The position numbers and the translations under genes were made by a program. A stretch of DNA of 64,000 nucleotides from Xenorhabdus japonica (GTDB lineage: Bacteria > Pseudomonadota > Gammaproteobacteria > Enterobacterales > Enterobacteriaceae). The DNA lies in contig NZ_FOVO01000017.1 of the NCBI RefSeq assembly GCF_900115195.1, forward strand, positions 1 to 64,000. Reading direction: 5' to 3'. Positions 1 to 64,000 of the stretch are shown here, one piece after another (position 1 is the first letter of the stretch; each line of letters opens with the position of its first letter). The notes beneath the pieces were generated by a model, which was not told where the DNA came from, ran no database searches, and saw only the letters and a program-made list of their open reading frames with translations.

Positions 1-64
1 GGATTGTAAATCACAAACGATCATCAATGTTCCTACCTTTATGTACTGAAGGCACATCACTGAA

Positions 65-580
65 CTAACTGTTCAATTTAGACCCGTTTGCCCTAACTTC
101 TGCCTCAGCCATAATTAAGCGTTGCATAATGTTATCTGGCATTTTACAGAAGGCTTTGGTGATAAATATCATCAATAACCCCATATCCCGTGCCAATTCA
201 TTCATTCGTGCAGATATGGGCCAATTCCATGATGGATCGCTATTCCATCCGCACCTGATGTACTTTTGTGAATGAGGCAAGGTATGAAGATCAGAGAGAA
301 AAATAGTTTCATCCAATTGATTAACGACTCGCTTACCAAAATCAATACCATTTTCCCAACTGGAAACAGCAGAAAAACACATTCCATAACAAGCCATACT
401 TTCTGGTAAGCATCCTGTTACAACATCAGTAGTTAAACTATTAAATGGCAATCCTCCAGCAACTCCTGCTCTTATCAACATTGGCTCTGCGGGTTTGAGT
501 TTATGCTCGTTGCTATATGCTTCGTTACTTTTCCTGACTAATTGTTTAATAAATTTTTCCTGTTCTTTTCCTATATACAT
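65..580 (-). CDS. Small Cys-motif protein coupled to a TauD-like oxygenase; probably truncated
   Basis: I do not recognise this 171-residue protein with certainty. It has a C-x6-C-x3-C motif (CLPESMACYGMC, about residues 57-68), followed by SWENGIDFGKRVVN and GWNSDPSWNW. The Cys cluster plus the Gly/Asn-Asp-Pro-Ser stretch recall radical-SAM-like or Fe-S enzymes, but this is inference. The ATG lies one base past the stop of the upstream oxygenase gene, so the two are probably translationally coupled. It ends at a TAG (65-67); reading through in frame gives 17 more codons to a TGA at 11-13. At 171 residues it is short for a radical SAM enzyme, so a C-terminal truncation or decay is plausible. 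Confidence 0.55.
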   Translation of the reverse strand: MYIGKEQEKFIKQLVRKSNEAYSNEHKLKPAEPMLIRAGVAGGLPFNSLTTDVVTGCLPESMACYGMCFSAVSSWENGIDFGKRVVNQLDETIFLSDLHTLPHSQKYIRCGWNSDPSWNWPISARMNELARDMGLLMIFITKAFCKMPDNIMQRLIMAEAEVRANGSKLNS

Positions 581-581
581 A

Positions 582-1427
582 TTAGGTATCCATTATTTCC
601 CGGCCGGGTATTTTATTTTGATAAGAAGTATCTGGATAAATTTTTAATGCCTTAATAAATCTATCTCCGGTAAAAAATTCACGACGATGCAAGAGTTGAC
701 TGTTATCATACAAAAGTAAATCACCTTCACTCCATTGATGTGAGTAAATGTTTTCTGGTGATAATATTTTTTCTAGGATAGCTTCTTTAAGCTCTTTTGA
801 ATTTATCAGGAGCTGATTATCATCAAGAAATTCCATAGTGTTTTCACTGACATAAATATATTGCTGCTTTGTTCGTACATTTTCAATTATCACGGGATGA
901 GCAACTGTGATACGAGGAGCATTGTCGTGTGAAGCCGCAGGTTGGCGGGTTGACCACAACTTGTTTAATATTGAAAGCTCATCAGGGGTAAATTCCAGAT
1001 GATCTACAGCAGTGGAAACAAAAGAAGTATTTCCCCCCTGACATCTCACAACTTCACTGTAAAGTATGCTGACGGAAGCTGGATTGATGCGAAACTCTTG
1101 ATCTGAATGCCAAAAATCTGTTTCATTACCAGCAAAACCTAATTGTTCCCCTTTGCTATCACGTAAGTTGGTTAAATAAGCGATATATTTCCGGTTATCT
1201 GATAGAGAGACTTTCCGGGCTGGTTCTTCAAGTTTTCCATTTCCTATATGTTGGGCAAAGCTGACAAGATCCTCATCATTCATTTTCTGATTATTAAAAA
1301 TCAGCAAACCATAAGTGGATAGATGTGATTTTAGAGTAATGTAATCCTCATTTGATATCTCAGAAACATTTTCACAGATAACATAAGCACCAAAATGCTT
1401 TCTGAAAGGTTTTATCGTAAACGGCAT
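582..1427 (-). CDS. TauD/TfdA-family Fe(II)/2-oxoglutarate-dependent oxygenase
   Basis: 281 residues, normal for the family. It shows the iron-binding HxD in WHSDQEF (about residues 125-131), the distal His in LLHRREFF, and the 2-oxoglutarate-binding Arg in GDRFIKALKIYP. The VAHPVI and YIYVSE segments are also typical of TauD-like hydroxylases. Such enzymes couple decarboxylation of 2-oxoglutarate to hydroxylation, desaturation or other oxidation of small molecules, and many work in natural-product pathways. It is followed at once by the Cys-motif ORF. A terminator separates it from the decarboxylase upstream, so it likely has its own promoter in 1428-1700. Substrate unknown. IsnB of the isonitrile/rhabduscin pathway belongs to the same superfamily, but no isonitrile synthase gene is visible here. 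Confidence 0.85.
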   Translation of the reverse strand: MPFTIKPFRKHFGAYVICENVSEISNEDYITLKSHLSTYGLLIFNNQKMNDEDLVSFAQHIGNGKLEEPARKVSLSDNRKYIAYLTNLRDSKGEQLGFAGNETDFWHSDQEFRINPASVSILYSEVVRCQGGNTSFVSTAVDHLEFTPDELSILNKLWSTRQPAASHDNAPRITVAHPVIIENVRTKQQYIYVSENTMEFLDDNQLLINSKELKEAILEKILSPENIYSHQWSEGDLLLYDNSQLLHRREFFTGDRFIKALKIYPDTSYQNKIPGREIMDT

Positions 1428-1721
1428 GAAAATCCCTCATATTTATTACAATTAATCATCTTCAATAAATACCAATGAAAGATTTATAAACCTCATAGGA
1501 GTAAATTAAATATATGAAATTTATTTCATATATTTATATGTATTGAAGATGTTTTGGTATTTCAGGAGAAGATGATAACTCAATGGCTCATCAGTTAAGG
1601 TAATTAAAAATTATTGGTTAAATAAAAACCTTTTTGGATAATGCTATTTTCAAATTTTATTAGTTAAAATTTTTTATTTTTAACAAAATTTAACGTAAGA
1701 GTAATACAAATAATTAATAGT

Positions 1722-1746
1722 AAAAAGAGCCTATTTTCATAGGCTC
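1722..1746 (-). terminator. Intrinsic terminator of the decarboxylase gene
   Basis: On the minus strand GAGCCTA and TAGGCTC pair across a six-base loop and run into TTTTT, 70 bases after the decarboxylase stop. The rest of the 387-base gap (1428-1814) is AT-rich. I see no further gene in it; it should hold the promoter of the oxygenase gene. Confidence 0.85.
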
Positions 1747-1814
1747 ATTATAAGTAATTTATTATTTTTTCAATCTAAAAAAACTTGGTTAATTAATGTT
1801 CTAATTTTTGTTTA

Positions 1815-3764
1815 TCAACCCATAAATGGTACTTTCTGACCCAAATTTATCCGTTCTTTTTTCTCTTCTTCATCAACAAATTGGTCCAATTTCTTGACAA
1901 AGATAGCTTGAAGCTGTTCCCAGAACTCTTCAAAGTGCTCTTCATCGCGTAAGCAGTAAGTCATTACCGCAGCGCGTAATACATAGATACTGCGAATCTC
2001 TTCCCATTCACTACGGTTAAAACCACATTTCTCCGCATAATGCCAAGGCGTATCACCATATTCTTTATAACTCAATATAGTTGATGATGTGAGAAAATCG
2101 TTGGTATAAGCACGTCCTGTGGAATATGAGCAAAGTTCATATAGACGCTTGTTGAGAGCATTATGATTGCTCAGGCTGTCATTACCGATTTCTTTGAATG
2201 TAAAGTTGATCATATGAAAATCAGGAGATGGAAAAATATGCGCTTCAAATCGATATTTACCGATTTCTATTGGCGGTAAATTTGCCAATTTATTCAATAA
2301 CCTTTGTGCTGTGACAATACCAGCAGCAATGACTTTTCCGTACCCATTGATATTCAAAGGCAATAAACGATGAGCAGCCCAAAGTGCCGCTGCTGTTGCT
2401 CCTGATTTTGAACCTTCCATAATGGATGAGCCAAGTACTCCCCGATTTACGGTAGTCTTTTTATCATTATTATCTTCGAATACATACGCTGCATGAGAAG
2501 AGATCAGGTCGAGGATACGCTTGTCTTTCATGCAGATGGCACCCGCTGCATATTGAATAAAACCAACTTTATGCGGATCTACTGTAATTGAGTCAACTTC
2601 TTTCAATGCCTTGAAGCTCTGGTAAACTTCTGGTTTAGGCCAACTGGTATTTTCTGGCATGATCCCTACCGACTGGTAGTAACTGGCCAGCTCATCATAT
2701 TCTATAAATTCTCCCTGCTCATTCAGAAGCATGGAACACGCATATCCCGCATAGGCAGCGTCAACGTGAATATAAAATGATTCGCCATAACGTTCTTCAC
2801 ATTCTTTCCTCAACGCAATGGTTTCATCAATCCGATCAATTGCGCCAACTTCAGTTGTTCCTACTACAGCAACCATTGCCAGAATTGGTTCACCTTGCTC
2901 AATTAATTCAAAGGTGATTTTCCTCATTTGAGCAACGTTAGTTTGGTAATTTTCATTTACAGGCAGTGGAATAATATTTCCCTGACCAATTCCGAAAATA
3001 TCTGCGGCTTTCATCCAAGAATAGTGCTTGGATTGTGGAACCAATAATTTGCCCAAAATTTCCTCTTTAACTCCCGTACCACGGCATGTCATATCGCGAA
3101 TTTCATTAAAGAGTCCACGTTTTTTCAGTTCGGTAATCAAATCCAAAACTTCAGCGGTTGGCATATTTTTTAATTGCCGAGATGTCTTATGGCTGACCAG
3201 ATCTTTGGCTTTAGGATGTTGAGATATTGCAAAAGGCAATGTTTTTAAATTCCTGGCTACCCACATTCCTTCATAATTAGCCACTGTGCCACCAGAAGTA
3301 ATATGTCCCCAAGATTGTTGAGGGTTATAGCCAAACATGCGGCAGAGATCTAATCCTGATTCAAGCTCTAGCTCTGTTGTTGTCGGGGAAGCTTCATAAC
3401 TACAGTTATTCGGGTTGTACATCATGGCCATAACGTAGGCAAGATTAGAAACCATTAAGGTATCACTACTGATATGACCGAGGTAACGGGGGGAGAAAAA
3501 AGGAATAGATGAGTTTTTCAATTTTGCAGATAGCTGGTTTAAGATCCCTTCTGTGCGATAAAGTGTTTCTCTATAGTTATGTTCGTAGCGATCAACGGAT
3601 GTAACTAAAGTAGTATCTTCAGGGTGAAAACCTGATCGCCAATGCATATGTTCGCTAACCGCATAATCCATCATCTCTCTAAAAAAAACAGCGTTCTCTG
3701 ATTTTGGACCTAAAAATAACGCATTTACATTTAAATTCGGATGAAATGGCTTAGTCATAATCAC
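1815..3764 (-). CDS. PLP-dependent group II amino acid decarboxylase, tyrosine-decarboxylase-like
   Basis: 649 residues. The PLP-binding Lys is in TVDPHKVGF (K399). The cofactor-binding Asp is in YIHVDAAYAGY (about D335), and the phosphate-binding TSGGTVANYE is near residue 156. The length of about 620-650 residues and SHAAYVFEDNN after the active site resemble bacterial tyrosine decarboxylases rather than GadB or the roughly 480-residue aromatic decarboxylases. The likely reaction is decarboxylation of an aromatic amino acid to an amine such as tyramine or phenylethylamine. Xenorhabdus and Photorhabdus build such amines into peptides and amides, so a feeder role is possible (inference). It is monocistronic, with its own terminator and a 0.9 kb upstream spacer. 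No amino acid/amine antiporter is adjacent, unlike typical acid-resistance tyrosine decarboxylase loci. Confidence 0.8.
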   Translation of the reverse strand: MIMTKPFHPNLNVNALFLGPKSENAVFFREMMDYAVSEHMHWRSGFHPEDTTLVTSVDRYEHNYRETLYRTEGILNQLSAKLKNSSIPFFSPRYLGHISSDTLMVSNLAYVMAMMYNPNNCSYEASPTTTELELESGLDLCRMFGYNPQQSWGHITSGGTVANYEGMWVARNLKTLPFAISQHPKAKDLVSHKTSRQLKNMPTAEVLDLITELKKRGLFNEIRDMTCRGTGVKEEILGKLLVPQSKHYSWMKAADIFGIGQGNIIPLPVNENYQTNVAQMRKITFELIEQGEPILAMVAVVGTTEVGAIDRIDETIALRKECEERYGESFYIHVDAAYAGYACSMLLNEQGEFIEYDELASYYQSVGIMPENTSWPKPEVYQSFKALKEVDSITVDPHKVGFIQYAAGAICMKDKRILDLISSHAAYVFEDNNDKKTTVNRGVLGSSIMEGSKSGATAAALWAAHRLLPLNINGYGKVIAAGIVTAQRLLNKLANLPPIEIGKYRFEAHIFPSPDFHMINFTFKEIGNDSLSNHNALNKRLYELCSYSTGRAYTNDFLTSSTILSYKEYGDTPWHYAEKCGFNRSEWEEIRSIYVLRAAVMTYCLRDEEHFEEFWEQLQAIFVKKLDQFVDEEEKKERINLGQKVPFMG

Positions 3765-4141
3765 ACAACCTTTTAGTTGGTTCTTTGTTTTTGTCGTAAA
3801 TTAAAAATTTATTAATAATTTGTTTTGATTTTCTGTTTTAATGTCGAATGTCTTGCGACAGTGATAAAACACCCACAATAACTAACTGAAAATACTTTGT
3901 TTGATTTTCGAACGTTGCGTAAAAAACATTCTGCAACATATGTCTAATCAATCTATTTTATATATATAAAACATAGTTCTTAGAATATTAATAATAAGTT
4001 AATAATTAACTTTAAATTTGTGCACTACCACAAAAAAATGAGAATAATATCTTATAGTATTTTACTATAAATATTTCTTTGTAAACTATGCAGCAGAAAA
4101 ACTATAAAATAATAAAAGTAGTAAATAATAAAAATAGTGAT

Positions 4142-4194
4142 TTCCATATATAACAGAAGCTGTGACAACGTCACAGCTTCTGTTATATATGGAA
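4142..4194. repeat. 53-bp perfect inverted repeat: 25-bp arms, 3-base spacer
   Basis: The arm starting TTCCATATATAACAGAAG at 4142-4166 is matched base for base by its reverse complement at 4170-4194, with AAC between. There is no U-rich run directly after either end, so it is not a standard intrinsic terminator. There is no obvious target-site duplication at the borders, so a MITE is not supported. It could extrude as a cruciform, form the stem of an RNA, or bind a dimeric protein. Confidence 0.9.
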
Positions 4195-4671
4195 CTAAAA
4201 GCGAAAAGAATAGGATAATCAATCGAGATAGTATGAATTATTTATCATACATTTCACATAATAAAAAATGTGTATCGATTGATCACTTCAGCGATAAACA
4301 TGAAAACCTCTCCAATCAAAATATAATTTCTTACATCTAATCAATGAATTATCTCTTTTCATCCTAAAAGAGTAAGTTTAGACTGCCATTTCAACAATAT
4401 ATAAGCATTATGAAAGCATTCTTAATTTTAAGGCGCTTTTAACGTAAGTAATTGTCATACAATAAAGATCTATGACAACATCATCTACGCCGATTAAATC
4501 CATATATTATTAATTAAATTTCATTTTGTTTAATATATTATATTTAGTAACTAAAATGTTATGTAAATTCGAAATGAATCCAAAAAAATTTCACTTTTTT
4601 GCTTAGTGATGATAAATACCGTGATTAATGGGCGTACCTAGCTCTTATCAGAACAATCTAAATATGTTAAA

Positions 4672-4685
4672 TTTACGCATATCAA
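4672..4685. promoter_or_regulatory. Candidate FNR box upstream of fnr
   Basis: TTTACGCATATCAA resembles the FNR consensus TTGAT-N4-ATCAA, with a full right half-site and a degenerate left half. It lies 22 bases before the fnr ATG. FNR represses its own gene in E. coli, so an autoregulatory site here would be expected. Single weak match. Confidence 0.35.
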
Positions 4686-4707
4686 TCACTTCTCATGAGC
4701 ATCTCCT

Positions 4708-5469
4708 ATGATCCCGGAAAAACGTATTATTCGTCGGATTCAATCTGGTGGTTGTGCAATCCACTGTCAGGATTGTAGCATTAGCCAGCTTTGCATTCCT
4801 TTCACCTTAAATGAACATGAACTTGACCAGCTTGATAATATTATTGAGCGTAAGAAACCTATTCAGAAAGGACAAACGTTATTTAAGGCTGGTGATGCGC
4901 TGAAATCACTCTATGCCATCCGCTCTGGGACTATAAAAAGCTATACTATTACTGAAGAAGGTGACGAACAAATTACAGGTTTTCATCTTGCTGGTGATTT
5001 AGTTGGATTTGATGCCATCATAAATACTGAACATCCAAGTTTTGCCCAAGCATTGGAAACATCAATGGTGTGTGAAATCCCATTTGAAACATTGGATGAC
5101 CTTTCTGGGAAAATGCCTAATCTTCGCCAACAGATGATGCGTCTAATGAGTGGGGAAATTAAAAGCGACCAAGAAATGATATTGCTGCTTTCCAAAAAGA
5201 ATGCTGAAGAAAGACTGGCTGCCTTTATTTACAATCTGTCACGCCGCTTCGCACAGCGTGGTTTTTCTCCTCGTGAATTCCGCCTTACCATGACACGCGG
5301 TGACATTGGTAATTATTTAGGCTTGACTGTTGAAACAATTAGTCGCCTACTTGGCCGGTTCCAGAAAAATGATATCTTGGCTGTCAAAGGCAAGTATATC
5401 GCAGTCGAAAATATGGATAAATTGGCTGAGTTGGCAGGAAAGGCTCCAGCTAATGTGTATCAACGTTAG
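4708..5469 (+). CDS. fnr: FNR, oxygen-sensing global regulator
   Basis: 253 residues, nearly identical to E. coli FNR (250). The [4Fe-4S] ligands are C20, C23 and C29 in the N-terminal [14 protein letters not shown], plus the central Cys in [10 protein letters not shown] cNMP-binding-like sensor domain, a dimerisation helix and the C-terminal HTH ([12 protein letters not shown]) follow. It activates anaerobic and represses aerobic respiration genes when the cluster is intact. The extreme C-terminus ([10 protein letters not shown]) diverges from E. coli. uspE follows 122 bases downstream, as in E. coli, after a stem-loop. Confidence 0.98.
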
Positions 5470-5480
5470 TTAAATTTTAA

Positions 5481-5509
5481 GCCAGATCACTATATTTTGC
5501 TGATCTGGC
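5481..5509 (+). terminator. Stem-loop after fnr
   Basis: GCCAGATCA (5481-5489) pairs with TGATCTGGC (5501-5509) over an 11-base loop, 11 bases after the fnr stop. There is no U run, so it is an mRNA-end stabiliser or weak terminator. Confidence 0.55.
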
Positions 5510-5591
5510 ATACCCTTAGCCTGTTATAGTTGCTTATATTGGTTTATCTTTCTATATGAGAGAGGCATCCAGACTCTGCGAGGAACTCAAT

Positions 5592-6536
5592 ATGGCAAAC
5601 TACCAAAACCTCTTGGTTGCAATTGATCCCAATCAGGATGATCAACCCGCATTAAGACGCGCAGTTTATATCGTGCAACGTAATGGGGGGAGAATTAAAG
5701 CGTTTTTACCTATTTATGACCTTTCATATGAAATGACCACTTTACTTTCTCCGGAAGAAAGAAGTGCAATGCGAAAAGGTGTAATAGGCCAACGAGTCGC
5801 TTGGATAAAACAGCAAGCCCATTATTATCTCGAATCAGGCATTGATATTGAGATCAAAGTGGTTTGGAATAACCGTTCTTATGAAGCCATCATTCAAGAA
5901 ATTATCACTGAAAATCATGACTTATTATTGAAAATGGCACATCAACACTCTCGGTTGGAATCCATGATTTTTACTCCACTTGACTGGCACTTGTTACGTA
6001 AGTGCCCTTGCCCGGTCTGGATGGTAAAAGATCAAGTATGGCCAGAAAATGGTTCTGCTGCTGTCGCTGTTAATTTATCCAACGAAGAACCTTACCATAA
6101 TGAACTGAATCTAAAATTAGTACGTGAAACGCAAGACCTTGCCAACCGAATTGTAAAAGATCCTTTGATTCATCTTGTCAGCGCTTATCCGGTCGCGCCT
6201 TTAAACATAGCAACTGAGCTGCCTGACTTTGACCCGAATGTATATAACCAAGCATTGCGCGGTCAACATTTGATCGCCATGAAAGAATTACGACAGAAAT
6301 TTTATATTGATGAAAAGCAAACCCACGTTCATGAAGGTGTACCAGAAAAAGTAATTCCTGAAATATGTGATGAATTAAATGCAGGTGTAGTTGTTTTAGG
6401 TATTCTTGGACGAACTGGGCTGTCAGCCGCGTTTATTGGTAATACAGCAGAACATGTTATCTATCGACTTAAATGTGATTTGTTGGCTATAAAACCTGAT
6501 GGGTTTGTTTGCCCGATCAAGGTAGAAGAAGAGTAA
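5592..6536 (+). CDS. uspE: UspE, tandem-domain universal stress protein
   Basis: 314 residues from ATG 5592 ([18 protein letters not shown]). The open frame begins 36 bases earlier, but this ATG has GAGGAA upstream and matches the E. coli UspE start. It has two Usp domains; the second ends in the nucleotide-binding type motif [20 protein letters not shown]. UspE contributes to stress resistance, motility and cell-cell interaction in E. coli and is part of the stringent-response-controlled Usp set. It sits beside fnr as in E. coli and ends at a bidirectional terminator. Confidence 0.96.
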
Positions 6537-6603
6537 CGGGGTTGAACCGTGATTAATAAGTGATAAGGGCTTGTTGATAGATAAATTACAGATGGGTATT
6601 AAC

Positions 6604-6632
6604 TAAAAAGCTCCTATATTAGGAGCTTTTTA
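6604..6632. terminator. Bidirectional terminator between uspE and the recombinase gene
   Basis: A 13-bp perfect stem (TAAAAAGCTCCTA / TAGGAGCTTTTTA) with loop TAT. A/T tracts on both sides serve both converging genes. Confidence 0.92.
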
Positions 6633-6705
6633 GGATAAATGAAAAAACTCTCTGTTTTAGTAAATTGGTAAAAATGATTAAATAGAATAAAGGTTATCTG
6701 CTTTA

Positions 6706-7716
6706 TCAAAAATTGAGATTTCTGGCTGCATTCTTTAAACGTTCATCTCCTCGGCGATCATATTTCTGGGTTGTGGTGATGCTTGAGTGCCCCATCGCAT
6801 CTTTGACGGTTACGATATCTTCACCATTGTCTAACATAGCTGATGCAAATGTTCTACGCAGATCGTGTGGCGCAAATTTTTCCAGCCCACTTTCTATCCT
6901 GCGTGACTCAAGGATGTGATAAATTGCTTGGTCTGACAAACGGTTATCAGTTACATCATCATGGCGACGAATTCGGGTAAAAAGTGGGCCTGAATGATCC
7001 CCGCGTACTTCATCTATCCAACGAGTTAAACGTTCCCATGTTCCTTCCGGCATATAGGATAACCGTTCTTTATTACCTTTTCCCATAACTCTTAACGCTT
7101 GCTCGCGACGAATAATGTGTTTCATGTCGAGTGAAACTATTTCTGAACGACGAAGTCCGCATCCAACAAGCACACCAATGATAGCTGCATCACGTAATCC
7201 TTTTGTGCTGATATCATTTTCACAAGTAAAAAATAAAGTTTTTATTTCATAACGTTCAAGTGCCCTGCCTTTTGGTAACCTATTTCCCCTGACAGATCGC
7301 ACTTGTTTTATATGCTGAAAACAGTCGGTATCGAGTTGTTTCATTGTCCATGCTTCCAATGCAACGCCTTTCAACGCAGAAAGATAAGTATTAATTGTTG
7401 CGGGCGCTTTACCTGAATCTGAAAGCATTTCCATAATTGCTTGAACATGATGACGACGAAGTGCGTGCCAAGTGCAATCTTGTACATTTTGGTATCCCAG
7501 CATTTTTGCCACGATATCCAGAAATGATTTCATAGTTTGGCGACTACGTTTCGATCCAAGACTGACAAGATATGCAATTGCAGGATTGTCGTATATTTGT
7601 TTTCCAGATGCAGATAACGACATCAACATACCCTGTTCTTGTTGAGAGTCGGTCAGCACAATAAGTGATTTTTTATCACCGTTATTTTCGTGGTTATTTT
7701 GATTATGGTTGTTCAA
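6706..7716 (-). CDS. Lone tyrosine recombinase (integrase/Xer-like)
   Basis: 336 residues. Catalytic residues are visible: R189/R190 (GLRRSEI), K213/K216 (GKGNKER), H284 and R287 (PHDLRRTF), H310 (MGHSSITT) and Y319. An N-terminal SAM-like core-binding domain (about 40-130) follows an Asn/His-rich start (MNNHNQNNHENN). The start is a TTG preceded by GGGAG; an internal ATG at residue 30 is an alternative. It stands alone between uspE and pntB, with no phage genes, tRNA or transposon ends beside it. It is too long for the roughly 200-residue FimB/FimE/MrpI switches. It could be an orphan integrase or a dedicated invertase with a distant target; target unknown. Confidence 0.9.
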   Translation of the reverse strand: MNNHNQNNHENNGDKKSLIVLTDSQQEQGMLMSLSASGKQIYDNPAIAYLVSLGSKRSRQTMKSFLDIVAKMLGYQNVQDCTWHALRRHHVQAIMEMLSDSGKAPATINTYLSALKGVALEAWTMKQLDTDCFQHIKQVRSVRGNRLPKGRALERYEIKTLFFTCENDISTKGLRDAAIIGVLVGCGLRRSEIVSLDMKHIIRREQALRVMGKGNKERLSYMPEGTWERLTRWIDEVRGDHSGPLFTRIRRHDDVTDNRLSDQAIYHILESRRIESGLEKFAPHDLRRTFASAMLDNGEDIVTVKDAMGHSSITTTQKYDRRGDERLKNAARNLNF

Positions 7717-8142
7717 AGCTATCTCCCGACTTCAATGTCTGCAATTCGCCAAAACATAATCCATAGATAGAGTTTAAACGGAACAGACATTTCCATTTTC
7801 CTATTCCTATTCCTGATGGTTTGTTTTTTGCTCACCTCGAGCGCGTATTATTGATTGAGTTACGTAAAAATTACGGCAATTTAACTCCACACTATCTTAT
7901 TCAATAAATCTTACTTTTTCAAATGTATATTTTAATAAGTAGAATAAATTAAATATTCTCAATAGACTGTAATTGTATGTTTTATAAAGATAAAGTTTTA
8001 TAGATAGTCTATCTGTCAACTATTCCAGCATTGAGGTAACGGATAATCTGACTCGTTATAACGTCTATATTTTGTTGAGTGTGTTGTACATTAAAAGATG
8101 AAGAATATAAATAGCATTCCATGTTATGGAAATATAATGAAA

Positions 8143-8172
8143 AAGAGCCTCGTGTTATAACATGAAGCTCTT
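8143..8172 (-). terminator. Terminator of the pntAB operon
   Basis: Near-perfect 30-base palindrome: AAGAGC / GCTCTT outer stem and TGTTATAACA at the centre. On the minus strand it runs directly into TTTTTC. Confidence 0.88.
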
Positions 8173-8196
8173 GGTTATTTAGAAGGCTCAAAATCT

Positions 8197-8223
8197 ATTA
8201 GACATATTAGACATATTAGACAT
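8197..8223. repeat. Three perfect tandem copies of ATTAGACAT
   Basis: Copies at 8197-8205, 8206-8214 and 8215-8223, between the pntB stop codon (8229-8231) and the operon terminator. A short tandem repeat of this kind can vary in copy number by slippage. Confidence 0.95.
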
Positions 8224-8228
8224 AGCAG

Positions 8229-9632
8229 TCATAAAGCGCGAAGAATTGTTTCTACACTCCCTTTAGCATCGCCAAACAGCATTTGTGTATTCTCTTTGAA
8301 GAATAATGGGTTTTGTACCCCGGCATACCCTGTATTCATAGAGCGCTTAAACACGATGACGTTTTGGGCTTTCCAAACTTCCAATATTGGCATTCCGGCG
8401 ATAGGGCTTGAAGGATCTTCCTGAGCAGCCGGATTTACGGTGTCATTTGCTCCGATGACTAAAACTGTATCGGTTTCAGAAAAATCATCATTAATTTCAT
8501 CCATTTCCAAGACAATATCGTAAGGAACTCTAGCCTCTGCAAGCAGCACGTTCATATGTCCCGGCAAACGTCCCGCAACAGGATGAATACCAAAGCGAAC
8601 ATTGATACCTTTATCACGCAATTTCGCTGTGATGTCATGAACAGGATACTGCGCTTGTGCAACTGCCATGCCGTAGCCTGGTGTAATGATTACTGATGTG
8701 GAATTTTTCAGCAATTCAGCAACATCTTCCGCCGTTGTTTCACGATACTCTCCCATATCGTGTTCATCACTGGATAAAGCACCATCTGTACCGAAACCAC
8801 CCGCTATGACACTGATAAAGGAACGGTTCATCGCCTTACACATAATATAAGAAAGAATTGCTCCTGAAGAGCCCACTAAAGCACCAGTGACTATTAGCAA
8901 GTCATTACTTAGCATGAAACCTGCCGCCGCAGCTGCCCAGCCTGAATATGAGTTCAGCATGGAAATAACGACAGGCATATCCGCACCACCAATGGAAGCA
9001 ACTAAATGCCAGCCAAAAGCGAGTGCGATGACTGTCATCACCAGTAAGGTGAAAACTTGTAAGCCAACATTTTCTGTTTTTATAAAAGTTAACATTAATA
9101 TCAGAGAGACAATCAATGCTGCCAAATTAAGTTTATGTCGGTGTGGTAACATCAATGGCTTGGAAGATATTTTTCCACGCAATTTACCGAATGCCACAAC
9201 CGAACCGGTAAATGTTACAGCACCAATAAATACCCCAAGGAAGACTTCTGTCAAGTGAATGTTTTCCATAATGGGAGTAGCGAAAATATCATGGGTAATG
9301 AAGCTATTGAAACCAACCAAAACTGCTGCCAAACCGACAAAACTGTGCAGGATAGCAACTAATTCTGGCATTTCGGTCATTTCGACTTTTTTGGCGAGGC
9401 GAATACCAATGACTGCACCGATAACCATAGCTAAAATGATCCAACCAACTTTACCCGTATCAGGCCCTAAGATAGTAGCAAGTAACGCAATCGTCATACC
9501 AACGATGCCAAAAATGTTACCGCGTTTGGAGCTTTCGTGGCGGGAAAGCCCGGCAAGACTGAAAATAAACAAAATGGCGGCAACAATATATGCTGCTGTA
9601 ACTATTCCGCTTGATATTATTCCGTTTAACAT
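8229..9632 (-). CDS. pntB: PntB, NAD(P) transhydrogenase beta subunit
   Basis: 467 residues (E. coli 462). The N-terminal half has several membrane helices starting [18 protein letters not shown]. The C-terminal half is the NADP(H)-binding domain III, with [36 protein letters not shown] and [14 protein letters not shown]. With PntA it forms the proton-translocating transhydrogenase that makes NADPH from NADH using the proton gradient. It is the second gene of the operon, 10 bases after pntA. Confidence 0.98.
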
Positions 9633-9642
9633 AAGTAACCCC

Positions 9643-11178
9643 TTATTCTTTACGAAACATTTTCAGCATACGTTGGGTGACAGTAAAGCCACCAAAAATA
9701 TTAATGCTGGCAATTAACACTGCAATGAATGAAAAGAAACTCACCCATCCACCTCCACCAATTTGTAGTACGGCACCAACCACAATAATTCCGGAAATAG
9801 CGTTGGTGACAGACATCAATGGCGTGTGTAATGAGTGGCTGACATTCCAAACAACGTAATAACCCACCACACAGGACAAGGCAAAAACGGTAAAATGAGA
9901 TAAAAATTCTTTCGGTGCAACATGTGCTAACCAGCCATACAGGATTATCGCTAACGCAAACATTCCATACTTCAGCCACGGAGATTTGGGGGGTTCTGTC
10001 GGTTTTTCCTCTTTTTTTGCTGATGTTGGTTTGGTAGTTGCTGGCTGAGCTGAAACCTGAATCGGTGGCGCGGGCCATGTGATTTCACCTGCTTTAATAA
10101 CAGTGACACCACGAACAACGATATCATCAAAATCAACAACGATTTCTCCATTTTTCTCTTTGCACAGTAGTTTCAGCAAATTGACGAGGTTTGTTCCATA
10201 AAGTTGTGATGATTGAGTGGGTAGGCGACTGGGCAAGTCGGTATAACCGATAACTTTCACACCATTTGGTGTCACAACGAGTTTATCAGCCTCCGTGTAT
10301 TCACAGTTGCCCCCATTTTGGGCGGCCAGATCGACAATCACGCTGCCAGGTTTCATGGAATCAACCATTTCTTTTGTAATAAGCCGTGGTGCAGTTTTCC
10401 CCGGAATCAAGGCGGTTGTAACGATAATGTCGACTTCTTTTGCTTGTGCAGCAAACAATTCCATTTCTGCTTTGATAAAGGCTTCTGACATCACTTTTGC
10501 GTAACCGTCTCCACTGCCTGCCTCTTCTTTGAAATTCAATTCCAAAAATTCGGCTCCCATGCTTTGTACTTGTTCCTTAACTTCTGGACGTGTATCAAAA
10601 GCACGGACAATCGCACCAAGGCTACCTGCTGCCCCAATAGCAGCCAGTCCAGCAACACCTGCCCCAATAATCATCACCTTGGCTGGTGGTACTTTACCTG
10701 CTGCTGTAATCTGCCCTGTGAAAAAACGACCAAATTCATGGGCAGCTTCAACAATGGCACGATAACCAGCAATATTCGCCATTGAGCTAAGAGCATCTAA
10801 AGATTGTGCACGAGAAATTCGTGGAACTGCATCCATGGACAAAACAGTAATCTTGCGCTCTGCAAGTTTTTCCATTAACTCCGAATTTTGCGCTGGCCAG
10901 ATAAAACTAATCAGCGTAGTACCTTCTTTCATCAAGGCAATTTCATCATCTTCAGGGGCGTTTACTTTTAAAATGATATCTGATTGCCAAACCTGGTGGC
11001 TTTCTGCTATATCAGCCCCTGCTTTTTGATAAGCCATATTATCAAAACTGGCAAGTTGCCCTGCTCCCGTCTCAACTGTGACATTAAATCCCAATTTACG
11101 CAATTGCTCCACGGTTGATGGTGTGGCAGCAACGCGCGCTTCGTTGGAAAATCGCTCTTTTGGTACACCAATATGCAT
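9643..11178 (-). CDS. pntA: PntA, NAD(P) transhydrogenase alpha subunit
   Basis: 511 residues (E. coli 510), starting [20 protein letters not shown]. The NAD-binding Rossmann motif is [22 protein letters not shown] (about residue 168 on). A low-complexity Ala/Pro/Lys/Thr linker near residues 375-400 leads into C-terminal membrane helices ([29 protein letters not shown]). It is the first gene of pntAB and is transcribed away from ydgH, as in E. coli. Confidence 0.98.
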
Positions 11179-11568
11179 AATGTTTCCTTCTTTAAGAATG
11201 AAATATTGCTGATTATTACCTTGTTGAAGCCTATTTAACGATTAGATTGATTTTATTTCTGCTATCAGCAAAACCTATCAATAGAATATAAAATAGTAAC
11301 GTAATAAAAATAATGTCAACGAATTATCATAATAAAGTCAGAAAAATCAAAATAACCTGTCAAGGTAAACAATTATTCAGCTTATATAACTTACTATATT
11401 TATTAAAATTCTCAGTGCCATGTACTACAAATTAGTAATCGTTTCTTTAGAAGGCATAATTTCTTGCGACAATTAGCATTATTACATGTAATAATTGCGA
11501 TCTATGTGATGCATAACAATGTTCAGCACGTTATAAATATTTTAATGCGCAAGGCGAAAGGATTTTTT

Positions 11569-12537
11569 ATGAAGCTGAAGACAACGATCATCGCTACTGC
11601 GGTGTTCTCGTTAACTACTATTTTAACTACTACTATTACTGTTGCACATGCGGCTAAAGAATTGACTCCAGAACAAGCCGCAGAGCTTAAACCTTTTGAG
11701 CGGATCGCAGTCACTGGTCGTTTTAATGCAATTTATGAAGCTGCTGATGCGGTTTCCCGTCAGGCGGATAAAAAAGGCGCTGAGAGTTTTTACATCCAAA
11801 GTCTCGACGATCTCAATGGACGTGGTAATTTACGTGTTGTAGCCGATTTGTACCATAAAGATGCGGAAAAAGCAGATAAAACACCTAATTATCGCATCTA
11901 TCGTGGCATCAAAGAGTTACCTAAGACAGAAGCAACCACTTTGGAACCTTTCGATACTGTAACAGTAAATGGTTATTTCCCTACTGATCCTGACCTGAAA
12001 GAAGCTATAGCTAAAGCAGCAAAAAAGAAAGATGCAGCATCTTTCTTTATTGTTCGTGATATCGCACCAAATAATGGCGGCAACCAAATAGTCACAGCAT
12101 ATGTTTATAAAGAAGATGCGCCAAAACGTAAAGTTCAATCTAATGAAGCTGTAATTCCGGCCGATTCTGAATCAGGGCGACAAGCTTTGGCACAAGGTGA
12201 AGAAGAAGCTAAGAAAGTCGAAATTCCAGGTATTGCTTCTTCAACTTCAACAAGCAATGTGGTTGGTCGATTTTTTGAAACCCAGTCATCAAAAGGTGGA
12301 CGTTACACGGTAACTTTACCTAATGGCACAAAAATTCAAGAGTTGAATAAGGCGTCAGCTGCTCAGATGGTTCCATTTGACTCCATCACCTTCTCTGGTT
12401 ATTACACTACCGCACCTGAGGTTTCTTATCAGGTTGCTAAGCGTGCAGCAGAGAAAGAAGCAAAATACTACCATATCACTAGAGAATGGCAGTCTAATGG
12501 TGGTAACGTTACCATCAGTGCAGATTTATTCAAATAA
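11569..12537 (+). CDS. ydgH: YdgH, periplasmic protein with three BhsA/McbA-like repeats
   Basis: 322 residues from ATG 11569, which has AAAGGA six bases upstream; the open frame extends 105 bases further back without support. A signal peptide (MKLKTTIIATAVFSLTTILT... to AHA) precedes three repeats of about 90 residues, each with a PF-[D/E]-x-[I/V]-x-[V/F]-x-G signature: KPFERIAVTGRF, EPFDTVTVNGYF and VPFDSITFSGYY. This is the DUF1471 (YdgH/BhsA/McbA) fold linked to stress and biofilm responses. It is divergent from pntA as in E. coli. Molecular role not established. Confidence 0.95.
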   Translation: MKLKTTIIATAVFSLTTILTTTITVAHAAKELTPEQAAELKPFERIAVTGRFNAIYEAADAVSRQADKKGAESFYIQSLDDLNGRGNLRVVADLYHKDAEKADKTPNYRIYRGIKELPKTEATTLEPFDTVTVNGYFPTDPDLKEAIAKAAKKKDAASFFIVRDIAPNNGGNQIVTAYVYKEDAPKRKVQSNEAVIPADSESGRQALAQGEEEAKKVEIPGIASSTSTSNVVGRFFETQSSKGGRYTVTLPNGTKIQELNKASAAQMVPFDSITFSGYYTTAPEVSYQVAKRAAEKEAKYYHITREWQSNGGNVTISADLFK

Positions 12538-12570
12538 TCACAATCTTTTAGTTAAGCTGTTCATGAAGAG

Positions 12571-12595
12571 GGCACAAAAACATTTGTGCCTTTTT
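12571..12595 (+). terminator. Terminator of ydgH
   Basis: GGCACAAA / TTTGTGCC stem with loop AACA, directly followed by TTTTT; 34 bases after the ydgH stop. Confidence 0.93.
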
Positions 12596-12897
12596 GTTGG
12601 CTTTTTGAGCGCTTCATCCGCTATCTGTATCAGTAATCCACCATACGGAAACTTATTTTTAATTTGTTTTCTTATTGATAAGCACAATTTTATGCATAAA
12701 ATTTATGTTTTTTTGCATAGTCAACCATTGCATACAATCCTTTCACTCCGTAGAATCGCCCTGTTTTTTTAGATTTATCGACTAAATCTTTCCTGCAATC
12801 CATAGCATGGATGCAATAAATGTCCAATATGTGTTCGATATTCAGGACAAGTGTTCTGGCTAATCGTCTCGATTATATTATTTTTAGGAACGTATCT

Positions 12898-14289
12898 TTG
12901 GAAAAGAAATTAGGCCTTACGTCTCTGACAGCACTGGTACTCAGTTCTATGGTCGGTGCCGGCGTATTCAGTTTGCCGCAAAACATGGCGCAGGTAGGTA
13001 GCCCTGCTGCATTAATGATTGGTTGGGGAATAACAGGCATAGGTATTCTCTTTTTAGCCACTTCCTTACTTTTACTTTCACGACTTCGCCCTGATTTGGA
13101 TAGCGGTATTTTTACTTATGCAAAAGAAGGTTTTGGAGAATTAGTTGGATTTTGTTCTGCATGGGGATATTGGTTCTGTGCAATTATTGCCAATGTTTCT
13201 TATTTAGTTATCGTTTTTGCCGCATTAAGTTTTTTCACCGATACTGAACAATCTGTAATCTTTGGTGATGGCAATACTTGGCAATCCTTGATAGGTGAAT
13301 CCATATTATTGTGGTTTGTTCACTGGCTGGTACTGCGTGGTGTACAGACGGCTGCAGGAGTCAACCTACTGGCTACAATAGCAAAATTATTACCATTAGG
13401 CATATTTATTATTTTATCCATCATCGCCTTCAAAATGGATGTGTTCTCTTTTGATTTCAGTGGCATTGAAATGGGCGTTCCTGTTTGGCAACAAGTTAAA
13501 GATACAATGTTAATTACACTATGGGTTTTCATTGGTGTTGAAGGCGCAATTGTTGTTTCAGCACGAGCCAGAAAACGCAAGGATATTGGCATCGCAACCG
13601 TATTGGCTGTTATCTCTGCATTAGGGGTATATGTGCTTATTACTCTGCTTTCATTAGGATTGGTTTCTAGACCTGAATTAGCAGCCATGCGCAATCCTTC
13701 AATGGCAACGCTGATGGTCGAATTAATGGGTTACTCTGGTCAAATTGTAATTATTGCTGGTTTGATCATTTCTGTTTGTGGTGCTTATCTGAGTTGGACA
13801 ATCATGGCGGCAGAAGTACCATTTATTGCTTCCTTACACGGTTCATTTCCCAAAGTATTTAAGAAACAAAACAGCAAAAAAGCACCTGAGTCATCACTTT
13901 GGATCACAAACAGCGCAATTCAACTTTCTTTGATTGTAATTTGGTTAAGCAGTTGTAATTACAATACATTACTTTCCATTGCGTCAGAGATGATTCTTGT
14001 ACCCTACTTTCTTGTTGGTGCATTTTTAATGAAGGTTGCTTTTCAACGTAGTAGTCGTGCTTTACTCACTATTGCTTTAGGTGCTTGTATTTATGGCTTA
14101 TGGTTACTGTATGCTTCTGGTTTAATGAATCTTTTGCTATCAGTTGTTCTATATGCCCCTGGATTACTGGTTTTTTTATATGCACGCGCACAAGATCAGG
14201 AAAAACCCCCTTTGAATGTAGTAGAAAAACTAGCTATGGTGGTTCTGTTTCTGATAACGATTCCATCTATGTGGTTGTTAATTCACTGA
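12898..14289 (+). CDS. ydgI: YdgI, APC-family basic amino acid antiporter (ArcD-like)
   Basis: 463 residues from TTG 12898, preceded by AGGA; translation then matches the E. coli YdgI start (MEKKLGLTSLTALVLSSM). The open frame extends upstream without a ribosome site. It has the APC signature near the N-terminus (GAGVFSLPQNMA) and about 12 membrane helices. E. coli YdgI is a putative arginine/ornithine antiporter; the substrate here is inferred from homology only. Same position next to ydgH as in E. coli. Confidence 0.93.
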   Translation: MEKKLGLTSLTALVLSSMVGAGVFSLPQNMAQVGSPAALMIGWGITGIGILFLATSLLLLSRLRPDLDSGIFTYAKEGFGELVGFCSAWGYWFCAIIANVSYLVIVFAALSFFTDTEQSVIFGDGNTWQSLIGESILLWFVHWLVLRGVQTAAGVNLLATIAKLLPLGIFIILSIIAFKMDVFSFDFSGIEMGVPVWQQVKDTMLITLWVFIGVEGAIVVSARARKRKDIGIATVLAVISALGVYVLITLLSLGLVSRPELAAMRNPSMATLMVELMGYSGQIVIIAGLIISVCGAYLSWTIMAAEVPFIASLHGSFPKVFKKQNSKKAPESSLWITNSAIQLSLIVIWLSSCNYNTLLSIASEMILVPYFLVGAFLMKVAFQRSSRALLTIALGACIYGLWLLYASGLMNLLLSVVLYAPGLLVFLYARAQDQEKPPLNVVEKLAMVVLFLITIPSMWLLIH

Positions 14290-14362
14290 TAGTAATTCAC
14301 ATCATCAGATTGTTTTTCTAAAGCAGAATAGCTTTTTATTTCACACCCAAATGGGTAGTTTA

Positions 14363-14386
14363 AGAGGAGAAATACATTTCTCCTCT
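14363..14386 (+). terminator. Stem-loop after ydgI
   Basis: An 11-bp perfect stem AGAGGAGAAAT / ATTTCTCCTCT with a two-base loop, 74 bases after the ydgI stop. Only a weak U-rich tail (CCTTACT). Confidence 0.65.
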
Positions 14387-15149
14387 CCTTACTAATGACA
14401 TATCACGTTTTAAATTGTTTTTGATTTTTTCTCTATTGTTTCATATTTCTTTTGTTTGGATATCAATATTTATGTTGTAACTAAATGGATAAATGTAGAT
14501 CATTATGCGATCAATACATAAGAATTAATTCTATTTTTATAGTGCGGTATTTTTGGGTGAAATGATAATTCTTCTGTGAACATATTTTTTTCTGCCAATA
14601 ATTAATAATATTAAGTTAACTTTACGCGGATTAAAATTGTATAAATTTAATTTAAGAATAGATTTAACGGCCGACATAATAAGAATAATTGATATAAAAA
14701 CTCTATTGATAAACAGTGGTTACAAATTGATAACATTCGGTTAAAGAAATAGCAAAAAAATATTTAACAAACATATATATGTTTTACATTATCTTTATTT
14801 TTACAGGATATCATCAATTAATAGTAAATCTTATAAAACAGAATAAAAATTCATTAGCATTCAAAAAAAACTACACCTTATGAATAACAATGCTATTAAT
14901 GATAGCTTAATAGTTTAAAAACTCTGAATAATGAGATTAGTCAAGTTATTATTTTAATCTTTGTTAATTACTCGCTACTATATTCTTTACCTTATGCGTT
15001 AATAAGGGAATATGAACTGTTGTTATTTATTGTTTTTTTCAGATGTAAACCTAAGCAATCCACTTGCTGTATTAATATACGGCCTTAACGTTAACTTAAT
15101 AATTTATTTCTCTGTCGAATAAGTTCGTCTGAGATGGGATGTATTAAAA
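14387..15149. promoter_or_regulatory. Very AT-rich promoter region of the fimbrial operon
   Basis: There is no convincing gene in this 0.76 kb. The high AT content suggests H-NS-type silencing (inference). It contains a 12-bp inverted pair, TATTAAGTTAAC at 14609-14620 and GTTAACTTAATA at 15090-15101, bracketing 469 bases just upstream of the pilin gene. By chance alone such a pair is not very improbable in DNA this AT-rich. Confidence 0.5.
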
Positions 15150-15680
15150 GTGAAAACAAAATTACTTATTTCATCTTTATTTGTATCATCTGTATTTATG
15201 TCCACAGCACACGCTGCCGATGGACAAATCAAGTTTACGGGAAAGATTACCGATACTGCGTGTAAGGTTGATTCAAGCTCAGCTAATCAAACCGTAAATA
15301 TGGGGACTATCAGCTCAAATGCATTCAATGGGCCTTATAGCACCTCCGCCCCTACCCGTTTTAGTATAAAATTGTCTGACTGCCCAGCAAATATTAAACA
15401 TGCACAGGTAAAATTTGATGGTCAAACGGATAGAGCCAGTAGTCATCTTTTGGCATTAAACAATAGTAATGGCGAGAGTGTTGCTCAGGGTGTCGCTATC
15501 GCTCTTTATGAAAATGACGGTAACTCAAGAATCAATATGGCTGAAAATTCTCGTTCTCAGAGATTGAGCGGCCAAAAAACTAACGAAATGAATTTTGTTG
15601 CCAAGTACATAGCGACAGCTGATAAAGTAACTCCTGGTTCGGGTGATGCAGTAGCTAACTTCACTATTATCTATAATTAA
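15150..15680 (+). CDS. Major fimbrial pilin subunit
   Basis: 176 residues from a GTG start with GGGA upstream. Signal peptide MKTKLLISSLFVSSVFMS...AHA, cleaved near residue 22. The mature protein begins ADGQIKFTGKITDTACKV with conserved Cys at 38 and 78 (disulfide). The C-terminal strand VANFTIIYN has the penultimate Tyr used for chaperone and donor-strand binding. This is the type 1/MR/P-like FimA fold. First gene of a four-gene operon. X. nematophila MrxA is a pilin of similar size, but I cannot confirm identity. Confidence 0.93.
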   Translation: MKTKLLISSLFVSSVFMSTAHAADGQIKFTGKITDTACKVDSSSANQTVNMGTISSNAFNGPYSTSAPTRFSIKLSDCPANIKHAQVKFDGQTDRASSHLLALNNSNGESVAQGVAIALYENDGNSRINMAENSRSQRLSGQKTNEMNFVAKYIATADKVTPGSGDAVANFTIIYN

Positions 15681-15866
15681 GATAACCAAGTTAATCATAT
15701 AATTAAGGCATTATTTAGATAAAACACTATCAACTAAATAATTTATAACCAATGGAATTAATGGCAAGGAAGCCAAAACAATATATAAACAATCTAAATA
15801 TGCCTGTTTATTAATAAATAAAAAACAAAGTGCATTGGAAAAAATTTATTGTTTGGAGCAGCCATT

Positions 15867-16553
15867 TTGAAATACTTTCGCATTTTAATTCTTATTTTCA
15901 TCTACATTTTCAGTACCAATATTGCCCTTGCAGGTGTTGTGATTGGTGGCACACGCGTTGTTTATATTAGTGATCAAAAAGAAACATCCATTTCTATTAA
16001 CAATCCAGAAACTGATATTTCTTATCTCATTCAATCGTGGGTTCAAGGCGAACATGATGAAGCTAAAGTGCCTTTTATTATCACCCCCCCGCTTTTTAAA
16101 TTAACGGCTGGGAATGAGAACATTTTACGCATTGTTAAATCTGGAAATAATTTACCAAATGACAGAGAATCTTTATTCTGGCTTAACATCAAATCTATTC
16201 CTGCTACAAACAAGTCAGAACAAAACCAATTGCAAATCACAGTGAAATCTCGGTTTAAATTATTCTATCGTCCAGCCAATTTAGTGGACAACGCCAGCGT
16301 GGTTTATAAAGAACTGAAGTTCAAAACTGATGGGCATAAACTGATCGCTAATAACCCAACGCCCTACTATATTTCTTTTTCTGAGCTATCTACCGGTAAT
16401 GGTGCAAAAAATTATGAAATCCAATCAGCTGGAATGATTCCGCCTTTTGGACAAGCAAGTTGGGATATTCCTATTAAAAACATCAATCAAGTGGCCTGGA
16501 AAACGATTAATGATTTTGGCGGTATAACGCCAGAAGAAAAACGCACGTTCTGA
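15867..16553 (+). CDS. Periplasmic fimbrial chaperone (PapD/FimC family)
   Basis: 228 residues if started at TTG 15867, which has GGAG eight bases upstream and gives a clean signal peptide (MKYFRILILIFIYIFSTNIA-LA). The open frame can be extended to a TTG at 15849 but that places the ribosome site inside the gene. Family motifs: GVVIGGTRVVYISDQKE, LFWLNIKSIPA, and the G1-strand region NQLQITVKSRFKLFYRP that donates hydrophobic residues to pilins. It folds pilins in the periplasm and delivers them to the usher. Confidence 0.94.
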   Translation: MKYFRILILIFIYIFSTNIALAGVVIGGTRVVYISDQKETSISINNPETDISYLIQSWVQGEHDEAKVPFIITPPLFKLTAGNENILRIVKSGNNLPNDRESLFWLNIKSIPATNKSEQNQLQITVKSRFKLFYRPANLVDNASVVYKELKFKTDGHKLIANNPTPYYISFSELSTGNGAKNYEIQSAGMIPPFGQASWDIPIKNINQVAWKTINDFGGITPEEKRTF

Positions 16554-16653
16554 CCAAAAAATTATAAAATCTACATATACCTAATAACTTTTAAGATATA
16601 GCTTGAAATATAGCGGGTATATAAAAACTAGAAAACTATCTTAGAAAATCATC

Positions 16654-19215
16654 ATGGATAAATATCGACATTATCTTCAACAAAACATTTCTGATAGTTG
16701 GGTGTTATTTATCAAGCTAAGCTTACGCTATTTATACAGAAAATTTTTTATCTGTATATTTTTAATCACATGGTTTTGGTCACATACCAATAAAGCTTAT
16801 GCTGAAGAGTATTTCAATATCAATGCATTGGAAACCCACTCAGGATTTCCTAAAGATATTGATCTATCTGTTTTTACTCAAGATGATCAACAACCACCTG
16901 GGCGTTATTGGGTAGATATCTATCTAAACCGAGAAAAAGTAGATACCGGTAATATTGATTTTGTTATTGTAAACAATAAGCTTTTTCCTAAACTCAAGAT
17001 ACAGCAGCTCAAGGAAATGGGAGTGAATATTGACTTATTCCCATTATTGCGCGATCTGCCGCAAGAAACAGAACTCACTGATCTTGGTCAGTATATTCCA
17101 TCCGCATCGTCTTCTTTTGATTTTAAGCACCAACGGCTGGATATCAGTATTCCACAAGCTGCGTTAAACTACCAAATCAGAGACTATGTTCCTCCTCATT
17201 TATGGGAGCAGGGATTAACTTCTTTGTTGGTTAATTATAATTATAGTGGTTCCATGACTTGGCAGGATAATTACTCTGGTTCGACGACGAATCATTTTCT
17301 TAATCTCAGAGCAGGTGCAAACTGGGATGCATGGCGTTTACGGAATTATTCTACCTATAGCAGTCAGAATAAAAAATGGCAAAGCCTTACTACTTATCTC
17401 CAACGAGATATTCATGTATTAAAAAGCCAGTTAACACTAGGAGATAGTTATACATTTTCCCCTATTTTTGATAGTTTCCAATTTCTTGGAATACAGTTAG
17501 CTTCTGATGACAACATGTTGCCTGATAGCATAAAAGGTTTTGCTCCGACAATTAGGGGAGTTGCGCAAAGTAATGCCCAGGTTACCATTAAACAAAGTGG
17601 TTACATTATTTATGAAACCTATGTTTCTCCCGGGCCTTTTGTCATTAACGATCTCTATCCAACTATTGCTACTGGCGATCTGGAAGTCATTGTCAAAGAA
17701 GCCGATGGAAAAGAACATCGTTCTGTGCAAACCTTTTCTACTGTGCCCATCATGTTAAGAGAGAATGGCCTGCATCATTCGCTGGCTCTGGGAAAATACC
17801 ATTCTAATTCCCAGCAAGGTAAAGAACCTTATTTTATGCAGGGTACGGTGATTTATGGTATTTCCAACCGTGTCACAACATATGGTGGAACAACCATCGC
17901 AAAGGACTATCAATCCATAGCTTTGGGGACAGGTTATAACCTTTCTGATTGGGGGTCTCTGTCTTTTGATGCGACTTATGCCAAAACTAATTTTATCTCT
18001 AATTCCAGTGGTTATGGGCAATCCTATCGTTTCCAATATGCCAAAGATATTTCTAAAATCGGCACTAATGTTACCCTAACAGGTTATCGTTATTCGACTC
18101 AAAATTTTTACGATTTCAAAGAAGCCAATGAGTTAGATACAACCAATAATGGCCATTACCACGCCAATAAGCGAAGTAAATTGCAGCTACACATCAACCA
18201 AAATCTGGGTGATTGGGGCAGCGTTTATTTATCTGCTTTTCAACAAGATTATTGGTATCAAAAAGGTTATGAGAGGAATATCAGTGTTGGCTATGGTACG
18301 AATTACAATTCTATTAATTATAATCTGAACTATTCATACAGTGTTCTTCCCGGTTCAAATCACAATGAGCAGATTGTGTCATTCAGTATTCAAATTCCTC
18401 TTGAACACTGGCTAAAAAACAGCTGGACAAGCTATAACATGACCAGTAGTAAAAATGGTGATACTTCTCATCAGCTCAGTTTAAATGGTAGTGCTCTTGA
18501 AGATAACAATCTGATTTATAGTATTCAACAAAGTTATTCCCGTCACAATAAAACCAGTGGCGGAAGTATCAATGCCGAATATAAAGGAGCATTTAGTCAG
18601 ATCAGCGCGGGTTACAATTATGATGAACACTCTAATCAGCTGAATTATGGGTTAAATGGTGGGTTAGTTGTCCATCCTTACGGAGTTACCTTTTCTCAAT
18701 CTCTTGGTGATACGTTGGTGTTGGTGCGTGCCAATGGCGCTCAGGGAATTAAAGTACAAAACCATATCGGCATTAAAACTGACCGGAAGGGTTATGCCAT
18801 TGTGCCTTATGTTAGCAGCTATCGAAAAAACCGTATTTCTCTGGATACGCATTCAATGGGCAATAATGTTGATATTGATATCAACACACAAACCATTATC
18901 CCAACCAGTGGTTCACTAAGTCTGGCTAATTTCCAGACTCGCATCGGGCATCGTGTTTTGTTAACGCTTTCTCATAATGGTAACGAGGTTCCATTTGGTG
19001 CAATAGCAACGTTAGAGCAGAAAAATAATATAGATGAAGCCAATAGCGCTATTGTCAGCAATGATGGGCAAGTTTATCTCAGTGGGATTCCCAAATCTGG
19101 CAACATATGGGTGAAATGGGGACATAAAGAAATACAAGAGTGCCGTGTCAATTATCGACTATCTGATGAAGAACCTGCTTCAGGTTTGTATATGGTTGAA
19201 GCATCTTGCGAATAA
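16654..19215 (+). CDS. Outer-membrane fimbrial usher (FimD/PapC family)
   Basis: 853 residues, normal length. A long N-terminal leader (MDKYRHYLQQNI... with hydrophobic FFICIFLITWFW) ends near AYA before EEYFNINALE, the usher N-terminal domain. A beta-barrel region with a plug domain follows, then C-terminal domains ending GLYMVEASCE with a Cys pair. It is the pore and assembly platform for the fimbria. 100 bases after the chaperone gene and 51 before the adhesin gene. Confidence 0.95.
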   Translation: MDKYRHYLQQNISDSWVLFIKLSLRYLYRKFFICIFLITWFWSHTNKAYAEEYFNINALETHSGFPKDIDLSVFTQDDQQPPGRYWVDIYLNREKVDTGNIDFVIVNNKLFPKLKIQQLKEMGVNIDLFPLLRDLPQETELTDLGQYIPSASSSFDFKHQRLDISIPQAALNYQIRDYVPPHLWEQGLTSLLVNYNYSGSMTWQDNYSGSTTNHFLNLRAGANWDAWRLRNYSTYSSQNKKWQSLTTYLQRDIHVLKSQLTLGDSYTFSPIFDSFQFLGIQLASDDNMLPDSIKGFAPTIRGVAQSNAQVTIKQSGYIIYETYVSPGPFVINDLYPTIATGDLEVIVKEADGKEHRSVQTFSTVPIMLRENGLHHSLALGKYHSNSQQGKEPYFMQGTVIYGISNRVTTYGGTTIAKDYQSIALGTGYNLSDWGSLSFDATYAKTNFISNSSGYGQSYRFQYAKDISKIGTNVTLTGYRYSTQNFYDFKEANELDTTNNGHYHANKRSKLQLHINQNLGDWGSVYLSAFQQDYWYQKGYERNISVGYGTNYNSINYNLNYSYSVLPGSNHNEQIVSFSIQIPLEHWLKNSWTSYNMTSSKNGDTSHQLSLNGSALEDNNLIYSIQQSYSRHNKTSGGSINAEYKGAFSQISAGYNYDEHSNQLNYGLNGGLVVHPYGVTFSQSLGDTLVLVRANGAQGIKVQNHIGIKTDRKGYAIVPYVSSYRKNRISLDTHSMGNNVDIDINTQTIIPTSGSLSLANFQTRIGHRVLLTLSHNGNEVPFGAIATLEQKNNIDEANSAIVSNDGQVYLSGIPKSGNIWVKWGHKEIQECRVNYRLSDEEPASGLYMVEASCE

Positions 19216-19266
19216 CAAGATCGACACATTCTTTAATATGCAATTGAAAATAGTGGAAATTATTCT

Positions 19267-20262
19267 ATGGCCAACAAATTAAAATTATTATTGGCAAGTA
19301 CATTTTTCATTGGCACGATGAGTAGCTTTGACAGTTTAGCGAATTATTATTGCCAATATTCTACGGGTTTTGTACCCGGCAGGACTCCGGTTTCTTTTGG
19401 TACAATTACGGTTCCTCGGAGTCATCCTATCGGAACAACCATTAAAGAAATACGTCTGGATCAAGTGGATGAAAAAGGTAATATCGTTCTCTGTAATACT
19501 CCCACCCACACAACATGGGAAGCCCCTGATCTTGCATCTGCAAACTATAACTATGATGCTATTTATGAATCTGGTGTTCCGGGAGTTGGTATCCGCATTA
19601 ATACGTGGGCACCGGGTTATGGTATTGATTGGCTACCCAGAACGGCGACCAATCCATTCACTTGTCCCCCACCGAGGCAATTTCAACGGGGAAAACAATA
19701 TTGTGGTAAATCATGGGGTTATTTAACAGTTCAGTTAATCAAGATTGCGCCAATAACCGGTTCAGGAGCCGTCAGACGGGTGAACTTAACTCGTGCTAAA
19801 TTAGGTTATGATACTCTTGTTCACACTTTCTATTTGTCGAATACGTATATCATGACTAAAGGCTGTTCTCTCAGTCAAAAGGTGGTTCCAGTCAATATGG
19901 GAGATATTAAAAAAAGTGATTTTCGAGGTATTAACAGTACGGCGGGCATGCGGCATTTTAATATCAAAATAGAGTGTGATGCTAATGTAAATGTTGGAGT
20001 GACTCTGGATGGAAACCCTGCAAATTGGAATACCAAAAATATTTGGGCATTAGATTATAGTGACAACGTCACGGCAACAGGAGTCGGTTTGCAGATATTG
20101 TATCTAAATCGCCCCGTATCAAACTCCCCGTTTATATTTGGTTCCAGCCAGTTAGGTGGAAATATAACAATTCCATTGCAAGCCCGTTATGTTCAGACGG
20201 GTGCGGAAATTACACCGGGCAAAGCAAATGCCACAGCAACAATCACGTTAACTTACCAATAA
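19267..20262 (+). CDS. Two-domain fimbrial tip adhesin (FimH/MrpH-like)
   Basis: 331 residues with signal peptide (MANKLKLLLASTFFIGTMSSF). The N-terminal part (about 25-185) is Cys-containing and Pro/Gly-rich (YYCQYSTGFVPG, FTCPPPRQF, QYCGKSWGY) and fits a receptor-binding lectin domain. The C-terminal part is a pilin domain starting KGCSLSQKVVPVNMGD, with the terminal strand ATATITLTYQ. The operon has no minor pilins, so this subunit probably caps a simple fimbria made of one shaft pilin. Receptor unknown. Confidence 0.85.
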   Translation: MANKLKLLLASTFFIGTMSSFDSLANYYCQYSTGFVPGRTPVSFGTITVPRSHPIGTTIKEIRLDQVDEKGNIVLCNTPTHTTWEAPDLASANYNYDAIYESGVPGVGIRINTWAPGYGIDWLPRTATNPFTCPPPRQFQRGKQYCGKSWGYLTVQLIKIAPITGSGAVRRVNLTRAKLGYDTLVHTFYLSNTYIMTKGCSLSQKVVPVNMGDIKKSDFRGINSTAGMRHFNIKIECDANVNVGVTLDGNPANWNTKNIWALDYSDNVTATGVGLQILYLNRPVSNSPFIFGSSQLGGNITIPLQARYVQTGAEITPGKANATATITLTYQ

Positions 20263-20269
20263 ACTCTCG

Positions 20270-20303
20270 CCCTCCATAACAGCAATATTATTGTTATGGA
20301 GGG
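20270..20303 (+). terminator. Stem-loop ending the fimbrial operon
   Basis: CCCTCCATAACA (20270-20281) pairs with TGTTATGGAGGG (20292-20303), seven bases after the adhesin stop. The inner CAATATTATTG can pair further. Weak U tail. Confidence 0.75.
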
Positions 20304-20447
20304 ATATTAAAATTGCCTTAGAAACTGCCCGTCTGCGACCTTTTGGCTCTGTCGCCATACATAATCGCTTGGCTGTGCCCAATAAATGTGTCGATTAACG
20401 ATAAACACGGGTGATTGCTAATGATTTAAAATTCCGACTATTTTCGA

Positions 20448-20525
20448 TTAACTTCTGGTGTCAGAGAGACATAAATTTTGGCAAAAATCATCAACGCCGC
20501 AGTAAAATTCTTCTAAAGTAATCAT
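20448..20525 (-). pseudogene. Remnant of a transposase N-terminus
   Basis: The 25 codons beginning MITLEEFYCGVDDFCQ look like the start of an IS982-type transposase and then run into unrelated sequence and a stop. The open frame extends 43 codons further upstream, without support as part of the gene. Flanking sequence 20304-20794 has no other convincing gene and reads like insertion-sequence scar. Family assignment is from memory and weak. Confidence 0.4.
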
Positions 20526-20815
20526 AGCCTGAAGGTCCCCACTATTTTGTTTTCTTTGATAAAAACTTTGATCTTGCCTCAAGTGCTTTAATTCCCTTCT
20601 TAAGCGAAATTTAGGTAAATTAGCTTGAATGTAACCACAAAATACGGATCGCATATCATCAGGAAAATTTAATTTCTCTTTTTTTAATTTACTCCGGGGA
20701 ATAGTGACAGATCTTACTCTTTCCGAACCATATCTGCCTTGAGCAAAAATAGGTGGAATCGTAAAGGATTAAGCTGTTAATTCATTATATTGTCATGAGT
20801 GGGTGGTTAATTATT

Positions 20816-21610
20816 ATGCGTTCAACTCAATCTTCGGACTCTTCATCTGCCAAGGAAAAACAGGCCAATTTATCTAAATTTGATCCTGCAACGTTTGATA
20901 AATATGCAGAACTCTATGAAAGAATGATCTCTTGGCCTTATCGTAAGGAATTAGAGCTTCCAACGTTAGAAAAATTACTTGGAGATCTCTCTGGTTTAAA
21001 TGTGCTGGATTTCGGGTGTGGGCCTGGTGTAATTTCGCGCTGGTTGAATGAGCAAGGAGCAAAATGCATTGTTGGTCATGATATTTCCGAAGGCATGCTT
21101 AATTATGCCCGCCGACGTGAGGAAAAAGAGCAGCATGGAATTCACTATATTTCAAAGATTAATGAAAATTATAACGTATATTTCGATGTAGTCCTTGCTG
21201 TTTATGTGATGCCTTGTGCGGCTAACTACGAGGACTTAATGGCGATGAGCCAAACCATGGCCAGAGTGTTAAAACCGGGTGGTCGGCTGCTCACACTACC
21301 TATCCACCCTGATTTCAATTCAGATCCGGAATATTATCGCCCCTTTGGCTTTCGTCTGATTGAAGAGCAACCGCGCACGGACGGTAGCTCCCTTCGGCTT
21401 CACATCTGCCAGCCACCTTACGATGTTGATATACAGGCCTACTATTGGTCGCGTCCGACACTGAAAAATACGTTACAGCAGGTCGGTTTTCAGACTGTAA
21501 ACTGGAAATCGTTGAATGTGTCGGCCAACACTCTGATCTCGAATCTTTCATCCTACGTTCAATGTCCACATGCAGCCATTCTTGAATGTATCAAGGGGGA
21601 TGCATGTTAA
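20816..21610 (+). CDS. Class I SAM-dependent methyltransferase, orphan
   Basis: 264 residues from ATG 20816 (MRSTQSSDSSSAKEKQ), which has a GGTGG upstream; an ATG 21 bases earlier has none. The SAM-binding motif I is NVLDFGCGPGVISRWL (about residues 62-77), with motif II-type IVGHDISEGML and VLKPGGRLLTLPI. It resembles small-molecule methyltransferases of the UbiE/ToxA type with FDKYAELYERM at the N-terminus. Substrate unknown. It lies alone between a transposase remnant and hrpA, in slightly more GC-rich DNA than the spacers, which suggests acquisition. Confidence 0.82.
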   Translation: MRSTQSSDSSSAKEKQANLSKFDPATFDKYAELYERMISWPYRKELELPTLEKLLGDLSGLNVLDFGCGPGVISRWLNEQGAKCIVGHDISEGMLNYARRREEKEQHGIHYISKINENYNVYFDVVLAVYVMPCAANYEDLMAMSQTMARVLKPGGRLLTLPIHPDFNSDPEYYRPFGFRLIEEQPRTDGSSLRLHICQPPYDVDIQAYYWSRPTLKNTLQQVGFQTVNWKSLNVSANTLISNLSSYVQCPHAAILECIKGDAC

Positions 21611-21810
21611 TCAATTCTGACCAGCCTTCTTTCTCCCATAAGTCCAGGTTGTTCTATCTGCCAGATTACTTCCTCGGATTGGAAGGTCCTTGGCAACAGC
21701 CATTCTTGTGGGGCGGTCCCCGTCGTTCCACGCACAATGAAATCCCCTGCGTGCAGGGAACGCACCGTAGTGAAATATTATTGACCATTGTTGAAATGCT
21801 GTTTAGTTAG
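21604..21810 (+). CDS. Short ORF overlapping the methyltransferase stop; probably a truncated gene
   Basis: The ATG at 21604 overlaps the methyltransferase TAA and follows a strong AAGGGGGA, the arrangement of a translationally coupled second gene. The first 40 residues (MLINSDQPSFSHKSRLFYLP, then DYFLGLEGPWQQPFLWGG) read like protein. From about 21720 the frame passes through a CRISPR-repeat-like sequence and ends after 68 residues. I read it as the 5' end of a lost gene. No family recognised. Confidence 0.35.
   Translation: MLINSDQPSFSHKSRLFYLPDYFLGLEGPWQQPFLWGGPRRSTHNEIPCVQGTHRSEILLTIVEMLFS
21742..21764 (-). repeat. Single CRISPR type I-E repeat-like sequence
   Basis: On the minus strand GCGTTCCCTGCACGCAGGGG followed by ATT resembles the type I-E repeat core GTTCCCCGC-N3-4-GCGGGGAT, with the CCCTGC/GCAGGG stem at 21745-21758. 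There is only one copy, and no cas gene or array is in this window, so it is at most an isolated unit. It could also be an unrelated GC-rich hairpin. Confidence 0.3.
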
Positions 21811-21942
21811 TTTTAGTGTTTTTTGGGGTTATTGGTAGTAGTTAAAAGTATGTTGTAACTAACTAGGTTGATAATCGAAAAAACGGGTAATAAAAATATT
21901 ATCCATCTTTTCCAAATAAAAATTTTAAGTAAAACTCACGAT

Positions 21943-21972
21943 TAGGGTTGTAGTCATTTGACTACAACCCTA
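21943..21972. terminator. 14-bp perfect stem-loop after hrpA
   Basis: TAGGGTTGTAGTCA / TGACTACAACCCTA with a two-base loop, six bases beyond the hrpA stop. No clear U run follows on the minus strand. It may stop transcription from either side. Confidence 0.65.
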
Positions 21973-21978
21973 TACATA

Positions 21979-24900
21979 TCACGATGCAATATTTTCCATT
22001 ACCTGCAAAATACGCTTGTCTGATATTGGGTACGCAGTACCCAGTTGCTGGGCAAACAAACTGATCCGAAGCTCTTCAATCATCCAACGAACTTCTTTTA
22101 CTTCCGGCAATTGTTTCTGTTGGATTGAAAGTTTTGCCAACCATTGTTGCCATTGACGCTGGATATTCTCAATCCTGCTCATATGTGCTCTATCCTTGTT
22201 AGGATCCACTGCTAATTTTTTCAGTCGGCGCTCAATTCCATTCAAATAGCGCAGAACATTTGCCAAACGCTTCCAACCGTGGGAAGTCACGAATCCATTA
22301 AAGACCAAACCAGAAATTTGTTCTTTGATATCCGATAATGCCAGTGCGAGGGAAATATCTACCCTCCCTTTAAGACGCTTATTGATATTAAAGACTGCTG
22401 TCAGGATCTGTTCTACTTGTTTGGCGATATCAACTACTGCATCATTCAAATCAGCACGAACTTTATCCTGTAAGCTGGAAAATGCCTGTTCACTCCATGC
22501 CAGGCCGCCATTTTCTGAAATCAACCTATCAACACCACAGGAAATACAATCATCAATCAAATCCAACACTTTTCCATATGGATTGAAATACAGCCCCAGT
22601 TTAGATTTATTCGGTAATTTTTCATGCAGATATTTAATCGGGGATGGAATATTCAGTAATAGCAAGCGGCGCGTTCCTTCCCACATTGCATGCTGTTGTT
22701 CGGATTCGGTTTCGAACAATTTAATTCCGATACAGTCCTTTTCATCCACTAATGCCGGAAATGCCTTAACGGAATAACCCCCGCGCTTCTGCTCGTAGCA
22801 ATCAGGCAATTCACCAAAGCTCCAGATATGTAATCCACTTTGCTCTATGCCATCGTCTGCAACCGCCGAAAGTGTTTCCTGAACTTTTCCTTTCAATTTC
22901 AGCTTCAATACTGACAGATCTTTCCCTTCTGCTAACGGTTTATTTTTTTCACCTGTTCTTTTCTCTCCAAGAATGCGGAATGTGATCTTTAGGTGTTCAG
23001 GCACTTGTTCCAATTGCCAGTCATCACGTGACACCGTCACTCCCGTCATGCGACGTAATTCTTTCTCAAGGCTGTCCAGTAAAGGAGCCTGAGGTTGTGT
23101 AACCCGCTCCAGAAATGCCTGCGCATAGTTAGGTGCCGGGACAAAATTACGACGTACTGGTTTTGGTAGTGATTTAATCAATGCAACAACTAATTCATGG
23201 CGAATGCCCGGAATTTGCCAATCAAATCCTTCATCCTTGACCTGATTCAATATCGGTAAAGGAATATGTACGGTAACGCCATCAGCATCAGTTCCCGGTT
23301 CAAGTTGGTAACTCAAGCGGAATTTCAAGTTATCTTGATACCAGTAATTCGGGTAATCCAATGCACTGACTTTGTTTGCATCTCCCTTGATCAACATACT
23401 CTTTTCAAAGTTGAGTAATTCCGGTTGATTTTGACTGGCAACTTTCCACCAGCGATCAAAGTGACGCGATGAAACAACATCTTTACCAATTCGCTGATCA
23501 TAGAAACTAAACAAAATTTCATCATCTACCAGAATGTCCCGTCGACGAGATTTATGTTCCAGTTCTTCTACTTCTTCACGCAATTTCAAATTAACGCGGA
23601 AAAATGAGTGGCGAGTTTGCCAATCACCTTCTACCAAAGCATGACGGATAAACAATTCGCGGCACAGTATAGGGTCTATTAGGCTATAATTGACCAATCG
23701 CCCTGTCACAATTGGCAGTCCATACAAGGTAACTTTTTCTGTTGCCATCACCGCACCCTGAGACTTCTGCCAGTGCGGTTCACTATAGTGCTTTTTGATT
23801 AGATGAGCAGCCAGTGGTTCTACCCACTCTGGTTCGATCCGTGCCGCAATCCGTCCCCACAGGCGACTGGTTTCCACTAGTTCAGCAACCATTCCCCATT
23901 TAGGCGACTTTTTAAATAATCCGGAACCAGGAAAAATAGAAAAATGGGCATTGCGTGCACCAGTATATTCCTGTTTATCCGTATCTTTCTGGCCAATATG
24001 GGATAATAACCCTGTCAGCAAGGCAACATGGATACTGCGATAATCGGCTTCCTGAGCGTTGATCGGTAAACCAATTTCTTTTACAACTTGCCTGAGCTGA
24101 GTGTAAATATCCTGCCATTCTCTAACACGGAGATAGTTCAGATAATCTTGACGGCAAAGTTTGCGGAACTGAGAACTGGAAAGCGCTTTTTGCTGTTCTA
24201 CCAGAAAATCCCACAATCTCAAGAAAGCGATAAAATCTGAATCCTTATCTGCAAAACGGCGGTGTTTTTCATCAGAAGCCTGCTGTTTTTCTAACGGCCT
24301 TTCCCGTGGATCTTGAATCGATAGTGCTGAAGTAATCACCATCACTTCGCGAACACAACCATGCTTCTTGGCTTCCAGTACCATGCGAGCCAGCCGGGGA
24401 TCGATAGGCAACTGAGCCAATTGGCGTCCCATTGAGGTCAAGCGATAAGTCGCATCTGACAATGACTCTGGGTCAATAGCTCCCAACTCTTCCAATAGGC
24501 GAACACCATCTTGAATATTGCGTTTATCCGGTGCCTCAACAAATGGGAATGCGCTGACATCTCCCAAACCAATAGAAGTCATTTGCAAGATAACGGAAGC
24601 CAGATTAGTACGCAGGATTTCAGGATCAGTGAATTCTGGGCGTGACAAAAAATCATCTTCCGAATAAAGGCGAATACAAATCCCGTCTGAAACACGACCA
24701 CAACGCCCTTTTCGTTGGTTGGCAGATGCCTGCGATATAGGTTCTATAGGCAAGCGTTGTACTTTGGTTCGATAGCTGTATCGGCTAATGCGTGCAAAAC
24801 CTGTGTCGATCACGTATTTGATGCCAGGCACAGTCAATGATGTTTCCGCCACGTTAGTGGCCAAAATAATACGACGACCAATATGAGGCTGAAAAATTCT

Positions 24901-25899
24901 GTTCTGTTCACTGTTAGACAACCGAGCAAAAAGTGGCAGAATTTCGGTATGCGGGAAATTTTGTTTATTAAGTGCATCCGCCGTATCACGAATTTCTCGT
25001 TCACTGCTCATGAACACTAGTATGTCACCAGCGCTTTCACGTCCCAATTCATCTACTGCGTCAATGATGGCTTCAAGCTGATCCCGATCACTGTCATTAT
25101 CATCACTAGCCACGGGACGATAGCGCACTTCAACCGGATAAGTACGTCCAGATACTTCAATAATTGGCGCATTGCTAAAATGGCGGGAGAAACGTTCAGG
25201 ATCAATGGTTGCAGAGGTAATTATGACTTTCAGATCAGGCCGCTTTGGCAATAATTGACGCAGGTAACCGAGAATAAAATCGATATTTAAGCTGCGCTCA
25301 TGAGCTTCATCAATAATCAACGTATCATATTGCAATAACAAACGATCTTGTTGCAATTCTGCTAACAAAATACCGTCAGTCATCAATTTGACTAAAGTAT
25401 TTTCACTGACCTGATCATTAAAACGAACTTTATAACCGATCGTCGAGCCAAGTACTGTTTCCAATTCATCCGCAATGCGATTAGCAACTGAACGTGCTGC
25501 CAAACGACGAGGTTGGGTATGGCCGATCAGCCCTTTGACCCCTCTTCTCAATTCAAGGCAGATTTTGGGGATTTGGGTCGTTTTACCCGAACCGGTTTCC
25601 CCGGCGATGATAACGACCTGATTATCCCTAATGGCTTTATAGATATCGTCTTTTTTCTGGCTAACTGGTAGATTTTCAGGATATTGAATCGAAGGACATG
25701 CGACCTGACGATTTATGACTTTCTGTTTTGCAGTAGTAATATCCGCAGCAATAGATTGTGCTACAGCCTGCAAGGAGGCTTGATTCTTTATTTTTGCTGC
25801 TCCATGCAGACGTTTTCTTAAACGGAACTGATCGCGCAGCGATGTGTGATCAAGTTCAGCGAATAATTCAGCAAATGGTGCTGTCAAAGGTGATTCCAC
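21979..25899 (-). CDS. hrpA: HrpA, DEAH-box ATP-dependent RNA helicase
   Basis: 1306 residues (E. coli 1300). Helicase motifs in order: Walker A GETGSGKTTQIPK (about residue 97), DEAH in LIIDEAHERSLNID, SAT in IITSATIDPERF, NVAETSLTVPG, and motif VI QRKGRCGRVSDG. The winged-helix/HA2/OB region and the long C-terminal domain specific to HrpA follow. In E. coli it acts on ribosome and mRNA metabolism, including rescue of colliding ribosomes and fimbrial mRNA processing. Monocistronic and divergent from azoR. Confidence 0.98.
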   Translation of the reverse strand: MESPLTAPFAELFAELDHTSLRDQFRLRKRLHGAAKIKNQASLQAVAQSIAADITTAKQKVINRQVACPSIQYPENLPVSQKKDDIYKAIRDNQVVIIAGETGSGKTTQIPKICLELRRGVKGLIGHTQPRRLAARSVANRIADELETVLGSTIGYKVRFNDQVSENTLVKLMTDGILLAELQQDRLLLQYDTLIIDEAHERSLNIDFILGYLRQLLPKRPDLKVIITSATIDPERFSRHFSNAPIIEVSGRTYPVEVRYRPVASDDNDSDRDQLEAIIDAVDELGRESAGDILVFMSSEREIRDTADALNKQNFPHTEILPLFARLSNSEQNRIFQPHIGRRIILATNVAETSLTVPGIKYVIDTGFARISRYSYRTKVQRLPIEPISQASANQRKGRCGRVSDGICIRLYSEDDFLSRPEFTDPEILRTNLASVILQMTSIGLGDVSAFPFVEAPDKRNIQDGVRLLEELGAIDPESLSDATYRLTSMGRQLAQLPIDPRLARMVLEAKKHGCVREVMVITSALSIQDPRERPLEKQQASDEKHRRFADKDSDFIAFLRLWDFLVEQQKALSSSQFRKLCRQDYLNYLRVREWQDIYTQLRQVVKEIGLPINAQEADYRSIHVALLTGLLSHIGQKDTDKQEYTGARNAHFSIFPGSGLFKKSPKWGMVAELVETSRLWGRIAARIEPEWVEPLAAHLIKKHYSEPHWQKSQGAVMATEKVTLYGLPIVTGRLVNYSLIDPILCRELFIRHALVEGDWQTRHSFFRVNLKLREEVEELEHKSRRRDILVDDEILFSFYDQRIGKDVVSSRHFDRWWKVASQNQPELLNFEKSMLIKGDANKVSALDYPNYWYQDNLKFRLSYQLEPGTDADGVTVHIPLPILNQVKDEGFDWQIPGIRHELVVALIKSLPKPVRRNFVPAPNYAQAFLERVTQPQAPLLDSLEKELRRMTGVTVSRDDWQLEQVPEHLKITFRILGEKRTGEKNKPLAEGKDLSVLKLKLKGKVQETLSAVADDGIEQSGLHIWSFGELPDCYEQKRGGYSVKAFPALVDEKDCIGIKLFETESEQQHAMWEGTRRLLLLNIPSPIKYLHEKLPNKSKLGLYFNPYGKVLDLIDDCISCGVDRLISENGGLAWSEQAFSSLQDKVRADLNDAVVDIAKQVEQILTAVFNINKRLKGRVDISLALALSDIKEQISGLVFNGFVTSHGWKRLANVLRYLNGIERRLKKLAVDPNKDRAHMSRIENIQRQWQQWLAKLSIQQKQLPEVKEVRWMIEELRISLFAQQLGTAYPISDKRILQVMENIAS

Positions 25900-26907
<1,008 letters not shown>

Positions 26908-26930
26908 TAAAGATTATTTTAACAAAAATG

Positions 26931-27278
26931 CTATTTAATAAAGAAATAAGCGCGCCACATAGCGCGTTTATTTCTGTACCCAGTGACCATTAATGCCGAT
27001 CCTGAAACAGCACGGCTTACCAATTTTTCTCCCACTATTTTTGCGACTTGCTCTATTGTCATGTTATTTTGAGCCGCGATCTCAGCATATTTCTTTTTAC
27101 GCTCATCATTAATTTTTTTAACCATTGATTGAGCATCTTGGGTATTTTTTACTGGTGCCAAATAGCCACTGAATGTCTCCCCCACCAGCCTTTGTTGTTT
27201 TGCTTCACTCAGCGTCATACCCACAGCAGAAGAGCTGAACAGCAGACTCAACACAAGTATCACTCCGACTTTTTTCAT
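26931..27278 (-). CDS. ydbL: YdbL, periplasmic partner of the YdbH-YnbE lipid bridge
   Basis: 115 residues from the internal ATG (MKKVGVILVLSLLFSSSAVG), which gives a signal peptide and matches the E. coli start; the open frame runs 26 codons further without support. The DUF1318 core is visible: AKQQRLVGETFSGYL and MTIEQVAKIVGEKLVSRA. In E. coli YdbL modulates the YdbH-YnbE complex in outer-membrane lipid homeostasis. The C-terminus (GYRNKRAMWRAYFFIK) differs from E. coli. Last gene of ydbH-ynbE-ydbL. Confidence 0.92.
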   Translation of the reverse strand: MKKVGVILVLSLLFSSSAVGMTLSEAKQQRLVGETFSGYLAPVKNTQDAQSMVKKINDERKKKYAEIAAQNNMTIEQVAKIVGEKLVSRAVSGSALMVTGYRNKRAMWRAYFFIK

Positions 27279-27288
27279 ATTCCAGCCC

Positions 27289-27513
27289 TTAGAATAAGTT
27301 AGAGTTATTTTTAAACATATCTTCAATTTGCCTGTCGACCTTAATATGAATTTCATGCTCGATCTTTACGTTCATGTTTATATTGATGGGCTTATCCGGT
27401 GTTGCTACTTCCAGTCTGACACAACCCACCAATGCCATATTAAGTAAAGCCATACTGACCAACATCACACTCATTTTGAGTGTCGGCAACTTGAATCCAA
27501 AATTCATTATCAT
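27289..27513 (-). CDS. ynbE: YnbE, small outer-membrane lipoprotein partner of YdbH
   Basis: 74 residues with lipobox MALVGC (Cys31), then VRLEVATPDKPININMNVKIEHEI. Two Met codons near the start (MIMN) and one at residue 14 could serve as start. Its ATG overlaps the ydbH TGA (ATGA), so the two are coupled. In E. coli YnbE multimerises and docks on YdbH to span the periplasm. Mature length about 44 residues, as in E. coli. Confidence 0.93.
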   Translation of the reverse strand: MIMNFGFKLPTLKMSVMLVSMALLNMALVGCVRLEVATPDKPININMNVKIEHEIHIKVDRQIEDMFKNNSNLF

Positions 27514-30146
27514 TTATCACTCCCATTCATTACAGATATATTTTTCTGTAACCATTCTTCCAGATTACTGCCAAACCGCAGGCTACGCCATAACTGAAAA
27601 ATATTCTCCTCATGATGATAATTCAGCCTAACTTCACGTTTTTTATCTACCATAGGATTCACTCCGCTAATTTCTGAATGTAATGTCAAGATCCCTAAAT
27701 TATCGAGGGTAACATAGGCTTTTGAACGACTGATCTCCAAATAACGCAGCCAATCCATTGCCATACCTGCTGATAAGTCATTATTTCCTATAGAGTCAAC
27801 TGTATCCTTATCCAATCTCAGTGTCAGATAGCCTTCATTAGATATCCATCCTCGCGGAATAATCCAACGTCTATCATTAAATAATACGGGTAATTCACCG
27901 CTAATCCTCCCTGACATCGCTATTTGTTTAACTTTTAATACGCCAAACAACTTACTCAAACTCAGTTTATTAAACCGTAATACAGCAGCTTCTTTTTGTG
28001 GAATCTGTAATCGCTCTATGTCTAATTTACCATCCAGCATATCCACATTCACGTTAGTCAGTTTCAATGGCTGATTATCAGTTGGTGGATAGTAGCCCAA
28101 TAGATCAGCTGCTACATTTTGCATCTCAAACAACCCATTAATTGTTTTGATCCGCAACTGAACGGGAGATGCCAGCCCTAATTGCCATGTATGCTCTTGT
28201 AAACGCCAAGGTAAAATAAAATTCAGGCCATCAATTTCTCCATTTTTCAGCCACATACCTGCATCTTTTACCACCCAATGACCACCAGCACGCAATCCCT
28301 GTCCCTTTGCTGCCGAAAAAGCAGCTTGGGCATAAATATTTCCACCACGCACGGTAATACCCAAATCTGGCGGAATCAAGGATTGAAAGGCTAATAAAGA
28401 TTGTCTCGGCCAATGAGCTTTTCCTCTCAATCGCTCCCCATCCCAACGGCTATAAAATGGAATGGGACCAATACCCTTAGAATACAGCTTGCCATTCATT
28501 ATAAAATTATTCGGGGATTCTCCTGCAAGCGTGGCATTAAAATCAAAAGGAGGAAGAAAGCCTCCAGAGTGAAATTCTGTTTTCTGAACAGATAACTGTA
28601 AATCTCCGGTTAAGTTACAGCGATTTGCCGCACGCTCCCAAATTATCGGTTTGGTTAGTTTTAAACGCGGTACTTGCATCTTCACGAGGCCATACTGAAT
28701 AAGATCAAAGCCGGTATTTAATGCATCTACCGTTATCTGTGATTGGTTCCAACTTCCTTTACCCGCGATATCCCATTTGGCTTGCAACGGAGGTAAATTT
28801 CCACCTCCCCAATAACGCCAATTCCAATTCCCCTGATCGGGTATAAAATCTTTTGCAGAACCATCCATATGGAGTTTAAATTTCCCCCAATAACTGTCTT
28901 GTGCCGTCAAAATGGCCTGAAGACGGCCTGTAAAGCCATTACGAGTCAAATAAGTACCCGCCAAAGGTAACCGGGCTTCTTTGACCGTAAATGTTTCACT
29001 GATTTTCCCCCATGCCCTAAATAAAGCACCTGAACGAAAAGTAATTTTGGGGTCAACTAAAGGCCCTGTGACAACAGCAGGTAATGACATGGCCATCACC
29101 ATCTGACCACCATTCATTTGCCCAGTTAACTGAAATGGAATATGAGCGTTAGCTATATTGATTGGTGTCGGTTTTACGGAAAGAACAATATTGCCTTTAC
29201 CCTGATCATTTTGAGTGAGCAGATTAATACGCCCACTGACAGACATACCAAGCAAGCCTTTTTTCCATTGTTCAAGTGTAATATTCACCCCACCAGATAA
29301 TACTTGGTTAGCTTCTAACCATTGCCATTTACCATTAACTATCCGGAACTGCGTTTCGTCGAATGACCAAGGTAATTCTGCCAGCATCTGCTTATTTTTT
29401 TCTTCAATAACAGTGAGCAGCCCACTCTGCCCCTGCCATTTCAATACCAGTTGCAATGGATCCGGATATTGGCTCAGAGATAAGCGCGTTATAATTTGTC
29501 CTTGCTCTGGTAGCGTTGCAATATTCAAGGGCAATGTAATATTGCCATTCAGGGAAATCACCTGTTCAGGTAACTTGATAAAAAAACGCTGAATAATGAG
29601 ATCTTGTTTATCTGTAACATGCGCATTGAGTTCTAATTTCTCACCTTGATAAGAGAGTATTTGCCCCTGAGGTGATGAGATTAATTGGAGTTTACCAGCA
29701 AATTCCGTCCAAGGCGTGAGAGACAGACGATCAACAGTAAGATTAATCGAAGGTAGCGCGGATAATATCTCTTGAACAGATAATGGGGTCGATTGCTTTT
29801 CCCCGACAGGTAATTGCGCCAAACACTGACTTTGACTATCAATATTGGCAGCATGAATATTCCAGTAGCGATCTTCACTCTTTTCCTTGGATATTTCCCT
29901 GAATAAATACTCTACAGATAACCCTGAGGCATTGATCCACTCACACTCTTTTGCTTTTAATGATAGCTCATCTAACCATAATGTATTCTTTGCCCACCGA
30001 GGCTGGCTCAAAGAAAAAGTGACTCCCTGTGGTAACCAATGACTGGCAATCAATGGCAACCAGCGTGGAAGTGTATACCATCCCGACAGCGCCGATAAAG
30101 CCAGCAGTATCACTACCACTGCAAACACTTTGAGTATTTTTGCCAT
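27510..30146 (-). CDS. ydbH: YdbH, AsmA-like intermembrane phospholipid transport protein
   Basis: 878 residues (E. coli 879). One N-terminal membrane anchor (ILKVFAVVVILLALSALSGWY) and a long periplasmic beta-rich region of the AsmA-like/DUF748 kind. YdbH acts redundantly with TamB and YhdP in moving phospholipids to the outer membrane. First gene of ydbH-ynbE-ydbL, divergent from ldhA, as in E. coli. Confidence 0.96.
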   Translation of the reverse strand: MAKILKVFAVVVILLALSALSGWYTLPRWLPLIASHWLPQGVTFSLSQPRWAKNTLWLDELSLKAKECEWINASGLSVEYLFREISKEKSEDRYWNIHAANIDSQSQCLAQLPVGEKQSTPLSVQEILSALPSINLTVDRLSLTPWTEFAGKLQLISSPQGQILSYQGEKLELNAHVTDKQDLIIQRFFIKLPEQVISLNGNITLPLNIATLPEQGQIITRLSLSQYPDPLQLVLKWQGQSGLLTVIEEKNKQMLAELPWSFDETQFRIVNGKWQWLEANQVLSGGVNITLEQWKKGLLGMSVSGRINLLTQNDQGKGNIVLSVKPTPINIANAHIPFQLTGQMNGGQMVMAMSLPAVVTGPLVDPKITFRSGALFRAWGKISETFTVKEARLPLAGTYLTRNGFTGRLQAILTAQDSYWGKFKLHMDGSAKDFIPDQGNWNWRYWGGGNLPPLQAKWDIAGKGSWNQSQITVDALNTGFDLIQYGLVKMQVPRLKLTKPIIWERAANRCNLTGDLQLSVQKTEFHSGGFLPPFDFNATLAGESPNNFIMNGKLYSKGIGPIPFYSRWDGERLRGKAHWPRQSLLAFQSLIPPDLGITVRGGNIYAQAAFSAAKGQGLRAGGHWVVKDAGMWLKNGEIDGLNFILPWRLQEHTWQLGLASPVQLRIKTINGLFEMQNVAADLLGYYPPTDNQPLKLTNVNVDMLDGKLDIERLQIPQKEAAVLRFNKLSLSKLFGVLKVKQIAMSGRISGELPVLFNDRRWIIPRGWISNEGYLTLRLDKDTVDSIGNNDLSAGMAMDWLRYLEISRSKAYVTLDNLGILTLHSEISGVNPMVDKKREVRLNYHHEENIFQLWRSLRFGSNLEEWLQKNISVMNGSDK

Positions 30147-30399
30147 TAAATCCTTATCCCTTCTTTATCAACCTGAGAACAACTTCCTGTTATGATAATC
30201 TCATATCAGGTTCTAAGCCGGTTTATTATATAAGCTATTGCTGTGAATAGCTTATCAGGCGATTTATTCGAGTATAGCGAAAAATTAATGCTTAGAACCC
30301 TCAATAGACGTCATTATTGCCAGCAGTTTTGCAGCAAAGTGAATTCAATAATTGGTTCGGATGATTCTATAGTTACTGTATTATGGTGGAGATGTTGTT

Positions 30400-31395
30400 A
30401 TGAAATTAGTTGTTTACAGTACAAAGCAGTATGATCGTAAGCATTTTGAAATGCTCAACCAAAAACTTGGTTTTGGCTATCATATTGAGTTTTTTGATTT
30501 TCCCTTAAGTCCACAAACTGCCAAAAATGCCGTTGATGCGGATGCTATTTGTATCTTCGTCAATGATGATGGTGGGCGCGAAGTGCTGCAAGAATTGGCA
30601 GAGATGAACATCAAGGTCTTGGCATTACGCTGTGCCGGATTTAACAATGTAGATCTGGATGCAGCGAAAGAATTAGGTATTCAAGTTGTTCGAGTACCTG
30701 CTTATTCTCCTGAATCTGTTGCCGAACACACGGTTGGATTAATGTTATGCCTTAACCGACGTATTCACCGAGCTTACCAACGCACCCGCGATGCCAATTT
30801 TTCCCTTGAAGGATTAACTGGTTTCAATATGTATAAACGAACTGCGGGCATTATCGGAACGGGAAAAATCGGTCTTGCAACTTTACGGATTCTGAAAGGT
30901 TTCGGTATGCGTTTACTGGCACATGATCCCTACCCCAGTTCTGAAGCCTTGGGTATGGGTGTAGAATATGTGGACTTAGATACCCTATATGCTGAATCTG
31001 ATGTGATCTCCCTGCATTGCCCCATGACACCAGAAAATCATCACCTGTTGAATGAAACAGCATTCAGCAAAATGAAAGATGGCGTGATGATCATCAATAC
31101 CAGCCGAGGCGCTTTAATTGATTCCATTGCAGCCATTAATGCGCTGAAACAACAAAAGATTGGGGCATTGGGCATGGATGTTTATGAAAATGAAAGAGAT
31201 TTATTTTTTGAAGACAAATCAAATGATGTTATTCAAGATGATATCTTCCGCCGCTTATCTTCTTGCCATAATGTCCTGTTTACTGGTCATCAGGCATTCT
31301 TAACTGAAGAAGCATTAACCAGTATCAGTGAAACGACTTTGCAAAATATTCAGCAATTGATTTCCGGAAAAACTTGTCCGAATATTGTTGAATAA
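30400..31395 (+). CDS. ldhA: LdhA, fermentative D-lactate dehydrogenase
   Basis: 331 residues (E. coli 329). D-2-hydroxyacid dehydrogenase fold: substrate domain starting MKLVVYSTKQYDRKHFE, NAD-binding GIIGTGKIGLATLRIL (about residue 149), catalytic Arg in INTSRGALID, and His in FTGHQAFLTEEAL. It reduces pyruvate to D-lactate with NADH in fermentation. Start ATG has GGAG upstream. Same neighbourhood as E. coli (divergent from ydbH). Confidence 0.97.
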   Translation: MKLVVYSTKQYDRKHFEMLNQKLGFGYHIEFFDFPLSPQTAKNAVDADAICIFVNDDGGREVLQELAEMNIKVLALRCAGFNNVDLDAAKELGIQVVRVPAYSPESVAEHTVGLMLCLNRRIHRAYQRTRDANFSLEGLTGFNMYKRTAGIIGTGKIGLATLRILKGFGMRLLAHDPYPSSEALGMGVEYVDLDTLYAESDVISLHCPMTPENHHLLNETAFSKMKDGVMIINTSRGALIDSIAAINALKQQKIGALGMDVYENERDLFFEDKSNDVIQDDIFRRLSSCHNVLFTGHQAFLTEEALTSISETTLQNIQQLISGKTCPNIVE

Positions 31396-31477
31396 TCTTC
31401 AATATTTGGAAACCGTACGTGGCAGATTGCCCAGTATCAACTGGGTAATCGAAAAATACCAACGAATTCAAACAATA

Positions 31478-31499
31478 AAACCCCGCCAAGGCGAGGTTT
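31478..31499. terminator. Terminator shared by ldhA and the 27-codon ORF
   Basis: AAACC-C-CGCC-AA-GGCG-A-GGTTT. On the minus strand it is followed by TATTGTTT, a better U tract than on the plus strand. This supports a minus-strand transcript ending here. Confidence 0.85.
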
Positions 31500-31522
31500 A
31501 GGGTTAATTTTCTATTTTATTC

Positions 31523-31606
31523 TTATGACAACATAATTCCAATCATCAATGTTACTGTAATCCAAACCCCTACAAACGTTACATAGCTTATCCATCTGTT
31601 ATTCAT
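31523..31606 (-). CDS. 27-residue single-span membrane peptide
   Basis: ATG at 31606 follows GAGGGA at good spacing. The peptide begins MNNRWISYVTFVGVWITV and ends TLMIGIMLS: a charged N-terminus, then one hydrophobic span. A terminator with a minus-strand U tract lies 24 bases after the stop. Together these support a real small gene. It could be a small respiratory-complex subunit of the YnhF/CydH type, a type I or type V toxin-like peptide, or another small membrane protein. A GhoS-like gene lies upstream on the same strand, but with its own terminator between. Confidence 0.6.
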   Translation of the reverse strand: MNNRWISYVTFVGVWITVTLMIGIMLS

Positions 31607-32051
31607 TTTGCTTTCCCTCATTATCAAACAAACGTCCATAGCTGCACGGTAGTGGTCCTAACTGTCTGACATAGAAAAACGACAAACAGTAGTTCATATA
31701 TATTTGGTATGCAGCATAAGTTCCATACTAATATTTATTACAACAGGCATAAAATTAGCTAATTTGTTGTAATAATAAGACAATGCTTAGGTAATAAATG
31801 ACTTCATTCAAGATTGGGTTTTTCAATTTAATATACGAACTATGACAATATATAAGAAAAAACGTCCAAAGTGGAGAATTGTGGCAAATTAACAAATACT
31901 CTACGGAAGAAAATATTAACAATAGGCGTAGGTAGTTGTATAGAATAATGCTGATTGTAATGTTAAGTTATACATTGATTAATCCCTAATTAATATATTT
32001 CAGAAAATATCAACAGCAACATAAAAAAACTCTATATTTGATGGCAATAAA
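31607..32051. promoter_or_regulatory. Spacer between the GhoS-like gene and the 27-codon ORF
   Basis: About 445 AT-rich bases on the 5' side of the small ORF, cut off from the GhoS-like gene by a terminator. It should hold the small ORF's promoter and a long leader. No clear further gene; short frames lack ribosome sites. Confidence 0.4.
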
Positions 32052-32072
32052 AAACCCCACAAAGCGAGGTTT
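32052..32072 (-). terminator. Terminator of the GhoS-like gene
   Basis: On the minus strand AAACCTCG and TGGGGTTT pair (with G-U pairs) and run into TTTTATTG, 20 bases past the stop codon. Confidence 0.8.
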
Positions 32073-32091
32073 CTCTCATTGTTTTAATAAA

Positions 32092-32403
32092 TTACTCACC
32101 TGAACCAGATTCAGTACGCTGTTTTTCGGGATATAGCGATGCACTCCAGTTACTATAAGTACAGACGAATATCGAAGGATCTCTGTTTGAAAATGGCATA
32201 GCCATAGATTTGATTTTTTCCGCCAACTCAATAGATTCCATCGTCGAATTTCCGATATAAGTCCCACTAGGCAGGTGATGCCATTTTCCGTTAGGAAAAC
32301 GGATAGATTGACTGAATTGATTAGCCGTCATCCTTTTATGGAGTTTTTCATAACCGTCAGAACCAGTGCCATAAAGTTCCACGCGAATCAAATAACTTGC
32401 CAT
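32092..32403 (-). CDS. GhoS-like (DUF2622) small protein
   Basis: 103 residues. The pattern MASYLIRVELYGTGSDGYEK, LHKRM, then FPNGKWHHLPSGTYIGNST, resembles the DUF2622/GhoS family, whose E. coli member GhoS is the endoribonuclease antitoxin that cleaves ghoT mRNA in a type V toxin-antitoxin pair. Assignment is by remembered family pattern, not a search. Many family members are solo and uncharacterised. Ribosome site GGAAAG lies just before the ATG. The C-terminal tail is polar (KQRTESGSGE). Confidence 0.5.
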   Translation of the reverse strand: MASYLIRVELYGTGSDGYEKLHKRMTANQFSQSIRFPNGKWHHLPSGTYIGNSTMESIELAEKIKSMAMPFSNRDPSIFVCTYSNWSASLYPEKQRTESGSGE

Positions 32404-32731
32404 TTTTCTTTCCTTGTTTTGACTATTGCCTTGTTATGACTATTGAACAAACAAGTTATCAGTTTTGCTTTATTATTTAAAGTCAGAAAAATGAGAAAAA
32501 AATCCGATACTTATAGCAATTTCAGTGCTAGCGCACTAATGTCTCTGGAATTAATATTCTAATAAGAGTGAATTACATACGGTATGAATCTAATACATTA
32601 AATCAAATGTGGAATAGGTAATCTTTGAAAAGTGCCATCAAGAGTAACCTCTTTGTTCTTCTTCATAGCACTTTTCAGTTTATTAGCAGCAAAGTCCCTT
32701 TTAGATAAATTAATTTATATCAAAAAAATAA
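32404..32731. other. 328-base spacer downstream of ycgN
   Basis: It contains a 9-bp inverted pair GAAAAGTGC / GCACTTTTC (32627-32635 and 32668-32676 approximately) with a smaller AAGAG/CTCTT hairpin inside, on either strand. On the minus strand a 22-codon frame MKKNKEVTLDGTFQRLPIPH (ATG 32666, stop 32598) sits inside a longer open stretch without a ribosome site; it may be a remnant of a lost gene. Confidence 0.35.
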
Positions 32732-33175
32732 CTATTCTGGTCTTAAGATATGGTCTTCCCAATTCACCACATCCGCTTCACGTACAGCAATATGCCTAAC
32801 AGAAATAAGCTCCACATGCATTGCCGATTTTGAACCTCTGACCAATGGATGCCACGGAAGAAGTTTTCTCCCCTCACCAACCAGACGATAAGCACATGTC
32901 TTTGGCAACCATTCAAAAGTATTCATGTTCTCACGGGTCAATTTGATACAGTCAGGTTCGTATCTGAAACGATCCTCATAATTCTTGCACTGGCAGGTTT
33001 TAATATTCAGTTGATTGCAGGCAACATTAGTGAAATAAATTTCATCTGTATCCTCATCCATCAACTTATGCAGGCAACACTGGCCACAGCCATCACATAG
33101 AGCTTCCCACTCTTGGTCTGTCATTTGTTCTAGGGTTTTCACCTGCCAGAAAGGTTGAGACATAATTTCTGTCAT
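32732..33175 (-). CDS. ycgN: YcgN, Cys-rich UPF0260 protein
   Basis: 147 residues (E. coli 153), very similar throughout. Conserved Cys motifs: [20 protein letters not shown] and [17 protein letters not shown], then PDCIKL and PKTCAYRL. This is the CxxCxxCC-type zinc/iron-sulfur-cluster-like signature of the family. Function unknown. Nine bases after ycgM; last gene of ycgL-mltB-ycgM-ycgN. Confidence 0.95.
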
Positions 33176-33184
33176 TCCTCGTGG

Positions 33185-33841
33185 TTAAATCACTCTGGTT
33201 GTCAAAACGTGTTCATTGAGAGAAACGTTTAATACATCACCAGATTGTAGTGGCCCTACGCCTTCGGGTGTTCCCGTCAAGATAATATCGCCCGGGCGCA
33301 AGGTAAAAAAGCGTGACATATAGCTAATCAACGGAATGATAGGCGTTCGCATGTCACTCGTATTGCCGTTTTGGCGCAATTCGCCATTTACAGCCAAAGA
33401 AAGCTGGATATTTTGTGGATCTTCAAAAGCACTAACTGGAATAAACCCTGATATCGGGCATGATCTGTCAAATGCTTTGCTTTTTTCCCAAGGCTGTCCT
33501 GATTGTTTAAATACACGCTGCAAATCACGTAATGTCAAATCCAGTGCAACTGCAAAGCCTGCAATCGCCTGACTGACTCGCTCTTCATTGGCATTCTTGA
33601 GTGTCGAACCAATCAAGACTGCCAATTCTATTTCGTGGTGCACAGAACCCAATTCCTGCGGGATAAAAATAGGTTGACATAGATCACACAGCGCCGTTTC
33701 AGGTTTGATGAATATCACCGGCTCTTCAGTGGATTGGGAGCCCATCTCTTTCATATGCTTGTCATAATTACTGCCGACACAAACAACTTTATTAGCAGGA
33801 AAATCCAACAATACGCCCTGCCAATCCCGATGCTGGTACAT
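33185..33841 (-). CDS. ycgM: YcgM, fumarylacetoacetate hydrolase (FAH) family protein
   Basis: 218 residues (E. coli 219). FAH-fold metal site residues are in GSVHHEIELAVLIG (E-x-E type) and in LDLTLRD. Also present: KAFDRSCPISGF, and GDIILTGTPEGVGPL near the C-terminus. Family members hydrolyse or decarboxylate C-C bonds in 2-oxo acids; oxaloacetate tautomerase or decarboxylase activity is known for close relatives. Same neighbourhood as E. coli. Confidence 0.94.
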   Translation of the reverse strand: MYQHRDWQGVLLDFPANKVVCVGSNYDKHMKEMGSQSTEEPVIFIKPETALCDLCQPIFIPQELGSVHHEIELAVLIGSTLKNANEERVSQAIAGFAVALDLTLRDLQRVFKQSGQPWEKSKAFDRSCPISGFIPVSAFEDPQNIQLSLAVNGELRQNGNTSDMRTPIIPLISYMSRFFTLRPGDIILTGTPEGVGPLQSGDVLNVSLNEHVLTTRVI

Positions 33842-33908
33842 AACATTCTTCCTTTATCTTGTATTCAAACCCGATAATCTCAAATTGGATACTTTCAAGA
33901 TCCGATTT

Positions 33909-35006
33909 TCAGTGAGTGAGGAAATTAGTACTTTGCTTAATGCCGTCCGCCATCATACCAACACTGAGTGCAAAATAGTAAGAACGATTCCAATGCATGA
34001 TAGTGCGGAAATTTTGTGTTACCCAGAATGCTCGGTGTTCCGGATCATCAGTAATGACTATCCAACCTTTAGTATTTACAGGCAGATTAGCAAAATGCGG
34101 GGATGAAATCCCCAATGCCTGCCATTGGGCAATGGTTTTTCTCTGTACGGGTTTAATGCCTTCCAATGCGGTATTAAAGCCGGCGGGTAACGAAATGGCA
34201 TATCCCCAGGGTAAATCTTGTTGCCACCCTTCCTTATGCAGATAATTGGCAGTCGAGGCAAAAACATCCTCTTTATTATTCCAAATATCAATTTTGCCAT
34301 CATCATCACCATCAGCCCCATACGTTAAATAAGATGTCGGCATGAATTGACTTTGCCCCATGGCACCTGCCCAAGAGCCTTTTAGCGTTTGATTTTCATT
34401 GATATATTGATTTTCAATTATTGTTAACGCTGCCAATAACTGTTTTATAAAAAACGCTTCCCGACGTCCCTCAAAAGCCAAAGTGGATAATGCCGAAATG
34501 ACATCTTCTTTTCCCTGAATTTTCCCAAAACCACTTTCTAAACCCCACAGAGCAACAATGTAGGCTTTGGGTATACCGTATTCGCGGCTTATCCTTTCTA
34601 ACTGAGGTTTATTGTCTTCGTATTGTTTGGCACCCTGTTCGATCTTCCAGGCTGGCAAGGCGCGCTTTAAGTAATCATCCAGAGTGACTTTTTTTTCTGG
34701 CTGGTTACGATCAGATTTAATGACACGCGGAATAAAATGGATATTGGCAAATGCCCGATCCAAAGTTTTTTCACTGATTCCTTTCTCCCGAGCTTGCTGT
34801 CTCAGCAAAGCCACATAAGCAGGAAACTGTGATGGCTCACGGGAATTCAATGGAAAATCGTGCCCCAGTACCCTGATTTCTGCTTGAGATAACGAAGTCA
34901 GCATGGATTGATTATACAATTGTTTGCTATTTGATTTACTACTTGATGTACCACACCCCACCAACAGAGTTGCTGTCAATAAAGTTAGCCCAGTGATTAA
35001 TTTCAT
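33909..35006 (-). CDS. MltB-family lipoprotein lytic murein transglycosylase
   Basis: 365 residues. Signal with lipobox LLVGC (Cys18), Ser/Lys linker, then the SLT_3 catalytic domain with the catalytic Glu in LWGLESGFGKIQG (E157) and the motifs GSWAGAMGQSQFMPTSY and DGDDDGKIDIW. It cleaves peptidoglycan glycan strands to 1,6-anhydro products in the periplasm. It sits between ycgL and ycgM, not at the E. coli mltB locus, so I give no symbol; it may be a paralogue. Confidence 0.92.
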   Translation of the reverse strand: MKLITGLTLLTATLLVGCGTSSSKSNSKQLYNQSMLTSLSQAEIRVLGHDFPLNSREPSQFPAYVALLRQQAREKGISEKTLDRAFANIHFIPRVIKSDRNQPEKKVTLDDYLKRALPAWKIEQGAKQYEDNKPQLERISREYGIPKAYIVALWGLESGFGKIQGKEDVISALSTLAFEGRREAFFIKQLLAALTIIENQYINENQTLKGSWAGAMGQSQFMPTSYLTYGADGDDDGKIDIWNNKEDVFASTANYLHKEGWQQDLPWGYAISLPAGFNTALEGIKPVQRKTIAQWQALGISSPHFANLPVNTKGWIVITDDPEHRAFWVTQNFRTIMHWNRSYYFALSVGMMADGIKQSTNFLTH

Positions 35007-35057
35007 AAATCAGCTCCTCAATTCTGGATCAGCTCAGGATCAGGCCGTCGCCAACAA

Positions 35058-35348
35058 TTATTGTTGCTTGGATAGCTTATTTGAAGCCAAATGTTCATTG
35101 ATCAAACTTTCTACAGACGGTGGTACTTGCAGGTAAAAACCTTGTTCATTCAATGCGGTTTTTACTTTTTCAATATCAGCATTCGCTAATTTTTTTCTTT
35201 CAGATAATGAAATCATCATTGAATATTGAGATTCCCCAAATGCCTTTAACAGATCTTCAGGAACGCGTGAAAAATCACCTTTTTTTTCAATATACAGATA
35301 TGTTTGGTCACGTTTTGAACTTTTGTAGATTACACAAATCATTGTCAT
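35058..35348 (-). CDS. ycgL: YcgL-family protein
   Basis: 96 residues (E. coli about 97-108). [20 protein letters not shown], then [14 protein letters not shown] and [19 protein letters not shown] are the conserved core. Cytoplasmic, of unknown function, consistently found beside minCDE. Divergent from minC. Confidence 0.94.
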
Positions 35349-35502
35349 AAACTCTTTTAAATTAACTCTGCGACTTGCTTGAATAATTCACTAACTATAA
35401 CATGCTTATTATATTTAAGAATATCGTCTCCCAGAGACGGTTCTAGGAAAATGTTAGTGTAAACTACTTTGGGAAACTTAACCTTGCTGAGTCAAAATAT
35501 CG

Positions 35503-36186
35503 ATGTCACAATCGCCAATTGAGCTAAAAGGCAGTAATTTTACGCTTTCGGTCGTTCACTTGTATGATGATCAGCCGGAAGTTATTCATAGAGCCATGCA
35601 GGAAAAAATGGAACAAGCACCTGAATTCCTGAAAAATGCTCCCATTGTTATCAATATATCAGCTCTCCCTGTTGGTGCAGATCTTCCTGCACTCCACCGA
35701 GCTATTGAATCAGTTGGGTTACGCATTGTTGGTTTCAGTGGTTGTCAAAATGAAGAACAACGAAACATTGTTCTAAAATCAGAACTTCCTTTATTGAAAG
35801 AAGGTAAAAGTCAGAAAGTTCTTACACAAGAAAATAAACCCACCGAACCTATTTTCAAAAAAACTCGTATAATTAATACACCTGTTCGTTCAGGACAAAG
35901 AATTTATGCGCCAAACAGTGACCTCATTGTGACAAATAATGTGAGTGCTGGTGCAGAATTAATCGCTGATGGAAATATTCATATATATGGTGTGCTGCGT
36001 GGACGAGTATTGGCAGGCGCATCTGGTGATCAAGAAAGCCAGATTTTCTGCACCCATTTAAACGCTGAACTCACCTCTATTGCAGGTCAATATTGGATCA
36101 GCGAAAAAATCCCGGAGAGTTTTGTTGGTAAAGCAGCGAAATTACGTCTGGTGAACAATGAATTAACTATTGAAACCTTAGTCTAG
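35503..36186 (+). CDS. minC: MinC, septum-site inhibitor of FtsZ
   Basis: 227 residues (E. coli 231). N-terminal FtsZ-inhibiting domain, then a short variable linker (about 105-125). The C-terminal beta-helix ([35 protein letters not shown]) dimerises and binds MinD. First gene of minCDE; minD starts 24 bases downstream. Confidence 0.97.
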
Positions 36187-36209
36187 CCCTTATAACAAGG
36201 AATCGCTTC

Positions 36210-37037
36210 ATGGCACGCATTATTGTTGTTACATCTGGTAAAGGTGGCGTTGGCAAAACCACTTCAAGCGCGGCCATTGCTACCGGTCTCGCCCAAAGAG
36301 GAAAAAAAACCGTCGTTATCGATTTTGATATCGGCTTACGAAACCTCGACCTAATTATGGGCTGTGAACGCCGAGTGGTTTTTGACTTCGTGAATGTCAT
36401 TCAAGGTGATGCCAGTTTGAATCAAGCACTTATCAAAGATAAGCGAACAGAAAATCTATACATTCTGCCCGCCTCCCAGACCCGTGATAAAGAAGCCCTC
36501 ACCCGAGATGGCGTCGAGAAGATTCTGAATGAATTGGATCAACAGGGATTTGATTTCATTATCTGTGATTCACCTGCAGGTATTGAAAGCGGCGCATTGA
36601 TGGCACTCTACTTTGCCGATGAAGCAATTATTACAACAAATCCGGAAGTTTCTTCTGTTCGTGACTCTGATCGTATTTTAGGTATTTTGGCGTCCAAATC
36701 ACGCCGTGCAGAGCAAAGTAATGATCCTATCAAGGAGCATCTTCTACTTACACGTTATAACCCAGGACGCGTAAACCGTGGTGATATGCTGAGCATGGAA
36801 GATGTACTGGAAATTCTGTGTATCCCTTTGCTTGGTGTCATTCCAGAAGATCAATCTGTTCTCCGCTCATCCAACCAAGGAGAACCCGTCATTTTGGACA
36901 AAGATTCTGACGCGGGTAAAGCATACGAAGATACTGTTTTACGTTTACTCGGTGAAGAACGGCCTTTTCGTTTCATCGAAGAAGAAAAAAAAGGCTTTTT
37001 AAAACGCCTGTTGGGGGGTAACGCATGGCTTTGTTAG
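36210..37037 (+). CDS. minD: MinD, membrane ATPase; C-terminus extended by five residues
   Basis: 275 residues. Deviant Walker [12 protein letters not shown] (residues 10-20, signature Lys present), and the membrane-targeting helix [15 protein letters not shown]. coli MinD stops at that Gly-Gly (270 residues). Here a run of six G (37013-37018) shifts past the TAA and adds NAWLC before a TAG at 37035-37037, overlapping minE by 13 bases. With seven G the protein would end at the usual place. The change may be a sequencing slip, or real. Confidence 0.96.
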
Positions 37038-37294
37038 ATTTCTTCCTGTCGAGAAAAAAACCGACAGCCAATATCGCCAAGGAGCGGCTACAAATCATCG
37101 TGGCAGAACGGCGCCGTGGTGACTCTGAGCCTGCCTATTTGCCCGAAATGAAACGGGATATTCTGGCTGTAATTTGTAAATATGTACAAATCGATCCAGA
37201 TATGCTTTCTGTACAGTTTGAGCAAAAAAATGATGACATCTCTGTACTGGAACTTAATGTAACATTACCTGAGGTTGAGGAATCGCCAAAATAA
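37025..37294 (+). CDS. minE: MinE, topological specificity factor
   Basis: 89 residues (E. coli 88). N-terminal membrane-binding segment [12 protein letters not shown], anti-MinCD helix/strand region [17 protein letters not shown], then the topological domain. It stimulates MinD ATPase to drive pole-to-pole oscillation. It begins inside the extended minD frame (13-base overlap). Confidence 0.97.
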
Positions 37295-37345
37295 CAGCCT
37301 CAAATGGCGCTATTTAATTTAAAACGGTGATTTTTCAAGAATAAT

Positions 37346-37373
37346 AAATCGGGATACTAATGCATCCCGATTT
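37346..37373 (+). terminator. Terminator of minCDE
   Basis: AAATCGGGAT / ATCCCGATTT, 10-bp stem with an eight-base loop, 51 bases after minE. It also has A/T tracts for the minus strand. Confidence 0.85.
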
Positions 37374-37521
37374 AACATTCAGACACATATTTGATCGATA
37401 TCTTTTTACTGAGCCTTTCACCTGTTTTTCCTCTTCTCGCATTTCCTTCTGATATTCACTATACGATTAACGAATAATGGACTATCTTCCCTACCTGATA
37501 TACAGGCGGGGAATTTAAATC

Positions 37522-37560
37522 ACATATTAAGGCTACATATTAAAACTACATATTAAAACC
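37522..37560. repeat. Three tandem copies of a 13-bp unit
   Basis: ACATATTAAGGCT, ACATATTAAAACT and ACATATTAAAACC directly follow one another, 28 bases beyond the 3' end of rnd. A short slippage-type repeat. Confidence 0.9.
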
Positions 37561-37587
37561 ATATATCCAAAAGAGGTATGATCATTA

Positions 37588-38724
37588 CTATTCTGAATAG
37601 CTTGCCAATATTTCAGTTATAGGTTCAGCCAGCAATCTGCCACGCCAGCCCCTGATTAACTCAGGTTGATACTCCGGCGATTTCAATTTCCAATGCCAGC
37701 AAAGTAATTGATTGATTTGACGGCGGGAAGCCAATAGCTCTGCACTGAAATGATGGGATTCCCCTATTTGAGTGACTAATGATTTAATTTCCTTGAACAC
37801 CTTGCGATAATCGGGATAATCAATCAAATTTATAATTTGAGCCGGACACTCTTCTTCTAGAGTATCCCTGCTCTCCACAACCATCGCCAACAATCGGCGA
37901 CCATGACAACGAATTTCTTGCCCACTCAATCCCAAGGCGTCCAATTCTCCCAAAGAAGTTGGCATATAACGGGCAACCTGCCATAAATTTTCTTCACGGA
38001 TCACGAAATTGACCGCCAGATCACGCTCCCGTGCCTGATTTAATCGCCATGCAGCCAATTTTTTCAAACAAGCTAATTGCCTTGGACGCAATTGCCATGC
38101 GTTACCAATATCTTTATAAGCAGATTCCGGCATCTGTATTTTTTTGCGGCGTTGGGCTATCAAATTGCTTTCATCTTTTGCCGCATCCAAATATCCCGCC
38201 AGCTCTGTTTTTTCTATCAAAATATCGGCGAGCGGTAATAAATAGTAGACATCTGCCGCAGCGTATTGACATTGTTTTCCACTCAATGGACGAGCCAACC
38301 AATCAGTGCGGGATTCACTCTTATCCAATTCAATATGTAAATACTCAGCAACCAATGTTGCAAATCCACATGATATGGGGTGACCAATAAACGCTGCCAG
38401 TACCTGAGTATCAATCATGGGTTCTGGCAAGCACTGGAAGCTATTACTAAAAACCTCCAAATCTTCACTACCAGCATGGATAAGTTTCAATACATTTGGG
38501 TTGGTTAATAGCTCCCTAAAGGGCTGCCATTGCGAAATTTCAAGGGGATCAATCAGAGAAAGCTGTTCGCCATCAAACAATTGTATCAAACCTAATTGGG
38601 GATAGTACGTCCGTGTACGTACAAATTCAGTATCTAGTGCAACTCTTGCGTGTTTCTTTGCCTGCTCACAGATTGACTGCAATTGGGCATCGGTAGTTAT
38701 CAGCTGGTAACTACAATTAGACAA
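37588..38724 (-). CDS. rnd: RNase D
   Basis: 378 residues from a TTG at 38724. An ATG exists seven codons upstream, but the best ribosome site (AAGGA) lies inside those codons, 7 bases before the TTG; E. coli rnd also starts with TTG. DEDD exonuclease motifs: LDTEFVRTRTYYPQLG (DxE), IHAGSEDLEVF and YAAADVYYLLPL. Two HRDC domains follow (NAWQLRPRQLACLKKLAAWR). It is a 3'-5' exonuclease trimming tRNA precursors. Convergent with minE. Confidence 0.95.
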   Translation of the reverse strand: MSNCSYQLITTDAQLQSICEQAKKHARVALDTEFVRTRTYYPQLGLIQLFDGEQLSLIDPLEISQWQPFRELLTNPNVLKLIHAGSEDLEVFSNSFQCLPEPMIDTQVLAAFIGHPISCGFATLVAEYLHIELDKSESRTDWLARPLSGKQCQYAAADVYYLLPLADILIEKTELAGYLDAAKDESNLIAQRRKKIQMPESAYKDIGNAWQLRPRQLACLKKLAAWRLNQARERDLAVNFVIREENLWQVARYMPTSLGELDALGLSGQEIRCHGRRLLAMVVESRDTLEEECPAQIINLIDYPDYRKVFKEIKSLVTQIGESHHFSAELLASRRQINQLLCWHWKLKSPEYQPELIRGWRGRLLAEPITEILASYSE

Positions 38725-39159
38725 CAAAATATCCTTTAAATACATTATATTACATAGCCATAAATTCTAAAAAACTCAACAATGTACACAGTTATGTACA
38801 AACAATAAAAATCTCTAAACATCCTTTACTCGGATAGCTGTTTCTATAGTATTAGACATGCTTTCCACTTGCCACAATTTTGATAAATTCAAATCTCACA
38901 ATATCAAACAGACATCTAAGACAAGAGATGCAAACTGGAAAGTAAACCCATTACAGATTTGGGATAATACTGCATCTAAATCTGCACTATGCAGGAGTTA
39001 AAGACGAGAAATCCCGTGTTTAGATAATTTATTGATTTTACTTACTTCTGTCACTGTGCCAGAAATTAATGGAATCAAGGGGTTGGGAAAAGACCACGCA
39101 ATTCACGACCTTGATACTAGACATGACTAAAGACGCCCCCACGGATTTCAGGCAACAAA
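38725..39159. other. About 435-base spacer between rnd and the cold-shock operon
   Basis: It should hold the rnd promoter. A 47-codon plus-strand frame from ATG 38859 lacks a ribosome site and family features. I see no RNA gene. Confidence 0.4.
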
Positions 39160-39181
39160 AAACCCCGCATTTGCGAGGTTT
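39160..39181 (-). terminator. Terminator of the csp/ymcF-like operon
   Basis: AAACC-C-CGCA-TT-TGCG-A-GGTTT; on the minus strand it runs into TTTTTGTTG. It lies 23 bases after the stop of the small Cys protein, not directly after csp, which supports a two-gene transcript. Confidence 0.9.
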
Positions 39182-39203
39182 AACTATCTGAATGTATGCC
39201 TAT

Positions 39204-39326
39204 TTAAACAGGCAACATAACTGATTTACAAAAAATACATTTTGCTCCGTATGGATTACTCTCTGATACATCAAAGAGATATTTCCGACACTGTGAGCCT
39301 TTACAACATGGACATCTGAAATAGAT
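39204..39326 (-). CDS. YmcF/YnfQ-like small CPCC/CIFC protein without an AUG start
   Basis: Directly after the csp TAA, in the same frame, 42 sense codons run to a TAA at 39204-39206. The product reads (GD)IYFRCPCCKGSQCRKYLFD, then VSESNPYGAKCIFCKSV. Two Cys pairs (CPCC and CIFC) suggest a metal-binding ribbon. It closely matches my memory of the E. coli cold-shock small proteins YmcF/YnfQ (FRCPCCHGSQ, NPLGAKCIFCKS). There is no ATG, GTG or TTG before the first Cys. The best start is ATC 39326, with AAGG of the csp stop region just upstream; I recall non-AUG initiation being reported for the E. coli proteins. Readthrough of the csp stop is an alternative. The C-terminus is shorter than in E. 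coli. Confidence 0.7.
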   Translation of the reverse strand: MYFRCPCCKGSQCRKYLFDVSESNPYGAKCIFCKSVMLPV

Positions 39327-39332
39327 GTCGCC

Positions 39333-39545
39333 TTAGAGAGCCACTACATTTGCAGCCGCTGGGCCTTTCATACCATTTTCGATGGTAAATGAAACTTCTT
39401 GCCCTTCATTTAAACTTTTAAAATCATTGCCTTGGATTGCAGAATAGTGAACAAACACATCTTTGCTGCCATCTTTTGGAGAGATAAAACCGAAGCCTTT
39501 ATCGTTATTAAACCATTTTACTAAACCAGTCATTGTATTAGTCAT
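39333..39545 (-). CDS. CspA-family cold-shock protein
   Basis: 70 residues from ATG 39545 ([20 protein letters not shown]). RNP1 KGFGFISP and RNP2 DVFVHYSAI are intact. It is most like the cold-inducible CspA/CspB/CspG group. It acts as an RNA chaperone. The frame is open a further 51 codons upstream, but that stretch is the 5' leader. The leader of about 160 bases carries a cold-box match, as in cspA mRNAs, so cold-regulated translation is expected. Confidence 0.93.
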
Positions 39546-39716
39546 ATGAATTCCTTTAAATTTTTTGAGTTGCCGCAAGGCAGAATAAGGTTTGTTTTTA
39601 ATTTGTACGTACTTATGGGAACTAATTAGAAGGAATTCGCAATGAAGGGATATCAAAGATAACGCTAAATGGTGAACTGCTTTAAACTTGCTTGTCATAA
39701 ATAGGTCTGTACTTCC
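39546..39716 (-). promoter_or_regulatory. Long 5' leader of the csp mRNA with cold box
   Basis: GTACAGA at 39712-39706 (minus strand, in GGAAGTACAGACC) matches the core of the E. coli cspA cold box TGACGTACAGA and lies about 160 bases before the ATG, the same distance as in cspA. The leader length and position support thermosensitive RNA folding. The transcription start was not identified. Confidence 0.6.
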
Positions 39717-39818
39717 AAACCGATAACGCCATTAACTCACATCTTCACTAATATAGCAAACTTTATTTTCTATCTCGCTTTCTAAAACATCATTCTTTTA
39801 GCATTCATAAAACATGCA

Positions 39819-39848
39819 CAACAATGTCGGTAAAAACCGACGTTGTTG
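39819..39848 (-). terminator. Terminator-like hairpin downstream of fadD
   Basis: CAACAA-T-GTCGGT and ACCGAC-G-TTGTTG pair over a four-base loop, 111 bases past fadD. On the minus strand TGCATGTTTTATG follows. Confidence 0.65.
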
Positions 39849-39959
39849 ATGTAATAGGCAATCTTAAAACATTTCATTTATCTCTATACCCACCTCTTTC
39901 AAGCGGTTGCAGTGTAGCCGCCTATATGTAAATCGATGGGGATATAGCAATAAACATAA

Positions 39960-41651
39960 TCAATTTGTAGTAACATTATTCACTTTTGCCAATTCTTCAT
40001 TGCGTAGCTCTTTACGAAGAATTTTACCTACATTGGATTTTGGTAACTCATCGCGAAATTCAACGAGTTTCGGCACCTTATATCCTGTCAGGTAACGACG
40101 GCAATGCGTTTTGAGTTCATCCTCTGTCAGGCTGGGATCTTTACGAACCACAAATACTTTGACCGTCTCTCCTGAGTTTTCACTCGGAACGCCCACTGCT
40201 GCCGACTCTAACACTTTAGGATGGGAAGAAACAACATCTTCTACTTCATTTGGATAGACATTAAATCCGGAAACAAGAATCATGTCTTTTTTCCGATCAA
40301 CAATGTGGAAAAAACCTTTTTCATCTATGTTGGCAATATCCCCAGTTGCTAACCAGCCGTCTTTCAGCACCTCGTCCGTTGCATCAGGGCGGTTCCAGTA
40401 ACCTTTCATTACCTGTGGCCCACGTACCCACATTTCACCTGCTTCGCCCAGTGAAACTTCATTATCATCACTCCCTACCAGCTTAATTTCTGTTGAAGCA
40501 ACGGGGAAGCCAATACTGCCACTGTAATAAGACAAGTTATGTGGATTAGCAGCAACCAGAGGAGAACATTCTGTCAGCCCATAACCTTCCAATAGATGGC
40601 AACCCGTCAGGTTTTGCCATTTTTCAGCCACCACTCTTTGCACAGCCATGCCGCCGCCAACAGATAAACGTAATGAGGAGAAGTCCAGCTTCAGGAATTC
40701 CGGATTATTTAGCCAAGCATTAAATAGTGTGTTAACACCCGATAGCGCAGTAAAGCGATAACGAGATAGTTCCTTGACCGTACCGCTTATATCGCGAGGA
40801 TTGGTAATCAACAGATTTTGCCCGCCCAATTCTATGAAGAACAAGCAGTTTATTGTCAAAGCAAAGATATGGTACAACGGCAATGCAGTTACCACTAACT
40901 CTTGTCCATACCTCAGCAACGGAGAATAACTGGCTTTGGCCTGTTCGAGGTTTGCCAGCATATTACGATGAGTCAGCATTGCACCTTTGGCTACGCCTGT
41001 GGTTCCGCCCGTATATTGCAGAAAAGCCAGATCCTCACCTTTCACATCCGGTTTGACATACTGCATGCGGTAGCCTTTTTGCATCGCACTACGGAACGAA
41101 ATGGCATCCGGTAAGTGATACTTAGGCACGAGCCGTTTGACGTATTTAACAACGAAATCAACAAGAGTTCCTTTGGGACGGGAAAGTTGGTCGCCCATGC
41201 GTGTTAAAATAACGTGCTTGACCTGCGTGTTGAAGACAATCTTTTCCAGGGTATGTGCAAAGTTAGAAACGATAACAATAGCAGATGTCTCACTGTCATT
41301 AAGCTGATGTTCCAATTCACGCGGGGTATAGAGTGGGTTAACATTTACAACAATCATACCTGCACGCAGAATGCCAAATAATGCTACGGGGTATTGCAGT
41401 AAATTTGGCATCATTAGTGCCACGCGATCCCCTTTTTTCAACCCCAATCCATTCTGTAAATAGGCAGCAAACGCGCGGCTACGCTCTTCCAATTTACGGA
41501 ACGTCATTACCTCGCCCATATTGATAAATGCGACTTGATCGGCATAATGCGCCACAGCATTTTCAAACAGTTCAATCAACGACGAATAACGGTCGGGATC
41601 GATTTCTGCCGGAACATCTGCCGGATAATGTTTTAGCCAGATTTTTTCCAA
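39960..41651 (-). CDS. fadD: FadD, long-chain acyl-CoA synthetase
   Basis: 563 residues (E. coli 561). AMP-binding signature [19 protein letters not shown] (about residue 213). The motif [10 protein letters not shown] and the fatty-acyl signature [27 protein letters not shown] follow. It activates imported fatty acids to acyl-CoA at the inner membrane for beta-oxidation and signalling. Downstream of yeaY as in E. coli, but a terminator lies between. Confidence 0.97.
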
Positions 41652-42105
41652 GTTGAATACTCCTGAAATCTAATTGCGATGTAATCACTGACCATAAAAC
41701 AAACCAGATCTATATATTTAACAAATTATTAACTCAGCGTACCAGTTTGAAAAGAAACAATGTTCAGGTTGGCGATATACATCACTAATTTAATACAAAC
41801 AATTACTGCAAAAAAATAAGGCAGCTTTTGCCGCCTGAATGTTTTTTGTTATTTATCAATGAATTATTCAAGCTATTAACACTTAAATTTATAATCCGTT
41901 GATTATACACTGATTTACTAATTTTTGACTTAAAGTCTTCCATTATTCCTAACGGTTATAAGAAGAATACTCCAATAAAAGATAATTATTAAGAATAGAA
42001 TTTATAATAGGGTTTAGCTTATAAGATATGCTTATAAAAGATAGAGGGTATTTATGCTGTTTTTAGCAACCTTGCTTGGAAATATGAGTTTCTTAAAATT
42101 AAAAA
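41652..42105. other. 454-base spacer between yeaY and fadD, with the yeaY terminator
   Basis: On the minus strand AGGCGGC-AAAA-GCTGCCT followed by TTATTTTTTT (hairpin 41819-41836) is an intrinsic terminator, leaving a roughly 270-base 3' region after yeaY. A 7-bp dyad TTATAAG-N5-CTTATAA lies at 42019-42037. A plus-strand 69-codon frame starting at 42054 has AGAGGG before its ATG but is mostly antisense to yeaY; I do not call it. Confidence 0.7.
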
Positions 42106-42690
42106 TTATTCAGTTAAAACCGTTTCAACTGATACAGGTTGAAGTGACGAATAACCGCGCCAAAATGGAGCATAAGGATTACCATAATAACCCCATGGTT
42201 CAGTGTTCATCGCGGAAGGAAAAATCATTCTCTGAGATTCATGCCAGCGTTTCACTCCCGTGACATTCACTGCAACATAATTATACGAACTATTACCTAC
42301 TTTCCCGTTCTCAAGACCAGTAATCACACCTACAACAGTCACATAATGACCTTTAAAATCACTGGGTTCTAAAAAAGTATTCGCGTAGGCATAAACTCGC
42401 CCCAGAGAAGGCGTACCTAAACGTGGGGCCGCATTGCCTGCCAGTGACATGGCAGAAATTTCCAATCGAGTCTGGTCTTTTTCATTTAAGACACTAAGTA
42501 CTTTTCCACCAAAACGCCCTTCATGCCCAGTGTATAATTCAGGTGCATTTTTGACAGAAAGCAGATTTTCCACCGGCGTTTTGGTTGTTCCTTTAATAAC
42601 GTCAGGAACTGATACACAGCCCGCGAGAACTAAAGTTCCCAACAGTACCGCCGCTTGCAATATGCTTCGATAGCATGTTGTATTGAGCAT
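42106..42690 (-). CDS. yeaY: YeaY/Slp-family outer-membrane lipoprotein
   Basis: 194 residues. Lipobox LVLAGC (Cys25) followed by VSVPDVIKGTT. The Slp core FGGKVLSVLNEKDQTRLEI, then GRVYAYANTFLEPSDFKGHY and VTVVGVITG, is present. The C-terminus is aromatic-rich (EPWGYYGNPYAPFWRGY). In E. coli yeaY lies between fadD and tsaB and belongs to the sigma-E regulon; Slp is starvation-induced. The location supports yeaY over slp. Confidence 0.93.
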   Translation of the reverse strand: MLNTTCYRSILQAAVLLGTLVLAGCVSVPDVIKGTTKTPVENLLSVKNAPELYTGHEGRFGGKVLSVLNEKDQTRLEISAMSLAGNAAPRLGTPSLGRVYAYANTFLEPSDFKGHYVTVVGVITGLENGKVGNSSYNYVAVNVTGVKRWHESQRMIFPSAMNTEPWGYYGNPYAPFWRGYSSLQPVSVETVLTE

Positions 42691-42757
42691 AAATTCTCCA
42701 ACTCAGAAAAACCTTGTTAAGCTAACCATTAATCCGGTTAACCGCATTCTCGCTCTC

Positions 42758-42886
42758 TATACCCTTCGTCTTTCAAGTTGCCTCTTTGTTGGCTGCGCTC
42801 ACTCACCCCGGTCGCATAGTTATCTATGCTCCTGGGGGGATTCGCTCCTTTGCCGCCGCGATGCATCTTGAAATCCATTGGGTATA
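42758..42886 (-). repeat. ERIC element (about 129 bp), minus orientation
   Basis: Terminal TATACCC / GGGTATA inverted ends and the ERIC core (GCGCTCACTCACCCC, CCTGGGGGGATTCGCTC) are clear on reading the reverse strand. It lies between tsaB and yeaY and would fold into a long hairpin in their read-through mRNA. Confidence 0.93.
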
Positions 42887-42948
42887 CACTCATGGACACC
42901 GCTTCCTACCATAAGTTGAATAAATTTTATTTCACCAAACAGAATTCC

Positions 42949-43644
42949 TTAACGACCCGGTAATTTTTTCCATGTAACTTCATTACGTAGATAAACAGGT
43001 TCAGCATGTTCAACTGCTGTCGACTCCCCCGCTTTCCACATCTGAACCGCTAGTGGCAGCATATCTTCTGCATGAGGCAAAGTGATATCACTTGCTATCA
43101 GCATTAAGTGACTGTGCAATAATTGAGGGTAAGCTTCCCACCCTGTTCCAGCAATCGCCCATTCACCTGACAAGGCATTCATGATCTCCTGCACCTGTTC
43201 AGGTTTCAAAACCGCTTCCGTTTCATCGCCTTGCCATTCACCTTGCGAATTACGGGTATATTGCCCCCAGTAGACTTCACCCATCCGGGCATCAATGGCA
43301 ACCAGAATATTTGTTGCTCCCCTCAAACGAAAAACCCCTTGAGCCATCGTTTTCAGAGAAGAAACACCAATCAGCGGTAATTCAGCACCTAATGCCAGAC
43401 CTTGAGCGATGCCAACCCCAATCCGTACACCGGTAAAACTGCCCGGCCCGCGTCCAAACGCTAACGCATCCAATTGTTGCAGACTCACATCACCTTTTGA
43501 TAATACGTCTTGAACCATCGGTAAAATACGTTGAGTGTGTTCTCGTGGGGAAATTTCAAACTGTGCCTCAACAGCACCTTCATTCCAAAGTGCAACAGAA
43601 CAGGCTTCAGTTGCAGTATCAATAGCTAAAATCCGCGTGGACAT
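42949..43644 (-). CDS. tsaB: TsaB, partner of the t6A37 tRNA modification enzyme TsaD
   Basis: 231 residues (E. coli 231). ASKHA-fold start [20 protein letters not shown], then [26 protein letters not shown]. It dimerises with TsaD in the complex with TsaE that makes N6-threonylcarbamoyladenosine in ANN-decoding tRNAs. Downstream of yoaA, as in E. coli. Confidence 0.97.
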
Positions 43645-43679
43645 GCCTTAACCCCGGCAAGAATAGAATTCAAAAACAA

Positions 43680-43701
43680 GGGGCTATATTACCATAGCCC
43701 C
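43680..43701 (-). terminator. Stem-loop between yoaA and tsaB
   Basis: GGGGCTAT / ATAGCCCC with a six-base loop. No U run, so partial terminator or processing site. A direct repeat GACAATTTTAC (about 43715 and 43746) lies between it and yoaA. Confidence 0.55.
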
Positions 43702-43752
43702 AACATCATCGCTCCGACAATTTTACTTCTGATTATTTTACTCCGGACAATT

Positions 43753-45669
43753 TTACCCTGACTTTGATGGACGTGATTTCAGAAACGCTATCGCTTTTGA
43801 TAAATCACGTGTACGAGGAGCGGGAGGCAAACTATTCAGAAAAACCTCACCGTATGGACGCATCACTAACCGATTATCACAAATGACGACAACACCATAA
43901 TCATCAATATCACGAATCAGCCGTCCAACGCCTTGTTTCAAATCAATCACCGCATCAGGAAGTTGAACTTCATTAAAGGCATCTCCTCCCTTAAGTTGGC
44001 AATCCTCAATACGCGCCTTAAGCAATGGATCATCCGGCGCAGTAAACGGCAACTTATCAATAATAACGCAGGATAACGCATCACCACGAACATCGACCCC
44101 TTCCCAAAAGCTGCCTGTCGCCACCAGCAAGGCATTACCCGCTGAGATAAATTGTGTCAGCAATTGTGTCTTGCTTGTCTCACCCTGCACCAATACTGGC
44201 AATGTCATACTGGCACGAAATTCTTCTGCCAAACTGCGCATCATTTGATGAGAAGTACAGAGGAAAAAACAACGTCCTTTATTACTTTCAATCAATGGCT
44301 TCAACATACGAGCCAACCATTTTGCGCCGCCATTCTGATTAGGCGATGGCAAATGACGTGGAACACACAATAACATTTGACGTTGATAATCAAATGGACT
44401 AGGCAGGAGCAGTGTTTGTGCTTGTTTCAACCCCAAACGTTCAGTGAAATGGCTTAGTTGTTCATTGACCGATAATGTTGCCGAAGTAAAAATCCAACAA
44501 CCCAATTGTTCATGGATCATCTCGCTGAATTTGTCAGAGACAGATAACGGTGTCAGTGCCAGCAAAAAGTGCCGTCCATAACTTTCGAACCAATAGCTGT
44601 AATTGGGTATGTTGACATCAATCAGACGCTTAAGACGATTGCGGTAAACCGTTGCTCGCTCAAAAGCCGCATCCAGCATGGATGAACGCCCCAAAGAAAA
44701 CTTCATTACGTCATAGCAAAGCTCAAGAGCATCATCCAACCGTACTAACGCCCGCTGAACCTGTTGCTGTTGCAAGGCTTCGCGGAGATTGCCCCGATAG
44801 CTGTTTTCACCCAATGACAAACGAAAATCTTGCACACTTTGGCTAAGGCGATCTGCACTTTTTTGTAATTGTGCCTGATCGCGCACTTCAATACGGTAAG
44901 ACATGATGATATCACGTGATAAATCCATCAATTGGCGGCTACTTAACTGCTGACCAAAGTATTGGCTGGCAATATCGGGAATTTGGTGAGCCTCATCGAA
45001 AATCACAACATCAGCCTGCGGGATTAATTCACCGAATCCCGTATCCTTAACCACCATATCAGCCATAAAGAGATGATGATTAACTATCACGACATCTGCT
45101 TCCATCGCTTTTCGGCGGGCTTTCAGAACAAAACATTCCTTATAGCGAAAGCAGTCACTACCAAGACAATTGTCATTGGTACTTGTGACCAGCGGCCAGA
45201 CAGTGCTGTCTTCCGCCACTTGATGGCAACTGCTAATATCGCCATCTTCTGTATGGGCTGACCAATGCCTCAATTTGATGACTTCCGCCAATATTTCAGC
45301 TTCCATCTGAGAATTGCCGATCGACTGTTGTTCAAGGCGTTCAAGGCATAGATAATTTGAACGCCCTTTTAATAGCGCCAGATCGCCTGTAAAACCTAAA
45401 GCACCAACGATAGTAGGAAAATCTCGATTGTAGAGCTGATCCTGCAACGCTTTGGAACCGGTAGAAATGATTACTTTTTTACCGGAACGTAAAGCAGGCA
45501 CTAGATAAGCAAATGTTTTACCGGTTCCTGTTCCTGCTTCCACTACCAGTTGTTGCTGTTTTTTGATCGCAACAGTAATAGCCGAAGACATTTCCCGCTG
45601 AGCATCACGTGGCTTAAAACCCGGTATGGCTTTGGCAAGTACGCCATTTTTCGCAAAATCGTCTGACAC
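43753..45669 (-). CDS. yoaA: YoaA, XPD/Rad3-like iron-sulfur DNA helicase
   Basis: 638 residues (E. coli 636). Walker A VVEAGTGTGKTFAYLVPAL (about residue 42). The iron-sulfur Cys cluster is DNCLGSDCFRYKECFVLK, the Walker B box VVIFDEAHQIPD, and motif VI LKQGVGRLIRDIDD. In E. coli YoaA associates with the HolC (chi) subunit of the DNA polymerase III holoenzyme and aids repair after replication-blocking damage. Divergent from yoaB. Confidence 0.97.
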   Translation of the reverse strand: MSDDFAKNGVLAKAIPGFKPRDAQREMSSAITVAIKKQQQLVVEAGTGTGKTFAYLVPALRSGKKVIISTGSKALQDQLYNRDFPTIVGALGFTGDLALLKGRSNYLCLERLEQQSIGNSQMEAEILAEVIKLRHWSAHTEDGDISSCHQVAEDSTVWPLVTSTNDNCLGSDCFRYKECFVLKARRKAMEADVVIVNHHLFMADMVVKDTGFGELIPQADVVIFDEAHQIPDIASQYFGQQLSSRQLMDLSRDIIMSYRIEVRDQAQLQKSADRLSQSVQDFRLSLGENSYRGNLREALQQQQVQRALVRLDDALELCYDVMKFSLGRSSMLDAAFERATVYRNRLKRLIDVNIPNYSYWFESYGRHFLLALTPLSVSDKFSEMIHEQLGCWIFTSATLSVNEQLSHFTERLGLKQAQTLLLPSPFDYQRQMLLCVPRHLPSPNQNGGAKWLARMLKPLIESNKGRCFFLCTSHQMMRSLAEEFRASMTLPVLVQGETSKTQLLTQFISAGNALLVATGSFWEGVDVRGDALSCVIIDKLPFTAPDDPLLKARIEDCQLKGGDAFNEVQLPDAVIDLKQGVGRLIRDIDDYGVVVICDNRLVMRPYGEVFLNSLPPAPRTRDLSKAIAFLKSRPSKSG

Positions 45670-45770
45670 GAACTGTCTCTTTCAATAAATTGTGGCAGAA
45701 TTATGCCAATACTGAGTTGTAATAACCACCCAATTCAGCAAATAAACTGTATATATTAACAGGAGATTTA

Positions 45771-46115
45771 ATGACTATTAAACGCATCGATCCAGATACT
45801 CGTTGGTCAGAAGCGGTCGTTCACAATGACACTATCTATTATACCAGCGTGCCAGAAAAGCTGGACGGCAATATTACAGAGCAAACCGCCGATACTCTGG
45901 CTATCATTGATACACTGTTACATCGTCTTGGCTCAGACAAGAGTAAGATTTTGGATGCTACGATTTTTCTGGCAGACAAGGCCGATTTTGCAGGTATGAA
46001 TGCTGCTTGGGATGCATGGGTTGTTGCGGGAAGCGCTCCTGTCCGTTGCACTGTCCAAGCGGCATTGATGAATCCTAAATATAAAGTAGAAATCAAAATT
46101 ATCGCCGCTTTATAA
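45771..46115 (+). CDS. yoaB: YoaB, RidA/YjgF-family protein
   Basis: 114 residues (E. coli 114). RidA-like trimeric fold with TADTLAIIDTLLHRLGSDKSK, then ILDATIFLADKADF and APVRCTVQAAL. The Arg of VRCTVQAAL corresponds to the Arg essential for imine/enamine deaminase activity in RidA; whether YoaB has that activity is unproven. GGAG ribosome site. Divergent from yoaA as in E. coli. Confidence 0.95.
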   Translation: MTIKRIDPDTRWSEAVVHNDTIYYTSVPEKLDGNITEQTADTLAIIDTLLHRLGSDKSKILDATIFLADKADFAGMNAAWDAWVVAGSAPVRCTVQAALMNPKYKVEIKIIAAL

Positions 46116-46135
46116 GCTTCTTCATCAAAAAACAG

Positions 46136-46167
46136 GGTATTGAACGAGTTTTCGCTCGTTCAATACC
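46136..46167. terminator. Terminator between yoaB and mdtI
   Basis: GGTATTGAACGAG / CTCGTTCAATACC, 13-bp perfect stem with loop TTTTCG, followed by ATTTTGG on the plus strand. Confidence 0.85.
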
Positions 46168-46217
46168 ATTTTGGAAATAAATGTATAAAATGAAGTTTAA
46201 GGTATGAAACGTAAAAA

Positions 46218-46550
46218 TTAAGCCATCTTAATCATAATCATACCAATCAATAACAGTACAATACCGCCCCATCCCTTAAAATTCAGTCGTTGATTAAACA
46301 TGATCCAACCGGCTGCTACTGTAGCAATAATGCCAAACGCTCCCCACAGAGCATAAGCAATGGAAAGTTCAATACCTTTTACTGCCTGAGCTAACGAACT
46401 AAATGCACCCAAAACAGCAATCAGGGATAAAATACCGATCCAGAAGCGCTGAAAACCATTGGATAATTTTAATAAAATATTTGCCACAATTTCCAAAACA
46501 ACAGCCAGAACCAGGAATGCACCATGCCACCATTCAAATTGGGTTAGCAT
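46218..46550 (-). CDS. mdtI: MdtI, SMR-family spermidine exporter subunit
   Basis: 110 residues (E. coli 109), four membrane helices. SMR residues include the conserved membrane Glu in [18 protein letters not shown], and the motif [20 protein letters not shown]. With MdtJ it forms the heteromeric spermidine exporter. Its ATG lies one base after the mdtJ TGA, with GGAGG inside the end of mdtJ. Confidence 0.96.
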
Positions 46551-46551
46551 A

Positions 46552-46947
46552 TCATGCCTCCTTGACTTGCTTGTTCAAAACATTATTTGGTGGGGGTGAT
46601 GTATTGTTTGAAGCATGGTCTTGAGCTTTTTTTGACCCTACCTTGATCAAAGCAATACCTGCTATCAATAATGTCAATCCACCAATTTTCATCAATGACA
46701 GTGACTCATTGAACCACAGTACACTAAAAGCAGTAATAAACAGGATCCCAATACCTTCCCATAGCGCATAAGCTACACCTAATGCCACTTTTTTTACCGC
46801 AATTGCCAGCAAAATATAAGAAGTTGTGATCATGGTGTACATCACAATCATGCCTGTAAAATCACCCGAAACGCTGGCTTGTTTCATCGACAGAGTGCCA
46901 ATCACTTCTGCCACGATTGCCAGTGCAAGAAATATCCAATAAATCAT
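46552..46947 (-). CDS. mdtJ: MdtJ, SMR-family spermidine exporter subunit
   Basis: 131 residues from ATG 46947 ([20 protein letters not shown]), which has CAGGAG upstream; an upstream ATG in frame adds 14 unsupported codons. Four helices with the conserved Glu of [11 protein letters not shown] and the motif [20 protein letters not shown]. The C-terminal tail is longer than in E. coli and Asn/Pro-rich. First gene of mdtJI, behind a leader of almost 290 bases with an upstream ORF. Confidence 0.96.
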
Positions 46948-47083
46948 TTTTTTCTCCTGAACATACTGATAAGCATGCCAAAATATCAAGCTATAAGTGC
47001 CAACAAGATCGGCTGTAAATGCAACTACGTAATGTCAGAATCAACCTGACGTTTTAGCGAAATATTTTGGCAAAAGGGAAATG

Positions 47084-47123
47084 CCGGTGAAAAACCGGTT
47101 AGCAGGAGAAGGCCCTAAAGGGC
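47084..47123 (-). promoter_or_regulatory. Two GC-rich hairpins in the mdtJ leader
   Basis: GCCCT-AA-AGGGC (47112-47123) contains the upstream ORF's TAG; CCGGT-GAAAA-ACCGG (47084-47098) follows 13 bases later. In this AT-rich spacer they stand out. Neither has a U run, so translation-coupled control, Rho access or mRNA processing are more likely than intrinsic termination. I compared them with guanidine riboswitches and saw no match. Confidence 0.6.
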
Positions 47124-47231
47124 GCCGCACCAATAGTGCTCACTGGATAAGATAGTTGATAGGAAAAAAACGTGGGTACAACGTTGAATTTTTTTACTAT
47201 GTTGAATGTTGACGCTTTTGGCGCTATTCAT
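47115..47231 (-). CDS. Upstream ORF (38 codons) in the mdtJI leader, mdtU-like position
   Basis: ATG 47231 opens 38 codons, MNSAKSVNIQHSKKIQRC then THVFFLSTILSSEHYWCGAL, ending at TAG 47115-47117, 167 bases before mdtJ. The ribosome site is weak (AAAGAA). In E. coli an upstream ORF of about this size, mdtU, is reported to link spermidine to mdtJI expression; I cannot recall its sequence, so orthology rests on position and size. The stop codon lies in the loop region of a hairpin, a layout fit for translation-dependent control. Confidence 0.55.
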   Translation of the reverse strand: MNSAKSVNIQHSKKIQRCTHVFFLSTILSSEHYWCGAL

Positions 47232-47247
47232 GGTATTTTATTCTTTC

Positions 47248-47271
47248 ATCACACGATGTTCACTGTGTGAT
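47248..47271. promoter_or_regulatory. Dyad ATCACAC-N10-GTGTGAT upstream of the mdtJ leader ORF
   Basis: Perfect 7-bp inverted repeat 17 bases upstream of the upstream ORF start. Half-site order is the reverse of a CRP site, so CRP is not indicated. Possible operator of an unidentified regulator. Confidence 0.35.
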
Positions 47272-47629
47272 ATACTACGAACCCTCATATTGATAATGTT
47301 AATGGAATATTTCTACCATAGTTCAAAATAAAAAGCAACATCTTGTATTTTCTTATTATTTTCATTCATCATATTCTCAGCCATTCCAAGATAATCAAGC
47401 ATGTGCCATCAAATACCGAATTTAATTAGCAGAGCTAATATTATTTTAAGGAAGACAGCCTATATTATATCCCAGTAACTCAACAATCAATTTTTATTAT
47501 GTTATTTTTCGACATAAGCTCAAGTTATTAAACATGGATTCAGCACAGATCAGTAATTTATTTTTAAATAGTATGTTACTTTGGAATAATAAATGAATGA
47601 CGTTCAATAACATCTTATTATTTAATAAC
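47272..47629. other. Spacer between the mdtJ leader and the zwf terminator
   Basis: About 360 AT-rich bases. It should contain the mdtJ promoter. No gene or RNA recognised. Confidence 0.4.
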
Positions 47630-47650
47630 AGCCGGGCATTAAGCCCAGCT
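47630..47650 (-). terminator. Terminator of zwf
   Basis: On the minus strand AGC-T-GGGC-TTAAT-GCCC-G-GCT, then GTTATTAAAT; 46 bases after the zwf stop. Confidence 0.7.
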
Positions 47651-47695
47651 ATTATTTTAATGAGTAGATTTAGTACAAATCAAATAACATACAAA

Positions 47696-49171
47696 TTACT
47701 CAAATTCATTCCATGAACGCCCATCACGGGTAATCATGGCAATAGAAGCGACTGGCCCCCAAGTACCTGCCTGATAAGGCTTTGGTGGTTCGTTATCCGC
47801 ACCCCATGCTTCCATAATGGAATCAACCCACTTCCATGCTTCTTCCACTTCATCACGACGGACAAACAACGCCTGAATACCGCGCATAGCTTCCAACAAT
47901 AATCTTTCGTAGGCATCCGCAAGGTGCGTTTGATTAAACGTTTCGGAGAAACTCAAATCCAGTTTGGTCGTTTGCAAACGATGTTTATGCTCCAGCCCCG
48001 GCGCTTTATTCAGCACTTCAATATCAATACCTTCATCTGGTTGTAAGCGGATCGTCAATTTATTCTGAGGTAATTTCTGGTAGGATTCTGCAAACAGATT
48101 CAGAGAAGGCTCTTTGAAATAAACAACAACTTCAGAACACTTAGCTGGCAAACGTTTCCCTGTTCTCAGGTAGAAAGGCACACCAGACCAGCGCCAGTCA
48201 TCAATATCAACACGAATCGATACAAACGTTTCTGTTTTGCTGGCTTTATTGGCTCCCTCTTCTTCCAGATAACCAGGAACTTTCTTGCCGTGCACAAAAC
48301 CCGCCGTATATTGTCCGCGAACAGTTTTTTTCCGCACATTGGTGTGATCAATTCGACGCAATGAGCGCAGTACTTTTACTTTTTCATCACGAATACGATC
48401 AGCTGTTAAGTCAGCCGGTGGCGACATAGCAATCATGGTCAGGATTTGCAGAAGATGGTTCTGGATCATATCCCGCATCTGCCCTGCCTGGTCGAAATAG
48501 CCCCAACGTCCTTCAATGCCAACTTCTTCAGCAACAGTGATTTGCACATGATCAATCGTGTGATGATCCCAGTTATTGACAAAAAGTGAGTTGGCAAAGC
48601 GCAATGCCAATAAATTCAATACGGTTTCTTTACCCAAATAATGGTCAATGCGGTAAATTTGGCTTTCATTGAAATATCTTGCAACTTCATCATTAATCGC
48701 TCGGGAAGAAGTAAGATCCGTTCCTAATGGCTTTTCCATCACGACACGGTTGGGTTCTGCATTCAATTTCGCAGCTCCCAATCCATGACATACTGAGCCA
48801 AATGTACTTGGCGGCATCGCAAAATAGTGAATCGCAGGCAAGTTATCCTTATTAAGTATTTTTGCCAATTCGGTGAAATGTTCCGTTTCATTTACGTCCA
48901 AATTACAAAATTCTAGACGTGAACTGAGCTTCTTCCACAATTCTGAATCCAATTTCTCGGACATAAATGTAACTAACGCTTCTTCAACGACTTTGATATA
49001 GGCTTTTTTATCCCAGTCTGCGCGACCGACGCCAATAATTCGAGTATCAGGGTGGATATAACCCGCTTTTTCTAACTGATAAAGGGAAGGCATTAATTTC
49101 CGGCGTGCTAAGTCTCCTTTCGCCCCAAAAATTACCAAATTACAAGCCTGAGCTGTAGACATCACCGCCAT
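47696..49171 (-). CDS. zwf: Zwf, glucose-6-phosphate 1-dehydrogenase
   Basis: 491 residues from ATG 49171 (MAVMSTAQACNLVIFGAKGD), with GAGGAG upstream, matching the E. coli length exactly; a TTG five codons upstream is unlikely. NADP-binding GAKGDLARRKL and active-site RIDHYLGKETV are intact. It catalyses the first step of the oxidative pentose phosphate and Entner-Doudoroff routes. A HexR box lies just upstream and hexR is divergent. Confidence 0.98.
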   Translation of the reverse strand: MAVMSTAQACNLVIFGAKGDLARRKLMPSLYQLEKAGYIHPDTRIIGVGRADWDKKAYIKVVEEALVTFMSEKLDSELWKKLSSRLEFCNLDVNETEHFTELAKILNKDNLPAIHYFAMPPSTFGSVCHGLGAAKLNAEPNRVVMEKPLGTDLTSSRAINDEVARYFNESQIYRIDHYLGKETVLNLLALRFANSLFVNNWDHHTIDHVQITVAEEVGIEGRWGYFDQAGQMRDMIQNHLLQILTMIAMSPPADLTADRIRDEKVKVLRSLRRIDHTNVRKKTVRGQYTAGFVHGKKVPGYLEEEGANKASKTETFVSIRVDIDDWRWSGVPFYLRTGKRLPAKCSEVVVYFKEPSLNLFAESYQKLPQNKLTIRLQPDEGIDIEVLNKAPGLEHKHRLQTTKLDLSFSETFNQTHLADAYERLLLEAMRGIQALFVRRDEVEEAWKWVDSIMEAWGADNEPPKPYQAGTWGPVASIAMITRDGRSWNEFE

Positions 49172-49197
49172 GTTGCATCTCCTCAATTACGGGATAT

Positions 49198-49212
49198 TGT
49201 AATTTTTTTACA
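49198..49212. promoter_or_regulatory. HexR operator upstream of zwf
   Basis: TGTAATTTTTTTACA fits the palindromic HexR consensus TGTAAT-N3-ATTACA (TGTAA/TTACA arms). It ends 27 bases before the zwf ATG, so HexR would block transcription or early elongation. HexR responds to KDPG in relatives. Confidence 0.75.
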
Positions 49213-49630
49213 GAATCTGTGGGTAATGTACTCTTTTGGTTATATGCAGTAAACACTGATTATTCATGTCTTCTTTCGTATTTCACGTTGCTGCTGTTTT
49301 GGTTGCAATGTGAGTTTATTGAGCGCAGGCTATTAAATAACCTCATGCTCATTTTCTATACGCTATTTTCACATTCATATTAGTGTTATATTCACTAATA
49401 ATATGGTCAGAGTTTATACCGAATGGTAACTATCAACTGAAAATTTACAACGATTAAGAAGTAATCTTACCAAGTTGAAAGTTAGATACTTGTCATATTT
49501 TCATGAAAAATCTCAAGTTATCCGGTTGTTCCCACTGCCAGCTTTCCATAACAAGTAGTATATTTTCATGAAAATGACATAGATTTCTCCTGTTAATGAA
49601 ATCGCTAAAACCGAGGTTGAATTGCGTTTT
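49213..49630. promoter_or_regulatory. Divergent zwf/hexR promoter region with a repeated palindrome
   Basis: TTTTCATGAAAA occurs twice, perfectly, at 49498-49509 and 49563-49574 (65 bases apart), before hexR. The second extends to the 14-bp ATTTTCATGAAAAT. These may be operators of hexR or chance AT palindromes. No gene seen. Confidence 0.45.
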
Positions 49631-50482
49631 ATGAACACACTGGAACGGCTCCAAAATAGTCTTGATGTTTTGAGTAAGTCAGAAAAAAAGGTTGCGCAGG
49701 TCATTCTTGCTTCACCACAAACTGCCATCCATTCAAGTATTGCCACTCTGGCTAAAATGGCGAATGTGAGTGAACCGACGGTTAATCGTTTTTGTCGACG
49801 CCTCGATACCAAAGGTTTTCCCGATTTTAAATTACATCTGGCCCAAAGTCTCGCCAATGGTACACCTTATGTAAACCGCAACGTAGAAGAAAATGACAGT
49901 GTCACCTCTTATACAAACAAAATTTTTGAATCAGTTATGGCAAATCTGGAAACGGCCAAAAGTAACCTGGATATTGCAGCAGTTAACCGTGCCGTCGACC
50001 TTCTGACACAAGCCAGAAAGCTCTCTTTTTTCGGTTTAGGAGCATCAGCGGCTGTAGCCCACGATGCTATGAACAAATTTTTTCGCTTTAATATTCCGGT
50101 TACCTATTTTGATGATATTTTGATGCAACGCATGAGCTGCATTAACAGTACCGAAGGCGATGTTGTCGTACTGATATCTCATACAGGAAGAACAAAAAAT
50201 CTCGTAGAAATTGCCAAACTGGCCCGCGAGAATGATGCAACCGTAATCGCCATTACCTCAACAGGTTCCCCATTAGCGCAGGAAGCTACTCTTTCCATTT
50301 TGCTGGATGTTCCTGAAGATACGGATATTTATATGCCGATGGTTTCAAGAATTGCTCAATTAACCATCATTGATGTACTGGCAACCGGTTTTACACTGCG
50401 CCGAGGCTCAAAATTCAGGGATAACCTGAAGAGAGTCAAAGAAGCGTTGCGTAATTCACGGTTTGATAAGCATGAATCATAA
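49631..50482 (+). CDS. hexR: HexR, RpiR-family repressor of hexose catabolism
   Basis: 283 residues from ATG 49631 (MNTLERLQNSLDVLSKSEKK). N-terminal HTH_6 domain with MANVSEPTVNRFCRRL, then a C-terminal SIS sugar-phosphate domain with FFGLGASAAVAHDA and VVVLISHTGRTKNLVE. It represses zwf, edd-eda and other central-carbon genes until KDPG binds. Between zwf and pykA as in E. coli. Slightly shorter at the C-terminus than E. coli HexR. Confidence 0.97.
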   Translation: MNTLERLQNSLDVLSKSEKKVAQVILASPQTAIHSSIATLAKMANVSEPTVNRFCRRLDTKGFPDFKLHLAQSLANGTPYVNRNVEENDSVTSYTNKIFESVMANLETAKSNLDIAAVNRAVDLLTQARKLSFFGLGASAAVAHDAMNKFFRFNIPVTYFDDILMQRMSCINSTEGDVVVLISHTGRTKNLVEIAKLARENDATVIAITSTGSPLAQEATLSILLDVPEDTDIYMPMVSRIAQLTIIDVLATGFTLRRGSKFRDNLKRVKEALRNSRFDKHES

Positions 50483-50627
50483 ACCAGAAAATAGACTGTG
50501 TTTTTGTTCACTATTTATCAACTCTCCAGACTGATAGCATATATAGACTTTTCCTTATCTGCATATTCGCAGCACGGGGTTAATGCTCAACAAATAAAAT
50601 GGTTATTCTAAAGTAATTAAAAACCCA

Positions 50628-50754
50628 TATACCCAATGGATTTCGGGTTACAGCACAACGGTAAGGGAATGAATTCCTGAAAACATAGATAACTATGTGG
50701 CCAGAATGAGTGAACTCAGTCAATAAAGCTGCAACTTGGAAAACACAAGGTATA
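50628..50754 (+). repeat. Diverged ERIC element upstream of pykA
   Basis: Starts TATACCCAATGGATTT and ends CTGCAACTTGG...GGTATATA, matching the ERIC ends and the AGCTGCAACTTG block. The core is much diverged from the 42.7 kb copy. It ends 29 bases before the pykA ATG, so it forms the pykA leader or promoter. Confidence 0.85.
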
Positions 50755-50782
50755 TATACTTCATAGGTCAACGGAGTAATAC

Positions 50783-52225
50783 ATGTCCAAACGGCTCAGA
50801 AGAACAAAAATCGTCACTACACTTGGCCCGGCTACAGATCGTGACAACAATCTAGAAAAAGTTATCAGCGCGGGAGCCAACGTCGTCCGCCTTAATTTCT
50901 CTCACGGCACAGCGGAAGATCATGTCCAACGTGCAAATAAAGTACGCGAAATTGCCGCCCGTTTAGACTGTCACGTCGCTATCCTTGGTGATCTTCAAGG
51001 GCCTAAAATACGCGTATCCACGTTTAAAGAAGGAAAAATTTTCCTGAATGTTGGGGATAAATTCCTGCTGGATGCCAATCTGGGTAAGGGAGAAGGAAAT
51101 AAAGAAAAAGTCGGTATTGACTATAAAGGTCTACCGTCTGATGTAACAACCGGTGATATCTTGCTATTGGATGATGGGCGCGTTCAGTTGAGAGTCCTGA
51201 AAATTCAGGCCATGCAAGTCTTCACGGAAGTAACTGTTGGAGGCCCACTTTCCAACAATAAAGGCATCAATAAACAGGGCGGTGGATTATCAGCCGAAGC
51301 CCTGACCGAAAAAGATAAAGAAGATATTATTACAGCCGCCAAAATTAATGTTGATTATCTTGCTGTTTCTTTTCCTCGTTCAGGTGAAGATTTGAATTAC
51401 GCCCGTCGTCTTGCACGAGATGCAGGCTGTGAAACCCAAATCGTCGCAAAAGTTGAGCGAGCCGAAGCCGTCAGCAACGACGAAATTATCGACGAAATCA
51501 TTCTGGCGTCTGATGTTGTCATGGTTGCCCGTGGTGACCTTGGTGTTGAAATCGGCGACCCTGAACTGGTTGGTGTACAGAAGAAACTGATTCGTCGTGC
51601 CCGCCAACTGAATCGTGTCGTGATTACTGCCACACAAATGATGGAATCCATGATCACCAACCCAATGCCGACACGTGCTGAAGTCATGGATGTTGCTAAT
51701 GCGGTACTGGATGGTACTGATGCGGTTATGCTTTCTGCCGAAACTGCGGCAGGTCAATACCCAGCGGAAACCGTTGCTGCTATGGCACAAGTCTGTATCG
51801 GAGCGGAAAAAATGCCGGGCCTCAATGTTTCCAAGCATCGCTTGGATATTACATTTGATAGCATTGAAGAAGCGATTTCAATGTCTACCATGTATGCAGC
51901 CAATCATTTAAAAGGCGTCAAAGCAATTATTGCCATGACCGAATCTGGTCGCACGGCCCGCATGATGTCTCGAATTAGCTCTGGCCTGCCCATTTTCTCC
52001 ATGTCACGCCATGAATCGACCTTAAACCGTACCGCACTTTATCGTGGTGTAACACCTGTTTATTGTAGTTCACACACTGATGGGATCGCTGCGGTAAGCG
52101 AAGCTGTTAACCGCCTGCGTGATAAAGGCTACCTCACCACCGGAGATTTAGTACTGGTGACTCAGGGTGATCAGATGAGAACAGTTGGCAGTACCAATAC
52201 CTGCCGCATACTCGAAGTTGAATAA
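50783..52225 (+). CDS. pykA: PykA, pyruvate kinase II
   Basis: 480 residues (E. coli 480). [20 protein letters not shown] at the N-terminus, [10 protein letters not shown], active-site [43 protein letters not shown], and a C-terminal AMP-responsive domain ([14 protein letters not shown]). It makes pyruvate and ATP from PEP and ADP. Monocistronic between hexR and lpxM. Confidence 0.98.
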
Positions 52226-52260
52226 TAAGTAATTTAATAATGAATTATTCATAAAAACAG

Positions 52261-52292
52261 ATGATAAGGGGCAGTACACTGCCGCTTATCAT
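52261..52292. terminator. Terminator between pykA and lpxM
   Basis: ATGATAAG-G-GGCAGT-AC-ACTGCC-G-CTTATCAT: 14 pairs with one mismatch, serving the converging genes. Confidence 0.8.
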
Positions 52293-52323
52293 AATTAATC
52301 GGGAGGCTGAAATTATTCAAGAA

Positions 52324-53292
52324 TCAAAATTCTTTCCTTTTATAAGGCTCAATATCCCCTTCTTTCCGTGTCTTGAGCAATTTTAAGATCCAGGTATATT
52401 GTTCAGGATTAGGTTTAACCAATTCTTCTAATTCCTCATTCATGCGACGAGCAATATAAACATCATCCTGCCCTGCAATATCGTCCATTGGTGGACGGAT
52501 ATAAATATCCAACTGATGGGTTTGGCAATTATAAACCGGAAATAACGGCACAACAGCTGCCCGGCAAACTTTCATTAAACGTCCTACCGCTGGCAACGTT
52601 GCTTTGTATGTAGCAAAAAAATCGACAAATTCGCTATGTTCTTCACCATGATCCTGATCGGGCAAATAATATCCCCAAAAGCCTTCGCGCACCGATGCAA
52701 TAAAGGGCTTAATTCCTGCATCACGAGAATGCAGACGTCCACCGAAATGCTGTCGCGCTTTATTCCACAAATAATCAGCAACAGGATTACTCTGATGGTT
52801 AAACATACCTGATATTTTGTAACCACGTGCTGACAAAAGCATGGCAGGAATATCAATTGACCATCCGTGAGGAACCATTAGGATGACATTTTTTCCTTGT
52901 GCTTTTAATGTATGAAAAATTTCCTCACCATGCCACTGAGTACGCTTCAACGTTTCTTCAGCACCTTTTAGGCAAAGTTCTGCCAGCATAACAAATGACT
53001 GAGGCGCACTAGCAAACATTCTATCAATCAAGTTTTCGCGCTGTTGTTCCGTTAACTCAGGAAAACAGTAAATTAAATTGATTTTTGCTCTGCGACGAGC
53101 GCTTTTCGCTTTTTTACCCGCCCAAACACCTATTTTGGCTAACAATGGATCACGCCATTTTGCTGGAATATAAACTAATCCGGCCAACACTCCTACACCA
53201 GCCCAAAGCCCCCAATAGCGAGGATGCAAATAAGATCGATGAAACCGAGGGACATATCCCAATTTACTATCTGTATCTTTTTCTCTATTCAT
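52324..53292 (-). CDS. lpxM: LpxM, lipid A late acyltransferase (myristoyl)
   Basis: 322 residues (E. coli 323). One N-terminal membrane helix (WGLWAGVGVLAGLVYIPA). The HX4D catalytic motif is HGWSIDIPA, and GGRLHSRDAGIKPFI and YYLPDQDHGEE follow. It adds the final secondary acyl chain to Kdo2-lipid A at the inner membrane. The pykA/lpxM/mepM order is as in E. coli. Confidence 0.96.
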   Translation of the reverse strand: MNREKDTDSKLGYVPRFHRSYLHPRYWGLWAGVGVLAGLVYIPAKWRDPLLAKIGVWAGKKAKSARRRAKINLIYCFPELTEQQRENLIDRMFASAPQSFVMLAELCLKGAEETLKRTQWHGEEIFHTLKAQGKNVILMVPHGWSIDIPAMLLSARGYKISGMFNHQSNPVADYLWNKARQHFGGRLHSRDAGIKPFIASVREGFWGYYLPDQDHGEEHSEFVDFFATYKATLPAVGRLMKVCRAAVVPLFPVYNCQTHQLDIYIRPPMDDIAGQDDVYIARRMNEELEELVKPNPEQYTWILKLLKTRKEGDIEPYKRKEF

Positions 53293-53354
53293 GAGCTAAC
53301 TCTGATGATTCCAACTCTCGCTTTCAAGGCACAAGTTTATAACAACAAATAATA

Positions 53355-53386
53355 TAAAAGCGGATGATAGCAATCATCCGCTTTTA
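53355..53386 (-). terminator. Terminator of mepM
   Basis: 14-bp perfect stem TAAAAGCGGATGAT / ATCATCCGCTTTTA with a four-base loop; its A/T arms supply U tracts. Confidence 0.9.
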
Positions 53387-53431
53387 TGTCTGTCAATAAT
53401 CTGAAGCAGGGACACTTAATCCGGCAATAAC

Positions 53432-54760
53432 TTAATCTAGCAACAATTGAGGTTTAATCTCCTTAATCATTGCTACATATTCTGTACGCTCTTTACCACT
53501 TAGCCCACCAGAACTCGGTAATTTTGCAGTGAGCGGATTAACCGGTCGCTGATTATCCCAGAATTCAAAGTGCAAATGTGGGCCTGTTGAACGTCCTGTA
53601 CTTCCTGATAGCGCAATGCGCTCACCCCGTTTCACCTTCTGACCCGGTTTTACCAATAATTTCCGCAAGTGCATGTATCGAGTGGTATATTGACGACCAT
53701 GTCGAATAGCGATGAAATTACCCGCTGCACCATCAAATTTAGATACAATGACTTCACCATCACCAACTGCCAGAACAGGAGTTCCTACAGGCATAGCAAA
53801 ATCAACCCCTCTGTGTGCAGTAACTCTGCCAGTGACTGGATTTAACCGATGTGGATTGAAAGAAGAAGACACTCTGAATTGTTTAGTTGTAGGCAAACGC
53901 AAGAAACCACGCTCCAGACCGGAAGCATTGCTATCATAAAAATGGCCATCATTGGCACGGAAAGCATAATAATCATTACCTCCCCTCTGTAAGCGAACAC
54001 CTAACAATTGGCTCTGTTCACTTTTTCCATCAAGCATTTCACGAGACATCAGCACAGAAAAACGATCGCCTTTACGTAATTTACGAAAGTCTATCTGCCA
54101 TTGCAGCGCTTTTGTCACTTCTCTGGCTTCACTGCTGGTTAATCCAGCGGTCAGGGCACTACCATTAAAACTACCATCGACTGTGCCTATAATAACTTTA
54201 TTTTTCCATTCCCCTTTCTGGAATTCTTGTACTTTTTGGAAATCATTACCTTCACGGGTATAAGTGCGAATTTCACGACGCGAAATATCCCACGTCAGTG
54301 TTCTTAAATTACCGTTATCGTCAGTAGTCCACGATAATGACTGACCAATAGCTAAATTACGCAACTCGCTATATTGATTTGCCAACAAAGCAATATCAGA
54401 GGAATTAATGCCAAACTGATTTAAAATCGAACTCAGGCTATCCCCATTGGAAACAACATACTTATGCGGAACATTTGCTACTGCATCAGAACTGCCATCT
54501 TCATCCCCAATACCTTCATTGGGAAGTTGCTCATTATCATCCCCTGCTACATCATCTGTCGCATCTGGATATGTTACTTCTGGAACACTATCGGAAGTAT
54601 TGAGAATAATGCTACCTGTCCGTTCTTCTTGTTCATGGTAAATAACCGGTCGCCATATCGCGATAGCCAAAGTGACCAGCGTTAAGGATCCAAGCATGAT
54701 CTTATGTGGTTTGGGCAGGTTGTTGTATACCAGAACGATAGTTTTAGCTATCTGCTGCAC
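53432..54760 (-). CDS. mepM: MepM, murein DD-endopeptidase (M23)
   Basis: 442 residues (E. coli 440). N-terminal membrane anchor (IMLGSLTLVTLAIAIW). LysM/OapA-like region near VVSNGDSLSSILNQFGINSS (about residues 108-127). The M23 domain carries the zinc ligands HRGVDFAMPVG and HLHFEFW. It cleaves D-Ala-mDAP crosslinks to let new glycan strands insert. Next to znuA as in E. coli. Confidence 0.96.
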   Translation of the reverse strand: MQQIAKTIVLVYNNLPKPHKIMLGSLTLVTLAIAIWRPVIYHEQEERTGSIILNTSDSVPEVTYPDATDDVAGDDNEQLPNEGIGDEDGSSDAVANVPHKYVVSNGDSLSSILNQFGINSSDIALLANQYSELRNLAIGQSLSWTTDDNGNLRTLTWDISRREIRTYTREGNDFQKVQEFQKGEWKNKVIIGTVDGSFNGSALTAGLTSSEAREVTKALQWQIDFRKLRKGDRFSVLMSREMLDGKSEQSQLLGVRLQRGGNDYYAFRANDGHFYDSNASGLERGFLRLPTTKQFRVSSSFNPHRLNPVTGRVTAHRGVDFAMPVGTPVLAVGDGEVIVSKFDGAAGNFIAIRHGRQYTTRYMHLRKLLVKPGQKVKRGERIALSGSTGRSTGPHLHFEFWDNQRPVNPLTAKLPSSGGLSGKERTEYVAMIKEIKPQLLLD

Positions 54761-54780
54761 TAATAAAATTCCTTATTGTA

Positions 54781-55740
54781 CTAATTCAGGCAGCTCGCAT
54801 ATTGTTGTGACAGCTGAGTTATAAATTTCATATAGCTATCTTTATCCAATGCAATGCCACCCCCTAAAGGGTCAAGTATTCCTATGCGCACATCTGTGCC
54901 TTTTGCTACGGCATGAATAACGGCTGGCCTGAATTGAGGTTCAGCAAAAATACATTTCGCTTTCTGCTCGACCAATTGTGTTCGTATATAGTGTAACCTC
55001 TGTGCACCAGGTTGTATTTCAGGATTAACCGTGAAAACTCCCAATGGAGCCAATTGGTAGTGTTTTTCAAAATAACCATATGCGTCATGAAAAACAAAAT
55101 AACCCTGTTTTCTTATGGGCTTTAAAATATTAGCAATATTCTTATCAGTTTGTGCAAACTGTCCATTGAATTTACGTAGGTTTACTTCTAGTCGCTGTTT
55201 TTGTTGAGGGTATTGTTCAATAAGCTGATCATATATTGCCTGAGCGACTTTCTTCGCAATCTCTGGAGAAAGCCAAATATGCATATTATATTCGCCGTGA
55301 TGATGATGTTCATGATCTGTATCATGTTTATGACTATGTAATTCACCATAGAAATCATTAGCATATTTACTATTTTTCAACAACAGTGGTTTGATAGTTA
55401 ATAATTCAGCCAGTGTCAGTTGTTTTTTCCGTTCAATTTTAGCTATCGATTTTGCCAAAAAAGTTTCCATATCCGGGCCAATCCAGACAACCAAATCAGC
55501 CTGGTTAATTTTTTTTACATCCAGAGGCCGTAACGCATAATCATGTGGAGAAGCGCCATTAGGCAAAAGTACCTGAGCATTTGTTACACCATCAGCAATG
55601 GCGGCAGCAATAAAACCCAGTGGACGAATAGATGTAACAACATCTGCTTGCACAGCGCCATTCATTCCTACTACTAATGCAGTAGCTAGCACGATTTTAC
55701 GAAAAAATTTATGCGCGTATTTCTGTGGCTTATGTAACAT
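54781..55740 (-). CDS. znuA: ZnuA, periplasmic zinc-binding protein
   Basis: 319 residues with signal peptide (IVLATALVVGMNGAVQA). Zinc ligands: His in NGASPHDYALRP, the His-rich loop HSHKHDTDHEHHHHGEYNMH (about residues 136-155), and FVFHDAYGYFE. It delivers zinc to ZnuCB. Divergent from znuC across a Zur operator. Confidence 0.97.
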   Translation of the reverse strand: MLHKPQKYAHKFFRKIVLATALVVGMNGAVQADVVTSIRPLGFIAAAIADGVTNAQVLLPNGASPHDYALRPLDVKKINQADLVVWIGPDMETFLAKSIAKIERKKQLTLAELLTIKPLLLKNSKYANDFYGELHSHKHDTDHEHHHHGEYNMHIWLSPEIAKKVAQAIYDQLIEQYPQQKQRLEVNLRKFNGQFAQTDKNIANILKPIRKQGYFVFHDAYGYFEKHYQLAPLGVFTVNPEIQPGAQRLHYIRTQLVEQKAKCIFAEPQFRPAVIHAVAKGTDVRIGILDPLGGGIALDKDSYMKFITQLSQQYASCLN

Positions 55741-55772
55741 AATATGAATATTCCATGCAAAAAAACCAATTG

Positions 55773-55787
55773 TGTTATATTATAACA
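55773..55787. promoter_or_regulatory. Zur operator between znuA and znuC
   Basis: TGTTATATTATAACA is an exact 15-bp palindrome (odd centre) matching the enterobacterial Zur core TGTTATA-N-TATAACA. Zinc-loaded Zur would repress both divergent units. It overlaps the region where an earlier znuC start would have to lie, so the start was moved downstream. Confidence 0.92.
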
Positions 55788-55825
55788 TTTCAATGATTCT
55801 GCAAGATTCTTTTAACACGTTAACT

Positions 55826-56575
55826 ATGATAACCCTAAAAAATATTACGGTTGAATTTGGTCACCGCAAGGTATTAAACAATATTTCATTTAATCTCAAG
55901 CAAGGTAAAATTCTGACCCTGATCGGCCCGAACGGAGCGGGGAAATCGACTCTGGTTCGAGTCGTTCTTGGTTTAATCCAAGCTACTTCGGGAACTATTG
56001 AAAAAAGCCCTGTGCTGAAAATTGGTTATGTTCCGCAGAAACTTAACCTTGATCCTGCTCTGCCCATGACCGTAAAACGTTTCATGATGCTAAGACCCAA
56101 CGTGAAATCAGCAGATATCATGCCAGTATTAGATCGGGTCAACGCTATCCACTTGCTGGAACAACCCATGCAGAAACTATCAGGTGGAGAGACTCAACGA
56201 GTGTTACTCGCCAGAGCCTTACTTAATCAACCCCAACTTTTGGTTCTTGATGAACCAACACAAGGTGTTGATGTCAATGGCCAACTGGCACTTTACGATT
56301 TAATCAATCAAATCAGGACAGAGCTTAATTGCGCTGTACTTATGGTATCCCATGATCTGCACTTAGTAATGGCGAAAACAGACGAGGTCTTATGCCTTAA
56401 CCAACACATTTGCTGTTCTGGAACACCAGAAATGGTATCAATGCATCCAGAATTTATTGCAATGTTTGGACGTCATGGTGCAGAGCAACTGGCAGTTTAC
56501 CGCCATCACCACAATCATCATCATGATCTTAGAGGGAAAGTCATTTTGAAAAATGTTGGAGAATCACGTCGATGA
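55826..56575 (+). CDS. znuC: ZnuC, zinc ABC transporter ATPase
   Basis: 249 residues from ATG 55826 ([20 protein letters not shown]), which aligns with the E. coli start; ATG 55793 and the longer frame overlap the Zur operator/promoter. Walker [10 protein letters not shown], signature LSGGETQRV, Walker [12 protein letters not shown]-loop SHDLHLV. The C-terminus is His-rich ([10 protein letters not shown]), as in E. coli. It powers zinc uptake with ZnuB, whose start overlaps by four bases (ATGA). Confidence 0.96.
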
Positions 56576-57357
56576 TTGAATTATTGCTTTCCGGCTGGCT
56601 AGCCGGTATTTTTTTGTCCATTGCCGCAGGGCCTCTTGGTTCTTTTGTCGTTTGGCGCAAAATGTCCTATTTTGGCGATACACTTGCACACGCATCACTG
56701 CTTGGTGTCGCATTCGGTTTCTTACTGAATGTGAATCCGTTTTATGCGGTTATTGCCGTTACACTCATTCTGGCGATTATTTTAGTTTGGCTGGAAAAAC
56801 GTCCACAATTGGCGATTGATACATTATTGGGCATTCTGGCTCACAGTGCTCTATCACTCGGTTTAGTCGTTGTTAGTTTTATGACCAATATCAGAGTCGA
56901 TATGATGGCTTACTTATTTGGCGATTTACTGTCTGTGACTTATGACGATCTCTGGTTGATTGCAGTCGGTGTCGCGATTGTTGTCGGATTACTGATATGG
57001 CAATGGCGCGCTTTGCTATCAATAACAGTTAACCAAGATCTGGCTTTTGTCGATGGCATTAAAATCCAACGCCTGCGTGTTCTCCTAATGTTAGTGACAG
57101 CATTAACCATTGGGTTGGCGATGAAATTCGTCGGGGCACTAATTATCACTTCTTTGTTGATTATCCCTGCCGCTACCGCTCGTCGTTTCTCCCGCACACC
57201 TGAACAAATGGCATGTTTTGCAATTATTCTCGGTATGCTTTCTGTTACGGGAGGATTAACGTTATCAGCATTTTATAACACTCCGGCAGGGCCTTCCGTT
57301 GTACTTTGTTCAGCAATATTATTTGCATTGAGTTTAACGTGTAAGGCAAAAAGCTGA
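56572..57357 (+). CDS. znuB: ZnuB, zinc ABC transporter permease
   Basis: 261 residues (E. coli 261), ABC-3 permease with about eight membrane helices. Conserved segments: [20 protein letters not shown], then [14 protein letters not shown] and [20 protein letters not shown]. Its ATG overlaps the znuC TGA, indicating coupling. Confidence 0.97.
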
Positions 57358-57415
57358 TATTTATCCCTTCTCTCTTCAATTTTCTACTTTTTAACAACTC
57401 AAATACGACCAATAA

Positions 57416-57442
57416 GGGTTACAATTTAACTAGTTGTAACCC
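57416..57442. terminator. Terminator between znuB and ruvB
   Basis: GGGTTACAA / TTGTAACCC stem flanked by AATAA and CTTTATTATTT, suitable for both converging units. Confidence 0.82.
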
Positions 57443-57519
57443 CTTTATTATTTGGGGAGTAATTAGCTTACACATTTATCGAATTGCATTGCATATTTAT
57501 CGCATTACACTTTCATAGA

Positions 57520-58533
57520 TTATGATCCACTTTCCTTGCTTAAACCAAAATGCTGATAAGCATGATTGGTCGCAATTCTCCCTCGTGGTGTTCGTTGGAT
57601 AAGTCCTTGTTGAATCAGGAAAGGCTCCAATACATCTTCGATAGTTTCTCGTTCTTCACCAATCGCCGCTGCCAAGTTATCCAGTCCAACAGGGCCACCC
57701 ATAAATTTATCAATAATGGCCACCAACAATTTACGATCCATATAATCAAACCCGGCTGAATCCACATTCAGCATATCAAGGGCTTGGGATGCAATAGTGC
57801 TATCCACTGAGCCATTACCTTTCACCTGAGCAAAATCACGTACACGACGCAATAATCGATTAGTAATACGAGGAGTACCACGGGAACGCATCGCAATTTG
57901 CCTTGCTCCGTCATCTGAAATACTTAATCCCATATAGTGCGCACTGCGGGAAACGATACTCTGCAAATCATCAACATTGTAAAATTCAAGGCGTTGTACG
58001 ATACCGAATCGATCACGTAATGGTGAAGTTAAAGAACCCGCGCGAGTGGTTGCTCCAATCAAAGTGAATGGTGGGAGATCAATCTTGATTGAGCGGGCGG
58101 CAGGCCCTTCGCCAATCATGATATCCAGTTGATAATCTTCCATTGCGGGATAAAGAATTTCTTCCACAACTGGTGATAAACGATGAATTTCATCAATGAA
58201 CAGCACATCATGCGGTTCCAGATTGGTAAGCATGGCAGCAAGATCTCCCGCTTTTTCCAACACTGGTCCCGATGTTGTTCGGAGATTAACCCCCATTTCA
58301 TTTGCAACAATATTTGCTAGCGTGGTTTTACCCAATCCGGGAGGCCCAAAAATCAATAGGTGATCCAGTGCATCACCACGTTGACGAGCCGCTTGAATAA
58401 AAATTTCCATCTGTTCACAAACATGAGGTTGACCAACATATTCAGACAGAAATTTCGGCCGAATAGCACGATCAACAGCTTCATCATCTTGCAGAACTTC
58501 TGCTGAAACCAGACGGTCAGCTTCAATCATCAC
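57520..58533 (-). CDS. ruvB: RuvB, Holliday junction branch-migration ATPase
   Basis: 337 residues (E. coli 336). Walker [13 protein letters not shown], Walker [11 protein letters not shown], sensor region [20 protein letters not shown], and a C-terminal winged helix ([20 protein letters not shown]). Hexameric motor with RuvA. 13 bases after ruvA; the pair forms an operon. Confidence 0.98.
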
Positions 58534-58546
58534 TCAACTCCTGTGA

Positions 58547-59164
58547 TTACAGAGCCGCACGAAGCGCTTCTCGAATAAGGGTTTCACAATCTGCGCCCGA
58601 TTTAGCTACTTTACTCACCATCCGGCTAGCTTCCTGCAGTTTATACCCCAGAGAAACCAATGCCGCTGCTGCTTCTGCTTCAATATCGGCAGAAGAACTC
58701 GCTTGTTTGGTAGCAGCAGGCAAATTAATATCACTACTTTGGTTAAACAGATCGCCATTAAGCCCCTTAAAGCGATCTTTCATCTCAACAACGAGTCTTT
58801 CAGCTGTTTTTTTACCAACACCCGGTAATTTGACCAATGAAACAATTGCCTCCTGTTCTATTGCCGTAACAAATTGCTGGGCAGACATGCCGGAAAGGAT
58901 CGCCAGAGCTAGTTTTGGTCCAACGCCATTTACTTTAATCAGTTCACGGAAAAGTGCCCGCTCTTGTTTATTATTAAACCCATATAATAGCTGAGCATCT
59001 TCACGTACAATAAATTGTGTAAATAAGATGGCTTCCTGACCAATTTCAGGCAGTTCATAAAAACAGGTCATTGGCATATGAACTTCATAACCGACACCAT
59101 TAGTTTCCAATAAAACCAACGGCGGCTGTTTTTCCAACACGGTTCCTCTCAAACGCCCTATCAC
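58547..59164 (-). CDS. ruvA: RuvA, Holliday junction recognition protein
   Basis: 205 residues (E. coli 203). OB-fold N-terminus [20 protein letters not shown], HhH motifs [15 protein letters not shown] and [16 protein letters not shown], and a C-terminal domain III that regulates RuvB. First gene of ruvAB. Confidence 0.98.
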
Positions 59165-59243
59165 TGTTTACCCCCTGAAAATAAAAATAAATCGTTCCGC
59201 TAGCTTATAGCACAAAAAAAACTGGACGTATATCCAGCATCAA

Positions 59244-59765
59244 CTATTTCAGGCGACCTCGAGTTAAATTTAACCGCACATCACCTACCCGGAGTAAATT
59301 TTGATTGAAATGACAATGCGTGATGGCAATAGCCAGAGCATCGGCGGCATCAGCCTGCGGATTAGCAGATAATTTCAACATCGAACGGATCATGTGCTGT
59401 ATCTGGCTTTTTTCCGCCGCCCCCGTACCGACCACAGTTTGTTTAACCTGACGGGCTGCATATTCAAATACAGGAATAGACTGGTTAGATGCAGCGACAA
59501 TCGCCACACCACGCGCTTGCCCCAATTTCAAGGCGGAATCTGCATTTTTTGCCATGAAAACTTGCTCTATTGCAAAAGCATCGGGCTGAAATTGAGTGAT
59601 GATTTCAGTCACTCCGGCATAGATCTTTTGCAAACGACTAGGTAAGTCATCTACTTTTGTTCGGATACAACCGCTACCGAGATAGATAAGTTGTCGTCCC
59701 TGTTGGCGAATAACGCCATACCCTGTGACTCTGGAGCCGGGGTCAATACCAAGAATAATCGCCAT
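59244..59765 (-). CDS. ruvC: RuvC, Holliday junction resolvase
   Basis: 173 residues (E. coli 173). Catalytic acidic residues are in [14 protein letters not shown] (D7), AIEQVFM (Glu), and [15 protein letters not shown] (two Asp). It cuts four-way junctions in concert with RuvAB. 79 bases before ruvA on the same strand. Confidence 0.98.
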
Positions 59766-59876
59766 ATCGGGCTATTCACCATACCAAACAGTTCACTACA
59801 TCGAACTGTTCATAAGATCGAATAATTCGCAAATCTTGCCTAAGTCGGATCGCTTGTAATGCGGGATAAAAACGTT

Positions 59877-59912
59877 AGAGAAAGTGCCCTGATATTAAGG
59901 AACACTTTCTCT
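59877..59912 (-). terminator. Terminator of the aspS-nudB-yebC transcript
   Basis: AGAGAAAGTG / CACTTTCTCT, 10-bp perfect stem with a 16-base loop; on the minus strand AACGTTTTTATC follows. Confidence 0.85.
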
Positions 59913-59934
59913 ACGCTGTGAACCCTAATGCTAA

Positions 59935-60678
59935 TTACAGCAGTGCTGCAACCTCATCAGATATTTCACCATTATGATAAACTTCTTGAACATCGTCAGA
60001 ATCTTCAAGCATATCGATAAGACGAAGTAATTTAGGCGCTGTTTCTGCATCCAGTTCCGCTTTGGTGGACGGGATCATAGAAACTTCCGCGGAATCTGCC
60101 TTGAAGCCTGCTGCATCTAGAGCATCTTTAACATCACCAAAAGTCTCTGGTGTAGTATAGACATCAATCGCCCCATCATCATAAGTTTCAACATCGTCAG
60201 CACCTGCTTCCAATGCTGCTTCCATCACCGCATCTTCATCCAAGCCCGGGGCGTAGGAAATAACCCCTTTCTTGGTAAACAAATAAGAAACAGAACCATC
60301 AGTACCCAAGTTCCCACCCGTTTTAGTAAACGCGTGACGAACATCAGAAACAGTACGGTTACGGTTATCACTCAGGCATTCAACCATAACCGCGGTACCA
60401 CCCGGTCCGTAACCTTCATAAATGATGGTTTCCATATTATCGGAATCATCGTTGCCAACACCGCGGGCAATTGCACGATTCAAAGTATCGCGAGTCATGT
60501 TATTGGACAGCGCTTTATCGATGGCAGCTCGCAAACGTGGGTTAGAATCTGAATCGCCACCGCCCAATCGTGCAGCTGTTACCAATTCACGGATAATTTT
60601 AGTAAAAATCTTACCGCGTTTCGCATCCTGTGCAGCCTTACGGTGTTTCGTATTGGCCCATTTACTATGACCTGCCAT
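59935..60678 (-). CDS. yebC: YebC/TACO1-family protein
   Basis: 247 residues (E. coli 246). [20 protein letters not shown] start, [19 protein letters not shown], then a C-terminal acidic domain. YebC proteins were long called transcription regulators and are now linked to translation of proline-rich stretches. 38 bases after nudB, between nudB and ruvC as in E. coli. Confidence 0.97.
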
Positions 60679-60716
60679 GAAAATATCTCCGATAAAACGT
60701 CTTGTAGACTAATAAA

Positions 60717-61151
60717 CTAAATTACAAACTCTTCAATTGCTTGCCGATTGCTCCACGACTTTGTCAATTTAGCAGCTTCTTCCGCCGCCAGCCATTGATA
60801 AGCCAGATGTTCAGTCAGCAAGATCTCTCGCTCCTCAGGTAACGCCAGAAAGAACCAATGCTCTTTATTCCGCGTCACTCCCGGAGCATATCGATGTCGT
60901 AAATGTGAGAAAATCTCATAATAAAGACAGCGTTGACAATCCATCAGTTCAAGATTTTCATTGATAATATCAATGCCTATCTCTTCCTGTACTTCACGTA
61001 ACGCCGCCTCCCACGGTTTTTCGTACTTTTCAAGGCTACCTGTTACAGATTGCCAAAATTCAGGATCGTCCCGTCGCTGTAACATCAGCACCCTTTTACT
61101 GTCAAAGGCGTAAATTATAACCAATACAGATTCAGGGCACTTATAAGCCAT
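60717..61151 (-). CDS. nudB: NudB, dihydroneopterin triphosphate pyrophosphohydrolase
   Basis: 144 residues (E. coli 150). The Nudix box GSLEKYEKPWEAALREVQEE is followed by IGID (GX5EX7REUXEEXGU fits). It removes pyrophosphate from dihydroneopterin triphosphate in folate synthesis. Its ATG overlaps the aspS TAA (TAATG), so translation is coupled. Confidence 0.96.
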   Translation of the reverse strand: MAYKCPESVLVIIYAFDSKRVLMLQRRDDPEFWQSVTGSLEKYEKPWEAALREVQEEIGIDIINENLELMDCQRCLYYEIFSHLRHRYAPGVTRNKEHWFFLALPEEREILLTEHLAYQWLAAEEAAKLTKSWSNRQAIEEFVI

Positions 61152-62920
61152 TATTCGCTCTCTTTTTTAACCACTGAAATAGCCAGTTCTTCCAACGCTG
61201 CCGAATTCGCCTGACTTGGTGCATCAGTCATCAAACATGCTGCTGCTGTTGTTTTCGGGAAAGCAATCACATCACGAATATTATCTGTATTGGTCAACAG
61301 CATGACGAGGCGATCCAAACCGAAAGCCAGACCTGCGTGCGGAGGCGCGCCGTATTTCAGGGCGTTCAGCAAAAAGCCAAATTTCTCCTGCTGTTCCTGC
61401 TCATTGATACTCAAGATACGGAATACAACCTGTTGCATTTCATTGCGATGGATACGAACGGAACCTCCACCTACTTCATAGCCATTGATAACCATGTCGT
61501 AAGCATTTGCGATAGCTGCTTCTGGATTGCTTTCCAACTCAGACGCCGACAGATCACGAGGAGAAGTAAATGGATGGTGCATTGCAGTCAAACCACCTTC
61601 GCCGTTGTCTTCAAACATTGGGAAGTCAACAACCCAAAGGGGTTTCCAGCTTGCCAGATCCGTGATGTTTAAATCGCGGCCCAGTTTCAGGCGCAGCGCA
61701 CCCATAGCATCGGTGACAAGATTTTTCTTGTCAGCACCGAAGAACAGGATGTCACCATCCTGCGCATTAGTACGGGATAACAGGCCTTCGACGACTTCTT
61801 CGGACAGAAATTTGGCAACCGGGCTTTGTACCCCTTCCAAGCCAGCAGCACGGTTGTTAACTTTCATCCATGCCAATCCTTTCGCGCCATAGATGCCAAC
61901 AAATTTACCGTACTCATCAATTTGCTTGCGGCTCAGCTCTGCGCCACCGGGAACACAAATCGTTGCCACACGGCCTTTTGGATTATTTGCTGGTTCTGCA
62001 AAAACAGAGAACTCCACGTCTTTAACCAGATCAGCAACATCCACCAATTCCAAAGGATTACGCAAGTCTGGTTTATCTGAACCAAAGCGACGCATAGCTT
62101 CTTCGAACGTTATAATTGGGAAGTTACCCAAATCGACACTTTTTACATCCAGCCAGAGTTCACGGATCATTTTTTCCATGATCTCGCGAACTTGTTCGGC
62201 AGTCATAAACGAGGTTTCAACGTCGATCTGGGTGAATTCTGGCTGGCGATCTGCACGCAAATCTTCATCGCGGAAGCATTTTACAATCTGGTAATAACGG
62301 TCAAAGCCCGACATCATCAACAATTGTTTGAAAAGCTGAGGTGATTGCGGTAGTGCATAAAATTCGCCTTTATGAACACGGCTTGGCACTAAATAGTCAC
62401 GTGCACCTTCCGGCGTAGCCTTAGTCAGCATTGGCGTTTCAACATCAATGAAACCCGCATCATCCATAAAACGACGCACAAAACCGGTGATTTTTGCACG
62501 AGTCTTCAAACGCTGAGACATTTCAGAGCGACGCAGATCAAGATAGCGGTATTTCAGGCGTTGCTCTTCGCTATTGTTCTGATTGCTATCCAGTGGCAGT
62601 GGCTCTGAGCGGTTGAAAACCATCAGGCTTTCTGCGAAAACTTCAATTTCGCCAGTCGCCATATCTTTATTAATTTGGTTATCAGGACGCGCCCACACGA
62701 TCCCTGTGATTTGAATACAAAATTCATTACGCAGTTCAGAAGCCTGAGCAAAAACTTCTTTCTGGTCTGGGTCAAAAAATACTTGAACGATACCCTCGCG
62801 ATCTCGCATATCAATAAAGATCAAACCACCCAAATCACGGCGTCGATTTACCCAACCACAAAGAGTCACTTTTTGGCCTTCATGGGCTAGGCTCAACTGC
62901 CCACAATAATTAGTACGCAT
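61151..62920 (-). CDS. aspS: AspS, aspartyl-tRNA synthetase
   Basis: 589 residues (E. coli 590). N-terminal OB anticodon-binding domain ([20 protein letters not shown]), motif 2 region [18 protein letters not shown], the bacterial GAD insertion domain, and motif 3 [13 protein letters not shown]. It charges tRNA-Asp. Start of the aspS-nudB-yebC operon, divergent from yecN. Confidence 0.98.
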
Positions 62921-63187
62921 ACAATATCCTTTTACTCAGCTTGTTATGCTTTCTGCTGCGGAAATTTTGGCATTGTTCTTTTTAAAAAGAATTGCAAAAA
63001 AAGACTGTCATTATACTGGAAATTCTGACCAGAGATAAGGCCATAACGTCTTTCTTAACAAGACAATTTTTTGCTATCCGATAACATTCATAGGATTTAT
63101 TATTAAATACTATGATTTATAGCGACAGTTTTCTTTTTGAGGTTTATCATCATTTGGCCGTTTTTGGATTAGGCAATGGAGTTAAAA

Positions 63188-63586
63188 ATGGTTAGCTCGC
63201 TTTATATAGTACTGGGCGCACTACTGTTAATTAAGCTGTCTCTAGATGTAGTCAAGTTGAGAACGCAATATCGGGTAGCCTATGGCGATGGCGGTTTTTA
63301 TGAATTACAAACAGCCATTAGGGTTCATGGTAATGCTGTTGAATACATTCCAATCTCAATGTTGTTATTGGTCATGATGGAGATGAATGGAGCTCCCGTT
63401 TGGATGCTGCACATTTGTGGGTTGGTATTACTGTCAGGCAGAGTACTACACTACTTTGGCTTGCGTCATCGAGAAATACGCTGGCGGCGTATGGGAATGG
63501 CTGCAACCTACATATCAATGCTAATAATGATTATCACTAATATTTACTATTTACCGTGGGTGCAGATTTTTTCTCTTTATACGTAA
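63188..63586 (+). CDS. yecN: YecN, MAPEG-family membrane protein
   Basis: 132 residues from ATG 63188 (MVSSLYIVLGALLLIKLSLD), with GGAG six bases upstream; the open frame starts 12 bases earlier within that ribosome site. Four membrane helices and the MAPEG motif AIRVHGNAVEYIPISMLLL. Function unknown in E. coli. Divergent from aspS and upstream of cmoA, as in E. coli. Confidence 0.95.
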   Translation: MVSSLYIVLGALLLIKLSLDVVKLRTQYRVAYGDGGFYELQTAIRVHGNAVEYIPISMLLLVMMEMNGAPVWMLHICGLVLLSGRVLHYFGLRHREIRWRRMGMAATYISMLIMIITNIYYLPWVQIFSLYT

Positions 63587-63733
63587 TCCTGCCCTGTATA
63601 TAAATAAATAGTTCACCCTATTTATGATACCCTGACATCATAGAATCCCATCATACCCGAAGCGGTGTACTGTCGCTGAGGGTTTATCTATTGATTATCC
63701 CTTTCTGCCTTTTCCTTCATTCTGTTAGAATGA

Positions 63734-64000
<267 letters not shown>

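Follow-up and report, generated by a model that had tools for sequence, protein, structure and literature searches.

The window analysed here, a stretch of 64,000 nucleotides from Xenorhabdus japonica, carries the spermidine exporter genes mdtJ and mdtI on its minus strand, with both products scoring above their NCBIfam equivalog cut-offs, and a short ORF, mdtU, directly 5' of the pair (Table 1). The best named match of the window MdtJ is that of X. anantnagensis (97% identity), with other Xenorhabdus next. An earlier note, made from the letters of this DNA, had described an ORF of 38 residues running from ATG 47231 to TAG 47115 and had pointed to E. coli mdtU as its counterpart in the mdtJI leader. 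The ORF is present as described, encoding the peptide MNSAKSVNIQHSKKIQRCTHVFFLSTILSSEHYWCGAL, and it is a relative of MdtU, conserved far beyond Xenorhabdus. Its stop codon lies 167 nt from mdtJ. Judged from alignment and gene order, the locus is a divergent member of the known MdtU (YdgV) leader family.

Table 1. Features of the mdtUJI locus, in coordinates of the window.
Feature	Position	Strand	Basis or remark
Predicted -35 element TTGCTT, mdtUJI promoter	47333..47338	-	17-nt spacer; TTG invariant in 27 Xenorhabdus upstream regions
Predicted extended -10 (TGG-TAGAAA)	47310..47315	-	Analogy with E. coli TGA-TACAAA
Inverted repeat ATCACAC-N10-GTGTGAT	47248..47271	-	Predicted mdtU 5' UTR; Xenorhabdus alignment
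mdtU, 38-codon leader peptide ORF	47115..47231	-	Orthology, alignment, dN/dS
Conserved MdtU C-terminus SEHYWCGAL	47118..47144	-	Alignment
UAG stop codon, proposed stall site	47115..47117	-	TAG in 135/135 leaders
Hairpin 1 at stop codon (GCCC-UUUA-GGGC)	47112..47123	-	Fold; 90.7% of cells paired
Anti-Shine-Dalgarno UUCUCCUG	47103..47110	-	+5 to +12 after stop codon; between the two hairpins
Hairpin 2 (CCGGU-UUUUC-ACCGG)	47084..47098	-	Fold, Xenorhabdus alignment
Branched structured domain	46977..47071	-	Closed by stem 47071-47061 / 46987-46977
mdtJ Shine-Dalgarno CAGGAGAA	46952..46959	-	Pairs with anti-SD in predicted fold
mdtJ, spermidine exporter subunit	46552..46947	-	NCBIfam NF007767, 165.5 bits vs cut-off 122
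mdtI, spermidine exporter subunit	46218..46550	-	NCBIfam NF007934, 186.2 bits vs cut-off 103

The E. coli mdtU is reported to comprise 34 codons with its stop, to lie 106 nt upstream of mdtJ and to be translated; its start codon is required for spermidine induction of mdtJI, the mdtJI transcript is ended early by Rho, and 17 or more genera share the conserved C-terminus of the peptide (PMC7815308). A part of the mdtU RNA was also predicted to form pairs with the ribosome binding site of mdtJ (PMC7815308, eLife), and a speFL-like mechanism was suggested and left open by the authors (PMC7815308). Among later papers that mention mdtU, PMC9769551 describes regulation by AcrR, PMC10746267 induction in mildly acidic conditions and PMC9765468 effects of Rof and CspD, and PMC12350097 adds evidence of translation.

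A candidate promoter for all three genes lies upstream of mdtU, and the bases that follow the invariant TTG of its -35 element vary among the 27 Xenorhabdus upstream regions. A generic promoter scan did not list the TTGCTT-N17-TAGAAA block (47338-47310). By analogy with E. coli, where the start lies 278 nt from the mdtJ AUG and hence 70 nt upstream of mdtU (PMC7815308), transcription is predicted to begin near 47304, about 72 nt upstream of the ORF. The earlier note had considered that the start might fall downstream of 47231; this is not indicated, the predicted start being upstream of the ORF. The inverted repeat in the predicted 5' UTR has a loop of variable length in Xenorhabdus, and at about the same place the E. 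coli leader carries an inverted repeat of another sequence (ACAATTATC...GATAATTGT).

A close MdtJ match was found in 27 of the 30 same-genus genomes searched, the window genome counted, while the remaining three (G001, G006 and G025) gave distant SMR matches only. All 27 loci with a close MdtJ have kept the ORF, with 38 codons in 26 of them and 32 in one. With that 32-codon ORF (L025) left out, variable sites numbered 7, 6 and 28 at codon positions 1, 2 and 3, and mean dN was 0.043 against a mean dS of 0.548 (275 of 276 pairs among 24 distinct ORFs). The ORF and the constraint upon it are established by these comparisons and, on this pattern of substitution, the MdtU peptide of Xenorhabdus is under strong protein-level selection.

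In the GTDB family of the window, 199 genomes had an MdtJ match, from which one or a few per genus were taken. This gave 112 loci under 63 genus labels and 54 named loci, or 166 loci with 135 distinct leaders. The set takes in L154, L152 and L119; two loci with distant SMR genes from other families and no MdtU (L158 and L159) were left out of all counts, and E. coli was counted apart from the numbered genera, one of which it may coincide with. All 135 distinct leaders have an MdtU-like uORF ahead of mdtJ. The distance from the mdtU stop to the mdtJ ATG runs from 86 to 225 nt, with 385 and 388 nt in two further leaders (L049 and L052); both of these belong to one genus, a third genome of which has 168 nt.

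Across clades the C-terminus of MdtU is best conserved and the N-terminal half aligns poorly. Trp34 (47132-47130), five residues from the end, is the sole invariant residue in the 26-sequence alignment, and the window peptide carries the C-terminal W-x-x-(A/E)-L pattern. Two types of C-terminus were seen, the first of approximate form (S/A)SE(H/Q/Y)(H/Y)WC(G/S)(A/E)L at Xenorhabdus, Proteus, Providencia, Arsenophonus, Yersinia, Hafnia and Edwardsiella loci, the second close to GEQHWR(N/S)AL in E. coli and many further genera. In one 1.4-Mb genome (L156) the Trp codon is TCG (Ser) and the stop is still TAG; this leader is perhaps in decay.

The Pfam YdgV model PF23502 matched E. coli MdtU at 89.2 bits, and a search with the window peptide returned no family at E values up to 1. 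We read this miss as a limit of the model rather than a defining feature of the leader, and the window peptide is assigned to MdtU because of its alignment and gene order, not a Pfam match. An MdtU profile matched it with an E value of 2.8e-14, which is not independent evidence since the window sequence is itself in the profile. The profile found no second MdtU-like sequence in the window genome at E values up to 0.01. It hit 15 family genomes and two outside the family in an order sample of 295 genomes, and the window genome alone in a class sample of 321 (E up to 0.001), a short profile of this sort being one that may overlook distant relatives.

A working small protein, for example a partner of MdtJI, would also fit the strong protein-level constraint, and a product of mdtU has been detected in E. 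coli (Weaver et al. 2019, cited in PMC7815308). However, what is conserved between clades lies mostly at the C-terminus, and a released protein would give no reason for the stop codon to be invariant. We regard this explanation as improbable.

The stop codon of mdtU is TAG in all 135 distinct family leaders, a count that does not represent independent events since the genomes are related, whereas mdtJ ends in TAG at only two of the same 135 loci. As a further background, TAG closes 5 of the 36 mechanically called ORFs of at least 180 aa in the window. The score first used to pick the ORFs was blind to the stop codon. It was reached by 107 of 113 leaders, all 107 with TAG (61 genera), and the six below it were L122, L152, L049 and L052, each with TAG, together with the excluded L158 and L159.

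A motif scan that was independent of mdtJ (E-[HQ]-[HY]-W-x-x-[A/E/D]-L followed by a stop, in 314 family genomes) gave 107 matches with TAG, in 106 genomes and 51 genera when counted by the motif alone. There was one match with TAA or TGA (EQHWQTDL), in a genome that also has the TAG motif near mdtJ, and this lone match is apparently not MdtU. A reversed-pattern control gave none among the matches listed. The Leu codon before the stop occurs in six synonymous forms (CTT, CTA, CTG, TTA, TTG and CTC), and different bases follow the stop; blanket DNA conservation therefore does not account for the constant G of TAG. UAG is read by RF1 alone, and the stop codon of mdtU is established here as invariant within the family, a release-factor-specific constraint of the SpeFL and TnaC kind. 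Two relatives outside the family were found, one with TAG as the mdtU stop and the other with TAA. At one locus outside the family (L180), an MdtU-like uORF before mdtJI ends GEFLWRSSL followed by TAA, has no anti-SD, and has a stop that ends at 692; possibly it represents an earlier state of this leader.

An invariant UAG might also be kept for programmed readthrough that extends MdtU. The in-frame extension past the stop stays open for a mean of 27.9 codons, against 17.8 and 13.1 in the other frames and 17.3 in shuffles (62 genera). The long open frame occurs mainly in the SE-type clade (34.7 codons) and is without a coding signature in Xenorhabdus, where two groups of seven leaders gave no codon-phase pattern in the extension and the alignment has frame-breaking indels past the stop. 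Readthrough of UAG is thus unsupported, and we give it scarcely any credence.

The earlier note had also placed the stop codon inside a hairpin and a second hairpin 13 bases after the first. Both hairpins are present at these positions in the sequence, and the remainder of the leader, from hairpin 2 to the mdtJ ATG at 46947, counts 136 bases rather than the 135 given. The note had read ORF and hairpins as a polyamine-sensing leader on condition that they are conserved; the ORF is, whereas the hairpins proved to be less conserved parts of the leader. Hairpin 1 showed no two-sided compensation, with one pair broken in 8 of the 27 Xenorhabdus leaders, and hairpin 2 had one pair with two-sided changes.

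Unremarked in the earlier note, the 13-base gap between the hairpins contains UUCUCCUG, all eight bases of which are complementary to the mdtJ Shine-Dalgarno CAGGAGAA. In the minimum-energy fold, the helix between this anti-SD and the SD encloses hairpin 2 and the branched domain. The helix is paired in 99.1% of cells among the Xenorhabdus leaders, more often than hairpin 1 (90.7%) or hairpin 2 (90.4%), and the hairpins were rejected as the conserved core. Over the whole Xenorhabdus fold, the covariation score exceeded that of shuffles and nine pairs had two-sided changes where shuffles gave 5.9, with 15 of 500 shuffles reaching that count of nine. Further pair types were not in excess (40 against 40.1). 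No Rfam family matched the leader at gathering scores; the sole such match in the window was the cspA thermoregulator (RF01766, 194 bits) at 39310-39724 on the minus strand.

The leader folds better than its shuffles (z -3.6) and the fold is partly conserved in Xenorhabdus, as would suit a folded RNA that senses spermidine directly, with translation of mdtU merely tuning the response. Leader length nevertheless varies widely across the family while the peptide end and the stop codon stay constant, and induction is lost in E. coli when the start codon of mdtU is mutated (PMC7815308). Direct sensing by the RNA is, in our judgement, very improbable.

Pairing was compared across genera for the anti-SD and SD only, with one leader per genus and with L049 and L052, whose mdtU lies farthest upstream, left out. 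The 22 nt after the stop codon pair with the SD of their own genus at a mean of -15.3 kcal/mol, against -11.8 kcal/mol in cross-genus combinations (63 genera), and none of 20,000 cross-genus permutations, a procedure that includes no phylogeny model, matched the observed pairing. The preference is also seen within subclades, with z values of -6.4 (27 genera) and -5.0 (35 genera). In 55 of the 63 genera the post-stop window paired better than any other tested window of the same leader, a better-pairing window being found elsewhere in the other eight. Against shuffled copies of itself it paired more strongly at the 5% level in 50 genera and failed to in 13. Weak pairing was seen in L156 (-9.1 kcal/mol), L154 (-9.9), L037 (-10.3) and L164 (-8.4).

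These comparisons establish the covariation of anti-SD and SD, and joint changes of the two strands give examples of it. Providencia-type leaders have CUUCUAGAU with AUCUAGAGG, genus g143 has CUUCACAAAAC with GUUUUGUGAGG, and genus g136 has CCUCUCUUAUGC with GCAUAGUGAGAG, with one bulge. The predicted pairing starts at +1 to +7 after UAG, and at +3 to +5 in 42 of the 63 genera. Judged by these comparisons, the part of the RNA structure found again from genus to genus is the long-range anti-SD/SD helix around hairpin 2.

The position of the anti-SD immediately after a fixed stop codon suggests how the peptide and the RNA could work together. In toeprinting practice, a ribosome whose A site contains a stop codon protects some ten bases downstream of that codon, so that a ribosome parked at the mdtU stop would cover most of the anti-SD. 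When such a ribosome was modelled by barring pairing up to +11, mean predicted accessibility of the SD rose from 0.13 to 0.44 (63 genera), while a control mask that barred +25 to +35 left it at 0.13. This predicted gain, also established here, exceeded 0.3 in 30 of the 63 genera. Release was modest for the window leader in the same setup (0.01 to 0.09); accessibility rose from 0.03 to 0.31-0.44 with 3-15 nt of mdtJ included, and from 0.04 to 0.18-0.33 with 30-60 nt.

We propose that, in the resting state, mdtU is translated with quick release of the ribosome at UAG, and UUCUCCUG would then pair with the mdtJ SD and close the branched domain, leaving mdtJ untranslated and the transcript subject to termination by Rho. 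At high spermidine, the nascent C-terminus of MdtU, with its Trp five residues from the end, would hold the ribosome at UAG by blocking release by RF1. The parked ribosome would free the SD, mdtJ would be translated, and transcription would continue. Stalling at UAG, RF1 as its target and spermidine as its ligand in Xenorhabdus are inferred here. The account as a whole, in which spermidine-dependent arrest covers the anti-SD, frees the SD and prevents Rho termination, is the simplest one when taken with the E. coli genetics and is in our view probably correct.

A stalled ribosome might instead exert its main effect by shielding a Rho loading site that lies just past the stop, as happens in tnaC; the anti-SD would then be a secondary or independent brake. 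Termination of mdtJI by Rho has been demonstrated in E. coli (PMC7815308). Over the 40 nt that follow the stop, base composition averages 31% C and 18% G, against 19% C and 26% G over the initial 100 nt of mdtJ (62 genera, L156 being left out for its Ser codon in place of Trp), and a C-rich, G-poor region of this kind is what a Rho site would be expected to show. Both relatives from outside the family have kept MdtU with no post-stop anti-SD (-4.5 and -5.6). A Rho site alone, however, would not need the anti-SD to track the SD of its own genus. We consider it unlikely that Rho-site shielding is the main effect, though it may act as well as, or instead of, release of the SD.

A narrower version of the preferred account, in which spermidine arrests the ribosome at UAG to uncover the mdtJ SD, would have MdtU be an arrest peptide that works solely against RF1, with the anti-SD so positioned that the ribosome footprint on UAG itself acts as the switch. 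Under this reading, the family-wide fixed UAG excludes an escape route through RF2. We advance it tentatively, as somewhat more likely to fail than to hold. If true, such leaders would form a class in which sensing depends in part on which stop codon is used.

No prior report of either anti-SD covariation or UAG invariance was found in the open-licence PMC literature, and neither 'UAG' nor 'RF1' occurs in the main text of the eLife paper (PMC7815308). Within the literature searched, both features therefore appear to be new for the MdtU family. Together, the two features suggest that the choice of stop codon can belong to a metabolite sensor, and they make the MdtU mechanism directly testable. 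By the same pattern, the leader can be recognised even when its peptide is missed by the present protein-family model.

The Xenorhabdus leader shares with E. coli mdtU (ydgV) its position, operon, W-x-x-A-L end, UAG, post-stop anti-SD and promoter layout. It differs in the length of the peptide (38 residues against 33), the C-terminal sequence (SEHYWCGAL against GEQHWRNAL), the length of the leader (167 nt against 106 nt) and the Pfam YdgV match, which is found for the E. coli peptide only.

SpeFL, the product of the ornithine-sensing leader of speF, is likewise encoded by a uORF of similar size in the polyamine pathway. No match to speFL was found in the window genome, and no common motif was seen by eye between the SpeFL and MdtU sequences compared. 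Arrest of termination on speFL blocks RF1 (PMC8429421), for which we propose a counterpart in MdtU. Among the best 30 of 45 matching genomes (198 searched; L182-L211), SpeFL ended in TAG in 21, TAA in nine and TGA in none, which suggests that RF2-only stops are avoided in this other polyamine leader too; SpeFL thus uses UAA in some genomes, whereas MdtU of the family did not. The tryptophan-sensing leader tnaC resembles the proposed mechanism in that arrest at a stop codon prevents termination by Rho, but it does so with UGA and RF2, and what the stalled ribosome conceals there is a rut site, not an anti-SD (PMC8429421).
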